Part shown: piece by piece, positions 1 through 64,000 of the stretch | Position numbering within the stretch: the stretch's first letter is position 1 | Layout of the letters: each line of letters starts with the position of its first letter | Assembly: GCA_028823345.1 (NCBI GenBank) | Contig: JAPKBR010000001.1 | Span: forward strand, 118,340-182,339 | Length of the DNA stretch: 64,000 bases | Source: Planctomycetota bacterium | GTDB taxonomy: Bacteria > Planctomycetota > UBA1135 > GCA-002686595 | Reading direction: 5' to 3' | Position numbers and translations under genes: made by a program | Notes under the pieces: generated by a model | The model's database searches: none | Told to the model about the DNA's origin: nothing | Seen by the model: only the letters and a program-made list of their open reading frames with translations

Positions 1-7
1 CGAATCG

Positions 8-592
8 GTGGGTCCCGAGGGCTTCAAACTCGTGCACCGAGAGTTACCGCGGGACGGTCGCGGCGGACGCACTTGGCTGGCAGAGGCGCGGGCCACTGAA
101 AACGTGCTTCGTTTTGAGACACATTGTTGGGGCGCCCCTTCGCCCTGGAGCGTGCCCTTTAAGAACAGGCCCATTGGCGTTGGCGGCTTGACCGAGATAT
201 TGGCAGCGGGGGCGCGGCCCCTGCAGGAGGTCCAGGTCCTCGATCCAACCTCGGGCGGTCTGCTCGGGGTTTCGTTGCATGTGTTTGATGCGGCCCGTGA
301 CCCGTTGGTGCTGAGTGCAGCTGGCGGAGCGATTCGAGCAGCCGGGTTGAGGGAAGAAGAGGCCTTGCTTACGGGTTATGAGTGGCGGACTCGGGATGGG
401 CGTGTGCTCCGCCGGCAGGTCTTTTGTGGAGGAGAGCTGATCCTCTTCCAGCCCGAAGGCCGCCAAGCATGGGCTCGGCGGGTGCGGCCGCGACAAGCGG
501 CCCAGCTCAAGCGCCGCTGGGTGAGCTCCCGGGGGACCGGGAAGGCCGCACGTGGCGAGCCGCCTGTGCCGTCCCCTCAGCAAGCCCAATAG
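8..592 (+). CDS. hypothetical protein, possibly 5'-truncated by window edge
   Basis: Open frame runs to the window start (GTG at 8 is only one possible start); no recognised family motif. Confidence 0.45.
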   Translation: MGPEGFKLVHRELPRDGRGGRTWLAEARATENVLRFETHCWGAPSPWSVPFKNRPIGVGGLTEILAAGARPLQEVQVLDPTSGGLLGVSLHVFDAARDPLVLSAAGGAIRAAGLREEEALLTGYEWRTRDGRVLRRQVFCGGELILFQPEGRQAWARRVRPRQAAQLKRRWVSSRGTGKAARGEPPVPSPQQAQ

Positions 593-713
593 CTCGATTT
601 ACTCATGTCAGATGCGCCGGGACCTGCAGCGGGACGAATTATTCGTTCGGTATAGGTAACTGATGGTCGCGAGCAGTCCCTGGGTCGCTAGTCTGGATCC
701 TTAGGAGCCCCTT

Positions 714-2474
714 GTGATCGAAATTACGTCCCCCCCTGTCGACCTACGTCGCCCGTCCCGAGCACGGGCTATCCCTGTGTTTTCTGGCCTCGGCTTGTTC
801 GCCACACTGTTACTGGCCGGTTGCCAGAGCCCTGATTCTTTGGTGGCTGATGCGGACGAGGAGGCTTACCAGATTTTGGACGAGAGGCGCGCCGAGCTCT
901 TTGGGGACCAGGGCAAGTTTCGACTGGAGCCCGAGAAGGCCACCCTACGCCAGCGAATCCTCGGGGGCGAGACTTTGGGGGAGACCCCGGTGGGCTTGGT
1001 GGAGCTCCTCGGCATTGCTTCAGAGAACTCACGCACCTATCAAACTGAGCGGGAATCCCTCTATCTAGCAGCGCTTGACCTTTCCCTGGAACGCTGGCGC
1101 ATGTCCTGGTTGGTTTCCGCCGGTGGCGCTTCAGACCTTTCGGGCACGGGCAACTCGAATACCAGCGCATCGGCCTCTGCGGATCTTGGACTGACCCATG
1201 TGTTGGGCAGCGGCGCCCGGATCGTGACCTCCATTGGTACTTCCCTGTTGCGTTTCGTTTCCACTGGAGATGGTTGGACCCTTAGCAACGATCTGTCCTT
1301 GACCATCACCCAGCCGCTCTTGCGCGGGGCCGGCCGTCGCGTAACCCTCGAGCCCCTGACCCAGGCAGAGCGAAGCATGGTGTATCAGGCGCGTTCCTTT
1401 GAACGCTTCCGCCGGGAGTATTCGGTAGACGTTGCCGGCCGTTTGTATTCCTTGCTGCAGACCATGGACGAGTTGGATAACCAGCGACGCAACTACAAGA
1501 ACTTGGTTTCCCTGCGACAGCGCAACGAAGCCATGGCAGCGGCCGGCCGTCTCTCGCGCATCGAAGCGGACCAAGCCATGCAGGACGAGCTGCGTTCCGA
1601 GAATCAACTGATCGCTCAGGAGGCCTTGCTGGAGAGCCGCACCGACAACTTGATGTTGTTCTTAGGGTTGCCGATTACCGCTTCTCTGCCGTTGGACCGC
1701 TCAGAATTCGAGCGCTTGTCCGGGGACGACAAACTGATCATTTCGCTCGACCTAGATCGGGCGGTGGATTTGGCTCTCGCTCAGCGATTGGATTTCTTGA
1801 CCTCCCTCGATCAATTGGAGGACACCCTGCGCCGTGAACTTTTGGCCGAGGACGCGACCCGGGCAGGACTCGATTTACAGGCGTCTCTCCTCGCACCATC
1901 GGCTACGGATCAAGCGCTCAAGTACGACTGGCGCACCACCGGTTGGAGCTTGGGCTTTTCCTTCGATCTGCCATGGGACCAAATCCCCGAGCGGAATGCC
2001 CTGCGTTCGGCTCAAATCAGCGTGGACGCGCGACGGCGGGCCGTGGAGGCGGAAGCGGACGGCATCGTGGTGGAAGTGCGGAATGCGGTGCGCCAAACAC
2101 GTAACGCATACCAGACCTGGAACCTGCAAGCGGGTGCTGTGGTGCTTGCCGAACGTCGGGTGGAGAGTTCCGACTTGAACCTCGAAAACGGTAAGGCTAG
2201 CACCCGGGATGTACTCGATGCGGAAGAGGACCTGCGTCAAGCCCTCAACAGTCGCTCCGCTGCCCTGGTGGATTACAGCCTGTCCCGCTTGGGGTTGTAC
2301 CTCGATGTGGAAGCCCTGCGCGTAGATGAAGACGGCATTGGTTTGGATCCCGAATCCCTGGTGAAGCTTGGGGCCGGGCAAGAAGCGGATGTGGAGGTGG
2401 TTGAGCAGCCGGAGGGTGGCTCGGACCCAGTTCTAGACGACTCCGAAGCGCCAGCGGAGCAAGCGTTCCGCTGA
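714..2474 (+). CDS. TolC-family outer membrane efflux lipoprotein
   Basis: GTG start; lipobox-like LLLAGC; OEP-type repeats (SLTITQPLLRGAGRR, QTRNAYQTWNLQAG, LENGKASTRDVLDAEEDLRQALNSRSAALVDYSLSRLGLYLD); followed by HlyD and MacB-type genes. Confidence 0.9.
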   Translation: MIEITSPPVDLRRPSRARAIPVFSGLGLFATLLLAGCQSPDSLVADADEEAYQILDERRAELFGDQGKFRLEPEKATLRQRILGGETLGETPVGLVELLGIASENSRTYQTERESLYLAALDLSLERWRMSWLVSAGGASDLSGTGNSNTSASASADLGLTHVLGSGARIVTSIGTSLLRFVSTGDGWTLSNDLSLTITQPLLRGAGRRVTLEPLTQAERSMVYQARSFERFRREYSVDVAGRLYSLLQTMDELDNQRRNYKNLVSLRQRNEAMAAAGRLSRIEADQAMQDELRSENQLIAQEALLESRTDNLMLFLGLPITASLPLDRSEFERLSGDDKLIISLDLDRAVDLALAQRLDFLTSLDQLEDTLRRELLAEDATRAGLDLQASLLAPSATDQALKYDWRTTGWSLGFSFDLPWDQIPERNALRSAQISVDARRRAVEAEADGIVVEVRNAVRQTRNAYQTWNLQAGAVVLAERRVESSDLNLENGKASTRDVLDAEEDLRQALNSRSAALVDYSLSRLGLYLDVEALRVDEDGIGLDPESLVKLGAGQEADVEVVEQPEGGSDPVLDDSEAPAEQAFR

Positions 2475-2521
2475 GCCGGAATCCCAAGGTGCTGGCCCTT
2501 TGGGTACCCAGAACCGCGCGT

Positions 2522-2566
2522 AGCGAAACAGAACACAGCGAAACAGAACACAGTGACACGGAACAC
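2522..2566. repeat. 15-bp tandem repeat, 3 units (agcgaaacagaacac x2, agtgacacggaacac x1)
   Basis: Read directly in the tolC-hlyD intergenic region. Confidence 0.95.
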
Positions 2567-2609
2567 AACGAAGCGTAAGTAGGGAATTCTCTACAAAGGA
2601 GCAAGCAAC

Positions 2610-4436
2610 ATGAAACTAGGAATTTTACCCATGTCCCTGATCGGGTTGGTTGTGGTTACAGGTATTGGCTATGCCGTGGTGAAAGGCGGCCTCTTCAGAG
2701 GAGAAGAAACCGTAGAGATCCAAGGGGCTCAAGTGCGCTTAGGAGACCTGCGGATCAGCGAAACCGTGCGCGCTAATCTTGAGGCCAGTAATGCTGCGAT
2801 CTTGCGTTGCGAAATCGAACGGGGGGGCACGATCCTGTTTCTCGAAGAGGAGGGCAAGCAAGTTGAGGTGGGCGACCTGGTCTGTGAGTTGGACGTAAGC
2901 GAGATGGTGGACCGCGGGGTCGAGCAAGAGATCACCGTGAACCGTGCTCGCGCGGACTTGACTAAGGCGGAGGAGCAGTTCGCGATTCAAGAAATTCAGA
3001 ACCTGACCGACTTGGCCAAGGCTCAGCTGGAATTGCGCTTTGCAGAGATGGATCTTGAAAAGTATGTGGGCCGTGAAAAGCTGGGCAGCGATGGCGCCGC
3101 CGGAACCGTGCTCAGTGGATGGCAACACGAAATCATGGGCCTTGACGAAGCTATCATGCTGCGCGAACAGGAGCTGACCCAGGCCAAGAAGGAATTGGAA
3201 TTCACCCGCGAACTGGTTAGCCGCGACTTCGCCGCTCAAAATGACCTCGAGCAGGATGAGCTGTCCTACGAGCGGGCGCGCATCGCCAAGGGGCAAGCCG
3301 AGCGCGAGAAGGCCCTGACCCTGGAATACGCTCACGAACGTCGTCTCGAAGAGTTGCGTCAAGCTATCGAGACAAGCGATCGTGATTTGCAGAAGACCGA
3401 GCGTCAGGCCCGGGCGCATCTCGCTGACTATCAAGCGGACATGGACTCTGCGCGCTTCACCCTTGCCCGCGAGGAGGACAAGCTGACCAAGATCGGCGAG
3501 CAGATTGGCAAGGCTAAAATTTACGCTCCGGTGTCAGGCATTGTTGTCTACGCCCGTGAGAGAAGCCGTTGGGGCAGCGGTGATCCCATCGATGAGGGCA
3601 CCAGCGTGCGCGAACGCCAGGACATCATTTCGATTCCCCAGGCCGGAGGCATGATCGCCGAAGCCAAGCTGCATGAGACCAGTCTAAAGAAGGTACAGGT
3701 CGGGCAAAAGTGCTTGGTCCGAGTCGATGCTCAGCCTGGAGAGTTGTACGAGGGCCGTGTGGACTTCGTTGCCCAGTTGCCGGACTCGGGCTCCTACTGG
3801 TCCAACCCCAACCAACGGGTCTATCGTTCAATGATCGCCCTCGATGGGGGCGGTGAAGGGTTGCGCCCGGGCATGTCCTGTAACATCGAGATTCTTGTCG
3901 AGGACCTGACCAATGTGCTTTTCGTCCCGCGGCAATGCGTTTTCTTCGACGGCCGCGAGACCGTCGTGTTCCGGCGTGAAGCTGGCGAGACCACCCGGCG
4001 GGTGGTCCGCGTGGGCCAGGACAACGCCCAGTGGGTGATGATCGAGGAGGGCCTCAAGGAAGGGGATGTGGTTTTGCTTGCCCCGCCGTCCGACTTCAAG
4101 CCCGAGGGCGTGTCCCCGGGTGCTCCCGAGGACGGGCCCGCGGCTGAGAAGGTCGAAGGCAGTCCAGCAGGCGGGGCATCGGGTCGATCCCCGGGTGGCT
4201 CCAGAGGAGGTTACTCCGGTGGCGCCCAGGCAGGTTCTGCAAGGGGCATGGGGGCCTCTTCAGGGGGCCGCGGTTCTAGCGCGGGCTCCGAGAAATCCGG
4301 AGGCGGAAGACCCAGTGGAGGCACAGGCGGACGACCCAGTGAAGCCAAGTCCAATGCCGGTACCGGGGGTCGTCCGAGCGGCTCTTCATCCGGCGGCGCT
4401 CGTTCAGGTCAGGCAGCAGGTAAAGGCGGCAAGTGA
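2610..4436 (+). CDS. HlyD/MacA-type periplasmic adaptor with long coiled coil and Gly/Ser/Arg-rich C-terminal tail
   Basis: N-terminal TM, long helical hairpin, barrel-sandwich segment (IYAPVSGIVVYARERSRWGSG), C-terminal low-complexity tail; between tolC and macB-like genes. Confidence 0.88.
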   Translation: MKLGILPMSLIGLVVVTGIGYAVVKGGLFRGEETVEIQGAQVRLGDLRISETVRANLEASNAAILRCEIERGGTILFLEEEGKQVEVGDLVCELDVSEMVDRGVEQEITVNRARADLTKAEEQFAIQEIQNLTDLAKAQLELRFAEMDLEKYVGREKLGSDGAAGTVLSGWQHEIMGLDEAIMLREQELTQAKKELEFTRELVSRDFAAQNDLEQDELSYERARIAKGQAEREKALTLEYAHERRLEELRQAIETSDRDLQKTERQARAHLADYQADMDSARFTLAREEDKLTKIGEQIGKAKIYAPVSGIVVYARERSRWGSGDPIDEGTSVRERQDIISIPQAGGMIAEAKLHETSLKKVQVGQKCLVRVDAQPGELYEGRVDFVAQLPDSGSYWSNPNQRVYRSMIALDGGGEGLRPGMSCNIEILVEDLTNVLFVPRQCVFFDGRETVVFRREAGETTRRVVRVGQDNAQWVMIEEGLKEGDVVLLAPPSDFKPEGVSPGAPEDGPAAEKVEGSPAGGASGRSPGGSRGGYSGGAQAGSARGMGASSGGRGSSAGSEKSGGGRPSGGTGGRPSEAKSNAGTGGRPSGSSSGGARSGQAAGKGGK

Positions 4437-5140
4437 CCCACGAAGTCCAAACTGAAATCGCCGCCGAGTTGCTGGATGTGCGGCGCGTGTATCACATGGG
4501 AAGCAGCCAGGTTGCTGCCCTTGACGGTATTTCCCATCGCTTTATGCGTGGGGAATATTGGTCGATCATGGGAAGCTCCGGCAGTGGCAAGAGCACCTTG
4601 CTGAACATTTTGGGATGCATCGACCGTCCCACGGAAGGGGAATACATGGTGGGTGGCAACCCCGTCTCATCCCTCGATGATAACCAGCTCAGCGAATTGC
4701 GAGGCGCGCGCTTGGGGTTCGTTTTCCAAAGCTACAACCTGATTCCCCAGTTGGATGTGTTGGAGAACATTTTGGTGCCGGTTATGTATCGTGACGAGTG
4801 GCCCACTTGGGCTTTAGATCGGGCCAAGGAATTGGCCGAGCGCGTTGGGCTTGGAGGGCGCACGGGTCACCGACCCCCGGAGTTGTCCGGTGGGCAACAG
4901 CAGCGTGTGGCCATCGCCCGCGCATTGATCAACGACCCAGACCTGATCCTGGCGGACGAGGCCACGGGCAACCTGGATTCCAAAACTGCCGAGGAGATCC
5001 TAGAGGTCTTTGACGAGCTGCATGCGGAAGGCAAGACCATCTTGCTGGTGACCCACGAGAATGCCGTGGGCCAGCGGGCTGGACGCACCTTGAAACTGAA
5101 AGACGGCCGCATTGAAGATGTGGTGGAGAACCATTCGTGA
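4433..5140 (+). CDS. ABC transporter ATP-binding protein, MacB/LolD-type
   Basis: Walker A GSSGSGKSTLLN, signature LSGGQQQRVAIARAL, Walker B LILADEATGNLD; 4-bp overlap with hlyD. Confidence 0.95.
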   Translation: MTHEVQTEIAAELLDVRRVYHMGSSQVAALDGISHRFMRGEYWSIMGSSGSGKSTLLNILGCIDRPTEGEYMVGGNPVSSLDDNQLSELRGARLGFVFQSYNLIPQLDVLENILVPVMYRDEWPTWALDRAKELAERVGLGGRTGHRPPELSGGQQQRVAIARALINDPDLILADEATGNLDSKTAEEILEVFDELHAEGKTILLVTHENAVGQRAGRTLKLKDGRIEDVVENHS

Positions 5141-6414
5141 TGATCATTCGCTCTCCTTTTCTACGCACCGTGCGCCTGGGTATCAGCAGCCTCCTGCTGC
5201 ACAAACTTCGAGCCTTCTTGACCACCCTTGGGGTCCTGTTTGGAGTCGCCAGCGTGATTGCCATGCTGGCGGTGGGCGAGGGCGCGAGCGAGTCCGCCCA
5301 AGACCAGATCCGTCAATTGGGCAGCCAGAACGTCATTTTGCGTTCGGTCAAACCTCCTGAAGACCAACAGTCCAACCAGGAAGTGCGCGTGCTTTCCTAT
5401 GGACTCACCGACGGGGATCGGAGGCGCATCGAAAACACCTACCCCGGTGTGCGCTCGGTGATTCCGGTGATGCAGGTGCCCGAGGAAGTGCGCCGGGGGA
5501 CTCGGGTCTGCAGACCACGGGTTCTTTGCACCCGCTCGGGCTATCGCGATGCCACCGGCCGCGTTCTTTATGAGGGCCGCTTCTTGACCGAGTTGGACGA
5601 GTCCCTCGAGGAGCCCGCCTGCGTGCTTTCCTATGAAGTGGCCCGGCACCTTTTTCCGTTTGCTTCGCCCGTGGGTGAGTCGATTCGCATTGGCGCTGAG
5701 TACCTGACCGTTGTGGGGGTCGTGCTCCCCAGAGGCCCGATCGGGGCGGTGGCCATTGATTCTACTACCGAGGTCGGCGGCGATATCTTCTTGCCCCTGG
5801 CCGCAGGCCGCCGGATGTTTGGCACCACCCAAGTCAAGATGCGCAGTGGCAGCCGGGACATCACCGAGGTGGAGCTGCACGAGATCATCGTCGATGTGCG
5901 CAATGCCGCCGACGTGCCCATGGTGGCGGACGCTTGTCGCGCCATGCTGGCCCGTGATCACAGCGAAAAGGACTGGGAAGTGATCGTGCCCCTAGAACTG
6001 CTCCTGCGTGCGGAAGAGACCAAGCGCATTTTCAACATCGTGCTGGGATCGATCGCCGGCATTAGTTTGTTGGTGGGGGGCATCGGCATCATGAACGTGA
6101 TGCTGGCCACGGTCACCGAGCGCACCCGCGAGATCGGCATTCGCCGTGCCCTCGGGGCCAAACGCAAGGACATCGTGATTCAGTTCCTGGTGGAGACCAC
6201 CGTGCTTTCGGGTTGTGGTGGAGTGGCCGGCGTTGTGGTGGGACTCATCATTCCGGCTATCGTGGAAGCCACGGCGGACATGCCAACGATTGTCACACCA
6301 CAGGCTCCGGCCTTGGCCTTTGGAATTTCCGTTGGCATTGGTGTGATCTTTGGTTTGTACCCCGCATGGCGCGCGGCGAACATGGATCCTGTGGAAGCCC
6401 TGCGCCACGAATAG
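5137..6414 (+). CDS. ABC transporter permease, MacB/FtsX-type
   Basis: MacB_PCD N-domain and FtsX motif (SLLVGGIGIMNVMLATVTERTREIGIRRALGAKR); 4-bp overlap with the ATPase gene. Confidence 0.95.
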   Translation: MMIIRSPFLRTVRLGISSLLLHKLRAFLTTLGVLFGVASVIAMLAVGEGASESAQDQIRQLGSQNVILRSVKPPEDQQSNQEVRVLSYGLTDGDRRRIENTYPGVRSVIPVMQVPEEVRRGTRVCRPRVLCTRSGYRDATGRVLYEGRFLTELDESLEEPACVLSYEVARHLFPFASPVGESIRIGAEYLTVVGVVLPRGPIGAVAIDSTTEVGGDIFLPLAAGRRMFGTTQVKMRSGSRDITEVELHEIIVDVRNAADVPMVADACRAMLARDHSEKDWEVIVPLELLLRAEETKRIFNIVLGSIAGISLLVGGIGIMNVMLATVTERTREIGIRRALGAKRKDIVIQFLVETTVLSGCGGVAGVVVGLIIPAIVEATADMPTIVTPQAPALAFGISVGIGVIFGLYPAWRAANMDPVEALRHE

Positions 6415-6471
6415 ATCCGGGTCTCTGGCAGCTAAGGCCCTGATCGGTGACCCTCTTGGTCGCCCCTTCCT

Positions 6472-8130
6472 TTAGGGCACCGTGCAGGGATCCCGTGGGC
6501 GATGCAGCAGGGCAAGGGCTAGGTGTTGGGCGTTACATTTCTTGGCGCCCTCTAGATCCGCCACTGTGCGCGCGACCCGTCGCAAGGATTGGATCGCCCG
6601 GGCACTGAGGGCGCGTTCGTTCGCTGCCCTGGTCAGTAGCTTGCCAAGGGAACCCTGAACGGGAACCCAACGGTCGAGGTCTTGGGCCCCGAGGCGTCCG
6701 TTGGGTAGGTCCTGTTTGCGCCCGTGGCGCATTTTGCGTGCGCCATCTACTCGCTCAATCAGTTCCGTTTCCGTCGGGCCCGAATGGGTCTTTCCTGTGA
6801 GTTCTTCCAAGCTGGAGGGTGCGAGTTGCACCACCAAGTCCAGACGATCATAGAGCGGTCCGCTGATTCGGTTTTGGTAGCGTTGAATCGCCCCAGGACC
6901 GCAGGAACAGGAGCGCCGCGGGTGCCCTTGGTAGCCACAGGGGCAAGGGTTCATGGCAGCCACAAGCAGGAAACGGGCGGGGTGCTCCATGCGCACGGAA
7001 GCCCTGGAAATCAGAATGCGGCCGGTTTCCATGGGTTCCCGCAGGGCCTCGAGTGCGTCCCGTTTGAACTCGGGTAATTCGTCGAGGAAGAGCACACCTC
7101 GATGACTGAGACTGACTTCCCCGGCGCCTGCCTCGCGGCCACCGCCCACCAAGCCCGCGTGGGAAGTGGTGTGGTGCGGGGCACGGAAAGGACGGGCCTG
7201 AATGGGGCAGGCGCCGAAGGAGGCAGGACGGCTGAGGGGGTCGCAATCCGCAAGGGCCAGGAGATCGATGCGCTCGTGCTCGGATAAGGGGGGCAGCAAC
7301 CGCACCAGCCGTCGGGCCAAGAGACTCTTGCCTGCCCCCGGTGGTCCGACCATCAACAGTGGGTGCCCCCCTGCGGCGGAGAGGGCCAGGGATCCCTTTG
7401 CAGCCCCCTGACCGCGCACTTCGTCAAGGGAGCCTTCTGCGGGAATGTTTGGTGCTGCGGGATAGGCCCGGGGCAGGGGTTGGATGCGGCGTACATCTGC
7501 CAAGTGATCGATGGCTTCCCCGAGGGTGTCCACCCCGATCACTTTCAATCCTGCAATCCAAGCGCAGCGCCGCGCTGTTTCGGTGGGAGCAATCACCTGG
7601 GTGAAACCCTGGGCCAGCCCTGCGCGAGCCGCGTACAGTCCTCCGGCGCAGGCTCGCACTCCGCCGCCCAGGTCGAGTTCGCCCAGGCAGAGGGTCTGTT
7701 CCAACTCGGATGCAGAGACGAGTCCGAGGCTCCCAGCGACCGTCAGGGCTAAGGCCAAATCCAGGAGTCCTCCTGCCTTGGGCCGGGTTGCGGGAGCCAA
7801 GTTGATAAACAGCTCGCCGGCGGGTAAAAATACCCCGCCCTGCGCGAGGGCCGCAGGCAAGCGTGCCCGGGTTTCGCGTAGGACGTTGTCCGGCAAGCCG
7901 GTGAGGATGATTCGGGTTCCCCCTCGGCCTTCAGCCACAAAGCGAGCCTCTACAGTCACAAGACTAGCTAGGCCGACTTCGAGGCATGCGCCGTTTCCAC
8001 GTATCACCTTCACAGGAGCAAGAACGAGATTCAGAGCCTCGGGTTTCACTTGCTGGGGAGAGGATTTGGAGGGACCCGGAGGAGAGACCCAGAGGAGGGA
8101 CCCAGGCCCCGAAGTCCAGGCAGTCCCCAC
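6472..8130 (-). CDS. comM: ComM/YifB-family Mg-chelatase-like AAA ATPase
   Basis: Lon-like N-terminal domain; GPPGAGKSLLARRL; GVLFLDELPEFKRDALEALREPMETG; MNPCPCG Cys-rich motif. Exact start uncertain. Confidence 0.92.
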   Translation of the reverse strand: MGTAWTSGPGSLLWVSPPGPSKSSPQQVKPEALNLVLAPVKVIRGNGACLEVGLASLVTVEARFVAEGRGGTRIILTGLPDNVLRETRARLPAALAQGGVFLPAGELFINLAPATRPKAGGLLDLALALTVAGSLGLVSASELEQTLCLGELDLGGGVRACAGGLYAARAGLAQGFTQVIAPTETARRCAWIAGLKVIGVDTLGEAIDHLADVRRIQPLPRAYPAAPNIPAEGSLDEVRGQGAAKGSLALSAAGGHPLLMVGPPGAGKSLLARRLVRLLPPLSEHERIDLLALADCDPLSRPASFGACPIQARPFRAPHHTTSHAGLVGGGREAGAGEVSLSHRGVLFLDELPEFKRDALEALREPMETGRILISRASVRMEHPARFLLVAAMNPCPCGYQGHPRRSCSCGPGAIQRYQNRISGPLYDRLDLVVQLAPSSLEELTGKTHSGPTETELIERVDGARKMRHGRKQDLPNGRLGAQDLDRWVPVQGSLGKLLTRAANERALSARAIQSLRRVARTVADLEGAKKCNAQHLALALLHRPRDPCTVP

Positions 8131-8172
8131 GAGGGGAGATTCCTAGACCCCAAGACGTTACGGTGACTGCCT

Positions 8173-9639
8173 GTGATGGAATCACCGATCATGAGTCTTG
8201 CCCTTCTGCTTTTCTTGGCCTTGCCAATTCCCGGCTCTCAGGATTCGGGCTCACCGGTTTTGGTGCCCGTTGGTCTTTCGGACCTTCGGCCACAGGACCC
8301 CGGCGCAACCGAGGTCTTGCAGACGTCCGCGGACACCGCTCTAGTGCGGCTGGATTGGACCACCCTTCCTTTCCCGGATATGGAACCAGGCGCGCGCTTG
8401 GGTCAGGCTATGGCCCTTGGGGATTTTGACGGGGATGGATGGCAGGACTTGGCGGTCTCTGCGCCCGGCGCGGTTCGCCCCGGGGGACTCGGCGAAATCC
8501 TGGTGGCGATGGCGGTTCCTGGAGGTTTGCGCAAAGGCGTACGGGAGATCCTGCGCGTGGCTCCACCCGCTCACCAGCCGGAGTTCGAAGCCTTGGAATT
8601 CGGCGCCGCCCTTTGCATTTGCGAACTGGACAATGACTCAGCTGCGGAATTGCTGATCGGCGCACCCCTTTCGGGAAACGGATCGGGAACCGTGTTTGTC
8701 TGGGGCATCGAGTCCCTCCAAAAACCAGCCCACATGTTGTTGGGAGCCGATGCTTTACCCGGTCGCCTGGGACATTCCTTGGCGGCCGGGGATTTCGATG
8801 GGGATGGCCGTTGGGACTTGGCCATGGGCGCACCCCTGGCCCACCATCGCAAACGTCCGGGAGGCGCAGTGCTGGTGCTAGGGACAAAGGTTGGGCTCCG
8901 CGTGTTGGCCGCTCCCCGGCCCGCTACGGGGGCTGGATTCGGCAGTTCCCTCGCTATCTTGGATTTGGCGCCTGGCGCCGCAGTCAACCTGGTGGTGTCC
9001 GCCCCGGATGCGGATGGGGAAGGGATAGAGGGTGCGGGGCAGGTCTGGATCTACTCCGCAGGGCTTCGACCGATTCAGCCAACCTTGCTCAACGATCCCG
9101 ACTTGGATCTCTCCGCCCCCTCATCCTTTGGCCGCTCGATCTCCGCCCTTGGGAAAACCCTGTTGATCGGCGCTCCTGATCGTTGTCCCCCTAGGGCAGG
9201 GATCTTGGGCGGAGCCTTTCGGTATCACCCGGAATCGGGCCGGCCCATGAGGTTGTTGGTTCAGGAGAAAGAGCCTCTCCCCTCTGATCCGGCCCCCTTA
9301 GATCAAGGCTTGCGCGCTCGCCATGGCCTGCGTGTCCTCGCGGCCAACATGCTTGGGGGCGCGGAACCCGACGCCCTCGTGGCCACGGAAGCCCTCTTTG
9401 GCATTGAAGGTTTGGAGCAAGCCCTTCTGATTTGGCCAGGGGCAGATCCCGAGGCGAAACCCATTGCCCTCAATGCGCCTCCCGGAGGTGGTCTGCGCTG
9501 GATGCAGAGTCTTGCCGTGGATTCCCTCAACAGCGATCGCGCCTGTCTCTTGGCTGGGGACCCTTCATTTGGGGTGGGCGTCACGGCGACCGGCAGCAAT
9601 CGCGGCCGTGTGATGCTTGGCGTTCTCGTCCTTCGCTAG
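8173..9639 (+). CDS. secreted FG-GAP (integrin alpha-like) repeat protein
   Basis: Hydrophobic N-terminus (start at 8173, 8176 or 8191); repeated GDFDGDGWQDLAVSAP / GDFDGDGRWDLAMGAP motifs. Confidence 0.8.
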   Translation: MMESPIMSLALLLFLALPIPGSQDSGSPVLVPVGLSDLRPQDPGATEVLQTSADTALVRLDWTTLPFPDMEPGARLGQAMALGDFDGDGWQDLAVSAPGAVRPGGLGEILVAMAVPGGLRKGVREILRVAPPAHQPEFEALEFGAALCICELDNDSAAELLIGAPLSGNGSGTVFVWGIESLQKPAHMLLGADALPGRLGHSLAAGDFDGDGRWDLAMGAPLAHHRKRPGGAVLVLGTKVGLRVLAAPRPATGAGFGSSLAILDLAPGAAVNLVVSAPDADGEGIEGAGQVWIYSAGLRPIQPTLLNDPDLDLSAPSSFGRSISALGKTLLIGAPDRCPPRAGILGGAFRYHPESGRPMRLLVQEKEPLPSDPAPLDQGLRARHGLRVLAANMLGGAEPDALVATEALFGIEGLEQALLIWPGADPEAKPIALNAPPGGGLRWMQSLAVDSLNSDRACLLAGDPSFGVGVTATGSNRGRVMLGVLVLR

Positions 9640-9646
9640 GCTGACC

Positions 9647-9757
9647 CTAGGAATCCCCGCGGCCACTGGCGCGGGTCACCAAGGCGATCAGAAGCAGTAA
9701 GACAAACAGGATGACGATCGTCGCGAAGACCTCTTGAGTTCCAATCCAGGCGATCAT
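9647..9757 (-). CDS. 36-aa single-pass membrane microprotein (MIAWIGTQEVFATIVILFVLLLLIALVTRASGRGDS)
   Basis: Own translation of the minus strand; ATGA overlap with the murQ stop; one strongly hydrophobic segment followed by R-A-S-G-R. Shorter than the supplied ORF cutoff. Confidence 0.6.
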   Translation of the reverse strand: MIAWIGTQEVFATIVILFVLLLLIALVTRASGRGDS

Positions 9758-10665
9758 CGGCCTTGCTCCAAGCAGGCGCCCAAGTGTCCGTCATGGGCTT
9801 GCAGTAGTCGGGTCGCAGTCGGGCAATCCACATCCAAGCGGGCCATGACCACTGCGGGTTTGACCTGTCCTGCGCTTGCTCGCAAGAGGTCTTGGGATTT
9901 ACTGCGTTCCACCTGGCCGAGATCCATGACCAGTCGCTCGCCCCGGTCGATAAGTTTTTGATTCGCTTGGGTGGATACATCCACCATGCGCCCCCGGTGG
10001 ACCTTACCAAGGCCAACCCAAACCATGGTCGAGATTGCATTGAGGCAGAGCTTGGTGGCGGTGCCCGCTTTCATACGCGTGGAACCCTGGACTTCTTCGG
10101 GGCCCGAGAGCAAACGGATCGACAGGTCATAGGAATCGGCGACCTGATTTTTAGGAACGCAGGCCATGAAGATCGTGGCCGCGCCGATTTCTTGGGCGTA
10201 CGCCAGGCCCCCATGCACAAAGGGGGTTGTGCCCCCCGCGGCGATGCCAAGCACCACATCCTTGGGGCACAGCTTGCGCTGGAGGAGCGCACTGGCTGCG
10301 GCATGCCCTTGGTCCTCAGCCCCTTCCACCGCACGGGTGAGGGCGTCGGCACCTCCGGCGATGATCGCCTGGAAGAGTGTCTCGGGCACGCCAAAGGTGG
10401 GGGGTAATTCCGCCGCATCGAGGGTTGCCAGGCGACCACTGGTTCCTGCGCCCAAGTAGAAGACGCGCCCTCCATCAGCGATACGTGCACGAATCAATTT
10501 TACGGCTTCGGCCACTTCCCCGTGGGCTGCGCGCACCGACTCCGCCGCTTGCAGGTCTGCCCTATGGAGGCGTTCCAAGGCGGCCTCCAATGGCAACTCA
10601 TCCAAGTACTGTCCTTCCGTCGACAACAATTCGGTCATCAGCTGGCCCCTGGTGATCTCGGACAT
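9754..10665 (-). CDS. murQ: N-acetylmuramic acid 6-phosphate etherase
   Basis: Full-length SIS-domain similarity: GRVFYLGAGTSGRLATLDAAELPPTFG, STRMKAGTATKLCLNAISTM. Confidence 0.95.
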   Translation of the reverse strand: MSEITRGQLMTELLSTEGQYLDELPLEAALERLHRADLQAAESVRAAHGEVAEAVKLIRARIADGGRVFYLGAGTSGRLATLDAAELPPTFGVPETLFQAIIAGGADALTRAVEGAEDQGHAAASALLQRKLCPKDVVLGIAAGGTTPFVHGGLAYAQEIGAATIFMACVPKNQVADSYDLSIRLLSGPEEVQGSTRMKAGTATKLCLNAISTMVWVGLGKVHRGRMVDVSTQANQKLIDRGERLVMDLGQVERSKSQDLLRASAGQVKPAVVMARLDVDCPTATRLLQAHDGHLGACLEQGR

Positions 10666-11513
10666 CAGCTTTTCTGCTCGCCTCGTTTACGTTTCATGCG
10701 CTCACCCGGTTCCCACATGCGGCCCGAGGCCAGGGACAAGCCTCCGTCGATCACCATGCACTCGCCGGTAATGTAAGCCGCCGCATCTGAGCACAGATAA
10801 AGCGCGTGGTTCGCCATCTCTTTGGCTGTGCCGAAGCGTTTTGCTGGGATCGCTTCGCGCATGCGTTCTTCGGTTTTTTCGTCGGGCCAGAGATTTCCCG
10901 CAGCCCCCTCCGACTGGAAGGGTCCCGGGGCAATCGCATTGACCCGGATTCCATGGCGCGCCCATTCCGCTGCAAGAGTTTTGGTCATGGCTAGCACGCC
11001 GGCTTTGGCGCTGGCGGAATGCACCACCCCGGGCATCCCGGTCCAGGCATAGGTCGCCACCACATTGAGTTGGACTCCGCCGTCCCCGGCGATCATCTGC
11101 CGACCGGCGTACTTCGAGCAGGAAAAGGTACCATCCAGAACGATCCCAAGTACGGAGCGCCAAGCGTTCATGGAGAGGCGCTCCGCCGGGCAAACGAAGT
11201 TTCCCGCCGCGTTGTTGATCAGGATGTCGATGGATCCCCTTCGCTCGCAAAAGGTATCGATGGTTTCGCGTACGGATGGATCTTCGCGCACATCGAGGAC
11301 CACCGCATCGGCGTCCCAGCCCTGGGCTTCGGCCTCTGCCAAGAACCCTTCGTGGTGTTCCGTCGAGCGCGAAGCAATGGTCACGTGGGCGCCCAAAGCT
11401 GCCAATCCTCGACTGATTTCGAGCCCTAGGCCCGTGCCTCCGCCGGTGACCAAGGCGTTCTTGCCCTGGAAGCTCCCGGCCGGGAGATAGTGGTTGGGGG
11501 GTGCGGTCGGCAT
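10665..11513 (-). CDS. SDR-family oxidoreductase (2,4-dienoyl-CoA reductase-like)
   Basis: NALVTGGGTGLGLEISRGLAALGA; INNAAGNF; Rossmann fold and YITGECMVIDGG end. ORF extends to 11576; start chosen at MPTAPP. Stop/start overlap with murQ (TGATG). Confidence 0.85.
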   Translation of the reverse strand: MPTAPPNHYLPAGSFQGKNALVTGGGTGLGLEISRGLAALGAHVTIASRSTEHHEGFLAEAEAQGWDADAVVLDVREDPSVRETIDTFCERRGSIDILINNAAGNFVCPAERLSMNAWRSVLGIVLDGTFSCSKYAGRQMIAGDGGVQLNVVATYAWTGMPGVVHSASAKAGVLAMTKTLAAEWARHGIRVNAIAPGPFQSEGAAGNLWPDEKTEERMREAIPAKRFGTAKEMANHALYLCSDAAAYITGECMVIDGGLSLASGRMWEPGERMKRKRGEQKS

Positions 11514-11810
11514 GCCTCCTAGCATAGGGAAACCCGAAGGGAGATGACCCCCTTGGCCCAAGTCCTCGCCCGCCACTCGGGAACCGGAAATGGGTCATGT
11601 AAACCGAGCGTGGAGTCCAATATTTGGGCGCGACCCCTGTCGGGGGTGCCCCTCGTAATTCCTGGTGGAATCCCCCGGAGTTAGCCGGGGGGCAGGTAAT
11701 AGTCGCTTGGAGTGCGCTCCCCGGCCATGAAGAGGAGTCTTCTTGAGCTCTCGGGTTGCACGGGAGGGCCGCTTGTTTATGGTGGCCGCCCATTCTTTCC
11801 CGCGACACCG

Positions 11811-13352
11811 ATGCACAACCTCAAGAGCTACCTCTCCGGATCCTGGCACTCCGGCACGGATTCCACCCTAGTCAACCCCATGAACGGCGAGGCCGTGGCC
11901 CAATGCGGTTCCAGCGGTCTGGATCTGGGGGCTGCAGTGACCTACGGACAAGATGTAGGCGGTCCCGCTTTGCGCGCCATGAGCTTCACCGAGCGCGCTG
12001 CCATGCTTAAAGGATTGGCTGCGGCGGTTCACGAAATCCGAGACGAGTTGCTCGATCTAGCGCGCATCAACGGGGGCAACACCCGGGGCGACGGCAAGTT
12101 CGATGTGGATGGTGGCACGGGAACTCTTGCGGCCTATGCGTCCTTCGGCAAGCGCCTTGGGGACCGTGCCTATCTCAGTGATGGGGACACGGTGCAACTG
12201 GGGCGTACGGCGCGCTTTTCGGGCCGTCATGTGCGCGTTCCCCGGCCCGGGGTGGCGGTGCACATCAACGCCTTCAACTTCCCCGCTTGGGGCATGCTGG
12301 AGAAAGCCGCTTGCGCTTGGTTGGCGGGTGTGCCCGTGATCAGTAAACCCGGCACGAGCACGGCGTTGGTCGCTTGGCGTGTGGCGGAGCAAATTGTCGC
12401 CAGCGGTTTGGTGCCCGAGGGCGCCTTTCAATTTCTGTGCGGATCGGCGGGGGACCTGCTCGATCACCTCGGTCCCATGGATGGGGTGGCCTTCACAGGC
12501 TCAGCTCAGACAGGACTCAAGATCAAAAGCCATCCCAACGTGCAGGCGCAAAATGTGCGCGTGAACATCGAAGCAGACTCGCTCAACGGTGCGGTGCTGG
12601 ATGGGGATTTAGAACCGGGAGAAGAGACCTGGAACCTGGCACTCTTGAACATCGCCACAGACATGACCCAAAAGGCCGGGCAAAAGTGCACCGCAGTTCG
12701 GCGGATTGTGATCCCCGAAAACCTAGTGGATCAGTTTGCCGAAGACCTAGTGGCAGAGCTCAAGCGTTTTCCTGTTGGGGATCCGGCTGATCGGGTGAAT
12801 CGCGTGGCCCCTGTTGCTCACCCGGGTCAGTTTGATGATGTGAAGAGCGGTATGGCGAAGCTCTTGGAAGTGAGCGACGTGATCTGCGGGGGACTGCCCG
12901 AAAAGGAGGGCGAAGCACTGTTGGTGCAGCCCACTTTGCTGAAGGCCACAGATTCCGAGGCCAGTGTGCTGCACGAACTCGAAGTCTTTGGACCCGTGGC
13001 GACCCTGATCCCCTATGACGGCACGCGCTCCGAGGCGATCCGCCTTTGCAACCGGGGCGGAGGTGGCTTGGTCTGCAGCCTTTACTCTGACGATGCGAAA
13101 TGGGCCGAAGAAGTGGTCTTGGGCGTCGCCCCCTGGCATGGCCGAGTCTGGATTGGTTCCAAGCGCATGGCAGAACAGGCCCTGGCGCCGGGCATGGTTT
13201 TGCCGGCCATGGTGCACGGTGGTCCCGGTCGAGCCGGCGGCGGCGAGGAATTGGGAGGCTTGCGCGGTCTGGACTTTTACACCCAACGCGTGGCGCTCGA
13301 GGGCTTTAGCGGACTACTTGACCAGCGCTTTGGGCCCGCTGAACAAGACTAG
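11811..13352 (+). CDS. PaaZ/BoxD-like aldehyde dehydrogenase (ALDH domain only)
   Basis: LKSYLSGSWHSG start, NAFNFPAWGMLEKAACAWLAGVPVISKPGTSTALVAW, QKAGQKCTAVRRIVIPE; no C-terminal hydratase domain. ORF track start 11712 judged too early. Confidence 0.85.
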   Translation: MHNLKSYLSGSWHSGTDSTLVNPMNGEAVAQCGSSGLDLGAAVTYGQDVGGPALRAMSFTERAAMLKGLAAAVHEIRDELLDLARINGGNTRGDGKFDVDGGTGTLAAYASFGKRLGDRAYLSDGDTVQLGRTARFSGRHVRVPRPGVAVHINAFNFPAWGMLEKAACAWLAGVPVISKPGTSTALVAWRVAEQIVASGLVPEGAFQFLCGSAGDLLDHLGPMDGVAFTGSAQTGLKIKSHPNVQAQNVRVNIEADSLNGAVLDGDLEPGEETWNLALLNIATDMTQKAGQKCTAVRRIVIPENLVDQFAEDLVAELKRFPVGDPADRVNRVAPVAHPGQFDDVKSGMAKLLEVSDVICGGLPEKEGEALLVQPTLLKATDSEASVLHELEVFGPVATLIPYDGTRSEAIRLCNRGGGGLVCSLYSDDAKWAEEVVLGVAPWHGRVWIGSKRMAEQALAPGMVLPAMVHGGPGRAGGGEELGGLRGLDFYTQRVALEGFSGLLDQRFGPAEQD

Positions 13353-13410
13353 CTAAGGCCCACGTCCTTGGAACACCCGATTCCCACCCGGATTTCGTAC
13401 GATACGAACT

Positions 13411-15054
13411 ATGGGTAAAAAAGTCATCGTTGCCATCCTGTTTGCCCTGCTGGGCGTTGCTGGAATTGCGCAAGCCGCCCCCCAAGTTCCTGGTGTTTGG
13501 GCCATCAGTATTGACGCCAAGGGCCAGAAGAAGTTCAAGAAGAACATTGTCTCCTACAAGGGAGAAATGGTGCTGATGGTCGAGATTCGATCCGGCGCCA
13601 AAATCCTTGATAACGGTGCGATCCAGTACAACCCGGGCGGCACCATCGAGGTCTTCATCCACGACCCGAAAGAGCCCGGGACATCCCCTTGGTTTGAGAA
13701 GGACGGGGAGCGCGTTGCTTCCAGTCGCAAGAACGAGGCTTCGATTAGCGGCGCCTACGTGGACGAGATGCAGCGGGCGTTCCCCGGTGAGACCTTGAAT
13801 GGGATCTCTCTGGAATATCGTCTACGCTTAGAACAATTGGAAAAGCTCGAGGATGCCCGGGACGAAGCCAAGCGCGGCAGCGCAGACTGGCGCCTACGGC
13901 ACGAACGTTACCTCGGAGCGGGCACAAGATTCGTCGCATGGCTGAAGATGAGCCCCTTTCCAGACATTATCGGGAGTTGGGAGAAGACCTTTGCCAAGGC
14001 AGCTAAGAAGGGACGTGAGGAGTTCCTCGCCGCCCGTGGTCAGGCGGCCCAGGATTCAGTGAAGGAAGCTCCGACCGATGAGGTCTTGATCGAGGTGCTC
14101 GAGGAGCTGGGCTATCCAGCCGATAAGGTCATCTGCTACGAGTCCACTCACCTGCGCATCACTTCTGTCCGCGGTGTGCTCTCCCCCGAAGAAGTGGAGG
14201 ACGGTCTGCGCTATGGCGAGATGGTCATCGAACAATTCCGCAAGGAGTTAGTGGACCCCTATGTGGCCGAGGACTTCAAGGACGTGTTCCAAGACCGAAT
14301 CAGTGCCGAGTGGATCTTTGTGCCGGATTCGGGCAAGGTCTACCGTGGTGTTTCCGAACAGTACTTGCAGTCTAATTGGGACCGGGACGTGGAGCGGCGG
14401 TTGGAAATCGGTGGCGAACGCATCGACGGCCACCACAAGAAGCTCTTCCGATTCCTGCGTCGCTGGCGCGAGGGTGATCACCTTCACGGGCAGATCGTGC
14501 ACCAAGTGGGACACATGCTGGCTGGCTTGCACTTTGGCAATGAAGAGGGCCGCATGGACCAGGACTGGCTGAGCGAGGCAGTGGCCTGGTGGCTGTCCTT
14601 TGAAATGATGGGGGTCAACCAGGTGACCTGTATCGCATTCCATTACGAAACGGGCGGCACGCGATCGGACAAGACTAAGGACAAGGAAGGTGGCGAAAAA
14701 ACACTTGGGGTGGGGCGCAGGGGCAAGCTCAACCAAGTGGCCTTGACCAGGGGGCAGCCGATTGAGCGATTGGCCCTCAAGACCCTCTTCCAAATGGGGG
14801 ACGCGGACGTGGCCAAGGGCTGGTCCTTCTTTGATTACCTCGTGCGCGAGGAGGGCAAGAATGCCCAGCTTTGGTTGCGTATGGCGGGGAAATTGTCCCT
14901 GGAACGCAGCACTATGATTGCTGCCTGGCGCGAAGGGGCGACCAAGCTGCTGGAGGTTCCTCCTGGGCGCTCCCTGAAGGTTCTCGAGGAGCGATGGCGT
15001 GATTGGGCTGTGGACATGCAGGACACCAGCGAAGATTCCAGGCGTCGCCGTTAG
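13411..15054 (+). CDS. secreted gluzincin-like protein with degenerate HQVGH motif (DUF1570-like)
   Basis: Signal peptide; HQVGHMLAG (14500-14514) then WLSEAVAWWLSFE, resembling HExxH plus Glu with catalytic Glu replaced by Gln. Confidence 0.55.
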   Translation: MGKKVIVAILFALLGVAGIAQAAPQVPGVWAISIDAKGQKKFKKNIVSYKGEMVLMVEIRSGAKILDNGAIQYNPGGTIEVFIHDPKEPGTSPWFEKDGERVASSRKNEASISGAYVDEMQRAFPGETLNGISLEYRLRLEQLEKLEDARDEAKRGSADWRLRHERYLGAGTRFVAWLKMSPFPDIIGSWEKTFAKAAKKGREEFLAARGQAAQDSVKEAPTDEVLIEVLEELGYPADKVICYESTHLRITSVRGVLSPEEVEDGLRYGEMVIEQFRKELVDPYVAEDFKDVFQDRISAEWIFVPDSGKVYRGVSEQYLQSNWDRDVERRLEIGGERIDGHHKKLFRFLRRWREGDHLHGQIVHQVGHMLAGLHFGNEEGRMDQDWLSEAVAWWLSFEMMGVNQVTCIAFHYETGGTRSDKTKDKEGGEKTLGVGRRGKLNQVALTRGQPIERLALKTLFQMGDADVAKGWSFFDYLVREEGKNAQLWLRMAGKLSLERSTMIAAWREGATKLLEVPPGRSLKVLEERWRDWAVDMQDTSEDSRRRR

Positions 15055-15084
15055 GCGCTCCTTTTTCTTTCGCGGCGGCCCGCC

Positions 15085-16758
15085 CTAGGGCCGACGCACG
15101 AAGATCTGGACGGTCAGTTCCTGCTCGGTCGTGGTGACTACGATTAGATCGCTTTCCCCGTTGCCAGTCAGGTCCCGGCAGGCGAGGCGGTGTTCCCCTT
15201 CGGGTATCTGGGCCCTGAAGATCGCAGTCTTGCCTTGGCTCGCCCGGCGCAGGATTAAGCCCGGGGAAAATTCATAGGTGGCCAGGTCGCCCAAGTCCAA
15301 GAAAGTGTTGGCCCCGTCGCCTCGGCGGTCCAAGTCATCCAGAAGGAAGAGCTCGATGAAACGGTCCATCTCAAAGGCACCGTCGAGGATTTGTTCGGTG
15401 TGGCTGGCGGAGGGAGCGCAGTGCTCATAAACGCGCAACTCATTGTTGAGCAAGTCCGCGACGTCGTCTTGGTCCGAGTTGCGGTGCATACGCCGGGCGG
15501 GAATTTTGAACTGGGCTTCCACAGCAGATCCCAAACCGTCGTCATCGAGCAGATTCCTCAGCTGGGGCATACCAAATTGAATCTTGTTCTTGCGTACCGG
15601 CCGGTCCGTGAAGCGTCCCGCTTGGTTGCCGTAGGTGAAGAGGTCAAAGGTTATTTTTCCAGGCAGGATTAGATAGCGAAGGATCCGCCCGAGACCAATT
15701 TTCTCGCCGCGCACAATCTGCAGCTCGGGTAGGGGCGAGCCCTCAATCTGACGAGTGAAAAACCAGAGCAGGTTGCCCGCAGCCAGCAGCAATTGATTTG
15801 GTTCTCCGGCCATGCCTTTGACGCTGCCCCCAAGCCAAGTGCGGATTTTCCCGCCGACGCTTACGATCAGGTCATTGGGGGCGACTCCATCGAGATCCAC
15901 CAGACGCCACTCCAGCCGGTGAGAGATAAACGCCAACAGATTGTCTAGGTCGATATCCTTTTCATCGGGCAAGTCTTCGGTCAAGGCTGCGATGTCCAGC
16001 ACCCAGGTGGGTTCGATGGGGATCGCCCCGTCGCGGAAGATGTGAAAGGCGATCTCGTTAGCGGTGTTGGATACCACGTCCTTGTGTCCATCTCCATCCA
16101 CATCTTTCAGGCCGAACCATGGGGCGCTCACGGTTTGTGAGATGGTCATCTCCAGCATGCTCGGGTCGCCAAAATCCTGGCTGACCTGGGGTTTGAACTG
16201 GACGATTAGGGGTTCGGCGAAACCCTCCGCTCGGCGCAGGAACAACTGGTGCGCAGCGGGCAGCGGAATTGTGATGTCTAAGCGTCCGTCTCCGTCAATG
16301 TCCCGGATGAAACGCATCTGGTGTACCCCATGGGGTTGCCAGCCGGTGGCCTTGAGCAGACTGGTTGGCTTGGCAAAGACCCCGTCCACGCAGCGGGACC
16401 GCAGGACCTCCTTGCTGTCCACGAAGAGAATCAACTCCATGGCCTTGTCTCCATCCATGTCGGCCACATCCCAAGCCGTTTGCTGGGAGGGCCAAGGGAA
16501 CACGGCCCCCGCTTCCTGGGCGTAACGTCCGCTGGAATCCATCTGGCGCACGCGGACCCCCGCATCGGTGACCTGCAGCAGGTCCTGATCTCCGTCTCCG
16601 TCCACATCTGCCAGGAGCAAACTTCCCAGCTCACTATTGGCTTGCAGCACGGTGGTTTGGAAGAGCGGAATGTCCTGGTCCGGGGGAGTCGATGCCGGGA
16701 CCTGGGCTAGGGCCGATCCGATAGCAAGCCAGCCCGTGAGCCAATGGGTGACTCTCAT
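15085..16758 (-). CDS. secreted VCBS/FG-GAP repeat protein
   Basis: DVDGDGDQDLLQV, DIDGDGRLDITIPL, DVDGDGHKDVVSN; signal-like N-terminus; ATGA overlap with upstream gene. Confidence 0.8.
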   Translation of the reverse strand: MRVTHWLTGWLAIGSALAQVPASTPPDQDIPLFQTTVLQANSELGSLLLADVDGDGDQDLLQVTDAGVRVRQMDSSGRYAQEAGAVFPWPSQQTAWDVADMDGDKAMELILFVDSKEVLRSRCVDGVFAKPTSLLKATGWQPHGVHQMRFIRDIDGDGRLDITIPLPAAHQLFLRRAEGFAEPLIVQFKPQVSQDFGDPSMLEMTISQTVSAPWFGLKDVDGDGHKDVVSNTANEIAFHIFRDGAIPIEPTWVLDIAALTEDLPDEKDIDLDNLLAFISHRLEWRLVDLDGVAPNDLIVSVGGKIRTWLGGSVKGMAGEPNQLLLAAGNLLWFFTRQIEGSPLPELQIVRGEKIGLGRILRYLILPGKITFDLFTYGNQAGRFTDRPVRKNKIQFGMPQLRNLLDDDGLGSAVEAQFKIPARRMHRNSDQDDVADLLNNELRVYEHCAPSASHTEQILDGAFEMDRFIELFLLDDLDRRGDGANTFLDLGDLATYEFSPGLILRRASQGKTAIFRAQIPEGEHRLACRDLTGNGESDLIVVTTTEQELTVQIFVRRP

Positions 16759-18311
16759 CGCCCTCCCCCCGAATTGGAAAGGAAGATCGTCAAGCCCGCG
16801 TCATTCACGCTGACCACATCCCCTTGACCGTCCCCGTTCAGATCAAGCACATCGAGCTTGCTGATAGAGCCTGCCGTGTCGAAACGTTTCCAAGGGACTT
16901 CCTCCAGGGCCCATGTGGTACCCGAGAAGAAACCGCTCTCCTTGACCAGTCGTCGGATGGCAATACGGCCCTGCAGGTCGATCTCCACCATGTCCGCCAA
17001 TCCATCCCCGGAAAGATCCATTTTGAAGGCCCGGTTGATGATCAGTCCTTCGACCTCTTCCTCGTCAAAGGTGCTCGCCTGGCGTAGGGTCGGTTGGGGT
17101 TCGAACCCTCGGCCCGTCCCAGCGTAGAACATGTGGGTCAAGGTGAACTCTAGCCCCGTAATCATATCCGTCAGGTCGGGCAGCTCGAATTGCCGGACCA
17201 TCAAGTCCAAGTGCTCATCCCCATCAATGTCCGCCACCTGGGCCTTGATGTTGCTGGCCGCAAACGAAAATGTTTGGTTGGGCTTGGGGGGCAGCATGCG
17301 CGTCTTGGTTTGCAGCAAGACCATGAGTTTGGTGGTGCCGTTGCTGAATGTCGATTTGGAAGACTTGTTGGCTTGCACCAAAATATCCAGTCGGTTGTCT
17401 TGGTTGATGTCCACCAGCCTTAGGCTTGGTTTGTTGCCTCCGGTTGGAATCAGGTAGGCGGGGAGCTCTTCACGCCTTGTGGGTTCGGCGGGAGGCCCCG
17501 TGCCGTCGTCCCGATAGATCAGCAGTTCACTGGTCGTGAGGTACAACAGGTCCCGGTCCCCGTCCCCGTCAAAGTCCACCCATGCGGGGGCCGAAAGGGT
17601 GACTGAGTCCTTGGCCATGGTGGAAATCCCCTTGCTGGATTCTCCGATGAAGGGCCTCTTGAGCTTGCCACCCTCCACCTGCAGGGCCACCCGGAAGCCA
17701 CCCGTGGAAGAGCGGGGGGTGGAGGCTAAGCTGCCGGTACCTACTCGGGTCGGTGTGTCCGTGGTGGGAATTTCGAGCAGATCCCAGGCCCCTTCGGTTT
17801 GGCGAGCAAGCTGCAGCCCAGTCAGGGTCGGCACGAGGAACTGGTTGACCCCATCGCCACCGGGCCCAATGTAGTTCCACCAACCGATCCGCTTGGAAAG
17901 GGGCAGGTCAAAGAGCCCATCGAACTTAGTCAAGCTCGCGATGTTGTTCCGGTAGCCTGACTTGTTGAGGGAGTAGGACCAGGCTCCGGTAGGGGACAGG
18001 AGCAGCAGTTCCTGGCCGTTCTCGGAGGGCTGGAGTTCGGCTAAGCCAAAGGTTGTCACGTCCTGGAGGAATTCCATCGTGTGGGATGGCTTTGCGTCGA
18101 TGGATTGGCCCTGCACCGGGTACACGCGCAATTCTCTACGGCCATTAGGGGCCAAGGCCACCAGCATCAAGTCGATTCGGCCGTCACGATCCCAGTCCCG
18201 CGCTTTCCACGAGAGCAATTCACCGGGGACCGTAAGCGAGGCGTCGACAAACGTGACCTCAAGATCGCCCCCTCCAATTGCCAACACACTCAGGGCCAAG
18301 GACGCAATCAT
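16755..18311 (-). CDS. secreted VCBS/FG-GAP repeat protein
   Basis: DWDRDGRIDLMLV, DFDGDGDRDLLYL, DINQDNRLDILV, DIDGDEHLDLMV; ATGA overlaps at both ends. Confidence 0.8.
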   Translation of the reverse strand: MIASLALSVLAIGGGDLEVTFVDASLTVPGELLSWKARDWDRDGRIDLMLVALAPNGRRELRVYPVQGQSIDAKPSHTMEFLQDVTTFGLAELQPSENGQELLLLSPTGAWSYSLNKSGYRNNIASLTKFDGLFDLPLSKRIGWWNYIGPGGDGVNQFLVPTLTGLQLARQTEGAWDLLEIPTTDTPTRVGTGSLASTPRSSTGGFRVALQVEGGKLKRPFIGESSKGISTMAKDSVTLSAPAWVDFDGDGDRDLLYLTTSELLIYRDDGTGPPAEPTRREELPAYLIPTGGNKPSLRLVDINQDNRLDILVQANKSSKSTFSNGTTKLMVLLQTKTRMLPPKPNQTFSFAASNIKAQVADIDGDEHLDLMVRQFELPDLTDMITGLEFTLTHMFYAGTGRGFEPQPTLRQASTFDEEEVEGLIINRAFKMDLSGDGLADMVEIDLQGRIAIRRLVKESGFFSGTTWALEEVPWKRFDTAGSISKLDVLDLNGDGQGDVVSVNDAGLTIFLSNSGGGR

Positions 18312-19234
18312 TGCTCGCTCCCGAGCAAACCCTCGTTTGTGGACCAGGTGATGAATCGTAGGAATGAGTAATGGTGCTCGCGGCCTTCGCGCTGGTATTT
18401 AAAGAGCCAAATCAGCCAAAAGTCGCCCACGTAAAGGGTGCTGCTCTCACCATCCGCGGAGCTGATGTAACCAATCACCACCGGCAGAGTCGCCTCCAAG
18501 AGACGGTTGTCCGGGGCGTAGAGTGTCACCTGGGTCTCTTGACTTTTATTCGAGGGCATGTGCCAGGTCATCAACACGTCCGCTCCCGGTTCCTTAGCCA
18601 GCACTCTGCGCACAAGAGCCCTCTCGCTGCGCAGGGGCGCACCATCCAAGTGGGTGACGATTGCGCCGTTGGGGATCGCGCTCTTGGCCAAGGGGCCTTT
18701 GGGGTGACTGGACAAAAGGACTACGCCTCCTCCGCCCCGTATCCAACGGGCCAGGGTGCGCGCCGGTTCCGCAACCGCCACTAGGGGAGGGGGGGAGGCG
18801 GGCATGGCGGCCTCGCGCACACGTGCCTCGACCTCAAAGATCGCGTCGCCCCGTTGCACCTGCATGATCAGGGCTGAGTCGGGGACTTGCTGGGCCAAGA
18901 GGACTTCAAAGCTGGCCGGGTCGTTGATTTCTTCCCCGGCTAATTGCAAAACCACATCCCCCGCACGCATTCCGATTTGAGCCGCGGGGGAACCGTCGGC
19001 CACCGTGACCACCCGCACACCCGGCGCAAAGAACAGATCGTCGAGGGAACCGCTGTCGTTCTCTCTGACTTCGGCGCCGAAGAAAACCGTGGGGACCGGT
19101 TGCGCTTGGGTCCATGCGAGGACCTCCGGGAGGGGCTCGGGGATTGGCCGGGTGGGAACCATGGTGCACGCCGAGAGCGAGAGCAGCGTGAGCCCTAGTA
19201 GGGGGGCGTGTATTCGGCGGGGGATGGATCGCAT
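18308..19234 (-). CDS. PDZ-domain lipoprotein
   Basis: Start at MRSIPRRIHAPLLGLTLLSLSACTM (lipobox LSAC); PDZ-like GVRVVTVADGSPAAQIGMRAGDVVLQLAGEEINDPASFEVLL. Confidence 0.75.
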   Translation of the reverse strand: MRSIPRRIHAPLLGLTLLSLSACTMVPTRPIPEPLPEVLAWTQAQPVPTVFFGAEVRENDSGSLDDLFFAPGVRVVTVADGSPAAQIGMRAGDVVLQLAGEEINDPASFEVLLAQQVPDSALIMQVQRGDAIFEVEARVREAAMPASPPPLVAVAEPARTLARWIRGGGGVVLLSSHPKGPLAKSAIPNGAIVTHLDGAPLRSERALVRRVLAKEPGADVLMTWHMPSNKSQETQVTLYAPDNRLLEATLPVVIGYISSADGESSTLYVGDFWLIWLFKYQREGREHHYSFLRFITWSTNEGLLGSEQ

Positions 19235-19409
19235 GGTGCAGTCAGGAGGCGCGGGGCAAGGCGCGTGCGCCCCGGGAGGGGCACCCTGCAAGTTTGGGGT
19301 GCCCGGGCCCTCTATTCCAGCCTGAAAGCTGGAAGCTGGGGCGGGGCCTGCCCAAGGTTGGACCCGTTGGGATCTCGGGTATGGGCAGGGTTGCTGGGGA
19401 AGCCCGCGA

Positions 19410-20231
19410 TCAGAGGGCGCGGCGACGCAACACCCAGATCGCGCCCATTGTAAAAATAAGCACACTGGCCAGGGAACTGACCATTCCCGCTCGCCAGTAG
19501 CCCTCCTCCCAAAGGGCTGTGCTGGTGGCGAGTCCACACAGGTCGCCCAAGTAGGTGAAGCCTGAGGAGTCCAAGAGGGTCGGGGTATGGGCCAGGAAGA
19601 ACCACTTGCCCCCGTCACCCAGGACTTCCTTGAACAGATCGAAGGAGAGCAACAGTCCCATGCTGGCGGCCACCGCGGTCACCGCGCTGCTGCAAAAAGC
19701 CGAGATGAAGAGGGCAAAGGCATAGGTCGCTGCGAGGGCCGGCAGAACTCCGAGCAGCACGCGCACAAACTCCGGGGCAAAGAAGGCCCGGTCGCCGAAC
19801 TCGGCTCCGTCCACCACGAACGTCCCATAGCCTCCGCCGAACCAGCCGCCGAGCCAGGCGCCTGCGCCGCTGCACAGCACCAAGAGCAGCAACTGGGCGA
19901 GGCCCAGCATCAAGCGCGCGCTGATCATGCCCGCCCGTGATGTGCCGCGGGTCAAGGCCAAGCGCAGGATCCAGGCGTTGGAATCTCCGGCCAGTCCGCG
20001 GGCGGCGCCAAAGGCCAGGATCAGGGTGGAGAGCACGAGTCCCGTGCGCCAACCCAGGGCCAGGCCGTGCCAACCCTGACCGGATTCAACCCCATGGGCG
20101 CTTGAGGTGAGACCATCCCCCAGGGCTCGGGCTAGTGAAGCTGCAAACACCAGCAACAGCACCGCATGGAAAGCGCGGGTGACGATCAAGCGACCCCATT
20201 CGGCTTTAAAAACCAAGGCGGCGCCCCTCAT
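19410..20231 (-). CDS. ABC-2 type transporter permease
   Basis: MRGAALVFKAEWGRLIVTRAFHAVLL plus multiple TM segments; overlaps the ATPase gene stop. Confidence 0.82.
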   Translation of the reverse strand: MRGAALVFKAEWGRLIVTRAFHAVLLLVFAASLARALGDGLTSSAHGVESGQGWHGLALGWRTGLVLSTLILAFGAARGLAGDSNAWILRLALTRGTSRAGMISARLMLGLAQLLLLVLCSGAGAWLGGWFGGGYGTFVVDGAEFGDRAFFAPEFVRVLLGVLPALAATYAFALFISAFCSSAVTAVAASMGLLLSFDLFKEVLGDGGKWFFLAHTPTLLDSSGFTYLGDLCGLATSTALWEEGYWRAGMVSSLASVLIFTMGAIWVLRRRAL

Positions 20232-21193
20232 GGTGAATCTTCCCGGGCATCGACCAGTTGTTCGAAAAGGTCCGGCAGGGAGGAGCGTGCCGGGGCCAAT
20301 CGTTCGACGCCTACGCCCGCTTGCACCAACTTGCGGTTGACCTCCTGGGGGGAGATCCCTGCATCGAGAGTGAGTTCCTGATCCCGTTGGGCCAGGACCT
20401 TCCAAGCATGTTGTTGGGCCAGACCCAGGGTTTTTTCCAGATCATCGACCTCTACCCTGACGCGCCCACCGGCGCCGAGGAGTTCCTCTATGGAACCGAG
20501 GGCGGCGAGCCGGCCTTCAATCAGCACCGCTGCGTGTGTGAGGAGTCGTTCCATTTCAAATAGACGATGGCTGGACACCATCAAGGTCAGGCCCTCATGG
20601 CGAAGGCGCCCTAGTAGCGCCATGACCTCGCGCACGCCGATGGGATCGAGGCCGGCGAGGGGCTCATCCAGCACCAAGAACTCGGGGCTACCGGCGAGGG
20701 CGAGGGCGATGGACAAGCGTCGCATTTGGCCCAGGGACAGGTCGCTGGCCTTGCGTTTCTCGAGCCCCGAAAGTCCCACCAATTCCAGTACCTCCTTTGG
20801 ACCGCGGCCCTTGGTCTGGTTCCGCAGTCGGGCGCCGTAGGTCAGGTTTTGGAGGATGGTGTGGTTCCGCAGGAGCACCGGGGTGTCGAACACCACCGCA
20901 ACCCGGCCCCTGGTTTCAAAAATGCGCTCTGAGGGATGGCCCAGGATGTGCACCGATCCGCTGCTGTGCCTGAGCAGTCCAAGGGCGCAGGTCAAGGTGG
21001 TGGTCTTGCCCGAACCGTTGGGTCCCAGGAGCCCGAAAATCTGCCCGGGCAGGACATCGAAGCTGACCCCTTCGAGGGCGACTTGGCTTCCGTAGCGCTT
21101 GCCTAAATCGCGGACCGCCAGCACCGGTTGGGTGGGATCGGCTGGGCGGGCTGGTCCAGTGGGGGGTGGTGCGGGGGGGGCAGGTCGGCTCAC
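20228..21193 (-). CDS. ABC transporter ATP-binding protein (CcmA/Gld-type)
   Basis: LLGPNGSGKTTTL, LSLGQMRRLSIALALAGSPEFLVLDEPLAGLDP; GTG start inferred. Confidence 0.92.
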   Translation of the reverse strand: MSRPAPPAPPPTGPARPADPTQPVLAVRDLGKRYGSQVALEGVSFDVLPGQIFGLLGPNGSGKTTTLTCALGLLRHSSGSVHILGHPSERIFETRGRVAVVFDTPVLLRNHTILQNLTYGARLRNQTKGRGPKEVLELVGLSGLEKRKASDLSLGQMRRLSIALALAGSPEFLVLDEPLAGLDPIGVREVMALLGRLRHEGLTLMVSSHRLFEMERLLTHAAVLIEGRLAALGSIEELLGAGGRVRVEVDDLEKTLGLAQQHAWKVLAQRDQELTLDAGISPQEVNRKLVQAGVGVERLAPARSSLPDLFEQLVDAREDSP

Positions 21194-21272
21194 GCCCTAG
21201 AGTCTAGGACTTTGCCCGCGTGCTTTGCCATGTTCCCCTTCGCTGACCGGGAATCAGCTCTGCACTCGGGAC

Positions 21273-23675
21273 CTAGGGATCCGGAGGGGAACGGCTCGCT
21301 TCGGTGGGCCAAAGCAGGGGACCTGAGGTGGTCACCCGCAGGGGGATTCCCCGTTGGATCAGGGCCTCCTCGCAGGGAACCCGTCCGTCGCTGGAACTGG
21401 CCCAACTGAGCTGGGGCTGTAGGTGATCGAGGACCGCATCCATTGCAGGTCCCGCCCGTCCATGGTGGGGCAACAGCAGGAGATCCACTTTGCTGATTTC
21501 GCTGCAATGCTGCAGGGTTGCGAGGGCCCCTTCGTCTTCCGCATCGCCCCACAGTACAAGGACTTGATCTTCCACTTGCACCAATAGGCTGCGCGATCCC
21601 TCGTTGCCCCCAAGGCTAGAACCACGTAGTAAGTCCAGACGCACTCCGTGCTCCTCGTGCATTCGGATGCGACCCTCCGTAGGGTCCCGGTGTTGTCCGC
21701 GCAAAACCTGTGGGGACACGTCTTTGGGCATCAATCCCCACCATTGTTTGGCTTCGAAACGTTCTGCTAACCAGGGCAAGGCCCCCGTGTGGTCGCGGTC
21801 CGTGTGTGTGGTGAGGTACACCACTCGGTCCGCTTCGCGATCCCAGAGGACCCGTTGCAGGGCACGGGTCACGCCTACCCGGTCCCGGGAACCCCCGTCG
21901 AACACGATCAGTCCTAGCTGGGGCACCTCGAGAACCGCCGCCGTCCCATGGCCCACGTCGAGCACCTGCAGGCGCACACTGCGGGCACGCTGGGTCCAGG
22001 GCAGCAACAGTGCCCCAGCCAGAAGTAACGCCGGTCGGGTGCTGCCAGGAATTCGTCGCAGTGCCAAGAGAGCCAATATGCCAAGCAGGACCACCAAGAA
22101 TACGGGTCTGGGGGGCAAGTTCAGGGGCGTCAAGGGCAAGCGGTCGATGGCTTCTAAGGTGCCCATCAAACCAGCGCGCAGGCCCTCGGCTAATTGGGCC
22201 ACGAGGCTCCCTGGGGCCAGCACGCACAAGCCGCCGACCAGCAGCAAGGCAGTGATGATCGGCGTGACCAGGGGCGTGGCGATCAAGCCGATGGGGGCGG
22301 TCTCTCCAAAGGTCGTCCAAAGCACCGGCAGGGTTGCGGCGCTGGCCACGAGGGAAGCCCGCACGCCGGTTCGAAATAGCCGTGGTACTGAGGCCAGGAG
22401 CGCCCGGGCCATGGGCCAGCGTTTGTGGGGCGCGCGGGGCAACAGGTGTTTGTCGCCCGGCCCCAACAAGCCGCGTGCGGTGAGCAGGCCAAATGTGGCC
22501 AAATAGGTCAACTGCACCCCCGGTTGGGCCAATGCGGTTGGATCGAGCAGCACCTCCCAGGCCAGAGCCAAGCCCAACAGGGCGCAGCCATCCGTGCGCG
22601 GCAGAACTTGACCTGCACGACCTCGAAGGGGCGCCAGGAAACCGAGGCCCGCCGCGCAAGACGCGCGCCAAAGGGAGGGGGCACCCCCGGCCAGGGGCAC
22701 AAAAATCCCAAGCCCCGCGGCCATCACAAGCCCCGCAGCGAATCGGCCCCCCGGGCCGGGGAAACGGCCCATTAGAAATCGCAAGAAGGGCAGCACCAGG
22801 AGGCCGAACAGCACAGCAAGGTGCAGCCCCGAAAGGGCCAGCAGATGGCGCGTTCCCGTTCGCGTGAAGAGGTCCTTGGTTTCATATTCCAGTTTGCGCC
22901 GATCGCCAAGTAGCAGTGCTCCGAGTAGGGCACTGAGTTGATCCGATGGGAGGCGATCCATTCGTCGCAGCAGGCGCGCTCGAATGGATGCTACCGTGTG
23001 GAGGTATTCGGCCAGGAGTCGCGCTGGTGGGGCAGCCACCCGTTGAATGTCCTCGGGCCCGAGGCGTCGCAATTTCCCTTGGGAAGGGGCGGGGATCGAG
23101 CGAGCCAGAAGTAGGGTCTGCCCCGCACCCAACATGCGCACGGCGGATCCCTCGGCCAGCCAGCCAGGGGAATAGTCCCGGTGTTGACTGGCTAGGGTCC
23201 AGGGCTTGGTCACCGGGTGGACCGCGCTTGATTGGTATTCCAGCAATTCGGGTGGCCCCACGTCCCGGTCTGCCCCCGTGCCCAGAGTCAACCCGGCGAG
23301 CACGATGGCGAGGGTCGTCAGGGACACTGCCCACCGTCTGTGATTTGGAGCCCAGCCCGCGCGGGTCATGAGCACCGCAGCCAGTCCCAAGACCAGAGCA
23401 CTGGCTCGTAGGGTTCGGGGGTGCAGGACCTCTGCCCCGAGGTCCCTGCCCAAGAGGGCACAGAGTCCGAGCAGGAGGGAACCAAAAAGGAGAGGACCAC
23501 CAGGGAAGCGCACAAGGGAGAGACGTGGGAGAAGCCTGCCGGTTGCAGGTCCCTGTCCGATTTGTCCCCGGTGGGTTGGGTGGAAGCCCGTCAGCCCGCC
23601 GGAAACATCAAGCCATCCCTCCCGTCTTGCGCTCCGGGGAGTCGCTCTCACCCGCCCCCGGAGCCCCCGGGACAC
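21273..23675 (-). CDS. comEC: ComEC/Rec2-family DNA internalisation protein
   Basis: Competence domain (GTRHLLALSGLHLAVLFGLLVLP) and C-terminal metallo-beta-lactamase-like domain (LDVGHGTAAVLEVP, TTHTDRDHTGALPWL, LPHHGRAG). Start uncertain. Confidence 0.93.
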   Translation of the reverse strand: MSRGLRGRVRATPRSARREGWLDVSGGLTGFHPTHRGQIGQGPATGRLLPRLSLVRFPGGPLLFGSLLLGLCALLGRDLGAEVLHPRTLRASALVLGLAAVLMTRAGWAPNHRRWAVSLTTLAIVLAGLTLGTGADRDVGPPELLEYQSSAVHPVTKPWTLASQHRDYSPGWLAEGSAVRMLGAGQTLLLARSIPAPSQGKLRRLGPEDIQRVAAPPARLLAEYLHTVASIRARLLRRMDRLPSDQLSALLGALLLGDRRKLEYETKDLFTRTGTRHLLALSGLHLAVLFGLLVLPFLRFLMGRFPGPGGRFAAGLVMAAGLGIFVPLAGGAPSLWRASCAAGLGFLAPLRGRAGQVLPRTDGCALLGLALAWEVLLDPTALAQPGVQLTYLATFGLLTARGLLGPGDKHLLPRAPHKRWPMARALLASVPRLFRTGVRASLVASAATLPVLWTTFGETAPIGLIATPLVTPIITALLLVGGLCVLAPGSLVAQLAEGLRAGLMGTLEAIDRLPLTPLNLPPRPVFLVVLLGILALLALRRIPGSTRPALLLAGALLLPWTQRARSVRLQVLDVGHGTAAVLEVPQLGLIVFDGGSRDRVGVTRALQRVLWDREADRVVYLTTHTDRDHTGALPWLAERFEAKQWWGLMPKDVSPQVLRGQHRDPTEGRIRMHEEHGVRLDLLRGSSLGGNEGSRSLLVQVEDQVLVLWGDAEDEGALATLQHCSEISKVDLLLLPHHGRAGPAMDAVLDHLQPQLSWASSSDGRVPCEEALIQRGIPLRVTTSGPLLWPTEASRSPPDP

Positions 23676-23697
23676 CCCTCACGCTATACTCCGTCCC

Positions 23698-24204
23698 ATG
23701 ACCGCCACCCATGCCCTGTTCCCCGGCACCTTTGACCCCTTCACCCTGGGGCATCTCGATGTGCTGCAGCGCGCTGCTCGCATTTTTGACCGGGTCACCG
23801 TGGGGGTCGCTGCCCACCACGCCAAGGATCACCTGCTGGGACTCGAAGAGCGCATCGCTCTGATCGAGGCCAGTCTCGGGGGCATGACCAATGTTCAGGC
23901 GAAGCCGATCCAAGGACTCTTGGTGGACGGAGCCCGTGAGCTCGGGGCCCATACGATCCTGCGCGGAGTGCGCACCGCCGCGGACTTGGAATATGAACGC
24001 CAGATGTCTCAGACCAACCGGGCCCTTTGGTCCAGTGTGGACACCGTGTTCCTGCTTCCCTCCCCGACCGTGGCCCATATCTCTAGCACCCTAGTTCGCC
24101 AAATCGCGCGCATGGATGGGGACATCACTCCTTTCGTTGCAGAAGCAGCCTTGCCTCTGATCGCAAGTGCCGTTCAGCGCGAGGGCGAAGGCCAGACCAG
24201 TTGA
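23698..24204 (+). CDS. coaD: phosphopantetheine adenylyltransferase
   Basis: ALFPGTFDPFTLGHLDVLQRAARIFD, RGVRTAADLEYERQMSQTNR, SSTLVRQIA; ATG at 23698 inside the longer ORF. Confidence 0.95.
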   Translation: MTATHALFPGTFDPFTLGHLDVLQRAARIFDRVTVGVAAHHAKDHLLGLEERIALIEASLGGMTNVQAKPIQGLLVDGARELGAHTILRGVRTAADLEYERQMSQTNRALWSSVDTVFLLPSPTVAHISSTLVRQIARMDGDITPFVAEAALPLIASAVQREGEGQTS

Positions 24205-24218
24205 ACCCAGAACCGACC

Positions 24219-24608
24219 ATGACCGAAATTCAAGTTGTTGAAACGGACCAGGCCCCCAAGGCCATTGGTCCCTATAGCCAAGGCATCGTCGCAAAGGGCA
24301 TGGTTCATTGTTCCGGCCAAGTGGGCATGGATCCGGCTACCGGTGAATTGGTTTCGGATGATGTGGAGGGCCAGACAGAGCAATGCCTGCGCAATCTGCG
24401 AGCCGTGTTGCAAGCCGCGGGGACCGGTTTCGGGCGCGCGGTGCGCTGTACGGTTTACCTCACCGACCTGGGGGACTTTGCCAAGGTCAACCTCATCTAT
24501 GGAAAGGTATTCGAGGGCTTGACCCCGCCCTCCCGAGCCTGCGTGGAAGTCAGCGCCCTGCCCAAGGGGGCGCGGGTGGAAATCGACTGCATCGCACTGA
24601 CCGACTGA
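24219..24608 (+). CDS. RidA family protein
   Basis: AIGPYSQGIVAKGMVHCSGQVGMDPATGELV, RAVRCTVYLTDLGDFAKVNLIY, PSRACVEVSALPKGARVEIDCIA. Confidence 0.92.
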   Translation: MTEIQVVETDQAPKAIGPYSQGIVAKGMVHCSGQVGMDPATGELVSDDVEGQTEQCLRNLRAVLQAAGTGFGRAVRCTVYLTDLGDFAKVNLIYGKVFEGLTPPSRACVEVSALPKGARVEIDCIALTD

Positions 24609-24905
24609 GGGCGTCGGGCCTGGGTCGTGAGGACGCAGGGCTCGCTCCAAGCCATGGACCGACCCTTTCATGGGCCAAGGGGCTGTTCCGCTCATTTCAA
24701 CCGTAGGAATGCACGGGTTGCCGGGGGGCTTTTAGGCGTGCGGAGGCCTGAGGACTGAATTCCCTCCGGGGAACCTCTATTCGCAAGCAAACAGGATCCT
24801 GGATCGGGGGGTGCTCTCTTCTTAGGCTTCCCATATGTGGGGCAGATCAAAAAACAACATCCTGAGAGGCCTACTCCCCTTGGGCGGTTGGCCTGAAGTT
24901 CCGAT

Positions 24906-27359
24906 ATGAGAGGGGTGAACATGCAATGGATACAGAGGGTGGGTTTGGTCTTCGCGCTGGTGCTCGCCTTGGCGGTGGTGTCACCCGTTGCCCTGGGGGA
25001 TATTGTTCCCGGGACGGAGTTCACTCTGGTGGACGGCGACTTGGATCAGGGACTCGCCCATTGGTCCGCCCAGTCCAGCGATCCGGCGGCTGTCTTCACA
25101 CCTCTGGCCACCTCCTCCGGGCGCAATCTTGTGCGGGTCAGGGTGGCGGCGGGGCACGAAGCCTGGTTGGAACAATCCCTAGCCCTCGGTAGCGCAGGCC
25201 TAGATGGAGTTCCCAGCGATGTTTGGTTGGGACAGCAGTGTGCCGGCCGAGCTGTGGGGCGCCACGCAGCGGGAGGCGGTCCCGCCAGTGGCTCCATGCG
25301 CCTAGAGTTGCTGCGTCGCGGGCCCTTGGGTGAAGCGCTTGTTGGAATCAGTCCGGTCATGGACGGCAACACGCCTGTTTTGGTGTGGAAGGATCTGGTG
25401 GCGGAACCTTTGCCCGGGTCAGCAGGACACATGAGGCCAGACACCACTGAGCTAGTGGTGCGCCTTGTGGTTGTCGGACCCGGGACTTTCGATTGGGACG
25501 GGGTGACCGTGGGAAACCATGCGCCCGTGCGACACGGGGCTATGAATGGGGGCTTCGAACGTGGCAGCGCCGGTTGGGTCTTGGGCGCGGCTAGTGTGGA
25601 GCGCACACGGGGCAGCAGTCCTTCGCGCCGGGGACGGCAGCACCTAAGGTTACTTCCCGGTGGGCAAGCGTCCACGCGTATGGGGCTTGCCAGTTCCCCC
25701 TCCCAGCCCTGGATCGGTGAGCAACCGGTGCTTGGGGCATGGCTACGGGTTGCTTCGGATCCAAGCTTACCCCTGACCCCCGATCCCAACCGCTGCATCC
25801 TGCTAGAGTTGATTGCCGAGGACTCGGGCGGCGGCCAACAACTGTTGAGTCAAAGACAGTTTTGTCCCACGCAAGCGGATGGGGGAGTGTGGCGCTGGAT
25901 CGAGACGCCCGAGGGCGGCGCAATCCCCGGGGACGGGGTATCTCTGCGTCTCAGCATTGTCTCTTCCTTAGGATTGGACGTGCTGTTGGATGAAGTGGCG
26001 CTGGGTGCGCCGACCGCTCTGGATGGCAGCGCGGGACCTCTGCAGTTGGCGGCGTATGCTCCCTGGTACCGAAATCCCGCCCACCCCGATGCTTCTGGCA
26101 ACGCCTCGGGCAGCAAACAGCGCTGGGGTAATTGGGCCTGGGCGGATCCCTCCCCCTGTGATCCCGGATCCCTGAATCTAACCCATGATCCAGACTTCAC
26201 CCGCATCAACGGGCGACGCGATGGGGCCACGAGCACCGTGGACGGGGTCGATACCTTGCCCCTAGTGGGGCTCTACGACTCCCGGGACCAGGATGTGGCT
26301 CGCCTGTCCGTGGATCTGGCCCGGGCCGCGGGGCTCGATGGTTTTGTGGTGGACTGGCACGGCCTAGAGCTCGATTCCATGGGGACGCCTGCTGGCGAGG
26401 CGCCTCGCCAGTGGCAGTCGTTCCTGGAATTGGTGAACGCCGCGGATCGTCCAGGCGTGGACTTTGATCTGGCGCCCATGTTAGAACCCAAGGTGCAACA
26501 GGCCGGGTGGCTCGATCCATCTTGGAATCTCTTGCAGCGTCGCGATTCCTTGCTAGCGGAGGTGACTTTCCTTGTGCGTCAACTCGGCGACCACCGATGC
26601 ATGTTGCGCCTCGATGGGGAGATGGTCTTCTTTGTCTTCTGGCACAACATTCCCGGATGGGATGGCCAACGCTTAGAGGAAGGGGACTGGCAGTGGATCA
26701 TCCAGCAAGTGGAAGCCAGCACCGGGGAATCGATCGCTTTCATCGCGACACATTCCCCCGACACCCAGTCTACTGCATTCAGTGGCTATGGCCGTTGGCA
26801 CTTGATCGATCAGGACCTCTTGCGCTTTTCGTCGTTTGCGGATTTTCAAAGCGGAAGTGAGAGCAACGTGTCCCTCAGCAGCGTGACCCAATTCGCCCGG
26901 GGCGGGTATGAAGAGGCGCTATTGTGGCGCAACCAGGCCGCCGGGAGCCGCAAGGCTTTTGGCCTGGCCTGGTGGGGGTTTGATGATTCGGGCGTTGCGG
27001 GTTGGGCTTCCCAGCACGGACTGGGCAGCGACGGCCAGTCTCTCTGCCTCAGGGTTTCGTCCCAGCCCTCGGTGGGTTTCTTGGAAGCAACCCAAAGCAC
27101 AGTGGATGAGGGCGGGCACACTCTCTTGGTTAGTTGGAACGATTGGAACGAGCGCACTGCCCTCGAGCCCGCCTGGAACGAGGCTTATTGGGCGCAACTG
27201 CAGGGGGGCCTGCCCGTGGTTCCAGCGGACCGCGAGGCTTCCATCGGCGGCTTGATGAGCCTCTGCCATGCCCACGGGGGCTCCGTGCGGGTTCTCGATA
27301 GCCTCCTGCGGCGCTACGCCCTGCGGGTGGCTGCGGGAGCTGCGGTGAATTACGACTGA
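24906..27359 (+). CDS. secreted GH99/WbsX-like protein with N-terminal CBM-like domains
   Basis: Signal peptide; NGGFERGSAGW jelly-roll style segments; YAPWYRNP ... GLDGFVVDWHG ... LLVSWNDWNERTALEPAWNEAYW. Confidence 0.6.
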   Translation: MRGVNMQWIQRVGLVFALVLALAVVSPVALGDIVPGTEFTLVDGDLDQGLAHWSAQSSDPAAVFTPLATSSGRNLVRVRVAAGHEAWLEQSLALGSAGLDGVPSDVWLGQQCAGRAVGRHAAGGGPASGSMRLELLRRGPLGEALVGISPVMDGNTPVLVWKDLVAEPLPGSAGHMRPDTTELVVRLVVVGPGTFDWDGVTVGNHAPVRHGAMNGGFERGSAGWVLGAASVERTRGSSPSRRGRQHLRLLPGGQASTRMGLASSPSQPWIGEQPVLGAWLRVASDPSLPLTPDPNRCILLELIAEDSGGGQQLLSQRQFCPTQADGGVWRWIETPEGGAIPGDGVSLRLSIVSSLGLDVLLDEVALGAPTALDGSAGPLQLAAYAPWYRNPAHPDASGNASGSKQRWGNWAWADPSPCDPGSLNLTHDPDFTRINGRRDGATSTVDGVDTLPLVGLYDSRDQDVARLSVDLARAAGLDGFVVDWHGLELDSMGTPAGEAPRQWQSFLELVNAADRPGVDFDLAPMLEPKVQQAGWLDPSWNLLQRRDSLLAEVTFLVRQLGDHRCMLRLDGEMVFFVFWHNIPGWDGQRLEEGDWQWIIQQVEASTGESIAFIATHSPDTQSTAFSGYGRWHLIDQDLLRFSSFADFQSGSESNVSLSSVTQFARGGYEEALLWRNQAAGSRKAFGLAWWGFDDSGVAGWASQHGLGSDGQSLCLRVSSQPSVGFLEATQSTVDEGGHTLLVSWNDWNERTALEPAWNEAYWAQLQGGLPVVPADREASIGGLMSLCHAHGGSVRVLDSLLRRYALRVAAGAAVNYD

Positions 27360-27519
27360 GACCTGCCTCGGGATCTCTTTCGCAGGCTTCTCTCCGATCA
27401 GGGCTGCATGGGCGCAGGGATTCTCGCTAAACTGTCCGGCTTCACGAGAGCTGATTGAAAGCTCTCTATCCGGAACCAGCCCCTACCCGGATCCAGCCCT
27501 CAATTGGATCCAACACAGC

Positions 27520-28611
27520 ATGTCCCTATCCTGCGGAATCGTCGGTTTGCCCAATGTGGGCAAAAGCACCCTCTTCAACGCCCTGACCGCTGCGGGTGCA
27601 GAGATGGGCAACTTCCCCTTTTGCACGATCGATCCCAACATGGCGATCGCCGAGGTGCCGGACGAGAATATCGGACGCATCTTGTCCCATGTGGAAACCA
27701 AAAAGGTGATCCCCGCGGTGGTCAAGGTGGTGGACATCGCCGGTTTGATCGCGGGAGCTTCCAAGGGCGAGGGGCTCGGCAACAAGTTCTTGGCCAACAT
27801 CCGCGAGACCGACGCGATCTTGCACGTGGTGCGTTGCTTTGGGGGAATGCAAGTGGTGCGCGAAGAACCGGTGGACCCCAAGGGCGACATTGAGATCATT
27901 GACGTGGAGTTGGCTCTTGCGGATTTGGATACGGTGCAAAAGGCGGTGGAGCGGGTTGCCAAGAAGGCGCGCTCGGGGGACAAGGAGTCCATGGTCCAGC
28001 AAGCTCTCTTTGAGCGCGTGGCCCAGATGCTCGAAAGCGGCCAGTCTCTGCGTGCGGTGGAATGGACTTCGGTGGAGAGCGAGGCGCTTAAGCCCCTCTG
28101 TCTGTTGAGTGCCAAGCCTGTCTTGTATGTGGCGAACGTGGGGGACGATGATCTCGCCGCCGAGGGCGATTATGCCCGTGCCGTGGCGGACCACGCTGCC
28201 GCCACCGGCGCTGAGTGGATTGCGATTTGCACGGACTTGGAAAGCGAGTTGCGCAACATGGATGCAGAGGATCAGCAGAGTTTCCAGGAGGATTTGGGCT
28301 TGACCGAGTTAGGTCTGCCGCGTTTGATCCGGGCGGCCTATTCGTTGCTCGGCTTGCAGACTTTCTACACGGTGGGTCCCAAGGAACTGCGGGCCTGGAC
28401 GATTGAGGCGGGCTGGAAGGGCCCCGAGGCTGCTGGGGTGATCCACACGGACTTCAACAAGGGCTTCATCCGGGCCGAGGTTTACTCGGTGGACGACTTG
28501 GATGAACTCGGCAGCGAGGCGGCAATCAAAGCCGCCGGACGCATGCGAACGGAAGGGCGCGACTATGCCCTGGCCGAGGGCGATGTGTGCCACTTTCTGA
28601 TCGGGCGCTGA
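27520..28611 (+). CDS. ychF: redox-regulated ATPase YchF (Obg-family GTPase fold)
   Basis: CGIVGLPNVGKSTLFNALTAAGAEMGNFPFCTIDPN; C-terminal TGS domain (HTDFNKGFIRAEV, EGRDYALAEGDVCHFLIG). Confidence 0.97.
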   Translation: MSLSCGIVGLPNVGKSTLFNALTAAGAEMGNFPFCTIDPNMAIAEVPDENIGRILSHVETKKVIPAVVKVVDIAGLIAGASKGEGLGNKFLANIRETDAILHVVRCFGGMQVVREEPVDPKGDIEIIDVELALADLDTVQKAVERVAKKARSGDKESMVQQALFERVAQMLESGQSLRAVEWTSVESEALKPLCLLSAKPVLYVANVGDDDLAAEGDYARAVADHAAATGAEWIAICTDLESELRNMDAEDQQSFQEDLGLTELGLPRLIRAAYSLLGLQTFYTVGPKELRAWTIEAGWKGPEAAGVIHTDFNKGFIRAEVYSVDDLDELGSEAAIKAAGRMRTEGRDYALAEGDVCHFLIGR

Positions 28612-28887
28612 GGTCCCCTCAGCAAGAGGGGGCTTGCCTGGTCCCCAGAGAGCTCCCCAGGGTCGACCGCGGGGTGATTCCAGATTGAGTCCAGAATGGG
28701 GCAAGCGGCAACTTTGTGCGCGGGAGGGGCCCAGAGCAGGGCTATCTGTAACGATTATGTAAACTACAGGCCTAGAAGCCAGCACGCTTCCGGTTCATAG
28801 GCGATGCTTGGGTAGAGGGTTCTCGGGAGGCCCTCCCGCCGCCCTTGGAACCCGATTCCAGATTCCTCCCTGCCTGCCTGAGTACCC

Positions 28888-31389
28888 ATGAGAATTCTGC
28901 ACAGCCTAGCCGTCCTTTCCCTTGCCGTTTTGCCCACCTGGGCCCAAGTGGGAGACACCCCCCGTGCCTTGCCCGCCCCGGGCGAAGCCGTGACTCCCGG
29001 CAAGGTCGACGAGGCCTCCATGTTGGATCTCGATGCCCTGAACCATGGTCTTCGTGTGGATCCCGGTGCGTTCCTCGACACTCGCATCGAGGGTTGGGAC
29101 GTGGTTATGGAGCGCGAGAAGCAGCGTCCTCTCTTTGAACAACCCTCCCGCCGCTTCCGCAACGGAAAGCGCGGAGAATGGGAAAGCCCCGATGGGGACG
29201 GCGCCCTGCCCACCCGTTCCGGCGACAAGTCGATCACGAACTACTGGGGTGACATGCGCATGCCCATCGGTTTCGAAGGCAAGGTCGACCTGGTCGGAGT
29301 TTGGCTTGGTAAGGGTTCAGGACAAGGTTCCGAAGCCGACGCGGTTCGTTTGATTGCCCAGGTCGCAGGTAAGACCGTGGCCACGGGCAGCTGGACCGAG
29401 TTGGAAGAGGACATGGTCTTTGTGTCCTTGGATGCCAAGGGCATCGATCGCGTACTCATCGAAGCACGCAAGACCGATTGGAGCCAGGCTTGGTACTCCT
29501 TGGATGATTTGACCTATGTGCGCGACGGTCGCACGGTGGTGCTCGACTTTGAAGACGTGTCTCCGGGGAACTTGACCGCGACCGGTTACGCGGGCCTTGA
29601 TTGGCAACGGGGCGAAGCTCTCAAGAGCCATGCTCCGGGCCCCGTGTCCTTGTTGATGCGCCCCCAGCCCCAGCCGATTGCTCCCCTGGTGGCTCCGGCT
29701 CCCGCCCCTCTCACTCCGGCAGCGCCCGCCGCTCCTAGCGTGGGCGTGATCGATGCCCCCGATGTGCTGCAGCAGTTCTTTTGTCAGGAACTGGGCGGTA
29801 ACCCCGGCGCCTCCTCGATTCCCCCGGACACCCACGGCGCGGTTGGTCCGAATCACTTCGTCACGGTGGTCAACTCCAACATCACCTACTATTCGAAAAC
29901 CGGCAACCAAATCGCCGGCGCATCCCTGAACTCCTTCTTTGGAGCCACTGCAGGCGGCGACCCGCGGGTGGTCTACGACCCCCAAGATGAGCGCTGGATC
30001 GTGCTTTCCACGAACTTTTCCAACCGTATCTATATCGCAGTCAGCTTGACCGATTCTCCCCAGGGTGGCTGGCTCAAGACCAGCTTCAATACCTCCCAGG
30101 GAGTCGATTCCAACCGTTGGCCGGACTATCCCACCCTAGGCGTGGGCGCACGCGGGATCTATATGAGTTGTCTGATGATTGACAACGCCACAGGCGGGGG
30201 GACCATGACGATTTGGGCCCTCGACAAGGCTCCCATGATCGCCAACGTCCCGGCTCTCGGGACGGTTACCGCATTCCGCAATCTGCCCTACACCCAAGCG
30301 AACCAGCCCGCGGTGCACTGGGATGATCCGGGCGTGGCGTACATCGCCAGCACTTGGAACACCAACCAAATTATTGTGCGCAAGGTGAATCCGCCTTTGA
30401 CCGCGCCTTCGTTGCAAACCGCTTCGATCGTCACCGTAGCGACCCACAACATCCCGGCCGATGCGCCTACATCCGGTAGCAGCGTGCCCATCAGCACCGG
30501 GGATGATCGCTTGCAAAATGCAGTCTATCGAGGCACCAGCCTCTTCACCTGCCACACCATCGGCACCAACCAGGGCAGCGCTGGTGTGCGTTGGTATGAA
30601 ATTGGGCCCACCAATGGGGCGGACATTCAGCGCAGTACGATCCGTGATGAAACGGGTACTTTTGCCTACTACTATCCTTCCATCGCGGTGAATTCCGTGG
30701 GCGACGTGGTTGTGGGCTACAGCGGATCGAGTGCAGCGACCTTTGTCGGTTGCTTTGTGTCGGGCCGCAAGGTGAACGACACCCAGAGTGACATCAGTGA
30801 TCCTTTTGAGTACAAGGCCGGTACTGGTAGTTACCAGCATTTGGATGGCGCAGGCCGCAACCGCTGGGGCGATTACTCGGGCACCACCTGTGATCCCGAT
30901 GACGACACGTTTTGGACCGTGCAGACCTTTGCACGTTCCGGAAATCTGTGGCGCCTGCGTGCGGCCCAGGTGGAGTACGCCGGATCTTTGATCAGCAACT
31001 ACTGCGTGACGACGCCGAACTCGGTCGGACCGGGTGCGCTCATTTCCGCTTCGGGGACCACCTCATTTGGGGCAAACGACCTGACCCTCTTGGCCACGGG
31101 AATGCCCGCTGGACAGTTCATGCTGTTCTTCTATTCCTTCGGCCAGGGGAACGCACCTGTGGCCAATGGCACCCTGTGTGTTGCCGCTCCCTTGTTCCGC
31201 TTGGGGGCAACTCCGATCTCTGGCTTGGGGGACAGCGATTGGTCCTTCGATGTGAGCTCCCCGCCTCAGGTCTCGGGACAGATCAGCGTGGGGGATACGG
31301 TCTACTTCCAGGGTTGGTATCGCGACCCCGCTGCAGGCGGCGCGAACTCCAACTTCACGAACGGTCTGCAGACCACCTGGATTCCCTGA
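28888..31389 (+). CDS. large secreted protein with Pro/Ala-rich linker, propeller-like core and recurrent C-terminal domain
   Basis: Signal peptide; linker PQPQPIAPLVAPAPAPLTPAAPAAPS; C-terminal YCVTTPNSVGPGALISASG...VYFQGWYRDPAAGGANSNFTNGLQTTWIP. Confidence 0.65.
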   Translation: MRILHSLAVLSLAVLPTWAQVGDTPRALPAPGEAVTPGKVDEASMLDLDALNHGLRVDPGAFLDTRIEGWDVVMEREKQRPLFEQPSRRFRNGKRGEWESPDGDGALPTRSGDKSITNYWGDMRMPIGFEGKVDLVGVWLGKGSGQGSEADAVRLIAQVAGKTVATGSWTELEEDMVFVSLDAKGIDRVLIEARKTDWSQAWYSLDDLTYVRDGRTVVLDFEDVSPGNLTATGYAGLDWQRGEALKSHAPGPVSLLMRPQPQPIAPLVAPAPAPLTPAAPAAPSVGVIDAPDVLQQFFCQELGGNPGASSIPPDTHGAVGPNHFVTVVNSNITYYSKTGNQIAGASLNSFFGATAGGDPRVVYDPQDERWIVLSTNFSNRIYIAVSLTDSPQGGWLKTSFNTSQGVDSNRWPDYPTLGVGARGIYMSCLMIDNATGGGTMTIWALDKAPMIANVPALGTVTAFRNLPYTQANQPAVHWDDPGVAYIASTWNTNQIIVRKVNPPLTAPSLQTASIVTVATHNIPADAPTSGSSVPISTGDDRLQNAVYRGTSLFTCHTIGTNQGSAGVRWYEIGPTNGADIQRSTIRDETGTFAYYYPSIAVNSVGDVVVGYSGSSAATFVGCFVSGRKVNDTQSDISDPFEYKAGTGSYQHLDGAGRNRWGDYSGTTCDPDDDTFWTVQTFARSGNLWRLRAAQVEYAGSLISNYCVTTPNSVGPGALISASGTTSFGANDLTLLATGMPAGQFMLFFYSFGQGNAPVANGTLCVAAPLFRLGATPISGLGDSDWSFDVSSPPQVSGQISVGDTVYFQGWYRDPAAGGANSNFTNGLQTTWIP

Positions 31390-31470
31390 TCCTTGCTGCG
31401 TCGGTGATGCCGACGGACGAAGCAGAGAGCCTGCGCGCGGCACACGGGGGAGACGCTAGACTGCTCCCCG

Positions 31471-32955
31471 GTGTTTTCATTCCTCCAATCCCTGGCCCTC
31501 TTGGGGGCCATCCTCTGCGCTCCGGGGGCATCCGCCAGTCCTGGCGTGGCCCAGGGGCCACGGGTATTGGTGGCTTCGAGTTTGCGCGAAGTGGCCCAGG
31601 GCCTCGATGCCCAGTGGCAGGCTGAGGGGGGCGAACCCCTGGTGATATCCACCGCCGCCAGTGGGGACTTGGCGCGCCAGTTGATCGCCGGTGCCAGGGC
31701 GGACTTGATCCTTTCAGCGGACATTCGCTGGGTGCTGGAGCTGCGCTCGCGGGACCTCTTGACCGAAGGCAGTGCCACGGTCTTTGCCCAGGGCGGGTTG
31801 TGTGTGGTTGCTCCCAAAGGCGCGGCCCCAGGGGATTCATTCCGCGTGGAATGGATCGGAGCGGGGGAGGCGCGTTTGCCCTTGCCCTCCAGCGAGGCGG
31901 TGCCCCTTGGCCGGTATGCGAAGCGATGGCTTGAGAGTATCGGACGCTGGCAAGCCTTGGAGGGGCGCATCACCGGGGTGCCCGATGCCCGGGCTGCCTT
32001 GGCGGCGGTAGAAGCCGGGGCAGCACCCATGGGCATTGTTTACCTGGCCGATGCGCGCCGTTCCGACTCGGTCGAGATCCTCTATTCGGTTCCCCCCGAT
32101 CAAGCCCCGGCGGTGGAAGCCGCACTCGGTTTGCCCAAACGCAACACTGTTGATGGGGCCGGGGCAAGGCTGCGCGAGTTGCTGTTGCTTCCCGCTGGGG
32201 CGCACTCGATTCGATCCGCTGGTCTCGAACCGCTGCAACGTCCCCTGTCTGGAGAGCCCGATGCTGGGAGTGCCGCGCCCGGAACCCACCCCAGTGTCTT
32301 GGGTCCGGTTTTGTGGGTCAGCATCAAGGTTGCTCTCGCGGTTGTGTTGTTGGACTTTTTTCCCGCCCTGGCCATGGCTTGGCTCTTGGCGCGACGACGT
32401 TTTTGGGGGCGCAGTGTGCTGGAGGCCCTCGTGCACTTGCCCTTGATCCTGCCACCCACCGCGGTGGGTTGGTTGTTGCTCTTGGCCCTGGGGAAGGGCG
32501 GTCCCCTGGGGAGTTTCGATCTGTTGCTGACTTTTCCCGGAGCGGTTTTGGCCGGCGGCGTGGTCTCCTTCCCGCTCTTTGTACGTCCCATGCGCGCTGC
32601 CCTTGAAGGGGTCGATCCGCGCTTGGAGAGCATGGCCCGCAGCTTGGGCTTGGGTCCCCTGCGGGCTTTTTGCTCGGTGACCTTGCCCCTCGCCGCCCGG
32701 GGAATCGGGGCGGGTGTCCTGCTGGGTATGGGACGCGCCCTGGGCGAGTTTGGCGCGACGGTCCTGGTGGCCGGCAGCCTGCTGGGGGAGACGCGCACCC
32801 TCTCCATGGCGGTCTTTGAGGCTTATCAGTTGCACGATGATCGCGGTGCGTTGCAACTGGTGGGAGTTTGCGGATTGCTGGCCTTTGTGATTGTCTTTGC
32901 GGCGGACCGACTTGGTTCTGCGAAGCCGAGTCCTCCGTCCGGAGGCACCCCATGA
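31471..32955 (+). CDS. fused molybdate ABC transporter substrate-binding protein and permease (ModA-ModB)
   Basis: ModA part: VLVASSLREVAQGL, AASGDLARQLIAGARADLILSAD, VPDARAALAAVEAGAAPMGIVYLADA. ModB part: LEALVHLPLILPPTAVGWLLLLALG, SLGLGPLRAFCSVTLPLAARGIGAGVLLGMGRALGEFGATVLVAG. One continuous frame. Confidence 0.88.
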   Translation: MFSFLQSLALLGAILCAPGASASPGVAQGPRVLVASSLREVAQGLDAQWQAEGGEPLVISTAASGDLARQLIAGARADLILSADIRWVLELRSRDLLTEGSATVFAQGGLCVVAPKGAAPGDSFRVEWIGAGEARLPLPSSEAVPLGRYAKRWLESIGRWQALEGRITGVPDARAALAAVEAGAAPMGIVYLADARRSDSVEILYSVPPDQAPAVEAALGLPKRNTVDGAGARLRELLLLPAGAHSIRSAGLEPLQRPLSGEPDAGSAAPGTHPSVLGPVLWVSIKVALAVVLLDFFPALAMAWLLARRRFWGRSVLEALVHLPLILPPTAVGWLLLLALGKGGPLGSFDLLLTFPGAVLAGGVVSFPLFVRPMRAALEGVDPRLESMARSLGLGPLRAFCSVTLPLAARGIGAGVLLGMGRALGEFGATVLVAGSLLGETRTLSMAVFEAYQLHDDRGALQLVGVCGLLAFVIVFAADRLGSAKPSPPSGGTP

Positions 32956-34001
32956 GTTCATGGCTCCATGCAGAGTTGCGCTTGCGGCTCGGCAGTTTTG
33001 AGTTGCACCTGGACCTGGCCCCTAAGGGTCGGGCTCTGGGGATTTTTGGCGCATCCGGTTCTGGCAAGAGCACGCTGCTCGAATTACTGGCTGGTTGGCG
33101 TAGGGGGACCGGCCAGCGCATTCGACTGGGGGACCGCACCCTAGAGGACGCAAGCACCTTTATTCCCCCGGAGCAAAGGCGCATGGGATTTGTCCCCCAG
33201 GACCTGTGTCTTTTTCCACATCTAACGGTGCGGGAGAACCTCGCGTTCGGAGCAGGCAATACAGATCAGGCACGCGAAATCGAGCGCATCGCCGAAGTTC
33301 TTGAACTCTCTTCCTTTTTGGGTCGCAAACCCCACGCCCTTTCCGGCGGTCAGCGACAACGGGTGGCCCTCGGTCGCGCCCTCGCCTCTGGGCCAGAAGT
33401 CCTTCTACTGGACGAACCCCTTTCCAGTCTCGACACGGCCCTGCGCCGCAAGCTCTTGCCGTTCCTGATGGCCGTGCGCTTGCAATTTGATTTGCCCCTG
33501 ATCCTGGTCTCCCATGATGCTTTGGAAATCGAAGCCCTTTGCGATGAGGTCATCGTTCTCGATAAGGGGCGCGCCACGAGCAGGGGCGAGCCGGCCCAAA
33601 TCCTGGCAGCCGAAGCCGCAGGTCACCCCAACCTGTTGACCGGTATCGTCCAAGAGCAAACCCCAGGTGGTGCAGCGGTGGAGGTGCAGGGTGGCGCCCG
33701 TTTCTATGTTGCCAGCCCAGATCTGAAAGTGGGCACCCGGGTTCTATTCACCTTGGGCTCCGAGGACTTGTTGTTGGCTCAGGCGCCCCTCGCGGGTCTG
33801 TCCGCGCGTACTGCCCTGCCCGTGCAGGTCACCCGGGTGGAGCAGCTTGGTGGCTTGCTCTTGGCTGAGGTTTCCTGCGCAGGCCCCGGCGCCCCTAAGG
33901 TGCGCGTGCGTGTGACCCCCGGAGCGGTGCAGGAGCTCAATCTGGTGGTGGGCGAGAACCTGATGCTATACGCCAAGTCAACGGCGGCCAGGCCGCTCTA
34001 G
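32952..34001 (+). CDS. modC: molybdate ABC transporter ATP-binding protein
   Basis: FGASGSGKSTLLELLAGW, LSGGQRQRVALGRALASGPEVLLLDEPLSSLD, C-terminal TOBE-like region; ATGA overlap with modAB. Confidence 0.88.
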   Translation: MSSWLHAELRLRLGSFELHLDLAPKGRALGIFGASGSGKSTLLELLAGWRRGTGQRIRLGDRTLEDASTFIPPEQRRMGFVPQDLCLFPHLTVRENLAFGAGNTDQAREIERIAEVLELSSFLGRKPHALSGGQRQRVALGRALASGPEVLLLDEPLSSLDTALRRKLLPFLMAVRLQFDLPLILVSHDALEIEALCDEVIVLDKGRATSRGEPAQILAAEAAGHPNLLTGIVQEQTPGGAAVEVQGGARFYVASPDLKVGTRVLFTLGSEDLLLAQAPLAGLSARTALPVQVTRVEQLGGLLLAEVSCAGPGAPKVRVRVTPGAVQELNLVVGENLMLYAKSTAARPL

Positions 34002-34067
34002 AGGTTAGGGAACCGATCAAGCCTCAAGAACTGGGTTCCGGACTCTCAATTCCCTAGCATTGCTCCC

Positions 34068-34442
34068 ATGCAGCCTCAGGAATTTCTTTGGATCGGAGTG
34101 GGCGGAGCCGCCGGTGCGGTGGCCCGCGCCCTTGTGATTGTTGCCGGTGATCGCTTGGAGCTTCCCCGCCTGGCAGCGACCTTCACGGTCAATATGCTGG
34201 GAAGCTTTTGCCTCGGGGTTATGGCGGCTTGGTTGTTGCGGCAGGTTCCCACCCCGCTGCCCGCGCGCCCCTTGGTGGTGATTGGTTTTCTAGGGGCATT
34301 CACGACCTTTTCAACCCTTGCGCTAGAGCTCGTGGAATTGGCCAGGGGTGAACAGATGGGGGCTGCGGTGGCCTATGGGGGGCTCACCATGGGATGCGGA
34401 GTGGCGATGATCCTGCTCGGGCAAACGTTGATACGGGCTTGA
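34068..34442 (+). CDS. crcB: fluoride efflux channel FluC/CrcB
   Basis: 124 aa, four TM; GGAAGAVARAL, TFTVNMLGSFCLGV, GFLGAFTTFSTLALE. Confidence 0.9.
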   Translation: MQPQEFLWIGVGGAAGAVARALVIVAGDRLELPRLAATFTVNMLGSFCLGVMAAWLLRQVPTPLPARPLVVIGFLGAFTTFSTLALELVELARGEQMGAAVAYGGLTMGCGVAMILLGQTLIRA

Positions 34443-34530
34443 GGCGCTGACTGGGGGGCTCCGGCGCCCCTGCGTAAGGGCCGCGTGAAGTCGTCCGTGA
34501 ACTCCCCGGGATCAGGTCTATACTGAGGTC

Positions 34531-36204
34531 ATGCAACCAGCCTCCCTTCGCAAGTCCTTCCTGGTCCTCGGTTTCCTCAGTTTGTTCCTTTTCGGAGACT
34601 CGGCATTTGCCCAAAAGGCGGGTCGTAGCTATCGCGAGTTCCCGGCCTATGGATTCAAGTTCAAGCCCCTGCGCGACTGGTCCGACGTGCCGGTCAACGA
34701 TCGAGTGGCCTCGCGAGATGTGATTGGACAGTTCGAGGCGATGAAGGCGTTGCTGGTCAAGATCGATGGCAACAACCGGGCGTCCTACAAGCCGAGCTTG
34801 AAGGTCATGCGCGTTATGCCTGAGGCAGCATCCACGGGAACCGGCGCCAAGAAGAAAAAGGCGAAGGAGAAAACCGTCAAGGACTTGGTGGATGACCTGT
34901 CCGGGTCCCTTGTTGCAGACAGTCTTGAAGAGGCCGAAGTGGAGACCTCAACGATAAAAATGGGCAAGGGGCTGGAAGGAACACGGGAGGTGCTGACCGT
35001 CATGCTCGACACCCGCGGCGACGAGGTCCCGGTCACCTGGGACGTGACCACGATTGAATTGGCTGATTTCAAGGTGATCTTTGCCTGGGACTATCCCTCG
35101 GCAGAGAAAAAGGTCGTAAAGGCCTGGTCCGCCGCGGTGAAGAAATCCATGGGGACATTCCGTATCGTGGAGATCGAAGAGCGCATGAGTGATGGGGGCC
35201 CGGTGGATTCGGGCAGTGCCTACCCGGATCTGTTGGCTTACCATCAACGGGAAGTTGCCCAGACGCCTGGCTGGGATCTGTTAGAGACTCCCTCGAAGAA
35301 GTATTTGATCAAGACGAACTCTGAAGACCGCAAGGACCTTAAGGCGGTGATCGCGCGCCTTGAGGCATCCCGCAAGTTATATGAGGAGGACTTCCCGCCG
35401 GAATCCCCAATCAAAGAGGTTTCCATTGTGCGCATTTGCGCCACTCAGGAGGACTTCAACACCTATGGCCAAACAGGTGGTGGCGTGGCGGGCTACTTCA
35501 ACCCCCGGTCAGAAGAGTTGGTGCTCTACTTCCCTCAGGGTTCGGCCAAGATGACCATGTCGGTCATGACCCACGAGTGCTTCCACCAGTACTGCCACTT
35601 CTTGTTCGAGCGCAGCGCTGCTCACCGTTGGTTTGACGAAGGTCACGGGGATTACTATGGCGCTTGGAAAATGCGCGGCCGCAAGCTGGTGCCTAATGAT
35701 GACATGGAGTTGGGTTTGGCGCGTACCCCGGAAATCAAACGCATGCTGCGGGATGGCACGGTCAAGCCCTTATCCAAGCACATTCGTTTCAACCACCCGG
35801 AATGGCAAGGCCAGGGCCCGAGCAATGTCTCTTGCTATGCCCAGTCCTTTTCGATCATCTACTTTCTTCGGGAAGGTGCCCGGGGTCGGGTCAAGAGCAG
35901 CTACTGGAAAAAGGGGTACGCTCAGATCATTCCCAACTACATCAAGACCTTGAACGATGGTTTCCGTGGGGCCTACGGGGAAATCCGCGAGGATGCGCAA
36001 AATGATCTTGACGATCTGGATGCGGATGAAGCCGAAGGCAAGGCCGGGGACAACTTGCGCAAGCGATTGAAGAGTCCGTGGGATTATCTTGGACTGCGGG
36101 ACAAGCTCGATATCTGGGAAGCGGCCATGGAGGCTTCCTGGGGATTGGTTGACGAGGACGAATTTGAAGAGCGTTGGAAGAAATTCGTGATGAAGGAAAT
36201 GTAG
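34531..36204 (+). CDS. secreted gluzincin-type putative peptidase (DUF1570-like)
   Basis: Signal peptide; HECFH (35572-35586) followed by WFDEGHGDYYG, i.e. HExxH plus downstream Glu. Confidence 0.6.
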   Translation: MQPASLRKSFLVLGFLSLFLFGDSAFAQKAGRSYREFPAYGFKFKPLRDWSDVPVNDRVASRDVIGQFEAMKALLVKIDGNNRASYKPSLKVMRVMPEAASTGTGAKKKKAKEKTVKDLVDDLSGSLVADSLEEAEVETSTIKMGKGLEGTREVLTVMLDTRGDEVPVTWDVTTIELADFKVIFAWDYPSAEKKVVKAWSAAVKKSMGTFRIVEIEERMSDGGPVDSGSAYPDLLAYHQREVAQTPGWDLLETPSKKYLIKTNSEDRKDLKAVIARLEASRKLYEEDFPPESPIKEVSIVRICATQEDFNTYGQTGGGVAGYFNPRSEELVLYFPQGSAKMTMSVMTHECFHQYCHFLFERSAAHRWFDEGHGDYYGAWKMRGRKLVPNDDMELGLARTPEIKRMLRDGTVKPLSKHIRFNHPEWQGQGPSNVSCYAQSFSIIYFLREGARGRVKSSYWKKGYAQIIPNYIKTLNDGFRGAYGEIREDAQNDLDDLDADEAEGKAGDNLRKRLKSPWDYLGLRDKLDIWEAAMEASWGLVDEDEFEERWKKFVMKEM

Positions 36205-36255
36205 TCCGGAGCCGGCGTAGACCCTCTTGTTTGTGCTTCCTTCCCGCTTGGTTCC

Positions 36256-37170
36256 ATGAAAAGCGCAGTCGTTCTCTACAATCCAACCTCGGGCGCGAGG
36301 AAAGGGGCGCGGGCTGCGGAAGCGGTATCCGTGGGGCTCACTAACGCCCAATGGGAATTGACACGCGTGCCCACCAAGCACGCGGGCCATGCTCTGGACT
36401 TGGCCGCTGAATGGGGTGCACGGGTGGACCTCGTTGTGGTGGTAGGGGGCGACGGGACCGTACGGGAAGCAGCATTTGGACTTCTGGCAGGTGGTCACAG
36501 CACTCCCCTAGCGGTCATTCCCCAGGGCACTGGAAATGTGATTGCCCGGGAACTTGGCATTCCCCTTGGGATGCAGGCGGCGGTGGATGGTTTGAACCAG
36601 GGCGTGACCCGCGAACTCGATGCCCTGCTGGTGAATGGTGAGCTCGTCTTGGCAATGGTGGGTCTTGGAATCGATGCGCGCATCGTTCGCAGGATCGATT
36701 GGGCGCGACGCTGCTGGGGGTTGCGAGGCTGGTATCGGATGCAGGCGGATTCCCTGTATATAGGAGTAGGCCTGAGCGGATTGCTTGGGTCCTACAAGAG
36801 CACCTTTCGAGCCACCTGCGATGGTCGCTTGATCGGGAGCGGTTTCCGCCACGGGGCGGTCTCCAATACGCGCACTTACGGCAAGGGCATGACCCTTTCC
36901 CCGGAGGCGGATGCAAACGATGGTTTACTGGACTATGCCCTGCGCCAACGGTCTGGGTTTGTGCCCAGCTTCCGTACCCTGCTCTGTGCCCAGCGTTGTC
37001 TCGCTCCACCAAGCAGCTTAGTCCTCGCCGGGCAGGGCAAGCACATGCTCTTGGAAGCGGAAGGCCGTCCGCTGGAATGGCAAGTCGACGGGGACTCGCG
37101 GGCTCCCGTGGAAAGCTTGGACATCCAACTGCTGCCCGGAGCCTTGAAGCTCTGGGCCCCGGCTACTTGA
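36256..37170 (+). CDS. diacylglycerol kinase-family lipid kinase
   Basis: LVVVVGGDGTVREAAFGLLAGGHSTPLAVIPQGTGNVIARELGIP; YegS/DAGK layout. Confidence 0.93.
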   Translation: MKSAVVLYNPTSGARKGARAAEAVSVGLTNAQWELTRVPTKHAGHALDLAAEWGARVDLVVVVGGDGTVREAAFGLLAGGHSTPLAVIPQGTGNVIARELGIPLGMQAAVDGLNQGVTRELDALLVNGELVLAMVGLGIDARIVRRIDWARRCWGLRGWYRMQADSLYIGVGLSGLLGSYKSTFRATCDGRLIGSGFRHGAVSNTRTYGKGMTLSPEADANDGLLDYALRQRSGFVPSFRTLLCAQRCLAPPSSLVLAGQGKHMLLEAEGRPLEWQVDGDSRAPVESLDIQLLPGALKLWAPAT

Positions 37171-38485
37171 GCATTTGATCGAGGCTGCGGGCGAGGGCCC
37201 GGCGGGTCCAGTCCACCTGGGCCCGGGGCAGCCCGAGTTCATCCAGGTTTACCTGGGCGGCCGTGCGCCAAATGGTTTCGACAGCACGGAAATCACGCTT
37301 GAGCAGGGAGTCCTGGAAGGCGGCTTGATGGGCCGCCCCGTAGATGATTCCGATGCGGGCGGGGGGGATCTCTTGGGAGAGAATCCCGTGCAAGTCTTTC
37401 AGCACGATTTCGTTGCGCCGATCGAGCAGGATTTCCATCAGATCCCCAAGGCCCGTTGCTTTGGATTGCATGACCTGCTCGGCCCGGGCTAGAACTTCAA
37501 TGGTCACCATGCGCAGCATGGACTGGGCGGATTCCGAGTAGGAAAGCAGGCGCAGCATGTTGCCGATCAGATCCGCCACGAGTGAACTCCCATCGAGGGC
37601 GCTCATCAGCGCGGTTTGATCCGCCTCTCCGCCCTCGAGCCAGCCAACCAATTCTGCCGCCGTGGCGTCCGAGTTGCGCCATTGGGGGCCTAGGTGATTC
37701 ATCACATCGAGCTGGAACACAAGTCCTAGGGCCGCAGCCATGTCCTGCTGGATGCCCCGGTTGTTTTCAATTTCCTGCTCCTGAATGGGGGCTTGATCTT
37801 TAAAGCTGAGGTCTCGCTCCGCATCCTCGCCGCCGGGCTCCCCGTCCTTACCCAGGGATAGGAGGCTAAAGGTTGCTTCGCCACCTTCTTCGGCGGGGGG
37901 ATGGAGCTCGTACAGGAGTGCATGGTTCCAGCTATCCATGAGGGCGAGTTGCCTAATTCGCTTGGGGAGAGCCGCGTGGTCAAGCTTGGTAATGTCCTCT
38001 GGGTAGTGTTCGTGGTTCTTGCGGAAGCGCGCCACGGCGATGGCGGTCCGGCGCATGCGCCGCCGGGTGACACTGATGGCCGCACGGTCTGCTTCGCTTA
38101 CAGTCCCATCTTCATCCACCGCGATGAACTGCCCCCCGACCCCCTCGAAGAGCACCACATCACAGGCGTCGAGTTGTTCTTGCATCCCTGAATAAAACCC
38201 TGTCTCGCCCACGTGCATTGCAGCGCACAGATCGATCCGCGGACCGGTGCTTTGCCCGTCGGAGTCGTGCTGAGAGAACGAGCGCGCCGCCACTTCTAGC
38301 CGCACCCAGGACCCATCCTCCACGAGGCGGATGAAGGGGGCGGGGGAACTCTTGACCTCAGCGGCAGGCTCCTGCGCGACTTCCTCCTGGGCTGCAGCCA
38401 GAATTGGACAGCACAGTGCAGGAATCAGCAGAAGGTTGTGGAATTGAATCATGGTTTTCCTCATCAGGGCCCGGCAGCATCCCAA
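37163..38485 (-). CDS. secreted TraB/TIKI-like protein with inserted GspG-like (T2SSG) segment
   Basis: AAMHVGETGFYSGMQEQLDACDVVLFEG and LLDRRNEIVLKDLHGIL...IGIIYGAAHQAAF are TraB-like; aa ~137-228 (YPEDITKL...DSWNHALLYELHP...FSLLSLGKDGEPGGEDAERDL) looks like a type II secretion major pseudopilin C-terminus. Start may be 38464 or 38452. Confidence 0.65.
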   Translation of the reverse strand: MGCCRALMRKTMIQFHNLLLIPALCCPILAAAQEEVAQEPAAEVKSSPAPFIRLVEDGSWVRLEVAARSFSQHDSDGQSTGPRIDLCAAMHVGETGFYSGMQEQLDACDVVLFEGVGGQFIAVDEDGTVSEADRAAISVTRRRMRRTAIAVARFRKNHEHYPEDITKLDHAALPKRIRQLALMDSWNHALLYELHPPAEEGGEATFSLLSLGKDGEPGGEDAERDLSFKDQAPIQEQEIENNRGIQQDMAAALGLVFQLDVMNHLGPQWRNSDATAAELVGWLEGGEADQTALMSALDGSSLVADLIGNMLRLLSYSESAQSMLRMVTIEVLARAEQVMQSKATGLGDLMEILLDRRNEIVLKDLHGILSQEIPPARIGIIYGAAHQAAFQDSLLKRDFRAVETIWRTAAQVNLDELGLPRAQVDWTRRALARSLDQMLK

Positions 38486-38621
38486 AGTCCCATTGACTCA
38501 AGACACAAGGTCCTCATCCTGCCAAGATTTTTTTGAGTTTGCCACCAGGAGTTCCGTCCGGGACTCGGGACTCGAATGACCCAGCCAGCCTAGGGCAGAT
38601 TGATTGTGGGAATCCCGCCCC

Positions 38622-39605
38622 TCAATCCAGGTGACACGCCAGGCTGCGATCACCCTTCTGCAGCAATTCCGGCACCTGGTGCGAGCAGCGGTCGCCGGAA
38701 ACCTCGTGGGCCTGGTGGCAGCGGGGGTGGAAGGGGCAGCCCGATGGGGGATTGAGCGGGGAGGGCACATCCCCTCGCAACACGATTCGCTCCCGGGTGC
38801 GTTCGATCTCGGGGTCGGGGTAGGGCACGGCTGAGAGCAGGGCCTTGGTGTAGGGATGGGATGGATTCTTGAAGATCTCTTCCCGGGGGGCCTCTTCCAC
38901 CAGGCGCCCCAGGTACATCACCGCGATTCGGTCGCACAGGTGGCGTACCACCGCCAGATCGTGGGCGATGAACAGGTAAGCCAAGTCAAAGCGCTCGCGC
39001 AGTTCCGCAAGCAGGTTGACGATCTGAGCCTGGATCGAAACATCCAGGGCACTGACCGGCTCATCGCAGACGATCAGGTCCGGTTCCGAGGCAAGGGCAC
39101 GGGCGATGCCGATGCGTTGGCGCTGGCCCCCTGAGAACTCATGGGGATAGCGCTGCACATGGCGCGGGTTCAAGCCCACCGCTTCGAGCAGGGCCAAGAC
39201 CCTTAGGCGTCGTTCCCTGCGCCGGCCCAGGCCAAAGAGGGCCAGGGGTTCGTCCAGGATCTGAGCCACGGTCTGGCGCGGATCCAGGGAAGCATAGGGG
39301 TCCTGGAAAATCATTTGGATCTTGCGCCGGTAGGGCAGCCATCCCCGGCGTGAAAGGGTGGTGAGCTCGACCCCCTCATAGCGCACGCTGCCACTTGTGG
39401 CCGGGTGCAGGCCCACGATGGTGCGCGCGCAGGTGCTCTTGCCGCAACCTGATTCTCCGACCAGCCCGAGGCTCACGCCCCGCTCGATGTTGAAGGACAC
39501 TCCGTCCACCGCGCGCAGGTGCTGTTGGGCGTTTCCCAGGAAGGTGCGCGGCCCCACGGGAAAGTGCTTGGTCAAGTTTTGGACTTCGAGGAGGGGGCGG
39601 GTCAT
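38622..39605 (-). CDS. oligopeptide ABC transporter ATP-binding protein, OppF-type
   Basis: GESGCGKSTCARTIVG, FSGGQRQRIGIARALASEPDLIVCDEPVSALDVSIQAQ; start ATG at 39605 overlapping the OppD stop. Confidence 0.93.
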   Translation of the reverse strand: MTRPLLEVQNLTKHFPVGPRTFLGNAQQHLRAVDGVSFNIERGVSLGLVGESGCGKSTCARTIVGLHPATSGSVRYEGVELTTLSRRGWLPYRRKIQMIFQDPYASLDPRQTVAQILDEPLALFGLGRRRERRLRVLALLEAVGLNPRHVQRYPHEFSGGQRQRIGIARALASEPDLIVCDEPVSALDVSIQAQIVNLLAELRERFDLAYLFIAHDLAVVRHLCDRIAVMYLGRLVEEAPREEIFKNPSHPYTKALLSAVPYPDPEIERTRERIVLRGDVPSPLNPPSGCPFHPRCHQAHEVSGDRCSHQVPELLQKGDRSLACHLD

Positions 39606-40612
39606 GGGCGGGCCTCCGCACTGTCTGCCTCTGCACTGTCTGGCGAGGCATAAAGGGGACAGGCATTGCTGCGGCCTGGGACTCCTGAGGCCAGGAGTTC
39701 TGGCCGTTCGGATTTGCACTCCACCTGAACGTTGGGGCATCGGGGAGCAAAGGCGCAACCCGGGGGCATCTCAGCCAGGTCCGGGGGGGTGCCGGGAATG
39801 GAAGACATTTTTTGGGAGGTGTCCGAGTCCAATCGGGGCACGCTGGAGAGCAGGCCCTGGGTATAGGGGTGGTGGGGGTTCTTGAACAACTGGTGCGTGG
39901 GTCCCTCTTCCACGATGCGCCCCGCATACATCACCGCCACCCGGTCAGCGGTACCCGCAACCACTCCCAAGTCATGGGTGACCAAGATGATTGCGGTGCC
40001 GTGGCGGCGTTGGACCTCCGCCATTAGCTCCAGGATCTGAGCCTGAATGGTCACATCCAAGGCTGTGGTGGGTTCGTCTGCCAAGAGCAGTCGAGGCTCG
40101 CACAAGAGTCCCATAGCGATCATCACCCGCTGGCGCATGCCACCGGACAATTCGTGAGGGTATTGGGCCAAACGACTTTCCGGTTCCGAAAGGCCCACTT
40201 CCCCAAGGCCTACGGCGGCGAGGCGCAGGGCTTCCGAGTGACTCTTGCCCTTGTGCAACTCCAATACCTCGGTCATCTGGCGACCGATGGTGAGAAGCGG
40301 ATTGAGGGAGGTCATGGGGTCCTGGAAAATCATCGAGATCCGGTTTCCCCGAACCTTTCGCAGCTCTGGCTCCGAGAGGGCCGAGATTTCCTGGCCGTCA
40401 AAATGGACCTGACCGGTCATGACCCCGGGGGGCGAGGGGATCAGCCCCAGGAGCGCCAGGTTGGTGACACTCTTGCCTGATCCTGACTCGCCTACCAGGC
40501 CGAGGGTTTCGCCCTCTTCCATGTCAAACGAGATTCCGTCCACGGCGCGCACGGTGCCGTGGTGTGTTTCAAAGCGCACCGCTAGGTTTTTGACAGAGAG
40601 GAGGGGCATCAA
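39602..40612 (-). CDS. oligopeptide ABC transporter ATP-binding protein, OppD-type
   Basis: [61 protein letters not shown]. Confidence 0.93.
39613..39642. repeat. 15-bp tandem duplication (cctcYgcactgtctg x2) encoding DSAEA repeat in OppD C-terminus
   Basis: Read directly; protein ends [14 protein letters not shown]. Confidence 0.9.
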
Positions 40613-41736
40613 TCTTTGCCTCGCATTTTAGGATCCAAGGCGTCGCGTAAGCCATCACCCAAGACGTTGAGGGCGAGCAGGGTGCAGCCCATGGCCAGGG
40701 CGGGAAAGATCACCACCCACCAGTGAATCCGCAGGGGATTGATCGCGCTGGTACCGTCCACGGCGATCAGGCCCCAGGAAACCCGGGGAGGCTCGACTCC
40801 CAGGCCCAAGAACGACAAGAATGCCTCAAAGAGCATGACAGCGGGGATCGTCAGGGTCAGGTAGACGATCACGATGCTGAGCACGTTGGGGACAATGTGC
40901 TTGCACAGAATATGAAAGGTCGAGGCACCCATTACCCGCGCTGCTTGCACGAACTCTGCGTGCTTGAGACTCAGCACCTGGCCGCGCACCACCCGCGCCA
41001 TGGTCAGCCAAAAGACCGCACCGATCACCAGGTAAAACACCTTTTCCCGGTCGAGGCCCCATTCTTCCTCCAGCACTTGACGGTAATCCCCAATCAGGGT
41101 GATCAGGAAGATGACCACAAAGATGAAGGGGATCGAATACAGAATATCCACCGTGCGCATCATCAGGTTGTCGATGCGGCCTCCCACGAGGCCCGAAAAG
41201 GCCCCATAGAAAACCCCGATCACCAATGAGCAGAGGGCGGCAGCAAGGGAAACCAAAATCGAGGTGCGCGAACCCCAGACGATGCGTGAAAGCAAATCCC
41301 GGCCCAGGTGGTCCGTGCCCAGCCAATGGCCGGTTTGCCAGGAGCCAAAGATCATGCGGCGCAGAGAGATAAGCCCGTGGTCGAGGCTGGATAGCTCCCA
41401 GTAGTCCTTTTCTATTTGGCGGGCCACAAGGGCTGAGTCCGCTTCGGGGTCAAGGGCCGCTAGGTAGTTCCCGTCGCCTCCGTCCAATGTGGGCGCGTGA
41501 AGGGTTATGTCCAGGTTGGAACGCACTGGGGAGCGCAGGGGCAAGAGCGGTGCCAGGAATGACAGCAAGCCGAACCCAATCAAAAACACCATGGCGTACC
41601 AGGAAGGGCGATTCCGCCGCAGCCGGCGTCCCGCGTCCTGCCAAAGGCTGATGCCCTTGTGCTCCTGTGCTTCGCGCAAGAGGCGCTCGGCGGTGGCATC
41701 GTCCAGATCAAAGCGCTTTGGATCGGCAGCGCTCAT
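40609..41736 (-). CDS. oligopeptide ABC transporter permease, OppC-type
   Basis: LGTDHLGRDLLSRIVWGSRTSILVSL, EFVQAARVMGASTFHILCKHIVPNVL. Confidence 0.93.
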   Translation of the reverse strand: MSAADPKRFDLDDATAERLLREAQEHKGISLWQDAGRRLRRNRPSWYAMVFLIGFGLLSFLAPLLPLRSPVRSNLDITLHAPTLDGGDGNYLAALDPEADSALVARQIEKDYWELSSLDHGLISLRRMIFGSWQTGHWLGTDHLGRDLLSRIVWGSRTSILVSLAAALCSLVIGVFYGAFSGLVGGRIDNLMMRTVDILYSIPFIFVVIFLITLIGDYRQVLEEEWGLDREKVFYLVIGAVFWLTMARVVRGQVLSLKHAEFVQAARVMGASTFHILCKHIVPNVLSIVIVYLTLTIPAVMLFEAFLSFLGLGVEPPRVSWGLIAVDGTSAINPLRIHWWVVIFPALAMGCTLLALNVLGDGLRDALDPKMRGKD

Positions 41737-42713
41737 GCTTCCTCCGCCAGGTCAATGCGCGGATCGAGCAGGGTGTAGGCCAAATCCACCACAGTGTTCA
41801 TGCTGTAGACCAGCACCGTGTAGAGGATGGTGACTCCCATGGCCAGGGTGTAGTCCCGGTTCGAAGCGGAGTTCACAAAGTGTGACCCAAGACCAGGGAT
41901 GAAGAAGATGCGCTCGATGACGAGGCTGCCGGTGAGAATGCCCGCGGTGGCGGGGCCGAGGTAACTGACCACCGGAAGCAGGCCGCCCTTCAAGGCATGG
42001 CGCAGAACCACCGTGCGCGGGGAGAGTCCCTTGGCCTGGGCTGTGCGAATATGATCCTGGGAAAGGGCCTCCAACATGCCCGTGCGGGTCAAGCGCGCCA
42101 GATAGGCCGCATAAACCAAACCGAGGCAAAAGCCTGGCAAGAGCATCTCCTTGATGGAGCCCCAGCCCGCCACTGGCAAGAGGGGGATCATGAAAACAAA
42201 GATGATGATCAAGAACCCTGCGATCACAAAATTGGGCAGGGCAATACCGCCCGTAGCGGCGAGGCGCAAGGCTAGATCGACTCCCGATCCACGCCGCAGG
42301 GCCGAAGCGATGCCCGTGGAGACTCCAAGGGCAAGTGCCCACATCATGCTCACCACCCCAAGCAGGGCGCTGATCGGCAAGGCCTGACCGATGATGTCGT
42401 TGACGGTGAAATCCCGGTAGCGGAAGGATGGACCAAAGTCCCCGGAGAGCACGCCGCCCAAGATCTTCTCTTGGGTGCCACCCAGGCCTCGCTCGTCCAA
42501 GTTGAAGGGCCCGGTGTAGTGCAGGAACTGCTTCCAGAGGGGCCAGTCCAAGTGATAGCGCGCTTGGATGTTGGCTTCGATGGCGGGTTCAAGAGCGCGC
42601 TCCGTGTCAAAGGGGCCGCCCTTGACGTTCTTCATCAAGAAGAACGAGACGCTCATGACCACCGTCATGGTGACTACAAACCACATCAAGCGTCGAAAAA
42701 GGAAACGAATCAT
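41733..42713 (-). CDS. oligopeptide ABC transporter permease, OppB-type
   Basis: RLTRTGMLEALSQDHIRTAQAKGLSPRTVVLRHALKGGLLPVVSYLGP; IERIFFIPGLGSHFVNSASNRDY. Confidence 0.93.
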   Translation of the reverse strand: MIRFLFRRLMWFVVTMTVVMSVSFFLMKNVKGGPFDTERALEPAIEANIQARYHLDWPLWKQFLHYTGPFNLDERGLGGTQEKILGGVLSGDFGPSFRYRDFTVNDIIGQALPISALLGVVSMMWALALGVSTGIASALRRGSGVDLALRLAATGGIALPNFVIAGFLIIIFVFMIPLLPVAGWGSIKEMLLPGFCLGLVYAAYLARLTRTGMLEALSQDHIRTAQAKGLSPRTVVLRHALKGGLLPVVSYLGPATAGILTGSLVIERIFFIPGLGSHFVNSASNRDYTLAMGVTILYTVLVYSMNTVVDLAYTLLDPRIDLAEEA

Positions 42714-44827
42714 TGCTGTTGGCGCTCCCTGAGCTGGGCCGGGCTATAGAGACCTTCGGGTGGTCCGTGGGGGGCGACGGTTTCGAACTCTTCGGGATAG
42801 TTGGCGCGCTTTTCCGCCAATTCTGCGTCATCCATCCAGTACCAGAACTTGGGGAAGTGCTCGTCGAGCACGTTTTCCGAGTTGCCCCCGAGGCGCGGGG
42901 CGGTCAGGTTCTGGGTCACATAGTAGTAGATCGGCAGGATCGGCATTTCATCAAGCAGTAGCGCCTCGGCCTCGCCCAAAAACTGAAGCCTGCGCTGGGG
43001 GTCTAGCTCCGCGCCCGCCGCTTTCACCAGCCGGTCGTACTCGGGATTGCCCCAGCCTGTCTTGTTGTTTTCTCCGCCGGTGACGAACATGTCGATGAAC
43101 GTGTTGGGGTCCGCGTAGTCCCCGATCCAAGCCGAGCGCGAGACCTGAAAGCGCAGGTTCTGCTGGGTGTCGAGGTACACCTTCCACTCCTCGTTGCGTA
43201 GCTTGGTCCGGATGCCCAACTCGTCCTGCCAAGCAAGGGCAATGACCTGAGCGATGCTGGAGTGGGCTTCGGATGTGTTGTAGTGGATTTCCACCGGGGG
43301 AAAGTCCTTGCCGTCCGGATAGCCCGCGGCGGCGAGCAGCATGCGGGCTTCCTCGGGGCTGCCCATGTTCATGCTGGGGGGGGCATAGGCACCGATCCCC
43401 GAGGGCGTCAAACTGCTGGCGGGTACCTGACCCATCTTCATGACTTTGTCGCAGATGTCTTGGCGCGGAATGACCATGGACAGTGCTTGGCGAACGCGCA
43501 CATCGTCATAGGGGGGCTGATTTACGTTGACCCGGTAAAAGTAGGTGCCCAGGTAGGGCGTGGGTTGAAAGTCTTCGCGCCCCCAGAGTTCTTGAACCAC
43601 ATTGGTGTTGACCCGGTCGATGGCGTCGCAGCCCCCGGTGAGGTACATGTTCAACATGGTGGAATCCTGTTCGATGGCCAGGATGTCGATGGAGTTCATG
43701 GCCACGTTGTCCGCGTCCCAGTAGGTCTCGTTCTTGGCCAGACGGATACGGTCGTTGACCCGGCGCTCGATCAGTTTGAAGGGTCCGTTGGTGACGATGT
43801 TCTCCGCCCGCAGCCATTCGATCTCCCAGCGGTCAGGCCAGCGCTCCTGGGCTTCTTTGATGTTGCGCCGGTTCACCGGGAAAGTAGGGTAGAAGCCGGT
43901 TAGATCGAGAAAGTAGGGGGTGGGGGAGTTGAGGGTCACGTGCAGGGTGTGGCTGTCCGTGGTCCAAATTTTGAGGTGCTTGGGGTCAGCCACCTCGGCC
44001 CGGTAGGTGGCCCCATCGAGGAGCGCGCCGTTTGCGTGGGCCGCGTTCCAATCGGATTCTGTGAGCGAGCCCTTGAGGAACCAGCCGCTCTCGTCATCTG
44101 ATTCCAGGCCGTAACAGCGGGCAAGGGTGTCGGCGGCGGAAGTGGGGGCGTTTGTGTTGATCGCGGGATTGGTGAGCGAAAAGGCCAGGGTCCAGGATTG
44201 GTCCCCGGCGTGGATGGTGGGTTTCTGCGCGGGATTGCTCGGGAGGGTGATACTTACTTCGCCGGTGATGTGCTCAAGCAGATAGCCGTGTAAGCCCACT
44301 TTGACCTGGCCGTCACTGGTTCGCTGGTACCAGAGGCCTCCGGTGGGGCTGGCGTCGAAGGAGCGGTCTTCCGGCTGACGTGTGTATTGGCGAGCACCCG
44401 CCACGTACCACAATTGGTATGCGTAGTAGGACGCGGTGAGAGGGTGCAGAAACCGGCGCCAGGAATAAATCCAATCTTCCGCCGTGAGCTCGTCCCCATT
44501 GGTCCACTGGGCGCCCCGGCGAATGTGAAAGGTCCAGGTCAACCCGTCCTCGCTCACTTCCCAGGACTCGGCGCTACCCGGAAGAGGTTCGAGGGTTTTT
44601 GGGTGCTTGACGATCAAGCCTTCGAAGATCGCTCGCAGGACCCGGCCCTCTGGAACGCCCGTGACGGTCGCGGGGTCGAGAGTTTGAACTTCGCTGCCAT
44701 TGTTCATCACATAGTCCGCAGGTTCGAGGCTAGCGCCCCGGGTGAGGACCAGCGCGCCGGCAAAGACGAGGCCCAGCAGCAGCGTTGCCAGGACATGACG
44801 CGAGGGGAGGGTGGGGACGATGGCCAT
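42710..44827 (-). CDS. oligopeptide ABC transporter substrate-binding protein, OppA-type
   Basis: NNGSEVQTLDPATVTGVPEGRVLRAIFEGLIVKHPKTLEPLPGSAESWEVSEDGLTWTFHIR; start at MAIVPTL inferred. Confidence 0.92.
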   Translation of the reverse strand: MAIVPTLPSRHVLATLLLGLVFAGALVLTRGASLEPADYVMNNGSEVQTLDPATVTGVPEGRVLRAIFEGLIVKHPKTLEPLPGSAESWEVSEDGLTWTFHIRRGAQWTNGDELTAEDWIYSWRRFLHPLTASYYAYQLWYVAGARQYTRQPEDRSFDASPTGGLWYQRTSDGQVKVGLHGYLLEHITGEVSITLPSNPAQKPTIHAGDQSWTLAFSLTNPAINTNAPTSAADTLARCYGLESDDESGWFLKGSLTESDWNAAHANGALLDGATYRAEVADPKHLKIWTTDSHTLHVTLNSPTPYFLDLTGFYPTFPVNRRNIKEAQERWPDRWEIEWLRAENIVTNGPFKLIERRVNDRIRLAKNETYWDADNVAMNSIDILAIEQDSTMLNMYLTGGCDAIDRVNTNVVQELWGREDFQPTPYLGTYFYRVNVNQPPYDDVRVRQALSMVIPRQDICDKVMKMGQVPASSLTPSGIGAYAPPSMNMGSPEEARMLLAAAGYPDGKDFPPVEIHYNTSEAHSSIAQVIALAWQDELGIRTKLRNEEWKVYLDTQQNLRFQVSRSAWIGDYADPNTFIDMFVTGGENNKTGWGNPEYDRLVKAAGAELDPQRRLQFLGEAEALLLDEMPILPIYYYVTQNLTAPRLGGNSENVLDEHFPKFWYWMDDAELAEKRANYPEEFETVAPHGPPEGLYSPAQLRERQQQ

Positions 44828-45310
44828 GAAGTGGGGACGAGGGGCTCGTCCGACCATAGTCGTACCACATTTGGTCCGGATGACGTGAGGACTTTTGGGT
44901 GGGAGGGTGCAACCCAGCCCCCCAAAAACCAAAGGGCAGTGGAAACGCCTCGGGCAGGACCATCCAAGGCCAGCGAAGGTGGGAGGCTTGCCCAGCTCTG
45001 AATTGCGAGGTCAAGGTTCGGCCAAGGGAAAGAGCCGTCATCAGTGAGCTGGGAGGCCTCCGTGCTGCGGATCCATGCCACCGATTTCACTACAGCCGTA
45101 GGTCCAAAAAGGCTGCGCAATCAAACCTCAGGGTCCTGTTGTCCTAGGAATCGTTCGCCCTTTAAAGAGCACCATTTCCGTCCCCGCTCCCGGTGCCCCT
45201 GCGCTCCCTTTGAACCCGTTTCAAGCCCCCCTTACCTCCCCCGTGAACCCTTGACGCTGACTCCCGGCCCCCGATACCCTGTCAGGCCTACAATTGCCCA
45301 AAACAAGCCC

Positions 45311-47383
45311 ATGCATATCGTCTACCGCGCCACTTTGACCGCCGTCCTCGTGACTCCCCTCATGGGGGCTCTTCTTGCCTCTCCCGCCCAGGAGCCAGAG
45401 GCCCAGGCCACTCTTGCGGACCAAAGTCTGGGGATACCCCAAAAGGGGCCGGCCCCGGTGGACGTCTTCCATCCGGACCGGGATCTCAATGCCACGCCCC
45501 TCTTTGGCGGGCGGGTCATTGTTCACAACGCATCGTTGCCCAAGCACATCAACTATGCGACCGAGAACTCGGCGTACACCCGACGCATGTTGCGTGAAGT
45601 GCACGAGACGCTTTTGGCCCAGGACTGGGAGGAGCACGAGATGCGTCCCCTTTTGGCCAAGAGTTGGAACACCGAGGATATGCTGGTGCTGAAGGACGGC
45701 GCAGCCGATGCTTTCCCCCTGGCGGTCACCGTGCGGGTGGCGAACCCGTCCACGGCAGAGGGCGCTCCTGAGCACGTGAAGGCCCAGGTGATCTATGGTC
45801 GCCTTGAAGACGGAGGCGAGAACTGGGTGGTGAGCGCAGATTCCGCAGGGCACCCCCTGGGGGCTGGCGGATCGGTGGAAGTTCCCAAAGCTGCGGTGGC
45901 TCGAGTGGAACTGGGCGCGGTGTTCAACTTTGTGCTACGGGAGGGCGTCCTGTGGCACCCGTCCGAGGGGCACCCGGCAGGGAGCCAAAGCCTCGATGCC
46001 CAGGATGTGGAGTTCTCCTGGTCGATCTACAGCAACAGTCATGTGGATTGCGACGAGAAGCGCTTTCAGTTTGAAAAGGTGACGGGCTGCGAGGTGATCG
46101 ATGACCTGCACCTGCGCTTTTTCTACGAGGCCCAGTACGCCTTTGCGGAGGCCACCATCGGTGACTCCATGACCGTTCTGCCGAGCCACATCTACAACCT
46201 TGCGGACGAGGACAACCAGGATCACAAACCGGAGTTCACCGAAGAAGAGCAGGCTGAGTGGATCAACAACAATCCCCACAACGCCCTCTGGATCGGTCTC
46301 GGTCCCTATCGCATCGTGTCTTACAACGACACTTACGTGGAGGCCGTGCGTTTCACCGATGAGGCGGGCAAGAGCCTCTACTTTGACGAGAGCAACGCTG
46401 GCTTCGTGGATACGATCCGCTGGCGTGTGATCGAAGACGACGAAACCGCCATGAACGCCCTCTTGAATGGGGAGCTGGACTTTTTTGAGCGGGTCAAGAG
46501 TGAGGACTACTTTGGCGCCCGAACCGAGAGTGAGGACTTCCAAGAGGACTTCTACAAGGGCTTCAAGTACGGCGGATCCTATGGCTACACCGGCTGGAAC
46601 ATGCTGCGGCCGCACCTCAAGGACTTGGCTGTGCGCAAGGCAATTGAGCTCTCCTTTGATATGGAGAAATATCGCCTAACCAACTACAAGGGGCTTGCGA
46701 ACCGCATTACCGGTCCATTCCCTTTTGGTGCAGCGGCCTACAATCACGAGGTTAAGCCCCGCGGCAAGGATGTGGAAGCGGCGATCGACTTGCTTGATGA
46801 TGCAGGTTGGTATGACCGGGACTTCGATGGTGTGCGTGATAAGAACGGCGTGGCGCTCTCGATTACCCTGAGCTACCCCTCGGGCAATGACGCTTCAAAA
46901 AACTTTGGCCTTGCCCTGCAAGAGTCCTTGGCCGAGTTGGAGATCGAGCTGAAGCTCGAGCAGCTCGAATGGGCCACGTTCCTTGACCGTATCAAGAAGC
47001 GCGAGTTCGATGCTTGTAACCTGGCCTGGGTACCGGACCTGGAGTCCGACCCGGAACAGGTCTGGCACTCCAAGTGGGGCGCGCCGGATGTGGAGGGCTC
47101 CAATAACTCGGCGGTGATGGATCCCTACGTGGATGAGCTGATTGCCAAAGGGCAGAATGAACTCGACTACAACAAGCGCCAAGGGATCTGGCAGGAGCTG
47201 CACCGTTACCTCTACGAGGAGATCGTGCCTTATCTGTTCATGTACAACATACCGCGCAAGTTTGCCATGACCCGCAAGCTACACGGATTCCAGGTGCTGG
47301 CGATTGACCCGGGTTATGTGATCCGTCGTTGGCACTACATCGACCCCAAGGTTGCGGGCACGCGCAAGACCCTGAACCGCTGA
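45311..47383 (+). CDS. oligopeptide ABC transporter substrate-binding protein (SBP_bac_5)
   Basis: Signal-like MHIVYRATLTAVLVTPLMGALLAS; MLRPHLKDLAVRKAIELSFDMEKYRLTNYKGLANRITGPFPFG. Confidence 0.88.
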   Translation: MHIVYRATLTAVLVTPLMGALLASPAQEPEAQATLADQSLGIPQKGPAPVDVFHPDRDLNATPLFGGRVIVHNASLPKHINYATENSAYTRRMLREVHETLLAQDWEEHEMRPLLAKSWNTEDMLVLKDGAADAFPLAVTVRVANPSTAEGAPEHVKAQVIYGRLEDGGENWVVSADSAGHPLGAGGSVEVPKAAVARVELGAVFNFVLREGVLWHPSEGHPAGSQSLDAQDVEFSWSIYSNSHVDCDEKRFQFEKVTGCEVIDDLHLRFFYEAQYAFAEATIGDSMTVLPSHIYNLADEDNQDHKPEFTEEEQAEWINNNPHNALWIGLGPYRIVSYNDTYVEAVRFTDEAGKSLYFDESNAGFVDTIRWRVIEDDETAMNALLNGELDFFERVKSEDYFGARTESEDFQEDFYKGFKYGGSYGYTGWNMLRPHLKDLAVRKAIELSFDMEKYRLTNYKGLANRITGPFPFGAAAYNHEVKPRGKDVEAAIDLLDDAGWYDRDFDGVRDKNGVALSITLSYPSGNDASKNFGLALQESLAELEIELKLEQLEWATFLDRIKKREFDACNLAWVPDLESDPEQVWHSKWGAPDVEGSNNSAVMDPYVDELIAKGQNELDYNKRQGIWQELHRYLYEEIVPYLFMYNIPRKFAMTRKLHGFQVLAIDPGYVIRRWHYIDPKVAGTRKTLNR

Positions 47384-47450
47384 TCCCGCTGCGAGCTCAT
47401 CGGGGCTAAGCCCAGGTTCTCAACGTCCCCTCAACCCCAAAGATCACCTC

Positions 47451-48932
47451 TTGCTGTCCTTCATTCTGCGGCGCCTCTTACTGATGGTGCCCACCACCCT
47501 GGGTATTGCCCTTGTGGTGTTCACCATTTTCCATGCTGCACCCGGGGATCCCGCCACGGTCATGATCGGCGCGGGTACCGGGGGCCAGCTGGGCCAGGAC
47601 ACGGACGTGGAGGGCATGGTGGAGAAGTTCCGCCGGGACCACGGCCTGGATCGGTCTCTGTTCGTTCAGTTCTTTGATTACGTGGGGCCTTTGAACTTGG
47701 ACCGGGACGGGATCCCATGGTTCTCGTCGCCGCACACCGAGCGTGCCACCCGTCAGGTGGAGTTGAGCGACGGGACCGAGATTGACGAGGGCAAGGTGAT
47801 GGCGATCGGTCATTTACCCAAGACCTCCGAAGAGGATGCGGAGCGCTTTGATGCTGCTCGAGTTGTGCTCAGCGACGATGAGGCTGGGGAGGCAGCCTGG
47901 AGCGCGGCGGTCAAGACACTCGCGGAGGGAGGCGATGAAGCGCGACCTGCTTTGCTTTCCGGGTTGCACCTGATCGCGGAGTCCGCAGCGACCCGCCAGG
48001 CGGGTATCGGGCGTTTGATCGGTGCCCTCGAAACCAACACCGGTGCGGAGTTTTCCGTGCCCAGGGAACGCCTCGAGGCGCTGGGGGATGTGGCTCGCAT
48101 CCGTGCGTGCTTTGCTTGGTACTTTGCCAACGGTGGCTTTCGTGTGCAGAACACCGGGGCTGATTGGTGGGGCGGATTGTTCGTGGGAGACCTGCGCCGG
48201 GAAATGCAATCCGGCCGCGAGGTGGGACCCGAGTTGGTCAAGCGTCTCAAGGTCACCGTGCCCCTGGCCTTGAGCTCGGTGCTCTTGAGTTATCTCTTTG
48301 CCTTACCCCTGGGGATTTTCAGCGCCCGGAACCATGGCAAGCGACGGGATGGACTGGTGACCATCGCCCTCTTTGTACTTTTTGCCATCCCTACCTTTTG
48401 GGCAGGCTTGATGCTGATCCTGACTTTTGGCAAGACCGGCTTGGACCTTTTGCCGGTGGTCGGACTGCACGACAAGGATGCAGCGGATTTAGGGTACTGG
48501 GCCTATGGCTGGGACACGGTGCTGCACTCTATCCTGCCGGTCTTGACCATGACCTACAGCAGCTTGGCTTACCTGTCGCGCCAAATGCGCGCGGGCATGA
48601 TGGACACCCTGCAGCAGGATTACATTCGCACGGCCCGGGCTAAGGGTTTGAGCGAAACCATGGTGATTTACAAGCACGCCCTGCGCAACTCGATGATCCC
48701 CGTGCTGACCCTCTTAGCCAGCGTGTTGCCGATCCTGATCGGAGGCTCGATCATCATTGAGAAGGTTTTTGATGTGCCCGGAATGGGCCGCTATGCCTTC
48801 GATGGTCTTCTTAAGCGCGACTTCAACATCATCATGGCCACCACGATCTTGGTGGGTGTCATGACTCAAGTAGGCATCCTGCTCTCGGACATCACCTATT
48901 CGATCGTCGACCCCCGAATTCGCAATGAGTGA
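47451..48932 (+). CDS. ABC transporter permease, OppB-type, with ~160-170 aa insertion after TM1
   Basis: TTG start; FILRRLLLMVPTTLGIALVVFTIFHAAPGDPA, QMRAGMMDTLQQDYIRTARAKGLSETMVIYKHALRNSMIPVL, IIEKVFDVPGMG. Confidence 0.9.
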   Translation: MLSFILRRLLLMVPTTLGIALVVFTIFHAAPGDPATVMIGAGTGGQLGQDTDVEGMVEKFRRDHGLDRSLFVQFFDYVGPLNLDRDGIPWFSSPHTERATRQVELSDGTEIDEGKVMAIGHLPKTSEEDAERFDAARVVLSDDEAGEAAWSAAVKTLAEGGDEARPALLSGLHLIAESAATRQAGIGRLIGALETNTGAEFSVPRERLEALGDVARIRACFAWYFANGGFRVQNTGADWWGGLFVGDLRREMQSGREVGPELVKRLKVTVPLALSSVLLSYLFALPLGIFSARNHGKRRDGLVTIALFVLFAIPTFWAGLMLILTFGKTGLDLLPVVGLHDKDAADLGYWAYGWDTVLHSILPVLTMTYSSLAYLSRQMRAGMMDTLQQDYIRTARAKGLSETMVIYKHALRNSMIPVLTLLASVLPILIGGSIIIEKVFDVPGMGRYAFDGLLKRDFNIIMATTILVGVMTQVGILLSDITYSIVDPRIRNE

Positions 48933-50745
48933 TTCCGAGCAGGCGCCGGACAGCGCAATCTACAGCAAGGACTATTGGGACCTTGTCTTCGAACAGTTGG
49001 GTCGGCGCAAGCTATTCCGGGCTGGAATGGGGGTGTTGGCCCTCTTGTATGGCCTGGTGATCTTTGCCCCGTTCCTGGCGGGGGATCGTCCCTTTTCATT
49101 TGAGGGCGTCGATCGCGCCGCTTATGGCTCGTCCCTGAACTCCCTTCGTGCGGTGACCAACGGCATGCTGAAGTTGGTGTCGGTCACCGACGATGAGTAC
49201 CTGGCTGGTCTGCAAGAGTCGGGAACCCTGGGCGCCGATGGGGTACCCCAGACCCGCGCCGGGGCCCTTGTCCTGGAGACCGATGCGATGGACCTACGCT
49301 TGAACGTGGTGGCCTTTTATCTGCCGGACACGGCCGAGGCAGAGCAGGCGGCGTTGCTCGCCTTTCGCAACAAACTCAGCGAGGGCAAGGCTGCCTTCGC
49401 GGGGGGTGATGAGCCTAAGGCGGTCGAGCTTCTGGGCGAAGCCAAAAGCATCACCCGTGACCTACGCAAAACCCTGCGACCCCTGAGCCCGGCAAAGCCG
49501 GAACTGGGTGGTGTGGCCTTGCAATCCCGGCGGACCCTGCCCCTTTGGGAAGCCCTCTGGCCCCGGGAGATCTTCTTCATGGTGCTCTGGATTCTCTTGG
49601 CCAGTTGGCCCGTGTGGAATCGATTGTTGAACCGGGTGGTCTTGGGCGGCAATCGTGAAGAGGTCCGTCGCTGGCGTCGACGCAAAGCGCTTGGGGTCCT
49701 GAGTCTTTCCGTGCTTGCTTCCCTTGGGTGGTACGCGACCTTTGGGGACGGGGACGACATGTACAAGAACGCGCCCCACAAGGCGGGTCTGATCAGCGGT
49801 GCCATGGTGGCTTTGCCAGAGGGACAATTGCTGGGGGAGGGCGAAGGTGTTTTTGAACCCACTTGGCCGCCCTTGACCTATGGTCTTGCGGAAACCCACA
49901 CGGAAGAGATGTTCCGCCCGCCCACCTGGTGGTGGTGGGCCGAAATTGACGAGGCTGGCAAGTACGTGCGTGGGCCCAAGGCCAACGCCGAAGGGCAAGG
50001 TGGATTCAAGGCCGCAGTCACGCCGGTGGACGTGCGTGCTGGCGAACCCGAGCGCAACTCCAGCATGCGCCACATCGCGGGAGTCGATGAGTTGGGCCGG
50101 GACTTCCTCACGCGTCTTGTGTGGGGCGGCCGCATCAGTTTGACCGTGGGCATTTTGTCCGCGATCCTGTTGACCGTCATCGGTGTGGTGTTTGGGTGCC
50201 TTGCGGGCTACTTCGGTGGCCGCATTGATGTGGCCATCATGCGCTTGATTGAGGTCCTTCAGGCGATCCCTGCTTTCTTTCTCATCTTGATGACCATGGC
50301 CTTCATTCCGGCGGACGTGATCAGCCCGATCTTTGCGATTGTGATCGTGATCGCCCTCATTCGCTGGACCGGGGTGGCGCGCTTGGTGCGCGGTGAATTC
50401 TTACGCCTTCGGGAGCAAGAGTTCGTCATCGCGGCGCAGGCCCTAGGATTCTCGAACCGGCGTACGATCTTCCGTCATGTGTTGCCCAATGCAATGGGGC
50501 CCGTGCTGGTGAGCGCGGCCTTTGCTGTGGCTGCGGGTATCTTGACCGAATCCGCCGTGTCCTTTCTGGGCTTTGGCATTCGGCCTCCCGAAGCCAGCTG
50601 GGGATCCTTGGTCAATGAAAGCAAGAACGCCTCTAACTGGTGGATTCAGCTGTTCCCAGGGGCCCTGATTTTCATCACGGTGACCTGTTACAACCTGGTG
50701 GGCGACGCGGTGCGCGATGCTCTGGACCCCAAAATGAAACGCTAA
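48925..50745 (+). CDS. ABC transporter permease, OppC-type, with ~300 aa N-terminal-half insertion
   Basis: VDELGRDFLTRLVWGGRISLTVGILSA and LREQEFVIAAQALGFSNRRTIFRHVLPNAMGPVLV are OppC; the region between TM1 and these is greatly expanded. Confidence 0.9.
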   Translation: MSDSEQAPDSAIYSKDYWDLVFEQLGRRKLFRAGMGVLALLYGLVIFAPFLAGDRPFSFEGVDRAAYGSSLNSLRAVTNGMLKLVSVTDDEYLAGLQESGTLGADGVPQTRAGALVLETDAMDLRLNVVAFYLPDTAEAEQAALLAFRNKLSEGKAAFAGGDEPKAVELLGEAKSITRDLRKTLRPLSPAKPELGGVALQSRRTLPLWEALWPREIFFMVLWILLASWPVWNRLLNRVVLGGNREEVRRWRRRKALGVLSLSVLASLGWYATFGDGDDMYKNAPHKAGLISGAMVALPEGQLLGEGEGVFEPTWPPLTYGLAETHTEEMFRPPTWWWWAEIDEAGKYVRGPKANAEGQGGFKAAVTPVDVRAGEPERNSSMRHIAGVDELGRDFLTRLVWGGRISLTVGILSAILLTVIGVVFGCLAGYFGGRIDVAIMRLIEVLQAIPAFFLILMTMAFIPADVISPIFAIVIVIALIRWTGVARLVRGEFLRLREQEFVIAAQALGFSNRRTIFRHVLPNAMGPVLVSAAFAVAAGILTESAVSFLGFGIRPPEASWGSLVNESKNASNWWIQLFPGALIFITVTCYNLVGDAVRDALDPKMKR

Positions 50746-50752
50746 AGCTGAC

Positions 50753-51769
50753 ATGAGCGATTCCCAATCACGCGAAGGGGCTGCCAAGCCCCTGCTCGAA
50801 CTGCGCGACCTTGCGACCTGGTTCCACACGGACGAGGGCACCGCCAAGGCGGTGGACGGCGTTAGCTATAAGATCTATCCCGGCGAGACCCTGGGTCTGG
50901 TGGGGGAGTCCGGTAGTGGCAAGAGTGTCAGTGCCCTCTCGGTCATGCGCCTGGTACCAAGTCCTCCGGGCTTCGTGGAGCGCGGGGACATCCTGTTCCG
51001 GGGCGAATCCCTGTTGCCGATTGCGGACGAGGATTTTCGCCGCATCCGTGGCAACGAGGTCGCCATGATTTTCCAAGAGCCAATGACAGCCCTTAATCCG
51101 GTTTATACCGTGGGGAATCAGATTTCGGAGGCGGTCATGCTGCACCGGGGGCTCAGCAAGAAAGCCGCTCGGGAGCATGCCATCGAGATGCTGAGGCGCG
51201 TGGGGATTCCCAGCCCGGAAACCCGGGTGGATACCTATCCCCACGAGATGTCCGGGGGTATGCGTCAGCGGGTGATGATCGCGATTGCCATGAGTTGCGA
51301 TCCGGCGCTCTTGATCGCGGACGAACCCACCACCGCCTTGGATGTGACGATTCAGGCCCAGATCTTGGACCTGATCCGCGAGCTCCAAGAGGAAGCTGGC
51401 ATGAGTGTCCTGTTGATCACACACGACTTGGCAGTCGTGGCGGAAGCCGCCCATCATGTGGCCGTCATGTACGCGGGTAAGGTGGTGGAGTACGCCTCGG
51501 TGGAAGAGTTGTTCGAGAAACCCCGTCACCCCTACACCATTGGCCTCTTCCAATCCCTTCCGGATCTTGCCAAGCAAGGAGAACGATTGACTGCGATCCC
51601 CGGAATGGTCCCCTCCGCAACCAATTTCCCTAGCGGCTGTCGCTTCCGCACACGCTGCTCTATCGCCTCGGACCTGTGCGCTGGGACGGAACCACCCCTC
51701 GTGTCCCTCGAGCCCGGTGGGGCCCACACGGTGGCCTGCCACCATCTTGAGGAGGCATCCAAACTATGA
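50753..51769 (+). CDS. oligopeptide ABC transporter ATP-binding protein, OppD-type
   Basis: [61 protein letters not shown]. Confidence 0.94.
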   Translation: MSDSQSREGAAKPLLELRDLATWFHTDEGTAKAVDGVSYKIYPGETLGLVGESGSGKSVSALSVMRLVPSPPGFVERGDILFRGESLLPIADEDFRRIRGNEVAMIFQEPMTALNPVYTVGNQISEAVMLHRGLSKKAAREHAIEMLRRVGIPSPETRVDTYPHEMSGGMRQRVMIAIAMSCDPALLIADEPTTALDVTIQAQILDLIRELQEEAGMSVLLITHDLAVVAEAAHHVAVMYAGKVVEYASVEELFEKPRHPYTIGLFQSLPDLAKQGERLTAIPGMVPSATNFPSGCRFRTRCSIASDLCAGTEPPLVSLEPGGAHTVACHHLEEASKL

Positions 51770-52788
51770 GCGATTCCCAGCGATCAGCACCCCTGCTCGA
51801 AGTCCGTGGCCTGAAAAAGCACTTCCCCGTGCGCAAGGGCCTTTTGAGTCGGGTGGTGGGGCAGGTCAAGGCTGTGGATGGCCTCGACTTCACCCTGGAG
51901 AGGGGCCAGACCCTGTCTCTGGTGGGCGAGTCGGGTTGTGGAAAGACCACAGCCGGGCGCACCATGTTGCGGCTCCTGGAGCCCACTGCGGGACAGGTGC
52001 TCTACCGGGCGGATCCCACTAGCGAGGCGGTTGATCTTTTCAATCTGCCCAAGAAAGAGATGCGCGCCCTCCGTCCGGACCTGCAGATCATTTTTCAAGA
52101 CCCCTACGCCAGCTTGAACCCGCGCATCACCGTGGGTAACGCGATTGCCGAGCCCCTCCTGGTGCACAAAATTGCCACGGGCAGCGAGGTAGAGGATCGT
52201 GTTGCAGCTTTACTCAAGCGTGTGGGCTTGCGGCCTGATGTGGCCAACCGTTTTCCCCATGAGTTTTCGGGAGGCCAACGTCAGCGAGTAGGGATTGCCC
52301 GGGCCCTGGCCTTGAGCCCCAAGCTGATTGTTTGTGACGAGGCGGTGAGCGCCCTGGACGTGTCCATCCAGGCCCAGGTGATCAACCTCCTGAAAGACTT
52401 GCAGGACGAGTTAGGTATCTCGTACCTGTTCATCGCTCACGATCTTTCGGTCGTGAAGTACATCTCGGACGCCTTGGCGGTGATGTACCTCGGTCGGATT
52501 GTTGAGAGCGGTTCAGCGGATCAGATTTTCAACGATCCTCAGCATCCCTACACCCGGGCGCTGCTCTCGGCCATTCCCCATGCGGATCCGAAGAAGCGCA
52601 GGCAGAGGATTCCCTTGACCGGAGAAATCCCCTCGCCTATTCATCCTCCCAGTGGCTGTCACTTTCACACCCGCTGCTCCCTGGCGGAGGATCGCTGCCG
52701 TCGGGATTGGCCCGAGAATGTGGCCCTTGGTGATGGCCATCAAGCCGCTTGCCATTTGGTCCAAGGCGCCAGCGTGACTGGGGCTTGA
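51766..52788 (+). CDS. oligopeptide ABC transporter ATP-binding protein, OppF-type
   Basis: GESGCGKTTAGRTMLRLLEP, FSGGQRQRVGIARALALSPKLIVCDEAVSALDVSIQAQ. Confidence 0.94.
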   Translation: MSDSQRSAPLLEVRGLKKHFPVRKGLLSRVVGQVKAVDGLDFTLERGQTLSLVGESGCGKTTAGRTMLRLLEPTAGQVLYRADPTSEAVDLFNLPKKEMRALRPDLQIIFQDPYASLNPRITVGNAIAEPLLVHKIATGSEVEDRVAALLKRVGLRPDVANRFPHEFSGGQRQRVGIARALALSPKLIVCDEAVSALDVSIQAQVINLLKDLQDELGISYLFIAHDLSVVKYISDALAVMYLGRIVESGSADQIFNDPQHPYTRALLSAIPHADPKKRRQRIPLTGEIPSPIHPPSGCHFHTRCSLAEDRCRRDWPENVALGDGHQAACHLVQGASVTGA

Positions 52789-52913
52789 GCCGGGCTTCGG
52801 GGGGCAAACCCGAGGCCTGCCCTTGAGTTCGATGGACTTGGTCAGGGTCACGTCTGGCCATGCTGGCGGGATCGGCCTACGTATGCGAGCACCCCAAGGA
52901 GTAGGATAGGCCC

Positions 52914-54227
52914 GTGCCTATTCCCTTGCCCCATGCCCTGGCGGAAGCTCGTTCCGTACGCCTCGGTTGGTTGATTGGCCTGCGCTGGCTGGCGGTTTTG
53001 GGTCAATTGGGCACGATTGCCGCCGTGACCCTCGGGTTTGGGATCGAAATCCCCCTGGTGCCCGTGGCCCTGGTGATCGCCACGGAAATTGCCTCCAACA
53101 TCGGCCTGCAAGGATGGAGTCACTTTCGGCGCAGACGCGGGCGGTTGCCCGGCCCTGCTTTGCTTGAGCAGCTGCAACTGTTGATCATGTTGTTCGACAC
53201 CGTCTTGCTGGTCTTTTTGCTGCAACTGACCGGGGGCCTCGACAATCCCTTTGCCGCGTTCTTGACCGTACACATTGTGATGGCCGCAGTGCTCTTGTCC
53301 CGGCCCCTCGCCTTTGCGGGGACGGGTTTTGCAGTGATCTGTTTGGTGGTGCTGGCTTTGACCCATAGGCCCCTGGAAGAGCTGGCGAGCAACGCGGACT
53401 TGCGCCAGCTCGGGCATGGGGTGGCGCTCGCCATGACCATGGGGGTGTCGGCGTATTTTGTGACCCGCGTGACCCGTGCCCTGGCGCGCCAGTCGGAGGA
53501 GTTGACCCGCGAACGCGAGTCTCAAGCGCGGGCGGAGCGCCTTGAAGCCCTGGGTACCTTGGCTGCCGGTGCCGCCCATGAATTGGCATCCCCCCTTTCC
53601 ACCATCGCAGTGGTGGCCAAGGACTTGGCGGGGCGAGTTGAGAAAAAAGCGGGTGACGCGGAAGACGTTGAGGATGCGCGCTTGATTCGCGCGGAAGTGG
53701 CGCGCTGCAGGCGGATCTTGGACCGCATGAGCATGGAATCTGGCGAGCGTGCTGGAGAGGCTTGGGTTTCCCTGAGCCTTGGGGAAATCTTGGATGCGAC
53801 TCTAGAGGAGTTGCCTACTCCCGATCGGGTGGATGTGGAGATTGCTCCCACCCATGAGAAACTCATGGCCCGCGTGCCAAGGGAGGCCCTGACCATGGCG
53901 CTGCGCAATTTACTCTCCAATGCCCTGGATGCTTCTCCCCCGTTGAGCAGCGTGCTCTTCAGCGTTCGGTTGTTGGACGAAGGCTATGAGTTTGTGGTGC
54001 AGGACCGAGGAGTGGGCATGGACTCCGAGGGCTTGAGGCGCGCCACCGATCCGTTCTTCACCACCAAGGAAGTGGGAAAGGGCATGGGGCTCGGGCTCTT
54101 TCTGGCCCGCAGCATTGCTGAGCGCCTGGGGGGCTCCCTGCGCTTCGAATCCGAGGTGGGCAGGGGCACCACCGTGCGCCTTGGCCTGTCCTTCGACCCA
54201 AGTTCCGATTCCTTCACAGGTGGTTGA
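52914..54227 (+). CDS. regB: RegB/PrrB-type redox-sensing histidine kinase
   Basis: Six TM; quinone motif GGLDNPF (53232-53252); H-box AAGAAHELASPLSTIAVVAKDL; EVARCRRIL with Cys codon 53706-53708; HATPase NLLSNALDASPP, DRGVGM, GMGLGLFLARS. GTG start. Confidence 0.88.
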   Translation: MPIPLPHALAEARSVRLGWLIGLRWLAVLGQLGTIAAVTLGFGIEIPLVPVALVIATEIASNIGLQGWSHFRRRRGRLPGPALLEQLQLLIMLFDTVLLVFLLQLTGGLDNPFAAFLTVHIVMAAVLLSRPLAFAGTGFAVICLVVLALTHRPLEELASNADLRQLGHGVALAMTMGVSAYFVTRVTRALARQSEELTRERESQARAERLEALGTLAAGAAHELASPLSTIAVVAKDLAGRVEKKAGDAEDVEDARLIRAEVARCRRILDRMSMESGERAGEAWVSLSLGEILDATLEELPTPDRVDVEIAPTHEKLMARVPREALTMALRNLLSNALDASPPLSSVLFSVRLLDEGYEFVVQDRGVGMDSEGLRRATDPFFTTKEVGKGMGLGLFLARSIAERLGGSLRFESEVGRGTTVRLGLSFDPSSDSFTGG

Positions 54228-54259
54228 GGCTTGGGCGCATGGACCTGTAGAATGACCCC

Positions 54260-54832
54260 ATGCCTGCTGATTCTGAGCCGAACCCCGTGGAACCGGGCGA
54301 TCTCCTTTTAGTGGATGACGATGTGGTTCTGCGTGAACGCTTGGCCAAGGCATTCCGTTCCCGTGGCTTTGAGGTGCGCACGGCGGGGGGCTATGACGAG
54401 GCCCTTGACCTCGCCCGGGATCTGGCTCCGGATTACGCGGTGGTGGACCTGCGCATGCCAGGGCGCTCTGGACTGGAGTTGGTTCAAGCCTTGCACACGG
54501 AAGAGCCTGGCACGCGCATTCTGGTGCTCTCCGGCTATGGCAGCATTTCCACCGCGGTGGAAGCAGTGCGATTGGGCGCGCTGAACTTTGTGCCCAAGCC
54601 CGCTGATGCGGACGACCTGATCGCAGCCTTCCAACGGGGCGACCGTCCGGATCCGGGGGTGACCACCGAGGACTACAGCGCGCCGTCTCTGGCACGCACG
54701 GAGTGGGAGCACATTCAACGGGTGCTGCGGGACAGTGGGGGGAATATCTCCGAGACCGCAAGACGCCTGGGAATCCACCGGCGATCACTGCAGCGCAAGT
54801 TGCAACGGGATGCGCCGCCCGAGTGTTCCTGA
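54260..54832 (+). CDS. regA: RegA/PrrA-type response regulator with Fis-type HTH
   Basis: LLVDDDVVLRERLAKAF, VVDLRMPGRSGLELVQ, EWEHIQRVLRDSGGNISETARRLGIHRRSLQRKLQRDAPPE. Confidence 0.9.
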   Translation: MPADSEPNPVEPGDLLLVDDDVVLRERLAKAFRSRGFEVRTAGGYDEALDLARDLAPDYAVVDLRMPGRSGLELVQALHTEEPGTRILVLSGYGSISTAVEAVRLGALNFVPKPADADDLIAAFQRGDRPDPGVTTEDYSAPSLARTEWEHIQRVLRDSGGNISETARRLGIHRRSLQRKLQRDAPPECS

Positions 54833-54862
54833 GGTCCAGGCCTGGGACAGGCAGAGAGACAC

Positions 54863-54906
54863 AAATACACGGTGGAGTTGGTAATCCAACTTCACCGTGT
54901 ATTTTT
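54863..54906. terminator. bidirectional intrinsic terminator between convergent regA and sodB
   Basis: aaatacacggtggagttgg-taat-ccaacttcaccgtgtatttttt-like inverted repeat (19 bp, one G:U) with T-rich 3' end. Confidence 0.85.
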
Positions 54907-54926
54907 GCGCAGTGTATTTTTGCGCC
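54897..54926. repeat. 15-bp tandem repeat (gtgtatttttgcgcN x2) abutting the terminator
   Basis: Read directly. Confidence 0.9.
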
Positions 54927-55016
54927 GTGACTCCGGCGGCCCGTGAATCAAATGGCTCTACGCGAGATGAAACTTAACGGTACGGGCAAGTGCTTCTGCC
55001 CGCTTAGCCTGCTCAC

Positions 55017-55598
55017 TCAGCCAGCCCAGTTAGCAGTGGCGAATTCCCAGTTGGCGTGGCTCCAGAAGCCGGCCAGGTAGACGGGCCGGGCGTTACGGTG
55101 GTCCACGTAGTAGGCGTGCTCCCAAACATCAGCGGTCAGGAGAGGGGTGTCCCCGTCGGTGAGGGGGCAGCCCGCATTGGACATGGCGCTGATGGCGAGG
55201 GATCCGTCGCTCTTCTTCACAAGCCAGGCCCAGCCGCTGCCAAAGAGGGTGGCGGCTGCCTTGGTGAATTGCTCTTGGAAGCTTTCCAGTGAACCGAAGG
55301 AGGAGTTGATCGCCGCAAGGAAATCTCCAGAGGGGCCGTCGCCGCCCGCGGGGCGCAGGCAGTTCCAGAAGAAGGAGTGGTTGTAGTGCTGGGCCGCGTT
55401 GTTGAACATGCCACCTTCGCTCTTGCAAACGATGTCTTCCAGGGATGCATCCGCGAGGGCATTGCCTTCGAGCAGATTGTTCAGGTTCTTCACATAGGTT
55501 GCGTGGTGCTTGCCATGGTGATAAGAGAAGGTCTCGGGGCTCATCCAGGGCTCGAGGGCGTCACTTGCGAAGGGCAGGTCGGGGAGGGTGTGGGACAT
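55017..55598 (-). CDS. sodB: Fe/Mn superoxide dismutase, Fe-type
   Basis: LPFASDALEPWMSPETFSYHHGKHHATYVKNLN, NAAQHYNHSFFWNC, FGSGWAWLV, DVWEHAYYVDHRNARPVYL. Confidence 0.95.
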   Translation of the reverse strand: MSHTLPDLPFASDALEPWMSPETFSYHHGKHHATYVKNLNNLLEGNALADASLEDIVCKSEGGMFNNAAQHYNHSFFWNCLRPAGGDGPSGDFLAAINSSFGSLESFQEQFTKAAATLFGSGWAWLVKKSDGSLAISAMSNAGCPLTDGDTPLLTADVWEHAYYVDHRNARPVYLAGFWSHANWEFATANWAG

Positions 55599-55727
55599 GG
55601 GAATGCTGGGATCAGGGGTTAATGCCGGGGGGCAGGGTCGTGCGCCGCGGCGCGTTGTCCCGGGATCATAGGATGCACCGGGGGAGACATGGATCGGGCT
55701 CTCTGGAATCGGAGCCCAGTTTTCGGC

Positions 55728-56471
55728 CTAGGGCCGTGGAACCTCGAACTGGGGAACGTCGAGGCCGTACTCAGATCGCAGGATCGTGGCCAATTCTTGG
55801 AACTCTTGGATTCGATGGGAAGGCTTGATCGCAAGATCCTGGCCTTCTTTCGCCGTGCGGTAAATCCAGGCGGTACGCATTCCCAGGCTCTTGGGCGGGG
55901 CAATGTCGTGGCTCAGGGAGTCGCCCACATGCATGGCCTCTTCGGGAGCCACGCCAATCGCGCGCAGGGCGGCCTGGTAGAGTTTAGGGTTGGGCTTGGC
56001 GATGCCCAGCTGGTCCGAGATGAAGATCGCGTTGGAGTTCAGGTGGGGTAGGAGTCCGAGACGAACAATTTTCTCCGCTTGCTTGGCCGTCAAGCCGTGG
56101 GTCACCACCCCGGTGATCAGGCCCGCTTCCCGCACGGCCTTGAGGAACGGGATCGCATCGGGGAAGGGCAGCAGGTCCCGGAATTTTGTGTCGTGATAGC
56201 CTGCCACACCCGCGGCCACGATCAAGGCCGGGTTGGTGCGCACCTGAGCGGCGAGGGGCAAGCGCATGAGGAGCTTGTCAAAGTGCTGACTGTAGTTTGA
56301 GCTGAACTCCCGGATGACCTCTTGCAGTTCGGAGTAAACCGTCTCCTCATCCATCTTAAGCCCCGCTTCTACCATGGCGCGCACAGCATTACGGCGCGCC
56401 TTGGAGGCAAAGGTTGTAGTCGAGAAAAGGGTGTCGTCGACGTCGAATAGGATTGCGCGGAGAGGTTGCAT
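55728..56471 (-). CDS. HAD-superfamily hydrolase (HAD-IA)
   Basis: ILFDVDDTLFST, GVVTHGLTAKQAEKI, IAKPNPKLYQAAL, HVGDSLSHDIAPPKSLGM. Confidence 0.9.
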   Translation of the reverse strand: MQPLRAILFDVDDTLFSTTTFASKARRNAVRAMVEAGLKMDEETVYSELQEVIREFSSNYSQHFDKLLMRLPLAAQVRTNPALIVAAGVAGYHDTKFRDLLPFPDAIPFLKAVREAGLITGVVTHGLTAKQAEKIVRLGLLPHLNSNAIFISDQLGIAKPNPKLYQAALRAIGVAPEEAMHVGDSLSHDIAPPKSLGMRTAWIYRTAKEGQDLAIKPSHRIQEFQELATILRSEYGLDVPQFEVPRP

Positions 56472-56570
56472 GGCCCTAAGAGGATAGCGGCTGGGGATGC
56501 CGATGGGGGGCAGCCGTGGGATCCTAGATCCGGGAGGCAGGGGAGCGGAAGGGAGTGGGGCCCATAGAAA

Positions 56571-56607
56571 AGCGGCCCAGTCATCCCCGAGAGGAAACTG
56601 GGCCGCT
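56571..56607 (-). terminator. intrinsic terminator downstream of the secretin gene
   Basis: agcggcccag ... ctgggccgct, 10-bp perfect stem, followed on the minus strand by TTTTCTATG. Confidence 0.7.
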
Positions 56608-56658
56608 GATTTATGGCAGTGAGCTGCCCCCTTGCGGAGGTAAGTCGCTGTTCAGGGG

Positions 56659-59328
56659 TCAGTGCTGGGTCTCGAGCTTAGTCTTGACCTGCTCGCGGAT
56701 GTCGGTGATTTGGGCCCGAATCAGAATCATCAGGCTCTCACGCTCATCGTTGTAGCCCTCTTGCTTGAAGAGGAAGCCTATGAGGGGAATCTCGGAAATC
56801 CAAGGCACCGAGGCCCGGCGTTCCACCGTGCGGATGTCCGAGATGCCGCCCAGCAGAATCGAACCACCGTCGGGAATTACCGCCGAGGTGTTGATGCTCT
56901 GGACCTGCAACTCGGGCAACTCGAAGTTGACCGGGCTGGTGTTGCCACCAAGGGTAGTAGAGATGTTGCGCACGTTGACTACCTTGGCGACCGTGGGTTG
57001 GATCTCGAGGGTCAGGTACTGGCGGTTCTCGTGGATCGTAGGGCGCACGTCAAGCACGACACCTTCGATGAGAACGTTGACCTGGGGGTCAGCAACAGCC
57101 TGGAACTGAGCGACTTCCACGTCGAAGTCCTGGATGTAGGCCTTCTGCAAGACAACCGCCACGTATGCCCGTTGGGTGTCGTTGACACTCAGGGTCTGGG
57201 AGTTGACCAACTCAAAGGTGCTCGATTTCTCGATGGCCCGTAGGACCATGTTGATCTCGGCATCATCAAGGAAATCCATCTGGAACGTCATACCGCCGAT
57301 GGTGTTGAGCGCACCGCCAAGGGCCGTGCCGAAGAAGTTCTCCGTGCGGCCTCGGAAGTCGCCGTCGTTGCCATCGTCGAAGAAGAAGCCGGAGGAGGGG
57401 GGGCCAGCGGCGTTCGAGCCATCTGAGCCCGTGCCGCCGTTATCCAGTCCACGGGAGGACATGTCCTCGAGGCCGTTCTGCACGTCGGCCAGATCGACTC
57501 CGTCGTTGCCACGGAAGTCCACGCCGATCTCTTGGATCCAAGAGTCGCCCACGGACATGAAGCGTGACTCGATGGTCACCATGGAGGAGTTGAAGCTACG
57601 CAAGTCTTCGAGGAAGGCTTGCACTTGTCCTTGTACCTCAACCGAGTGGCTGATCAGGATGCCGCCTTCGGAAGGCTCGATGGAAACGCCATCAGCCTCC
57701 CAGGAACCAACCGCGATGTTCTCCTGAATGATGGTGGCCAGGTCGTCGATTTCGATCAGGCGCTGGGTCTCCAGTACGCCGCCGAAGGGGCCGCCGCCGT
57801 CCTCGTCTTCCAGTGCGTCGAGTAGGCGCAATTGGTCGATCCGGGGGCCGGTGAAGTCGGTCAGGCCCATGATCAGGTCCTGAACGTCGTGGTAGTAAGG
57901 CTGGGGCGCGCCGCGGGCCTTGTCAGTGGTGGTGACGATCACCGCTTCGTGACGAACGGTCCAGGTCACCTCTTCGCCGCCCACTTCGCAAAGGAAGTTG
58001 AGGGCTTGCTCGACGGTGATCGGGTTGGGGAAGTTCACGTCAAACACAGCGCCGGCGCTGAGAACCGCGTCTTCCGCAGCGGGATCCACAAGGATCGGCA
58101 GCTGGGTGTAGTCGGCAATGATGCGGATCAGGGGGGAGATTTCCTCTTCCCCTTCAATGCCCGGCAAGACCACGGTGGTCTTGCGTAGCAGGGCGCGCAG
58201 TTCTTGCTCTTCGGCGGAGACCTTGGTGGAAAGGTCCAGACCACGGCGACTCTTGCGAAGCGTAGTGATCCGACGCCATTCGTCCTTACCCGGCATGGTC
58301 ACGTTGTCCGTGTGGGGGATCGTGAGGGCGGCGAGACTTTCGCGCCATCGGGCGAATTGCTCCGCCTTCTCGGTGATGTAAGTCTCGCTTGCCTGATTGC
58401 GTCCGGCGGTGAAGGCTGCTTCGCGGATGTCGTAGGCAGTCTTGTTGCGGGGGTCCATTTCGAGGGCTTGGTCGGCCAGGTCCACCGCATCATCGAAGCG
58501 GCGCAACTCAAAAGCTTGGGATGCGCGGGCCACCATGTTGCGGGTGATCGCTGCACCGCGTTCGCGTTCGGCGGCCTCGGCTGAGCGGATGGCGTCGAAG
58601 GCAGCCTGCTCGGCGTTGTTGCGTTGGGCTTCGGTGTAGGCCATGCGTTCGGAGCGAGCGCGCTCAAGGAGCCCGTCCACTTCGCCTGACATGCCATCCC
58701 AGTTAATTCCCTGGGGGGCGCGGGCCACAGAAACCTGGGCCAAGGAGAGCTCGGCCACGGCCTTGTCGTAGTCACCACGGGAGAGGGCCAGCTTGCCCCG
58801 ATCCAGAAGATCTTGCGCGTCGGACTTGAGCTGCTCAATGCGTAGTTGCCACTCGTCGGTGAGCATTCGGGAGACCGTTCGGAAGTCCCCGTTCGGGTCT
58901 CCCAAGAGGCTGGCGATTTCCGCAGCCAAGGTCTGAACACCGTGATCGTCCGGGGCCAGTTCGAGGGCGCCGGAAAGTTCACGGGCTGCGTCACGCAGAC
59001 GACCGTTTTCTTTGAGGTGGCGTGCCTCGTCCACGTGCATTTCCACGATCAGGGCGCGCGCCTCTCGGCGTGCCTCCTGACGGGCACCAGCATCCTGGAG
59101 GGGGTCATCCTGCATTTCGGCGAACGAAGTTCGGCGGGCGCTGGAAGCGTTGGTGGCGCTGGGTTGATTTTTTGCACCTACAGCAGCATCCACAACAGCA
59201 CCGGCCTCGTTGGCTGTGGTGCTGCTGGTTGCGCTGAGATCGGTGCTAGAGGAGGGCGCAGCGCAAGCTGCGACGAACAGGAGGGATAGCGTTATCGTTC
59301 CGGCGGACCGCATACGGGGGAGCCTCAT
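56659..59328 (-). CDS. TPR-STN-secretin lipoprotein (type II/III secretin family)
   Basis: Lipobox LLFVAACAAPSS; TPR-like helical repeats; STN-like LIRIIADYTQLPILVDPAAEDAVLSAGAVFDVNFPNPITVEQALNFLCEVGG; secretin motif NTSAVIPDGGSILLGGISDIRTVERRASVPWISEIPLIGFLF. ATG at 59328 inside the longer ORF. Confidence 0.85.
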   Translation of the reverse strand: MRLPRMRSAGTITLSLLFVAACAAPSSSTDLSATSSTTANEAGAVVDAAVGAKNQPSATNASSARRTSFAEMQDDPLQDAGARQEARREARALIVEMHVDEARHLKENGRLRDAARELSGALELAPDDHGVQTLAAEIASLLGDPNGDFRTVSRMLTDEWQLRIEQLKSDAQDLLDRGKLALSRGDYDKAVAELSLAQVSVARAPQGINWDGMSGEVDGLLERARSERMAYTEAQRNNAEQAAFDAIRSAEAAERERGAAITRNMVARASQAFELRRFDDAVDLADQALEMDPRNKTAYDIREAAFTAGRNQASETYITEKAEQFARWRESLAALTIPHTDNVTMPGKDEWRRITTLRKSRRGLDLSTKVSAEEQELRALLRKTTVVLPGIEGEEEISPLIRIIADYTQLPILVDPAAEDAVLSAGAVFDVNFPNPITVEQALNFLCEVGGEEVTWTVRHEAVIVTTTDKARGAPQPYYHDVQDLIMGLTDFTGPRIDQLRLLDALEDEDGGGPFGGVLETQRLIEIDDLATIIQENIAVGSWEADGVSIEPSEGGILISHSVEVQGQVQAFLEDLRSFNSSMVTIESRFMSVGDSWIQEIGVDFRGNDGVDLADVQNGLEDMSSRGLDNGGTGSDGSNAAGPPSSGFFFDDGNDGDFRGRTENFFGTALGGALNTIGGMTFQMDFLDDAEINMVLRAIEKSSTFELVNSQTLSVNDTQRAYVAVVLQKAYIQDFDVEVAQFQAVADPQVNVLIEGVVLDVRPTIHENRQYLTLEIQPTVAKVVNVRNISTTLGGNTSPVNFELPELQVQSINTSAVIPDGGSILLGGISDIRTVERRASVPWISEIPLIGFLFKQEGYNDERESLMILIRAQITDIREQVKTKLETQH

Positions 59329-59910
59329 GGAAGAGGAACGTGGGAAAGGGGGGGGGATGACCGCTCGGGAGCGGAGTGTGTGGTCTACCCCACACATCAG
59401 CGTGGGCTACACCATTCCTCAAGAGGCCTCGAAGATCCCTGTCAGGGGTTGCGGGGCCGATTGTGGAGGCGAGAGGATAGCCGAATCACAGCCGGGGTGT
59501 CCAAGGCTGGGGCAGCAAAATATCCACTAGTTTCTGGGTCTGTGGGCGCACCGGTTGGGGACCCCCTACCCGGGATTCCCCTTGGTCTTGAGCCGGGACG
59601 GGAATTCTGGGGACAGGAACGGCTGCAATGGGCAACAGCACCCCGGAGGATCTGGGTGTGGGGGGGGGAGGGGCACTGGGTAGAGAGGGCCTGAAGTGGG
59701 TGCCTAGGCCCTCTATGGGCAGACTGTGAGCCTCAGCCTGAGGGGCCTTTCCCGGCCGGACAGCCCCCATGTGAGAGATTCTCCAGGGGTGCAGGGGTGT
59801 CTTGGCCCATGGACGAGCAGGGGTAGGGCTGGACCCACTTGGTTCCTGCTCCCTGGGCGGCAAAACGGAGACAAACAAGCGACCCCGCTCTGGTGGGACT
59901 CTGTTTGTGC

Positions 59911-59955
59911 ACGCAAAAAGGGCCGCAGGAAATCATCCTGCGGCCCTTTTTGCGT
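59911..59955. terminator. strong bidirectional intrinsic terminator downstream of exbD
   Basis: acgcaaaaagggccgcagga-aatca-tcctgcggccctttttgcgt, 20-bp perfect stem with A/T tracts. Confidence 0.85.
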
Positions 59956-59999
59956 ACCAACCTGGACGAGATGCCCGGTGTGGAGTCCCTTTTAGCTGA

Positions 60000-60554
60000 T
60001 CACTTCACCGTTTCGTCGTAGGCACCGACGAAGGTGATGTCGGTCAAACCCGCATCGATGGCTGCGTCGAGCACGGGCACCACATCTCCATAGACCGTGC
60101 CGAAGCGCGGGTCGATGGTGGCGGGGACCTTCTTGCCGTCGGGCATCAACTTTTCACGCTCCCGGAAGATGCGCTTCAGGGTTTGGGCCAACTCCTTGAG
60201 GTCGTTGGTCTTTTTGTTCATTACCGAGTACTCCAGCACGCGTACTTCGCCGAGGGCCGGGTCACGGTTCCAGACAAAGCGGCTCTTACCGGTCTCATCC
60301 ACATAGGGCAATCCATCCGGGGTTACCTTGCGGCCTTCTACCCGCACCCGAACGAGGACTTCAACCTTCTCGATGGGCTCGGCTTCGGTGGAGTTGACCC
60401 CAACGTCCTTGGGCAGGTAAGCGCTGAGCTTGCCCTCAAGGGTCTTGAACTTGAGGGTGACCATGAAAAAGATCAGCAGCAGGAAGGTGACGTCGATCAT
60501 CGGCGTCATCTCCATTTCGACTTCTTCGTTGTTGAGGTCTTGGATCATCGACAT
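60000..60554 (-). CDS. ExbD/TolR-family protein
   Basis: EVEMEMTPMIDVTFLLLIFFMVTLKFK; C-terminal AIDAGLTDITFVGAY. Confidence 0.9.
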   Translation of the reverse strand: MSMIQDLNNEEVEMEMTPMIDVTFLLLIFFMVTLKFKTLEGKLSAYLPKDVGVNSTEAEPIEKVEVLVRVRVEGRKVTPDGLPYVDETGKSRFVWNRDPALGEVRVLEYSVMNKKTNDLKELAQTLKRIFREREKLMPDGKKVPATIDPRFGTVYGDVVPVLDAAIDAGLTDITFVGAYDETVK

Positions 60555-60624
60555 TTGGTTCGTCCTTTGTTGCGTGTAGTGGGGGGGCGGACCCTTTCGG
60601 GCCCAGGCTTAGGGTTTGCCGGTC

Positions 60625-61134
60625 CTAGTCTTCGTCGTCATCTTCGGGCACGGAAACAGCAAGTTGGACCTTCCAGATTTGGATGCCCTCTTGCCCGCAG
60701 AGTTCCAGCACTTTTTGAATGTGCTTGAAGAGGGTGCTTTCGTCAGCCCGCACCAGCAGGGGGTCGTCCGGGAGCATGACACTGCTTCCCTCGGCAAGGG
60801 GCTCCTGGGGCATCATCTCGGCCGCGGTGGACAAATAGCGCTTCACCTCTGCATAGGGCTCGGGCTTGCCGTCATCCAATTCGGGGTTGTAGAGGGGCTC
60901 ACGACGCACAATGATCACGCCCGTGTGGGGGATGTTGAGAATCGGTCGGTTCTCATCCGGGTCGGGCTTGTCCTCGGTGGCCTTGGCAGCTATGGGGAGC
61001 TCCAACTCCTCCAAGTCCTTCTGGGACATATCCGTGATGATCATGAAGAAAATGATCAGTAGGAAGACGACGTCGATCATCGGCGTCATGTCCATTTCCA
61101 TTTCGGTTTCGGGATCTGAGCTAGAGATGTTCAT
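60625..61134 (-). CDS. ExbD/TolR-family protein
   Basis: DPETEMEMDMTPMIDVVFLLIIFFMIITDMSQKDLEELELP. Confidence 0.9.
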   Translation of the reverse strand: MNISSSDPETEMEMDMTPMIDVVFLLIIFFMIITDMSQKDLEELELPIAAKATEDKPDPDENRPILNIPHTGVIIVRREPLYNPELDDGKPEPYAEVKRYLSTAAEMMPQEPLAEGSSVMLPDDPLLVRADESTLFKHIQKVLELCGQEGIQIWKVQLAVSVPEDDDED

Positions 61135-61213
61135 AGGGGTTACCTTGCGGTGCCGGTCGGGTGCTGCTTGCTACTCATGGGGCTGGTAATCGGTTCGAGT
61201 CCTTAGACCCGAA

Positions 61214-61254
61214 CCGGGCGCTGGCCCTGGCGTCGCGCCAGGCCAGCGGCCCGG
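61214..61254 (-). other. GC-rich intercistronic hairpin immediately 3' of exbB
   Basis: ccgggcgctggccctggcg-tcg-cgccaggccagcggcccgg: about 18 bp with two 1-nt bulges, 2 nt after the exbB stop; no U-tract. Confidence 0.75.
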
Positions 61255-61256
61255 AA

Positions 61257-61961
61257 TCAGTTGGACTCGGGGCGGAAGCGCTCGAAGAGATCTTCGATGA
61301 TCGCGCCGGTTTCGATGATGGTCCGGACCATGCGGTTCCGCAAGAAGGCGAAGGAAGCGGTCACGGGGATCGCAACCACCAGACCAAACATGGTGGTCAG
61401 GAGGGCCTTGGAAATACCACCGGCCAATTCAGCGGGGGAGGCCTGTCCGCCGGAGGAGGCGATCGAGTTGAACGCCTCAACCATTCCGGACACTGTCCCG
61501 AGCAGACCCATCATGGGCGCCACGTTGGAGATCAAGGAGAGCCAGCTAATTTTCTGGTGCAACCGGATCGACTCTTCGTCGCCCATTTCCTCAATGGACT
61601 TTTCGATCACATCGTATCCGTGACCGATCTTGCCGATTCCTGCACCGCAGACTGCGGTGAAGAAGCTGGGCTCGTTCTCGCAGATTTCCATGGCGTCTTG
61701 GAACTGTTCGTCGTCGAACAGGCCGCGGATCTCCTCGATCACCTCGGGGGGTGCCAGCTTGTCGCGCTTGAGAGTGATGAAGTTCTCGATGATCACGGCG
61801 AGGGCGATGACTGAGACAACGATGATGGCCCAGCCGATGATGCCGGACTTGGCAATCAGGTCGCCGATGCTGTCGTCTTGGGCCAGGGCGGGGGTTGCGC
61901 AGAGCACAAGGAGGGGCGCCATACGGATCGCGGTGCGACCGAGGAAGGATTGAATGTTCAT
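61257..61961 (-). CDS. exbB: MotA/TolQ/ExbB-family proton channel protein
   Basis: ISWLSLISNVAPMMGLLGTVSGMVEAFNSIAS, AGGISKALLTTMFGLVVAIPVTASFAFLRNR. Confidence 0.92.
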   Translation of the reverse strand: MNIQSFLGRTAIRMAPLLVLCATPALAQDDSIGDLIAKSGIIGWAIIVVSVIALAVIIENFITLKRDKLAPPEVIEEIRGLFDDEQFQDAMEICENEPSFFTAVCGAGIGKIGHGYDVIEKSIEEMGDEESIRLHQKISWLSLISNVAPMMGLLGTVSGMVEAFNSIASSGGQASPAELAGGISKALLTTMFGLVVAIPVTASFAFLRNRMVRTIIETGAIIEDLFERFRPESN

Positions 61962-62034
61962 GACCGAGGGGCTGTGTCTAGGGGTTGTGAGTGTTTGAGG
62001 AAGCGGAGTCTATACCGCCCGGGGGATAGGAAGC

Positions 62035-63228
62035 CTACAGGTTTCCTTGTAGATCTGATGCCTTGCGGGCACTGGGGGTGTCACCGTAGGACTCGGTGAT
62101 CACTGTGAGCCACCGGCGCGCGGCACCGGCTGCATCGCCGTCACCAAGAGCCAGGGTGGATTGAGCCAGCCCCAGGACCGCTCGCGCGGCCCGGTCGGGG
62201 TTGGTGTGTTCAAGAGCGGCGACCTCGGCGAAACAAAGCTGGGCGTCACGCAGCTTGCTGAGGGCCATCAGGGCCTCTCCGCGGCCCAAGATGGCTGCGT
62301 AGCGGGCCCCAGCGGGAGCATCGCCCCGGGTGGTGGTGAGTTCGAAGAAGGAGAGGGCTGCCGAGGCATCCCCGCCCGCGAGGAGGCAAAAGCCCTCACC
62401 CATGGCGGCTTCTCCAGCGTGATTCCTCAGTTGGCTCAGGACTTTGGGGTCGCCGGCGCTCATGCCAGCAGCCATACCTTCGAGGGCGCCCTTGGCCGCG
62501 CCGAAAAGTTCCCGTGCTTTGAGGGTCTCGGACGTGTCCAAGAAACACCACGCGGCCTGGAGACCTGCTTCGAGGCAGGCCTGACGGTCGTATCCGGGGG
62601 TGGCGGGGTCGGAGGAGCCCTCGCTATAGAGATTCTCAAAGGCCGTGGCTGCCGCAGCGGTGTCGCCAGAAAGGCGCAGGGCCCGGGCCTGGATCGTCCG
62701 GGCGTGGGGCACCAAGCTGCTGGTGGCGAAATCTGTCAGAAGGCGCTCGGCCTCCTTGGCTGCCTCGGGGAATTGGCCCGCATCACTAGCGCCTAAGCGC
62801 ATGAGGGCTTCGCAGGACTTCAAACGGGCATCGGCCCGTAGAACCTCACGGGTGCTGGCGTCCGTGGCAGCTACCCGGAAACTGGTGACTGCTTGGGTCC
62901 AGTCGCCGCGACGGCGGTAGGTCATGCCGTCCCGGTAAGAGGGGGGCACGGAACCCCAATCGATACGAACGACCGAAGTCGCATCGTAGTTGGCAGTCTT
63001 GCCGCCGCGGTCGAGCCGGACCTCGGTCAGGCTGTTCACTAGCACCATCCCGGTGAGGGAAATCACCCGGCCAGTGCGTTCGTTGCGTCGGTAAATCGTG
63101 TCGGCCTTGCCGGACTGTGGGGCACTGGGGCACACGGCAGGGAATACTGCGGGGAGTGCAGTCGCCGGCGAAGACACGGCCGGGATAGACATGGCCACGA
63201 GGGCTAGGGTCAGGAGGGGTGTGTACAT
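62035..63228 (-). CDS. secreted TPR-repeat protein
   Basis: Signal peptide MYTPLLTLALVAMSIPAVSSPATA; helical repeats typical of TPR (GDTAAAATAFENLYSEG, GDASAALSFFELTT, GDGDAAGAARRWLTVITESYGDTPSA). ORF extends to 63285. Confidence 0.65.
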   Translation of the reverse strand: MYTPLLTLALVAMSIPAVSSPATALPAVFPAVCPSAPQSGKADTIYRRNERTGRVISLTGMVLVNSLTEVRLDRGGKTANYDATSVVRIDWGSVPPSYRDGMTYRRRGDWTQAVTSFRVAATDASTREVLRADARLKSCEALMRLGASDAGQFPEAAKEAERLLTDFATSSLVPHARTIQARALRLSGDTAAAATAFENLYSEGSSDPATPGYDRQACLEAGLQAAWCFLDTSETLKARELFGAAKGALEGMAAGMSAGDPKVLSQLRNHAGEAAMGEGFCLLAGGDASAALSFFELTTTRGDAPAGARYAAILGRGEALMALSKLRDAQLCFAEVAALEHTNPDRAARAVLGLAQSTLALGDGDAAGAARRWLTVITESYGDTPSARKASDLQGNL

Positions 63229-63274
63229 GGTGGGGGGATGAGGGGCTTGGGGGCGGGGCGATCTGGGTGCTGTT

Positions 63275-63979
63275 CTAGCGGGCACTCAGCCAGCGGAACC
63301 AAGTGGAGAGCTTTTTGCCCCCGAGGTTGTCCCTGACCGCTTCGTCATCATCGGCGTTGCAGAATGTATCGATTGAATCCCAATCTCCTTCGATGCCGAT
63401 GGAGACGCTTTCGATGTGGCGTTGGAAGGCCTCTTGCTTGCGGGCATCCATTTGCCCCCAAGCGTAGTAGGCATAGCAGAATCGGAACTTGACCTCGTAC
63501 CACTCGCAATCGGTCCACTTGGTGAAGCGCTTGGTGGAGTTCGAGAGGGTGCCGAGCTTCTTGGTCATGAATTCGAACTCTTCGGCGGTGCCCGATGCAC
63601 CCGGGATTTCCACGAGGCGGCCTTGAGCACCGTCCGCTTCAACCCAGCCGCTAATGGCCTTGGACCAATCCATCAACATTTGGAAGGTGGGGGCCTGATC
63701 TTCGGACATGACCAGTGGGGTCAGTACGGCCTTGGCGTCGGCAACCTTCTTCTGCTGGATGAGGGCATGTCCCAAACTAGGCAAACGAAACTGGGTGACT
63801 TCCGCCTTGTACTTGTCGTCTTCGCCGAAGACGCTCACGATGTGAAGCAGAACTCGCTCCGCTTCGGCCCATTCGCCCAGGTCGCGCCAGTGAGCGGCTT
63901 CGCGCTTGAGGGCGTTCATATCCGGGGTGCCCATCGGGTTCGTGCGCGAGAGTAGCTCGGCCATTTCCCGAAGGAGCAC
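63275..63979 (-). CDS. TPR-like protein, probably continuing beyond the window
   Basis: Helical repeat-like sequence; ORF start lies at the window edge. Confidence 0.5.
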   Translation of the reverse strand: MLLREMAELLSRTNPMGTPDMNALKREAAHWRDLGEWAEAERVLLHIVSVFGEDDKYKAEVTQFRLPSLGHALIQQKKVADAKAVLTPLVMSEDQAPTFQMLMDWSKAISGWVEADGAQGRLVEIPGASGTAEEFEFMTKKLGTLSNSTKRFTKWTDCEWYEVKFRFCYAYYAWGQMDARKQEAFQRHIESVSIGIEGDWDSIDTFCNADDDEAVRDNLGGKKLSTWFRWLSAR

Positions 63980-64000
63980 CTCTGATTGTGTGGGGTCGGA

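Follow-up and report, generated by a model that had tools for sequence, protein, structure and literature searches.

The window, the whole 64,000-nucleotide stretch of Planctomycetota DNA analysed here, encodes a 433-residue protein, predicted to be exported, that consists of a TIKI/TraB-family core with a GspG C-terminal domain inserted into it. The core of this protein (P0001) is broken after residue ~117 by an insert of ~115 residues. An earlier note, made from the sequence alone, had suggested such a GspG pseudopilin piece within a TraB/TIKI-like domain, and the suggestion held, with the T2SSG domain recognised in the window protein and the TraB relationship via its family. An insert unmatched by T2SSG or flanks unmatched by TraB would have counted against the suggestion; the former is contradicted by the window protein itself, the latter by its relatives. 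The open reading frame, its coordinates and the TraB-type motifs MHVGE, VLFEG, DRRNEIVL and IIYGAAH were all found in the window as described there. No description of a TIKI-GspG fusion was found in the open-access literature, which is a provisional result, key TIKI and GspG papers lying outside that scope. The features discussed below are:

37163..38464, minus strand: complete gene for the 433-residue, putatively exported TIKI/TraB-like protein with a GspG-like insert (P0001), based on same-genus homologues
38390..38464, minus strand: probable signal peptide, residues 1-25 (MRKTMIQFHNLLLIPALCCPILAAA), judged by eye and from hydrophobic N-termini in homologues
38114..38362, minus strand: N-terminal part of the TIKI/TraB-like core, residues 35-117, with H84 (AAMHVGE) and E107 (VVLFEG), based on conservation and on PF01963 in relatives
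37766..38113, minus strand: inserted segment, residues 118-233, missing from insert-less paralogues and corresponding to the hhalign gap
37808..38098, minus strand: GspG-like (T2SSG) domain, residues 123-219, based on Pfam PF08334 and on GspG structures matched by profile and fold
37811..37858, minus strand: equivalent of the GspG calcium loop, residues 203-218 (SLGKDGEPGGEDAERD), with D207 and D218, based on conservation and alignment with the GspG loop
37166..37765, minus strand: C-terminal part of the TIKI/TraB-like core, residues 234-433, with D266, R350-N351 (DRRNE) and H379 (IIYGAAH), based on conservation and on the PF01963 matches of relatives
38622..39758, minus strand: OppF-like ABC ATPase that closes the upstream cluster of peptide-importer genes, with 157 bases between the end of its reading frame and the start of the TIKI gene

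The GspG-like insert and the TIKI/TraB-like core

P0001 has same-genus homologues of 46-94% identity across nearly its full length. Pfam T2SSG (PF08334) matched its residues 123-219 with an E-value of 1.7e-6 and 28.5 bits (cut-off 21). The match covers positions 38098-37808, close to the span 37802-38077 that the earlier note had read as a GspG-like segment. The NCBIfam GspG equivalog TIGR01710 matched in the same place (E 4.7e-6), but its 26.7 bits are far under the cut-off of 88.85, which indicates that the domain is GspG-like and that P0001 itself is no GspG. As a single sequence, P0001 gave a weak GspG match in a phmmer search of the PDB (E 0.37). A profile of 67 homologues (A3) found the GspG structures 2kep (9.8e-11), 3gn9 (2.5e-8), 3fu1 (2.4e-7) and 4lw9 (3.5e-7), and the T2SSG assignment of the insert thus stands on both the Pfam score and the profile matches to solved structures.

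The AlphaFold2 model, computed from A3, had a mean pLDDT of 86.9, with values below 50 in the linker on the N-side of the insert (modelled residues 78-84). The insert was modelled as a long helix (modelled residues 90-117), a short helix and strands. When the model was searched against the PDB with Foldseek, the six best matches were all crystal structures of Vibrio GspG (3gn9, 4lw9, 3fu1; probability 0.97-1.00, E 0.0085-0.045), and no match of the whole model fell under E 0.001. The structural model, proposed in the earlier note as a check, agrees with the sequence comparison. The insert shares with the GspG major pseudopilin of the type II secretion system (T2SS) the C-terminal half of the long helix, the DxW(G) motif and the SLGxDG..GG calcium loop. 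It differs from GspG in being embedded in another protein and in having neither the prepilin peptide with its cleavage motif nor the hydrophobic N-terminal helix, both of which are present in the genome's own GspG. Having no membrane helix, the insert cannot serve as a normal pilus subunit.

The core was recognised through its relatives. The earlier note had assigned the flanks of the insert to TraB; this holds for the family, and the window protein's own flanks were not matched by PF01963 (TraB_PrgY_gumN), whether the protein was searched whole or with the insert excised. When 25 aligned insert-bearing homologues (A1) were scanned singly with relaxed E-values, 22 matched PF01963 (best 1.5e-7); T2SSG matched 20 of the 25 when scanned singly (best 3e-10). 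Among 15 aligned insert-less homologues (A2), PF01963 matched 13 (best 9.6e-8) and T2SSG was listed for none. A single protein, L070, exceeded both curated cut-offs (T2SSG 33.4 bits; TraB 32.1 bits, cut-off 26.8), and L073 (39.9 bits) and L129 likewise exceeded that for PF01963. The flanks of the window protein appear to be too diverged for PF01963, and their TIKI/TraB membership rests on the family. A PF01963 search of the own genome gave no match even at E 10, the target gene included, and that scan is thus insensitive to this clade.

In common with the TraB/PrgY/GumN and TIKI family, P0001 has the His, the Glu, the Arg and a second GxxH-type motif, and is likely exported; it differs from them in carrying the GspG-like domain after the presumed catalytic Glu. 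The GAAH of P0001 (H379) fits GxxH, and the first motif in the window protein is AAMH. The insert-less profile gave only chance matches with the PDB by sequence. The insert-less relative L129 was modelled with a pLDDT of 87.9, and Foldseek of its core gave weak matches in the PDB (ChaN at rank 16, E 2.4) and in BFVD, where two of the first 13 are viral proteins with the name TraB. With such matches, the presumed TIKI fold of the core is supported more by sequence families and motifs than by structure search.

Distribution and history of the pairing

Single-sequence searches covered 395 genomes of the phylum and 61 relatives. The homologues formed two classes, one full-length and insert-bearing, the other matching P0001 only before residue ~112 and after residue ~238. 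Alignment of A1 with A2 by hhalign (probability 100%, E 4.5e-54) showed the same core in both, with a gap that equals the insert; the insert-less planctomycete paralogues have a short linker where P0001 has ~115 residues. In 27 tabulated insert-less paralogues that matched A3 in two pieces, the medians of the two breaks were profile positions 79 and 186; in P0001 these correspond to residues 118 and 233, the edges of the insert.

The earlier note had suggested looking for the same architecture in other Planctomycetota, and with the A3 profile insert-bearing proteins were found in at least 20 of the 395 genomes, in 9 families, as counted among the matches listed, with no more than four candidates scored in each genome. 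The match was contiguous and full-length in at least 19 genomes and, in one more (G227), split across contig ends. Many more of the 395 genomes gave two separate matches, the insert-less pattern. We give practically no credence to the fusion being an artefact of assembly or gene calling, a reading that was rejected since the same full-length architecture recurs in dozens of assemblies made independently, one of them the single-contig genome G373. Named genomes, when scanned, gave 80 loci; nearly all of the readable ones have the insert, and most bear the label Planctomycetota or Phycisphaerales. Three insert-less loci came from Verrucomicrobiota or Kiritimatiellota. Two loci labelled Limnohabitans and Vicinamibacteraceae (L122 and L111) fall inside planctomycete groups in the tree and are probably from mislabelled bins. 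In two Pirellula bins (L131, L132) the insert-bearing homologues lie in frames of 855 residues, ~430 residues beyond the usual length.

In the tree of the core, from which the insert columns were excluded, the insert label takes 4 changes, and both L024 and the insert-less proteins of Verrucomicrobiota/Kiritimatiellota fall within groups that bear the insert. The best core tree does not unite all insert-bearing proteins in one clade, and such a clade is not rejected (p-AU 0.33). In the tree of the T2SSG domain a branch with an SH-aLRT of 93 separates all 77 TIKI inserts from true GspGs and from other fusions. The simplest reading, which is unproven, is one ancient insertion followed by few losses.

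A second form of the pairing, beyond what the earlier note describes, was also found. L043 combines an insert-less TIKI core with a C-terminal T2SSG match, and its relatives, from a sister family in the order of the window organism, keep this arrangement (among 14 aligned, T2SSG in 14, best 1.1e-19; TraB in 12, best 2.3e-8). These proteins (L185-L200) contain the same two parts as P0001, but the head is C-terminal, in one copy or, in L195 and L199, in two. A calcium-type loop of the form GxD...DD occurs in 13 of the 14 C-terminal fusions, compared with SLGxDG..GG in most inserts. Based on the different position and loop type, the TIKI core and the GspG head have probably been joined at least twice.

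Conservation, gene neighbourhood and proposed function

In 64 insert-bearing homologues H84, E107, D266, R350 and H379 are invariant (64/64) and N351 is present in 63, residue numbers being the listed alignment positions plus 34. The His/Glu/Arg/His set of the core would form the catalytic site. That the core instead sequesters a peptide or other ligand, with the GspG head as an interaction platform, is very doubtful in our view. Activity does vary within the superfamily, in which PMT is without the catalytic set and metal dependence differs (PMC6254334), and by Foldseek the core resembles characterised TIKI proteins weakly, but an invariant set in all 64 sequences is unlike most pseudoenzymes.

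The insert is similarly constrained in the same 64 homologues: D177 is conserved in all, W179 in 63, S203 and G205 in 62, and the calcium-loop aspartates D207 and D218 in 60 and 61, respectively. In a GspG structure residues 114-125 coordinate a Ca2+, the side chains of D117, T122 and D125 taking part (PMC3396595), and pseudopilin activity needs bound calcium, according to work cited in PMC3396595. Compared with L056, a relative of 96% identity, the insert of the window protein has a dN of 0.031 and a dS of 0.214, and the C-terminal core a dN of 0.009 and a dS of 0.148. The insert is thus under purifying selection, weaker than that on the C-terminal core, and evolves faster than the latter. 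The calcium loop has been lost in a few relatives (L013, L014, L017), and together with the nested insert-less proteins this indicates that some lineages can do without the insert.

Such faster evolution and occasional loss of loop or insert would also be expected if the head were a Ca2+-stabilised structural decoration, serving folding or stability only and spread because the phylum is rich in pseudopilin genes to copy. Proteins with prepilin motifs are heavily expanded in Planctomycetes (PMC8567305), and the insert-less paralogues are more widespread than the insert-bearing proteins. The calcium loop and the DxW motif are, however, kept at ~90-100% in the 64 diverged homologues, and the TIKI-GspG pairing recurs in another arrangement, both of which argue against decoration; we consider this explanation possible, on the unlikely side.

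In the genus of the window organism the TIKI-GspG gene lies downstream of OppA/B/C/D/F-like genes, named from their sequences, and the order is conserved within the genus. No terminator-like site was found by a simple scan of the minus strand between the OppF-like and TIKI genes. The location next to the Opp genes, observed in this genus only, recalls the PrgY-PrgZ-Opp set of Enterococcus, in which PrgY is believed to break down a peptide pheromone taken up by PrgZ and Opp (PMC7117660). Elsewhere the neighbours are different: in Phycisphaerales they are TolQ/ExbB-like and isoprenoid genes, and in 17 loci (e.g. L088, L112 and L126) a TolQ/ExbB-like gene is directly upstream, near dxs-, ispA- and ispG-like genes, again with names read from sequence.

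The reading that we prefer, with a probability of about 0.4, is that P0001 is an exported hydrolase of the TIKI/TraB/PrgY kind, in which a Ca2+-stabilised GspG head recruits or gates substrates, likely peptides, at the rim of the active site. The protein would be located in the periplasm or outside the cell, and the head would fold around Ca2+ once outside the cytoplasm. As the gene follows the Opp operon in the window genus, the likeliest substrates there would be peptides that are trimmed or removed before uptake. By the breaks in the insert-less paralogues, the insert starts ~10 residues past E107, which ends a modelled strand; the junction would thus be near the presumed active-site face, and the head may lie at the rim, although the low pLDDT of the N-side linker weakens this placement. 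In the C-terminal fusions a long stretch of sequence separates the head from the catalytic Glu, which speaks against the rim position being strictly needed, and at the same time the recurrence of the TIKI-T2SSG pairing in these fusions suggests a functional tie between the two parts.

Appended domains are frequent in TIKI enzymes, and deletion of the N-lobe of VvRRSP abolishes activity (PMC6254334). Since appended domains can be essential, a recruiting or gating role is proposed for the GspG head. VvRRSP, a TIKI-family endopeptidase, resembles P0001 in having a TIKI core and an appended domain, used in VvRRSP for substrate recruitment (PMC6254334). It differs from P0001 in that the appended fold is unlike GspG and is N-terminal instead of following the catalytic Glu, and in its 2His/2Glu set.

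GspG heads on other planctomycete proteins

Of the 61 Planctomycetota genomes sampled, 59 contain PF08334, in many cases within long open frames. By translation and Pfam, GspG heads were recognised on an M28 peptidase, on a DUF4340 and a DUF3352-like protein, in a leucine-rich-repeat (LRR) protein, as two on one HEAT protein and as four in tandem. The M28 peptidase (L138:1492-3135, minus strand, contig C73 of the own genome; 122.6 bits) has a C-terminal T2SSG match of 22.6 bits, with a cut-off of 21. In the LRR protein (L175, G005:C18) the head is located between LRR blocks (T2SSG 48.8 bits). The DUF4340-type proteins L168, L181 and L184 have a GspG-like head in the C-terminal half, confirmed by Pfam in L168. 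Four tandem heads were found in L026 (T2SSG 139.4 bits in four stretches) and, by eye, in L178. We found no paper in the open-access literature on GspG heads across unrelated planctomycete proteins, which is likewise provisional. Planctomycete matches annotated as 'type II secretion protein G' may be other proteins that bear a GspG head.

Since the head is a homologue of GspG, it could dock the enzyme onto the type II secretion system, at the pseudopilus or the secretin, for passage across the outer membrane or for retention at the apparatus. The own genome encodes GspF, GspG and GspH/GspI-like proteins and a secretin on one contig, the head occurs on unrelated proteins of which many have N-terminal export signals, and its occurrence both internally and C-terminally fits a portable tag. 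On the other hand, GspG assembly relies mainly on the N-terminal helix, absent from the head, and no T2SS gene was recognised beside the TIKI-GspG gene in the neighbourhoods examined. Nor do we know of a T2SS substrate that is recognised via a pilin-like domain. Docking is in our judgement unlikely for P0001. The wider form of this idea, in which the planctomycete GspG head is a portable T2SS docking tag on exported enzymes and binding proteins and the TIKI insert is one widely conserved case, is quite improbable; if true, the head would be a T2SS docking domain recognisable from sequence. The window itself contains, at 56659-59397 on the minus strand, a gene for a 912-residue protein matched by PF00263 (secretin); the genome has four such matches.

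A subunit of a secretion nanomachine, minus its membrane helix, is reusable as an accessory domain, in TIKI proteins both as an insert near the presumed catalytic site and as a separate C-terminal fusion. Proteins with the insert, with a C-terminal fusion, with a double fusion and with no such domain make up a natural experiment on the role of appended domains in TIKI enzymes. The same variants also bear on whether pseudopilin heads address proteins to the type II secretion system.
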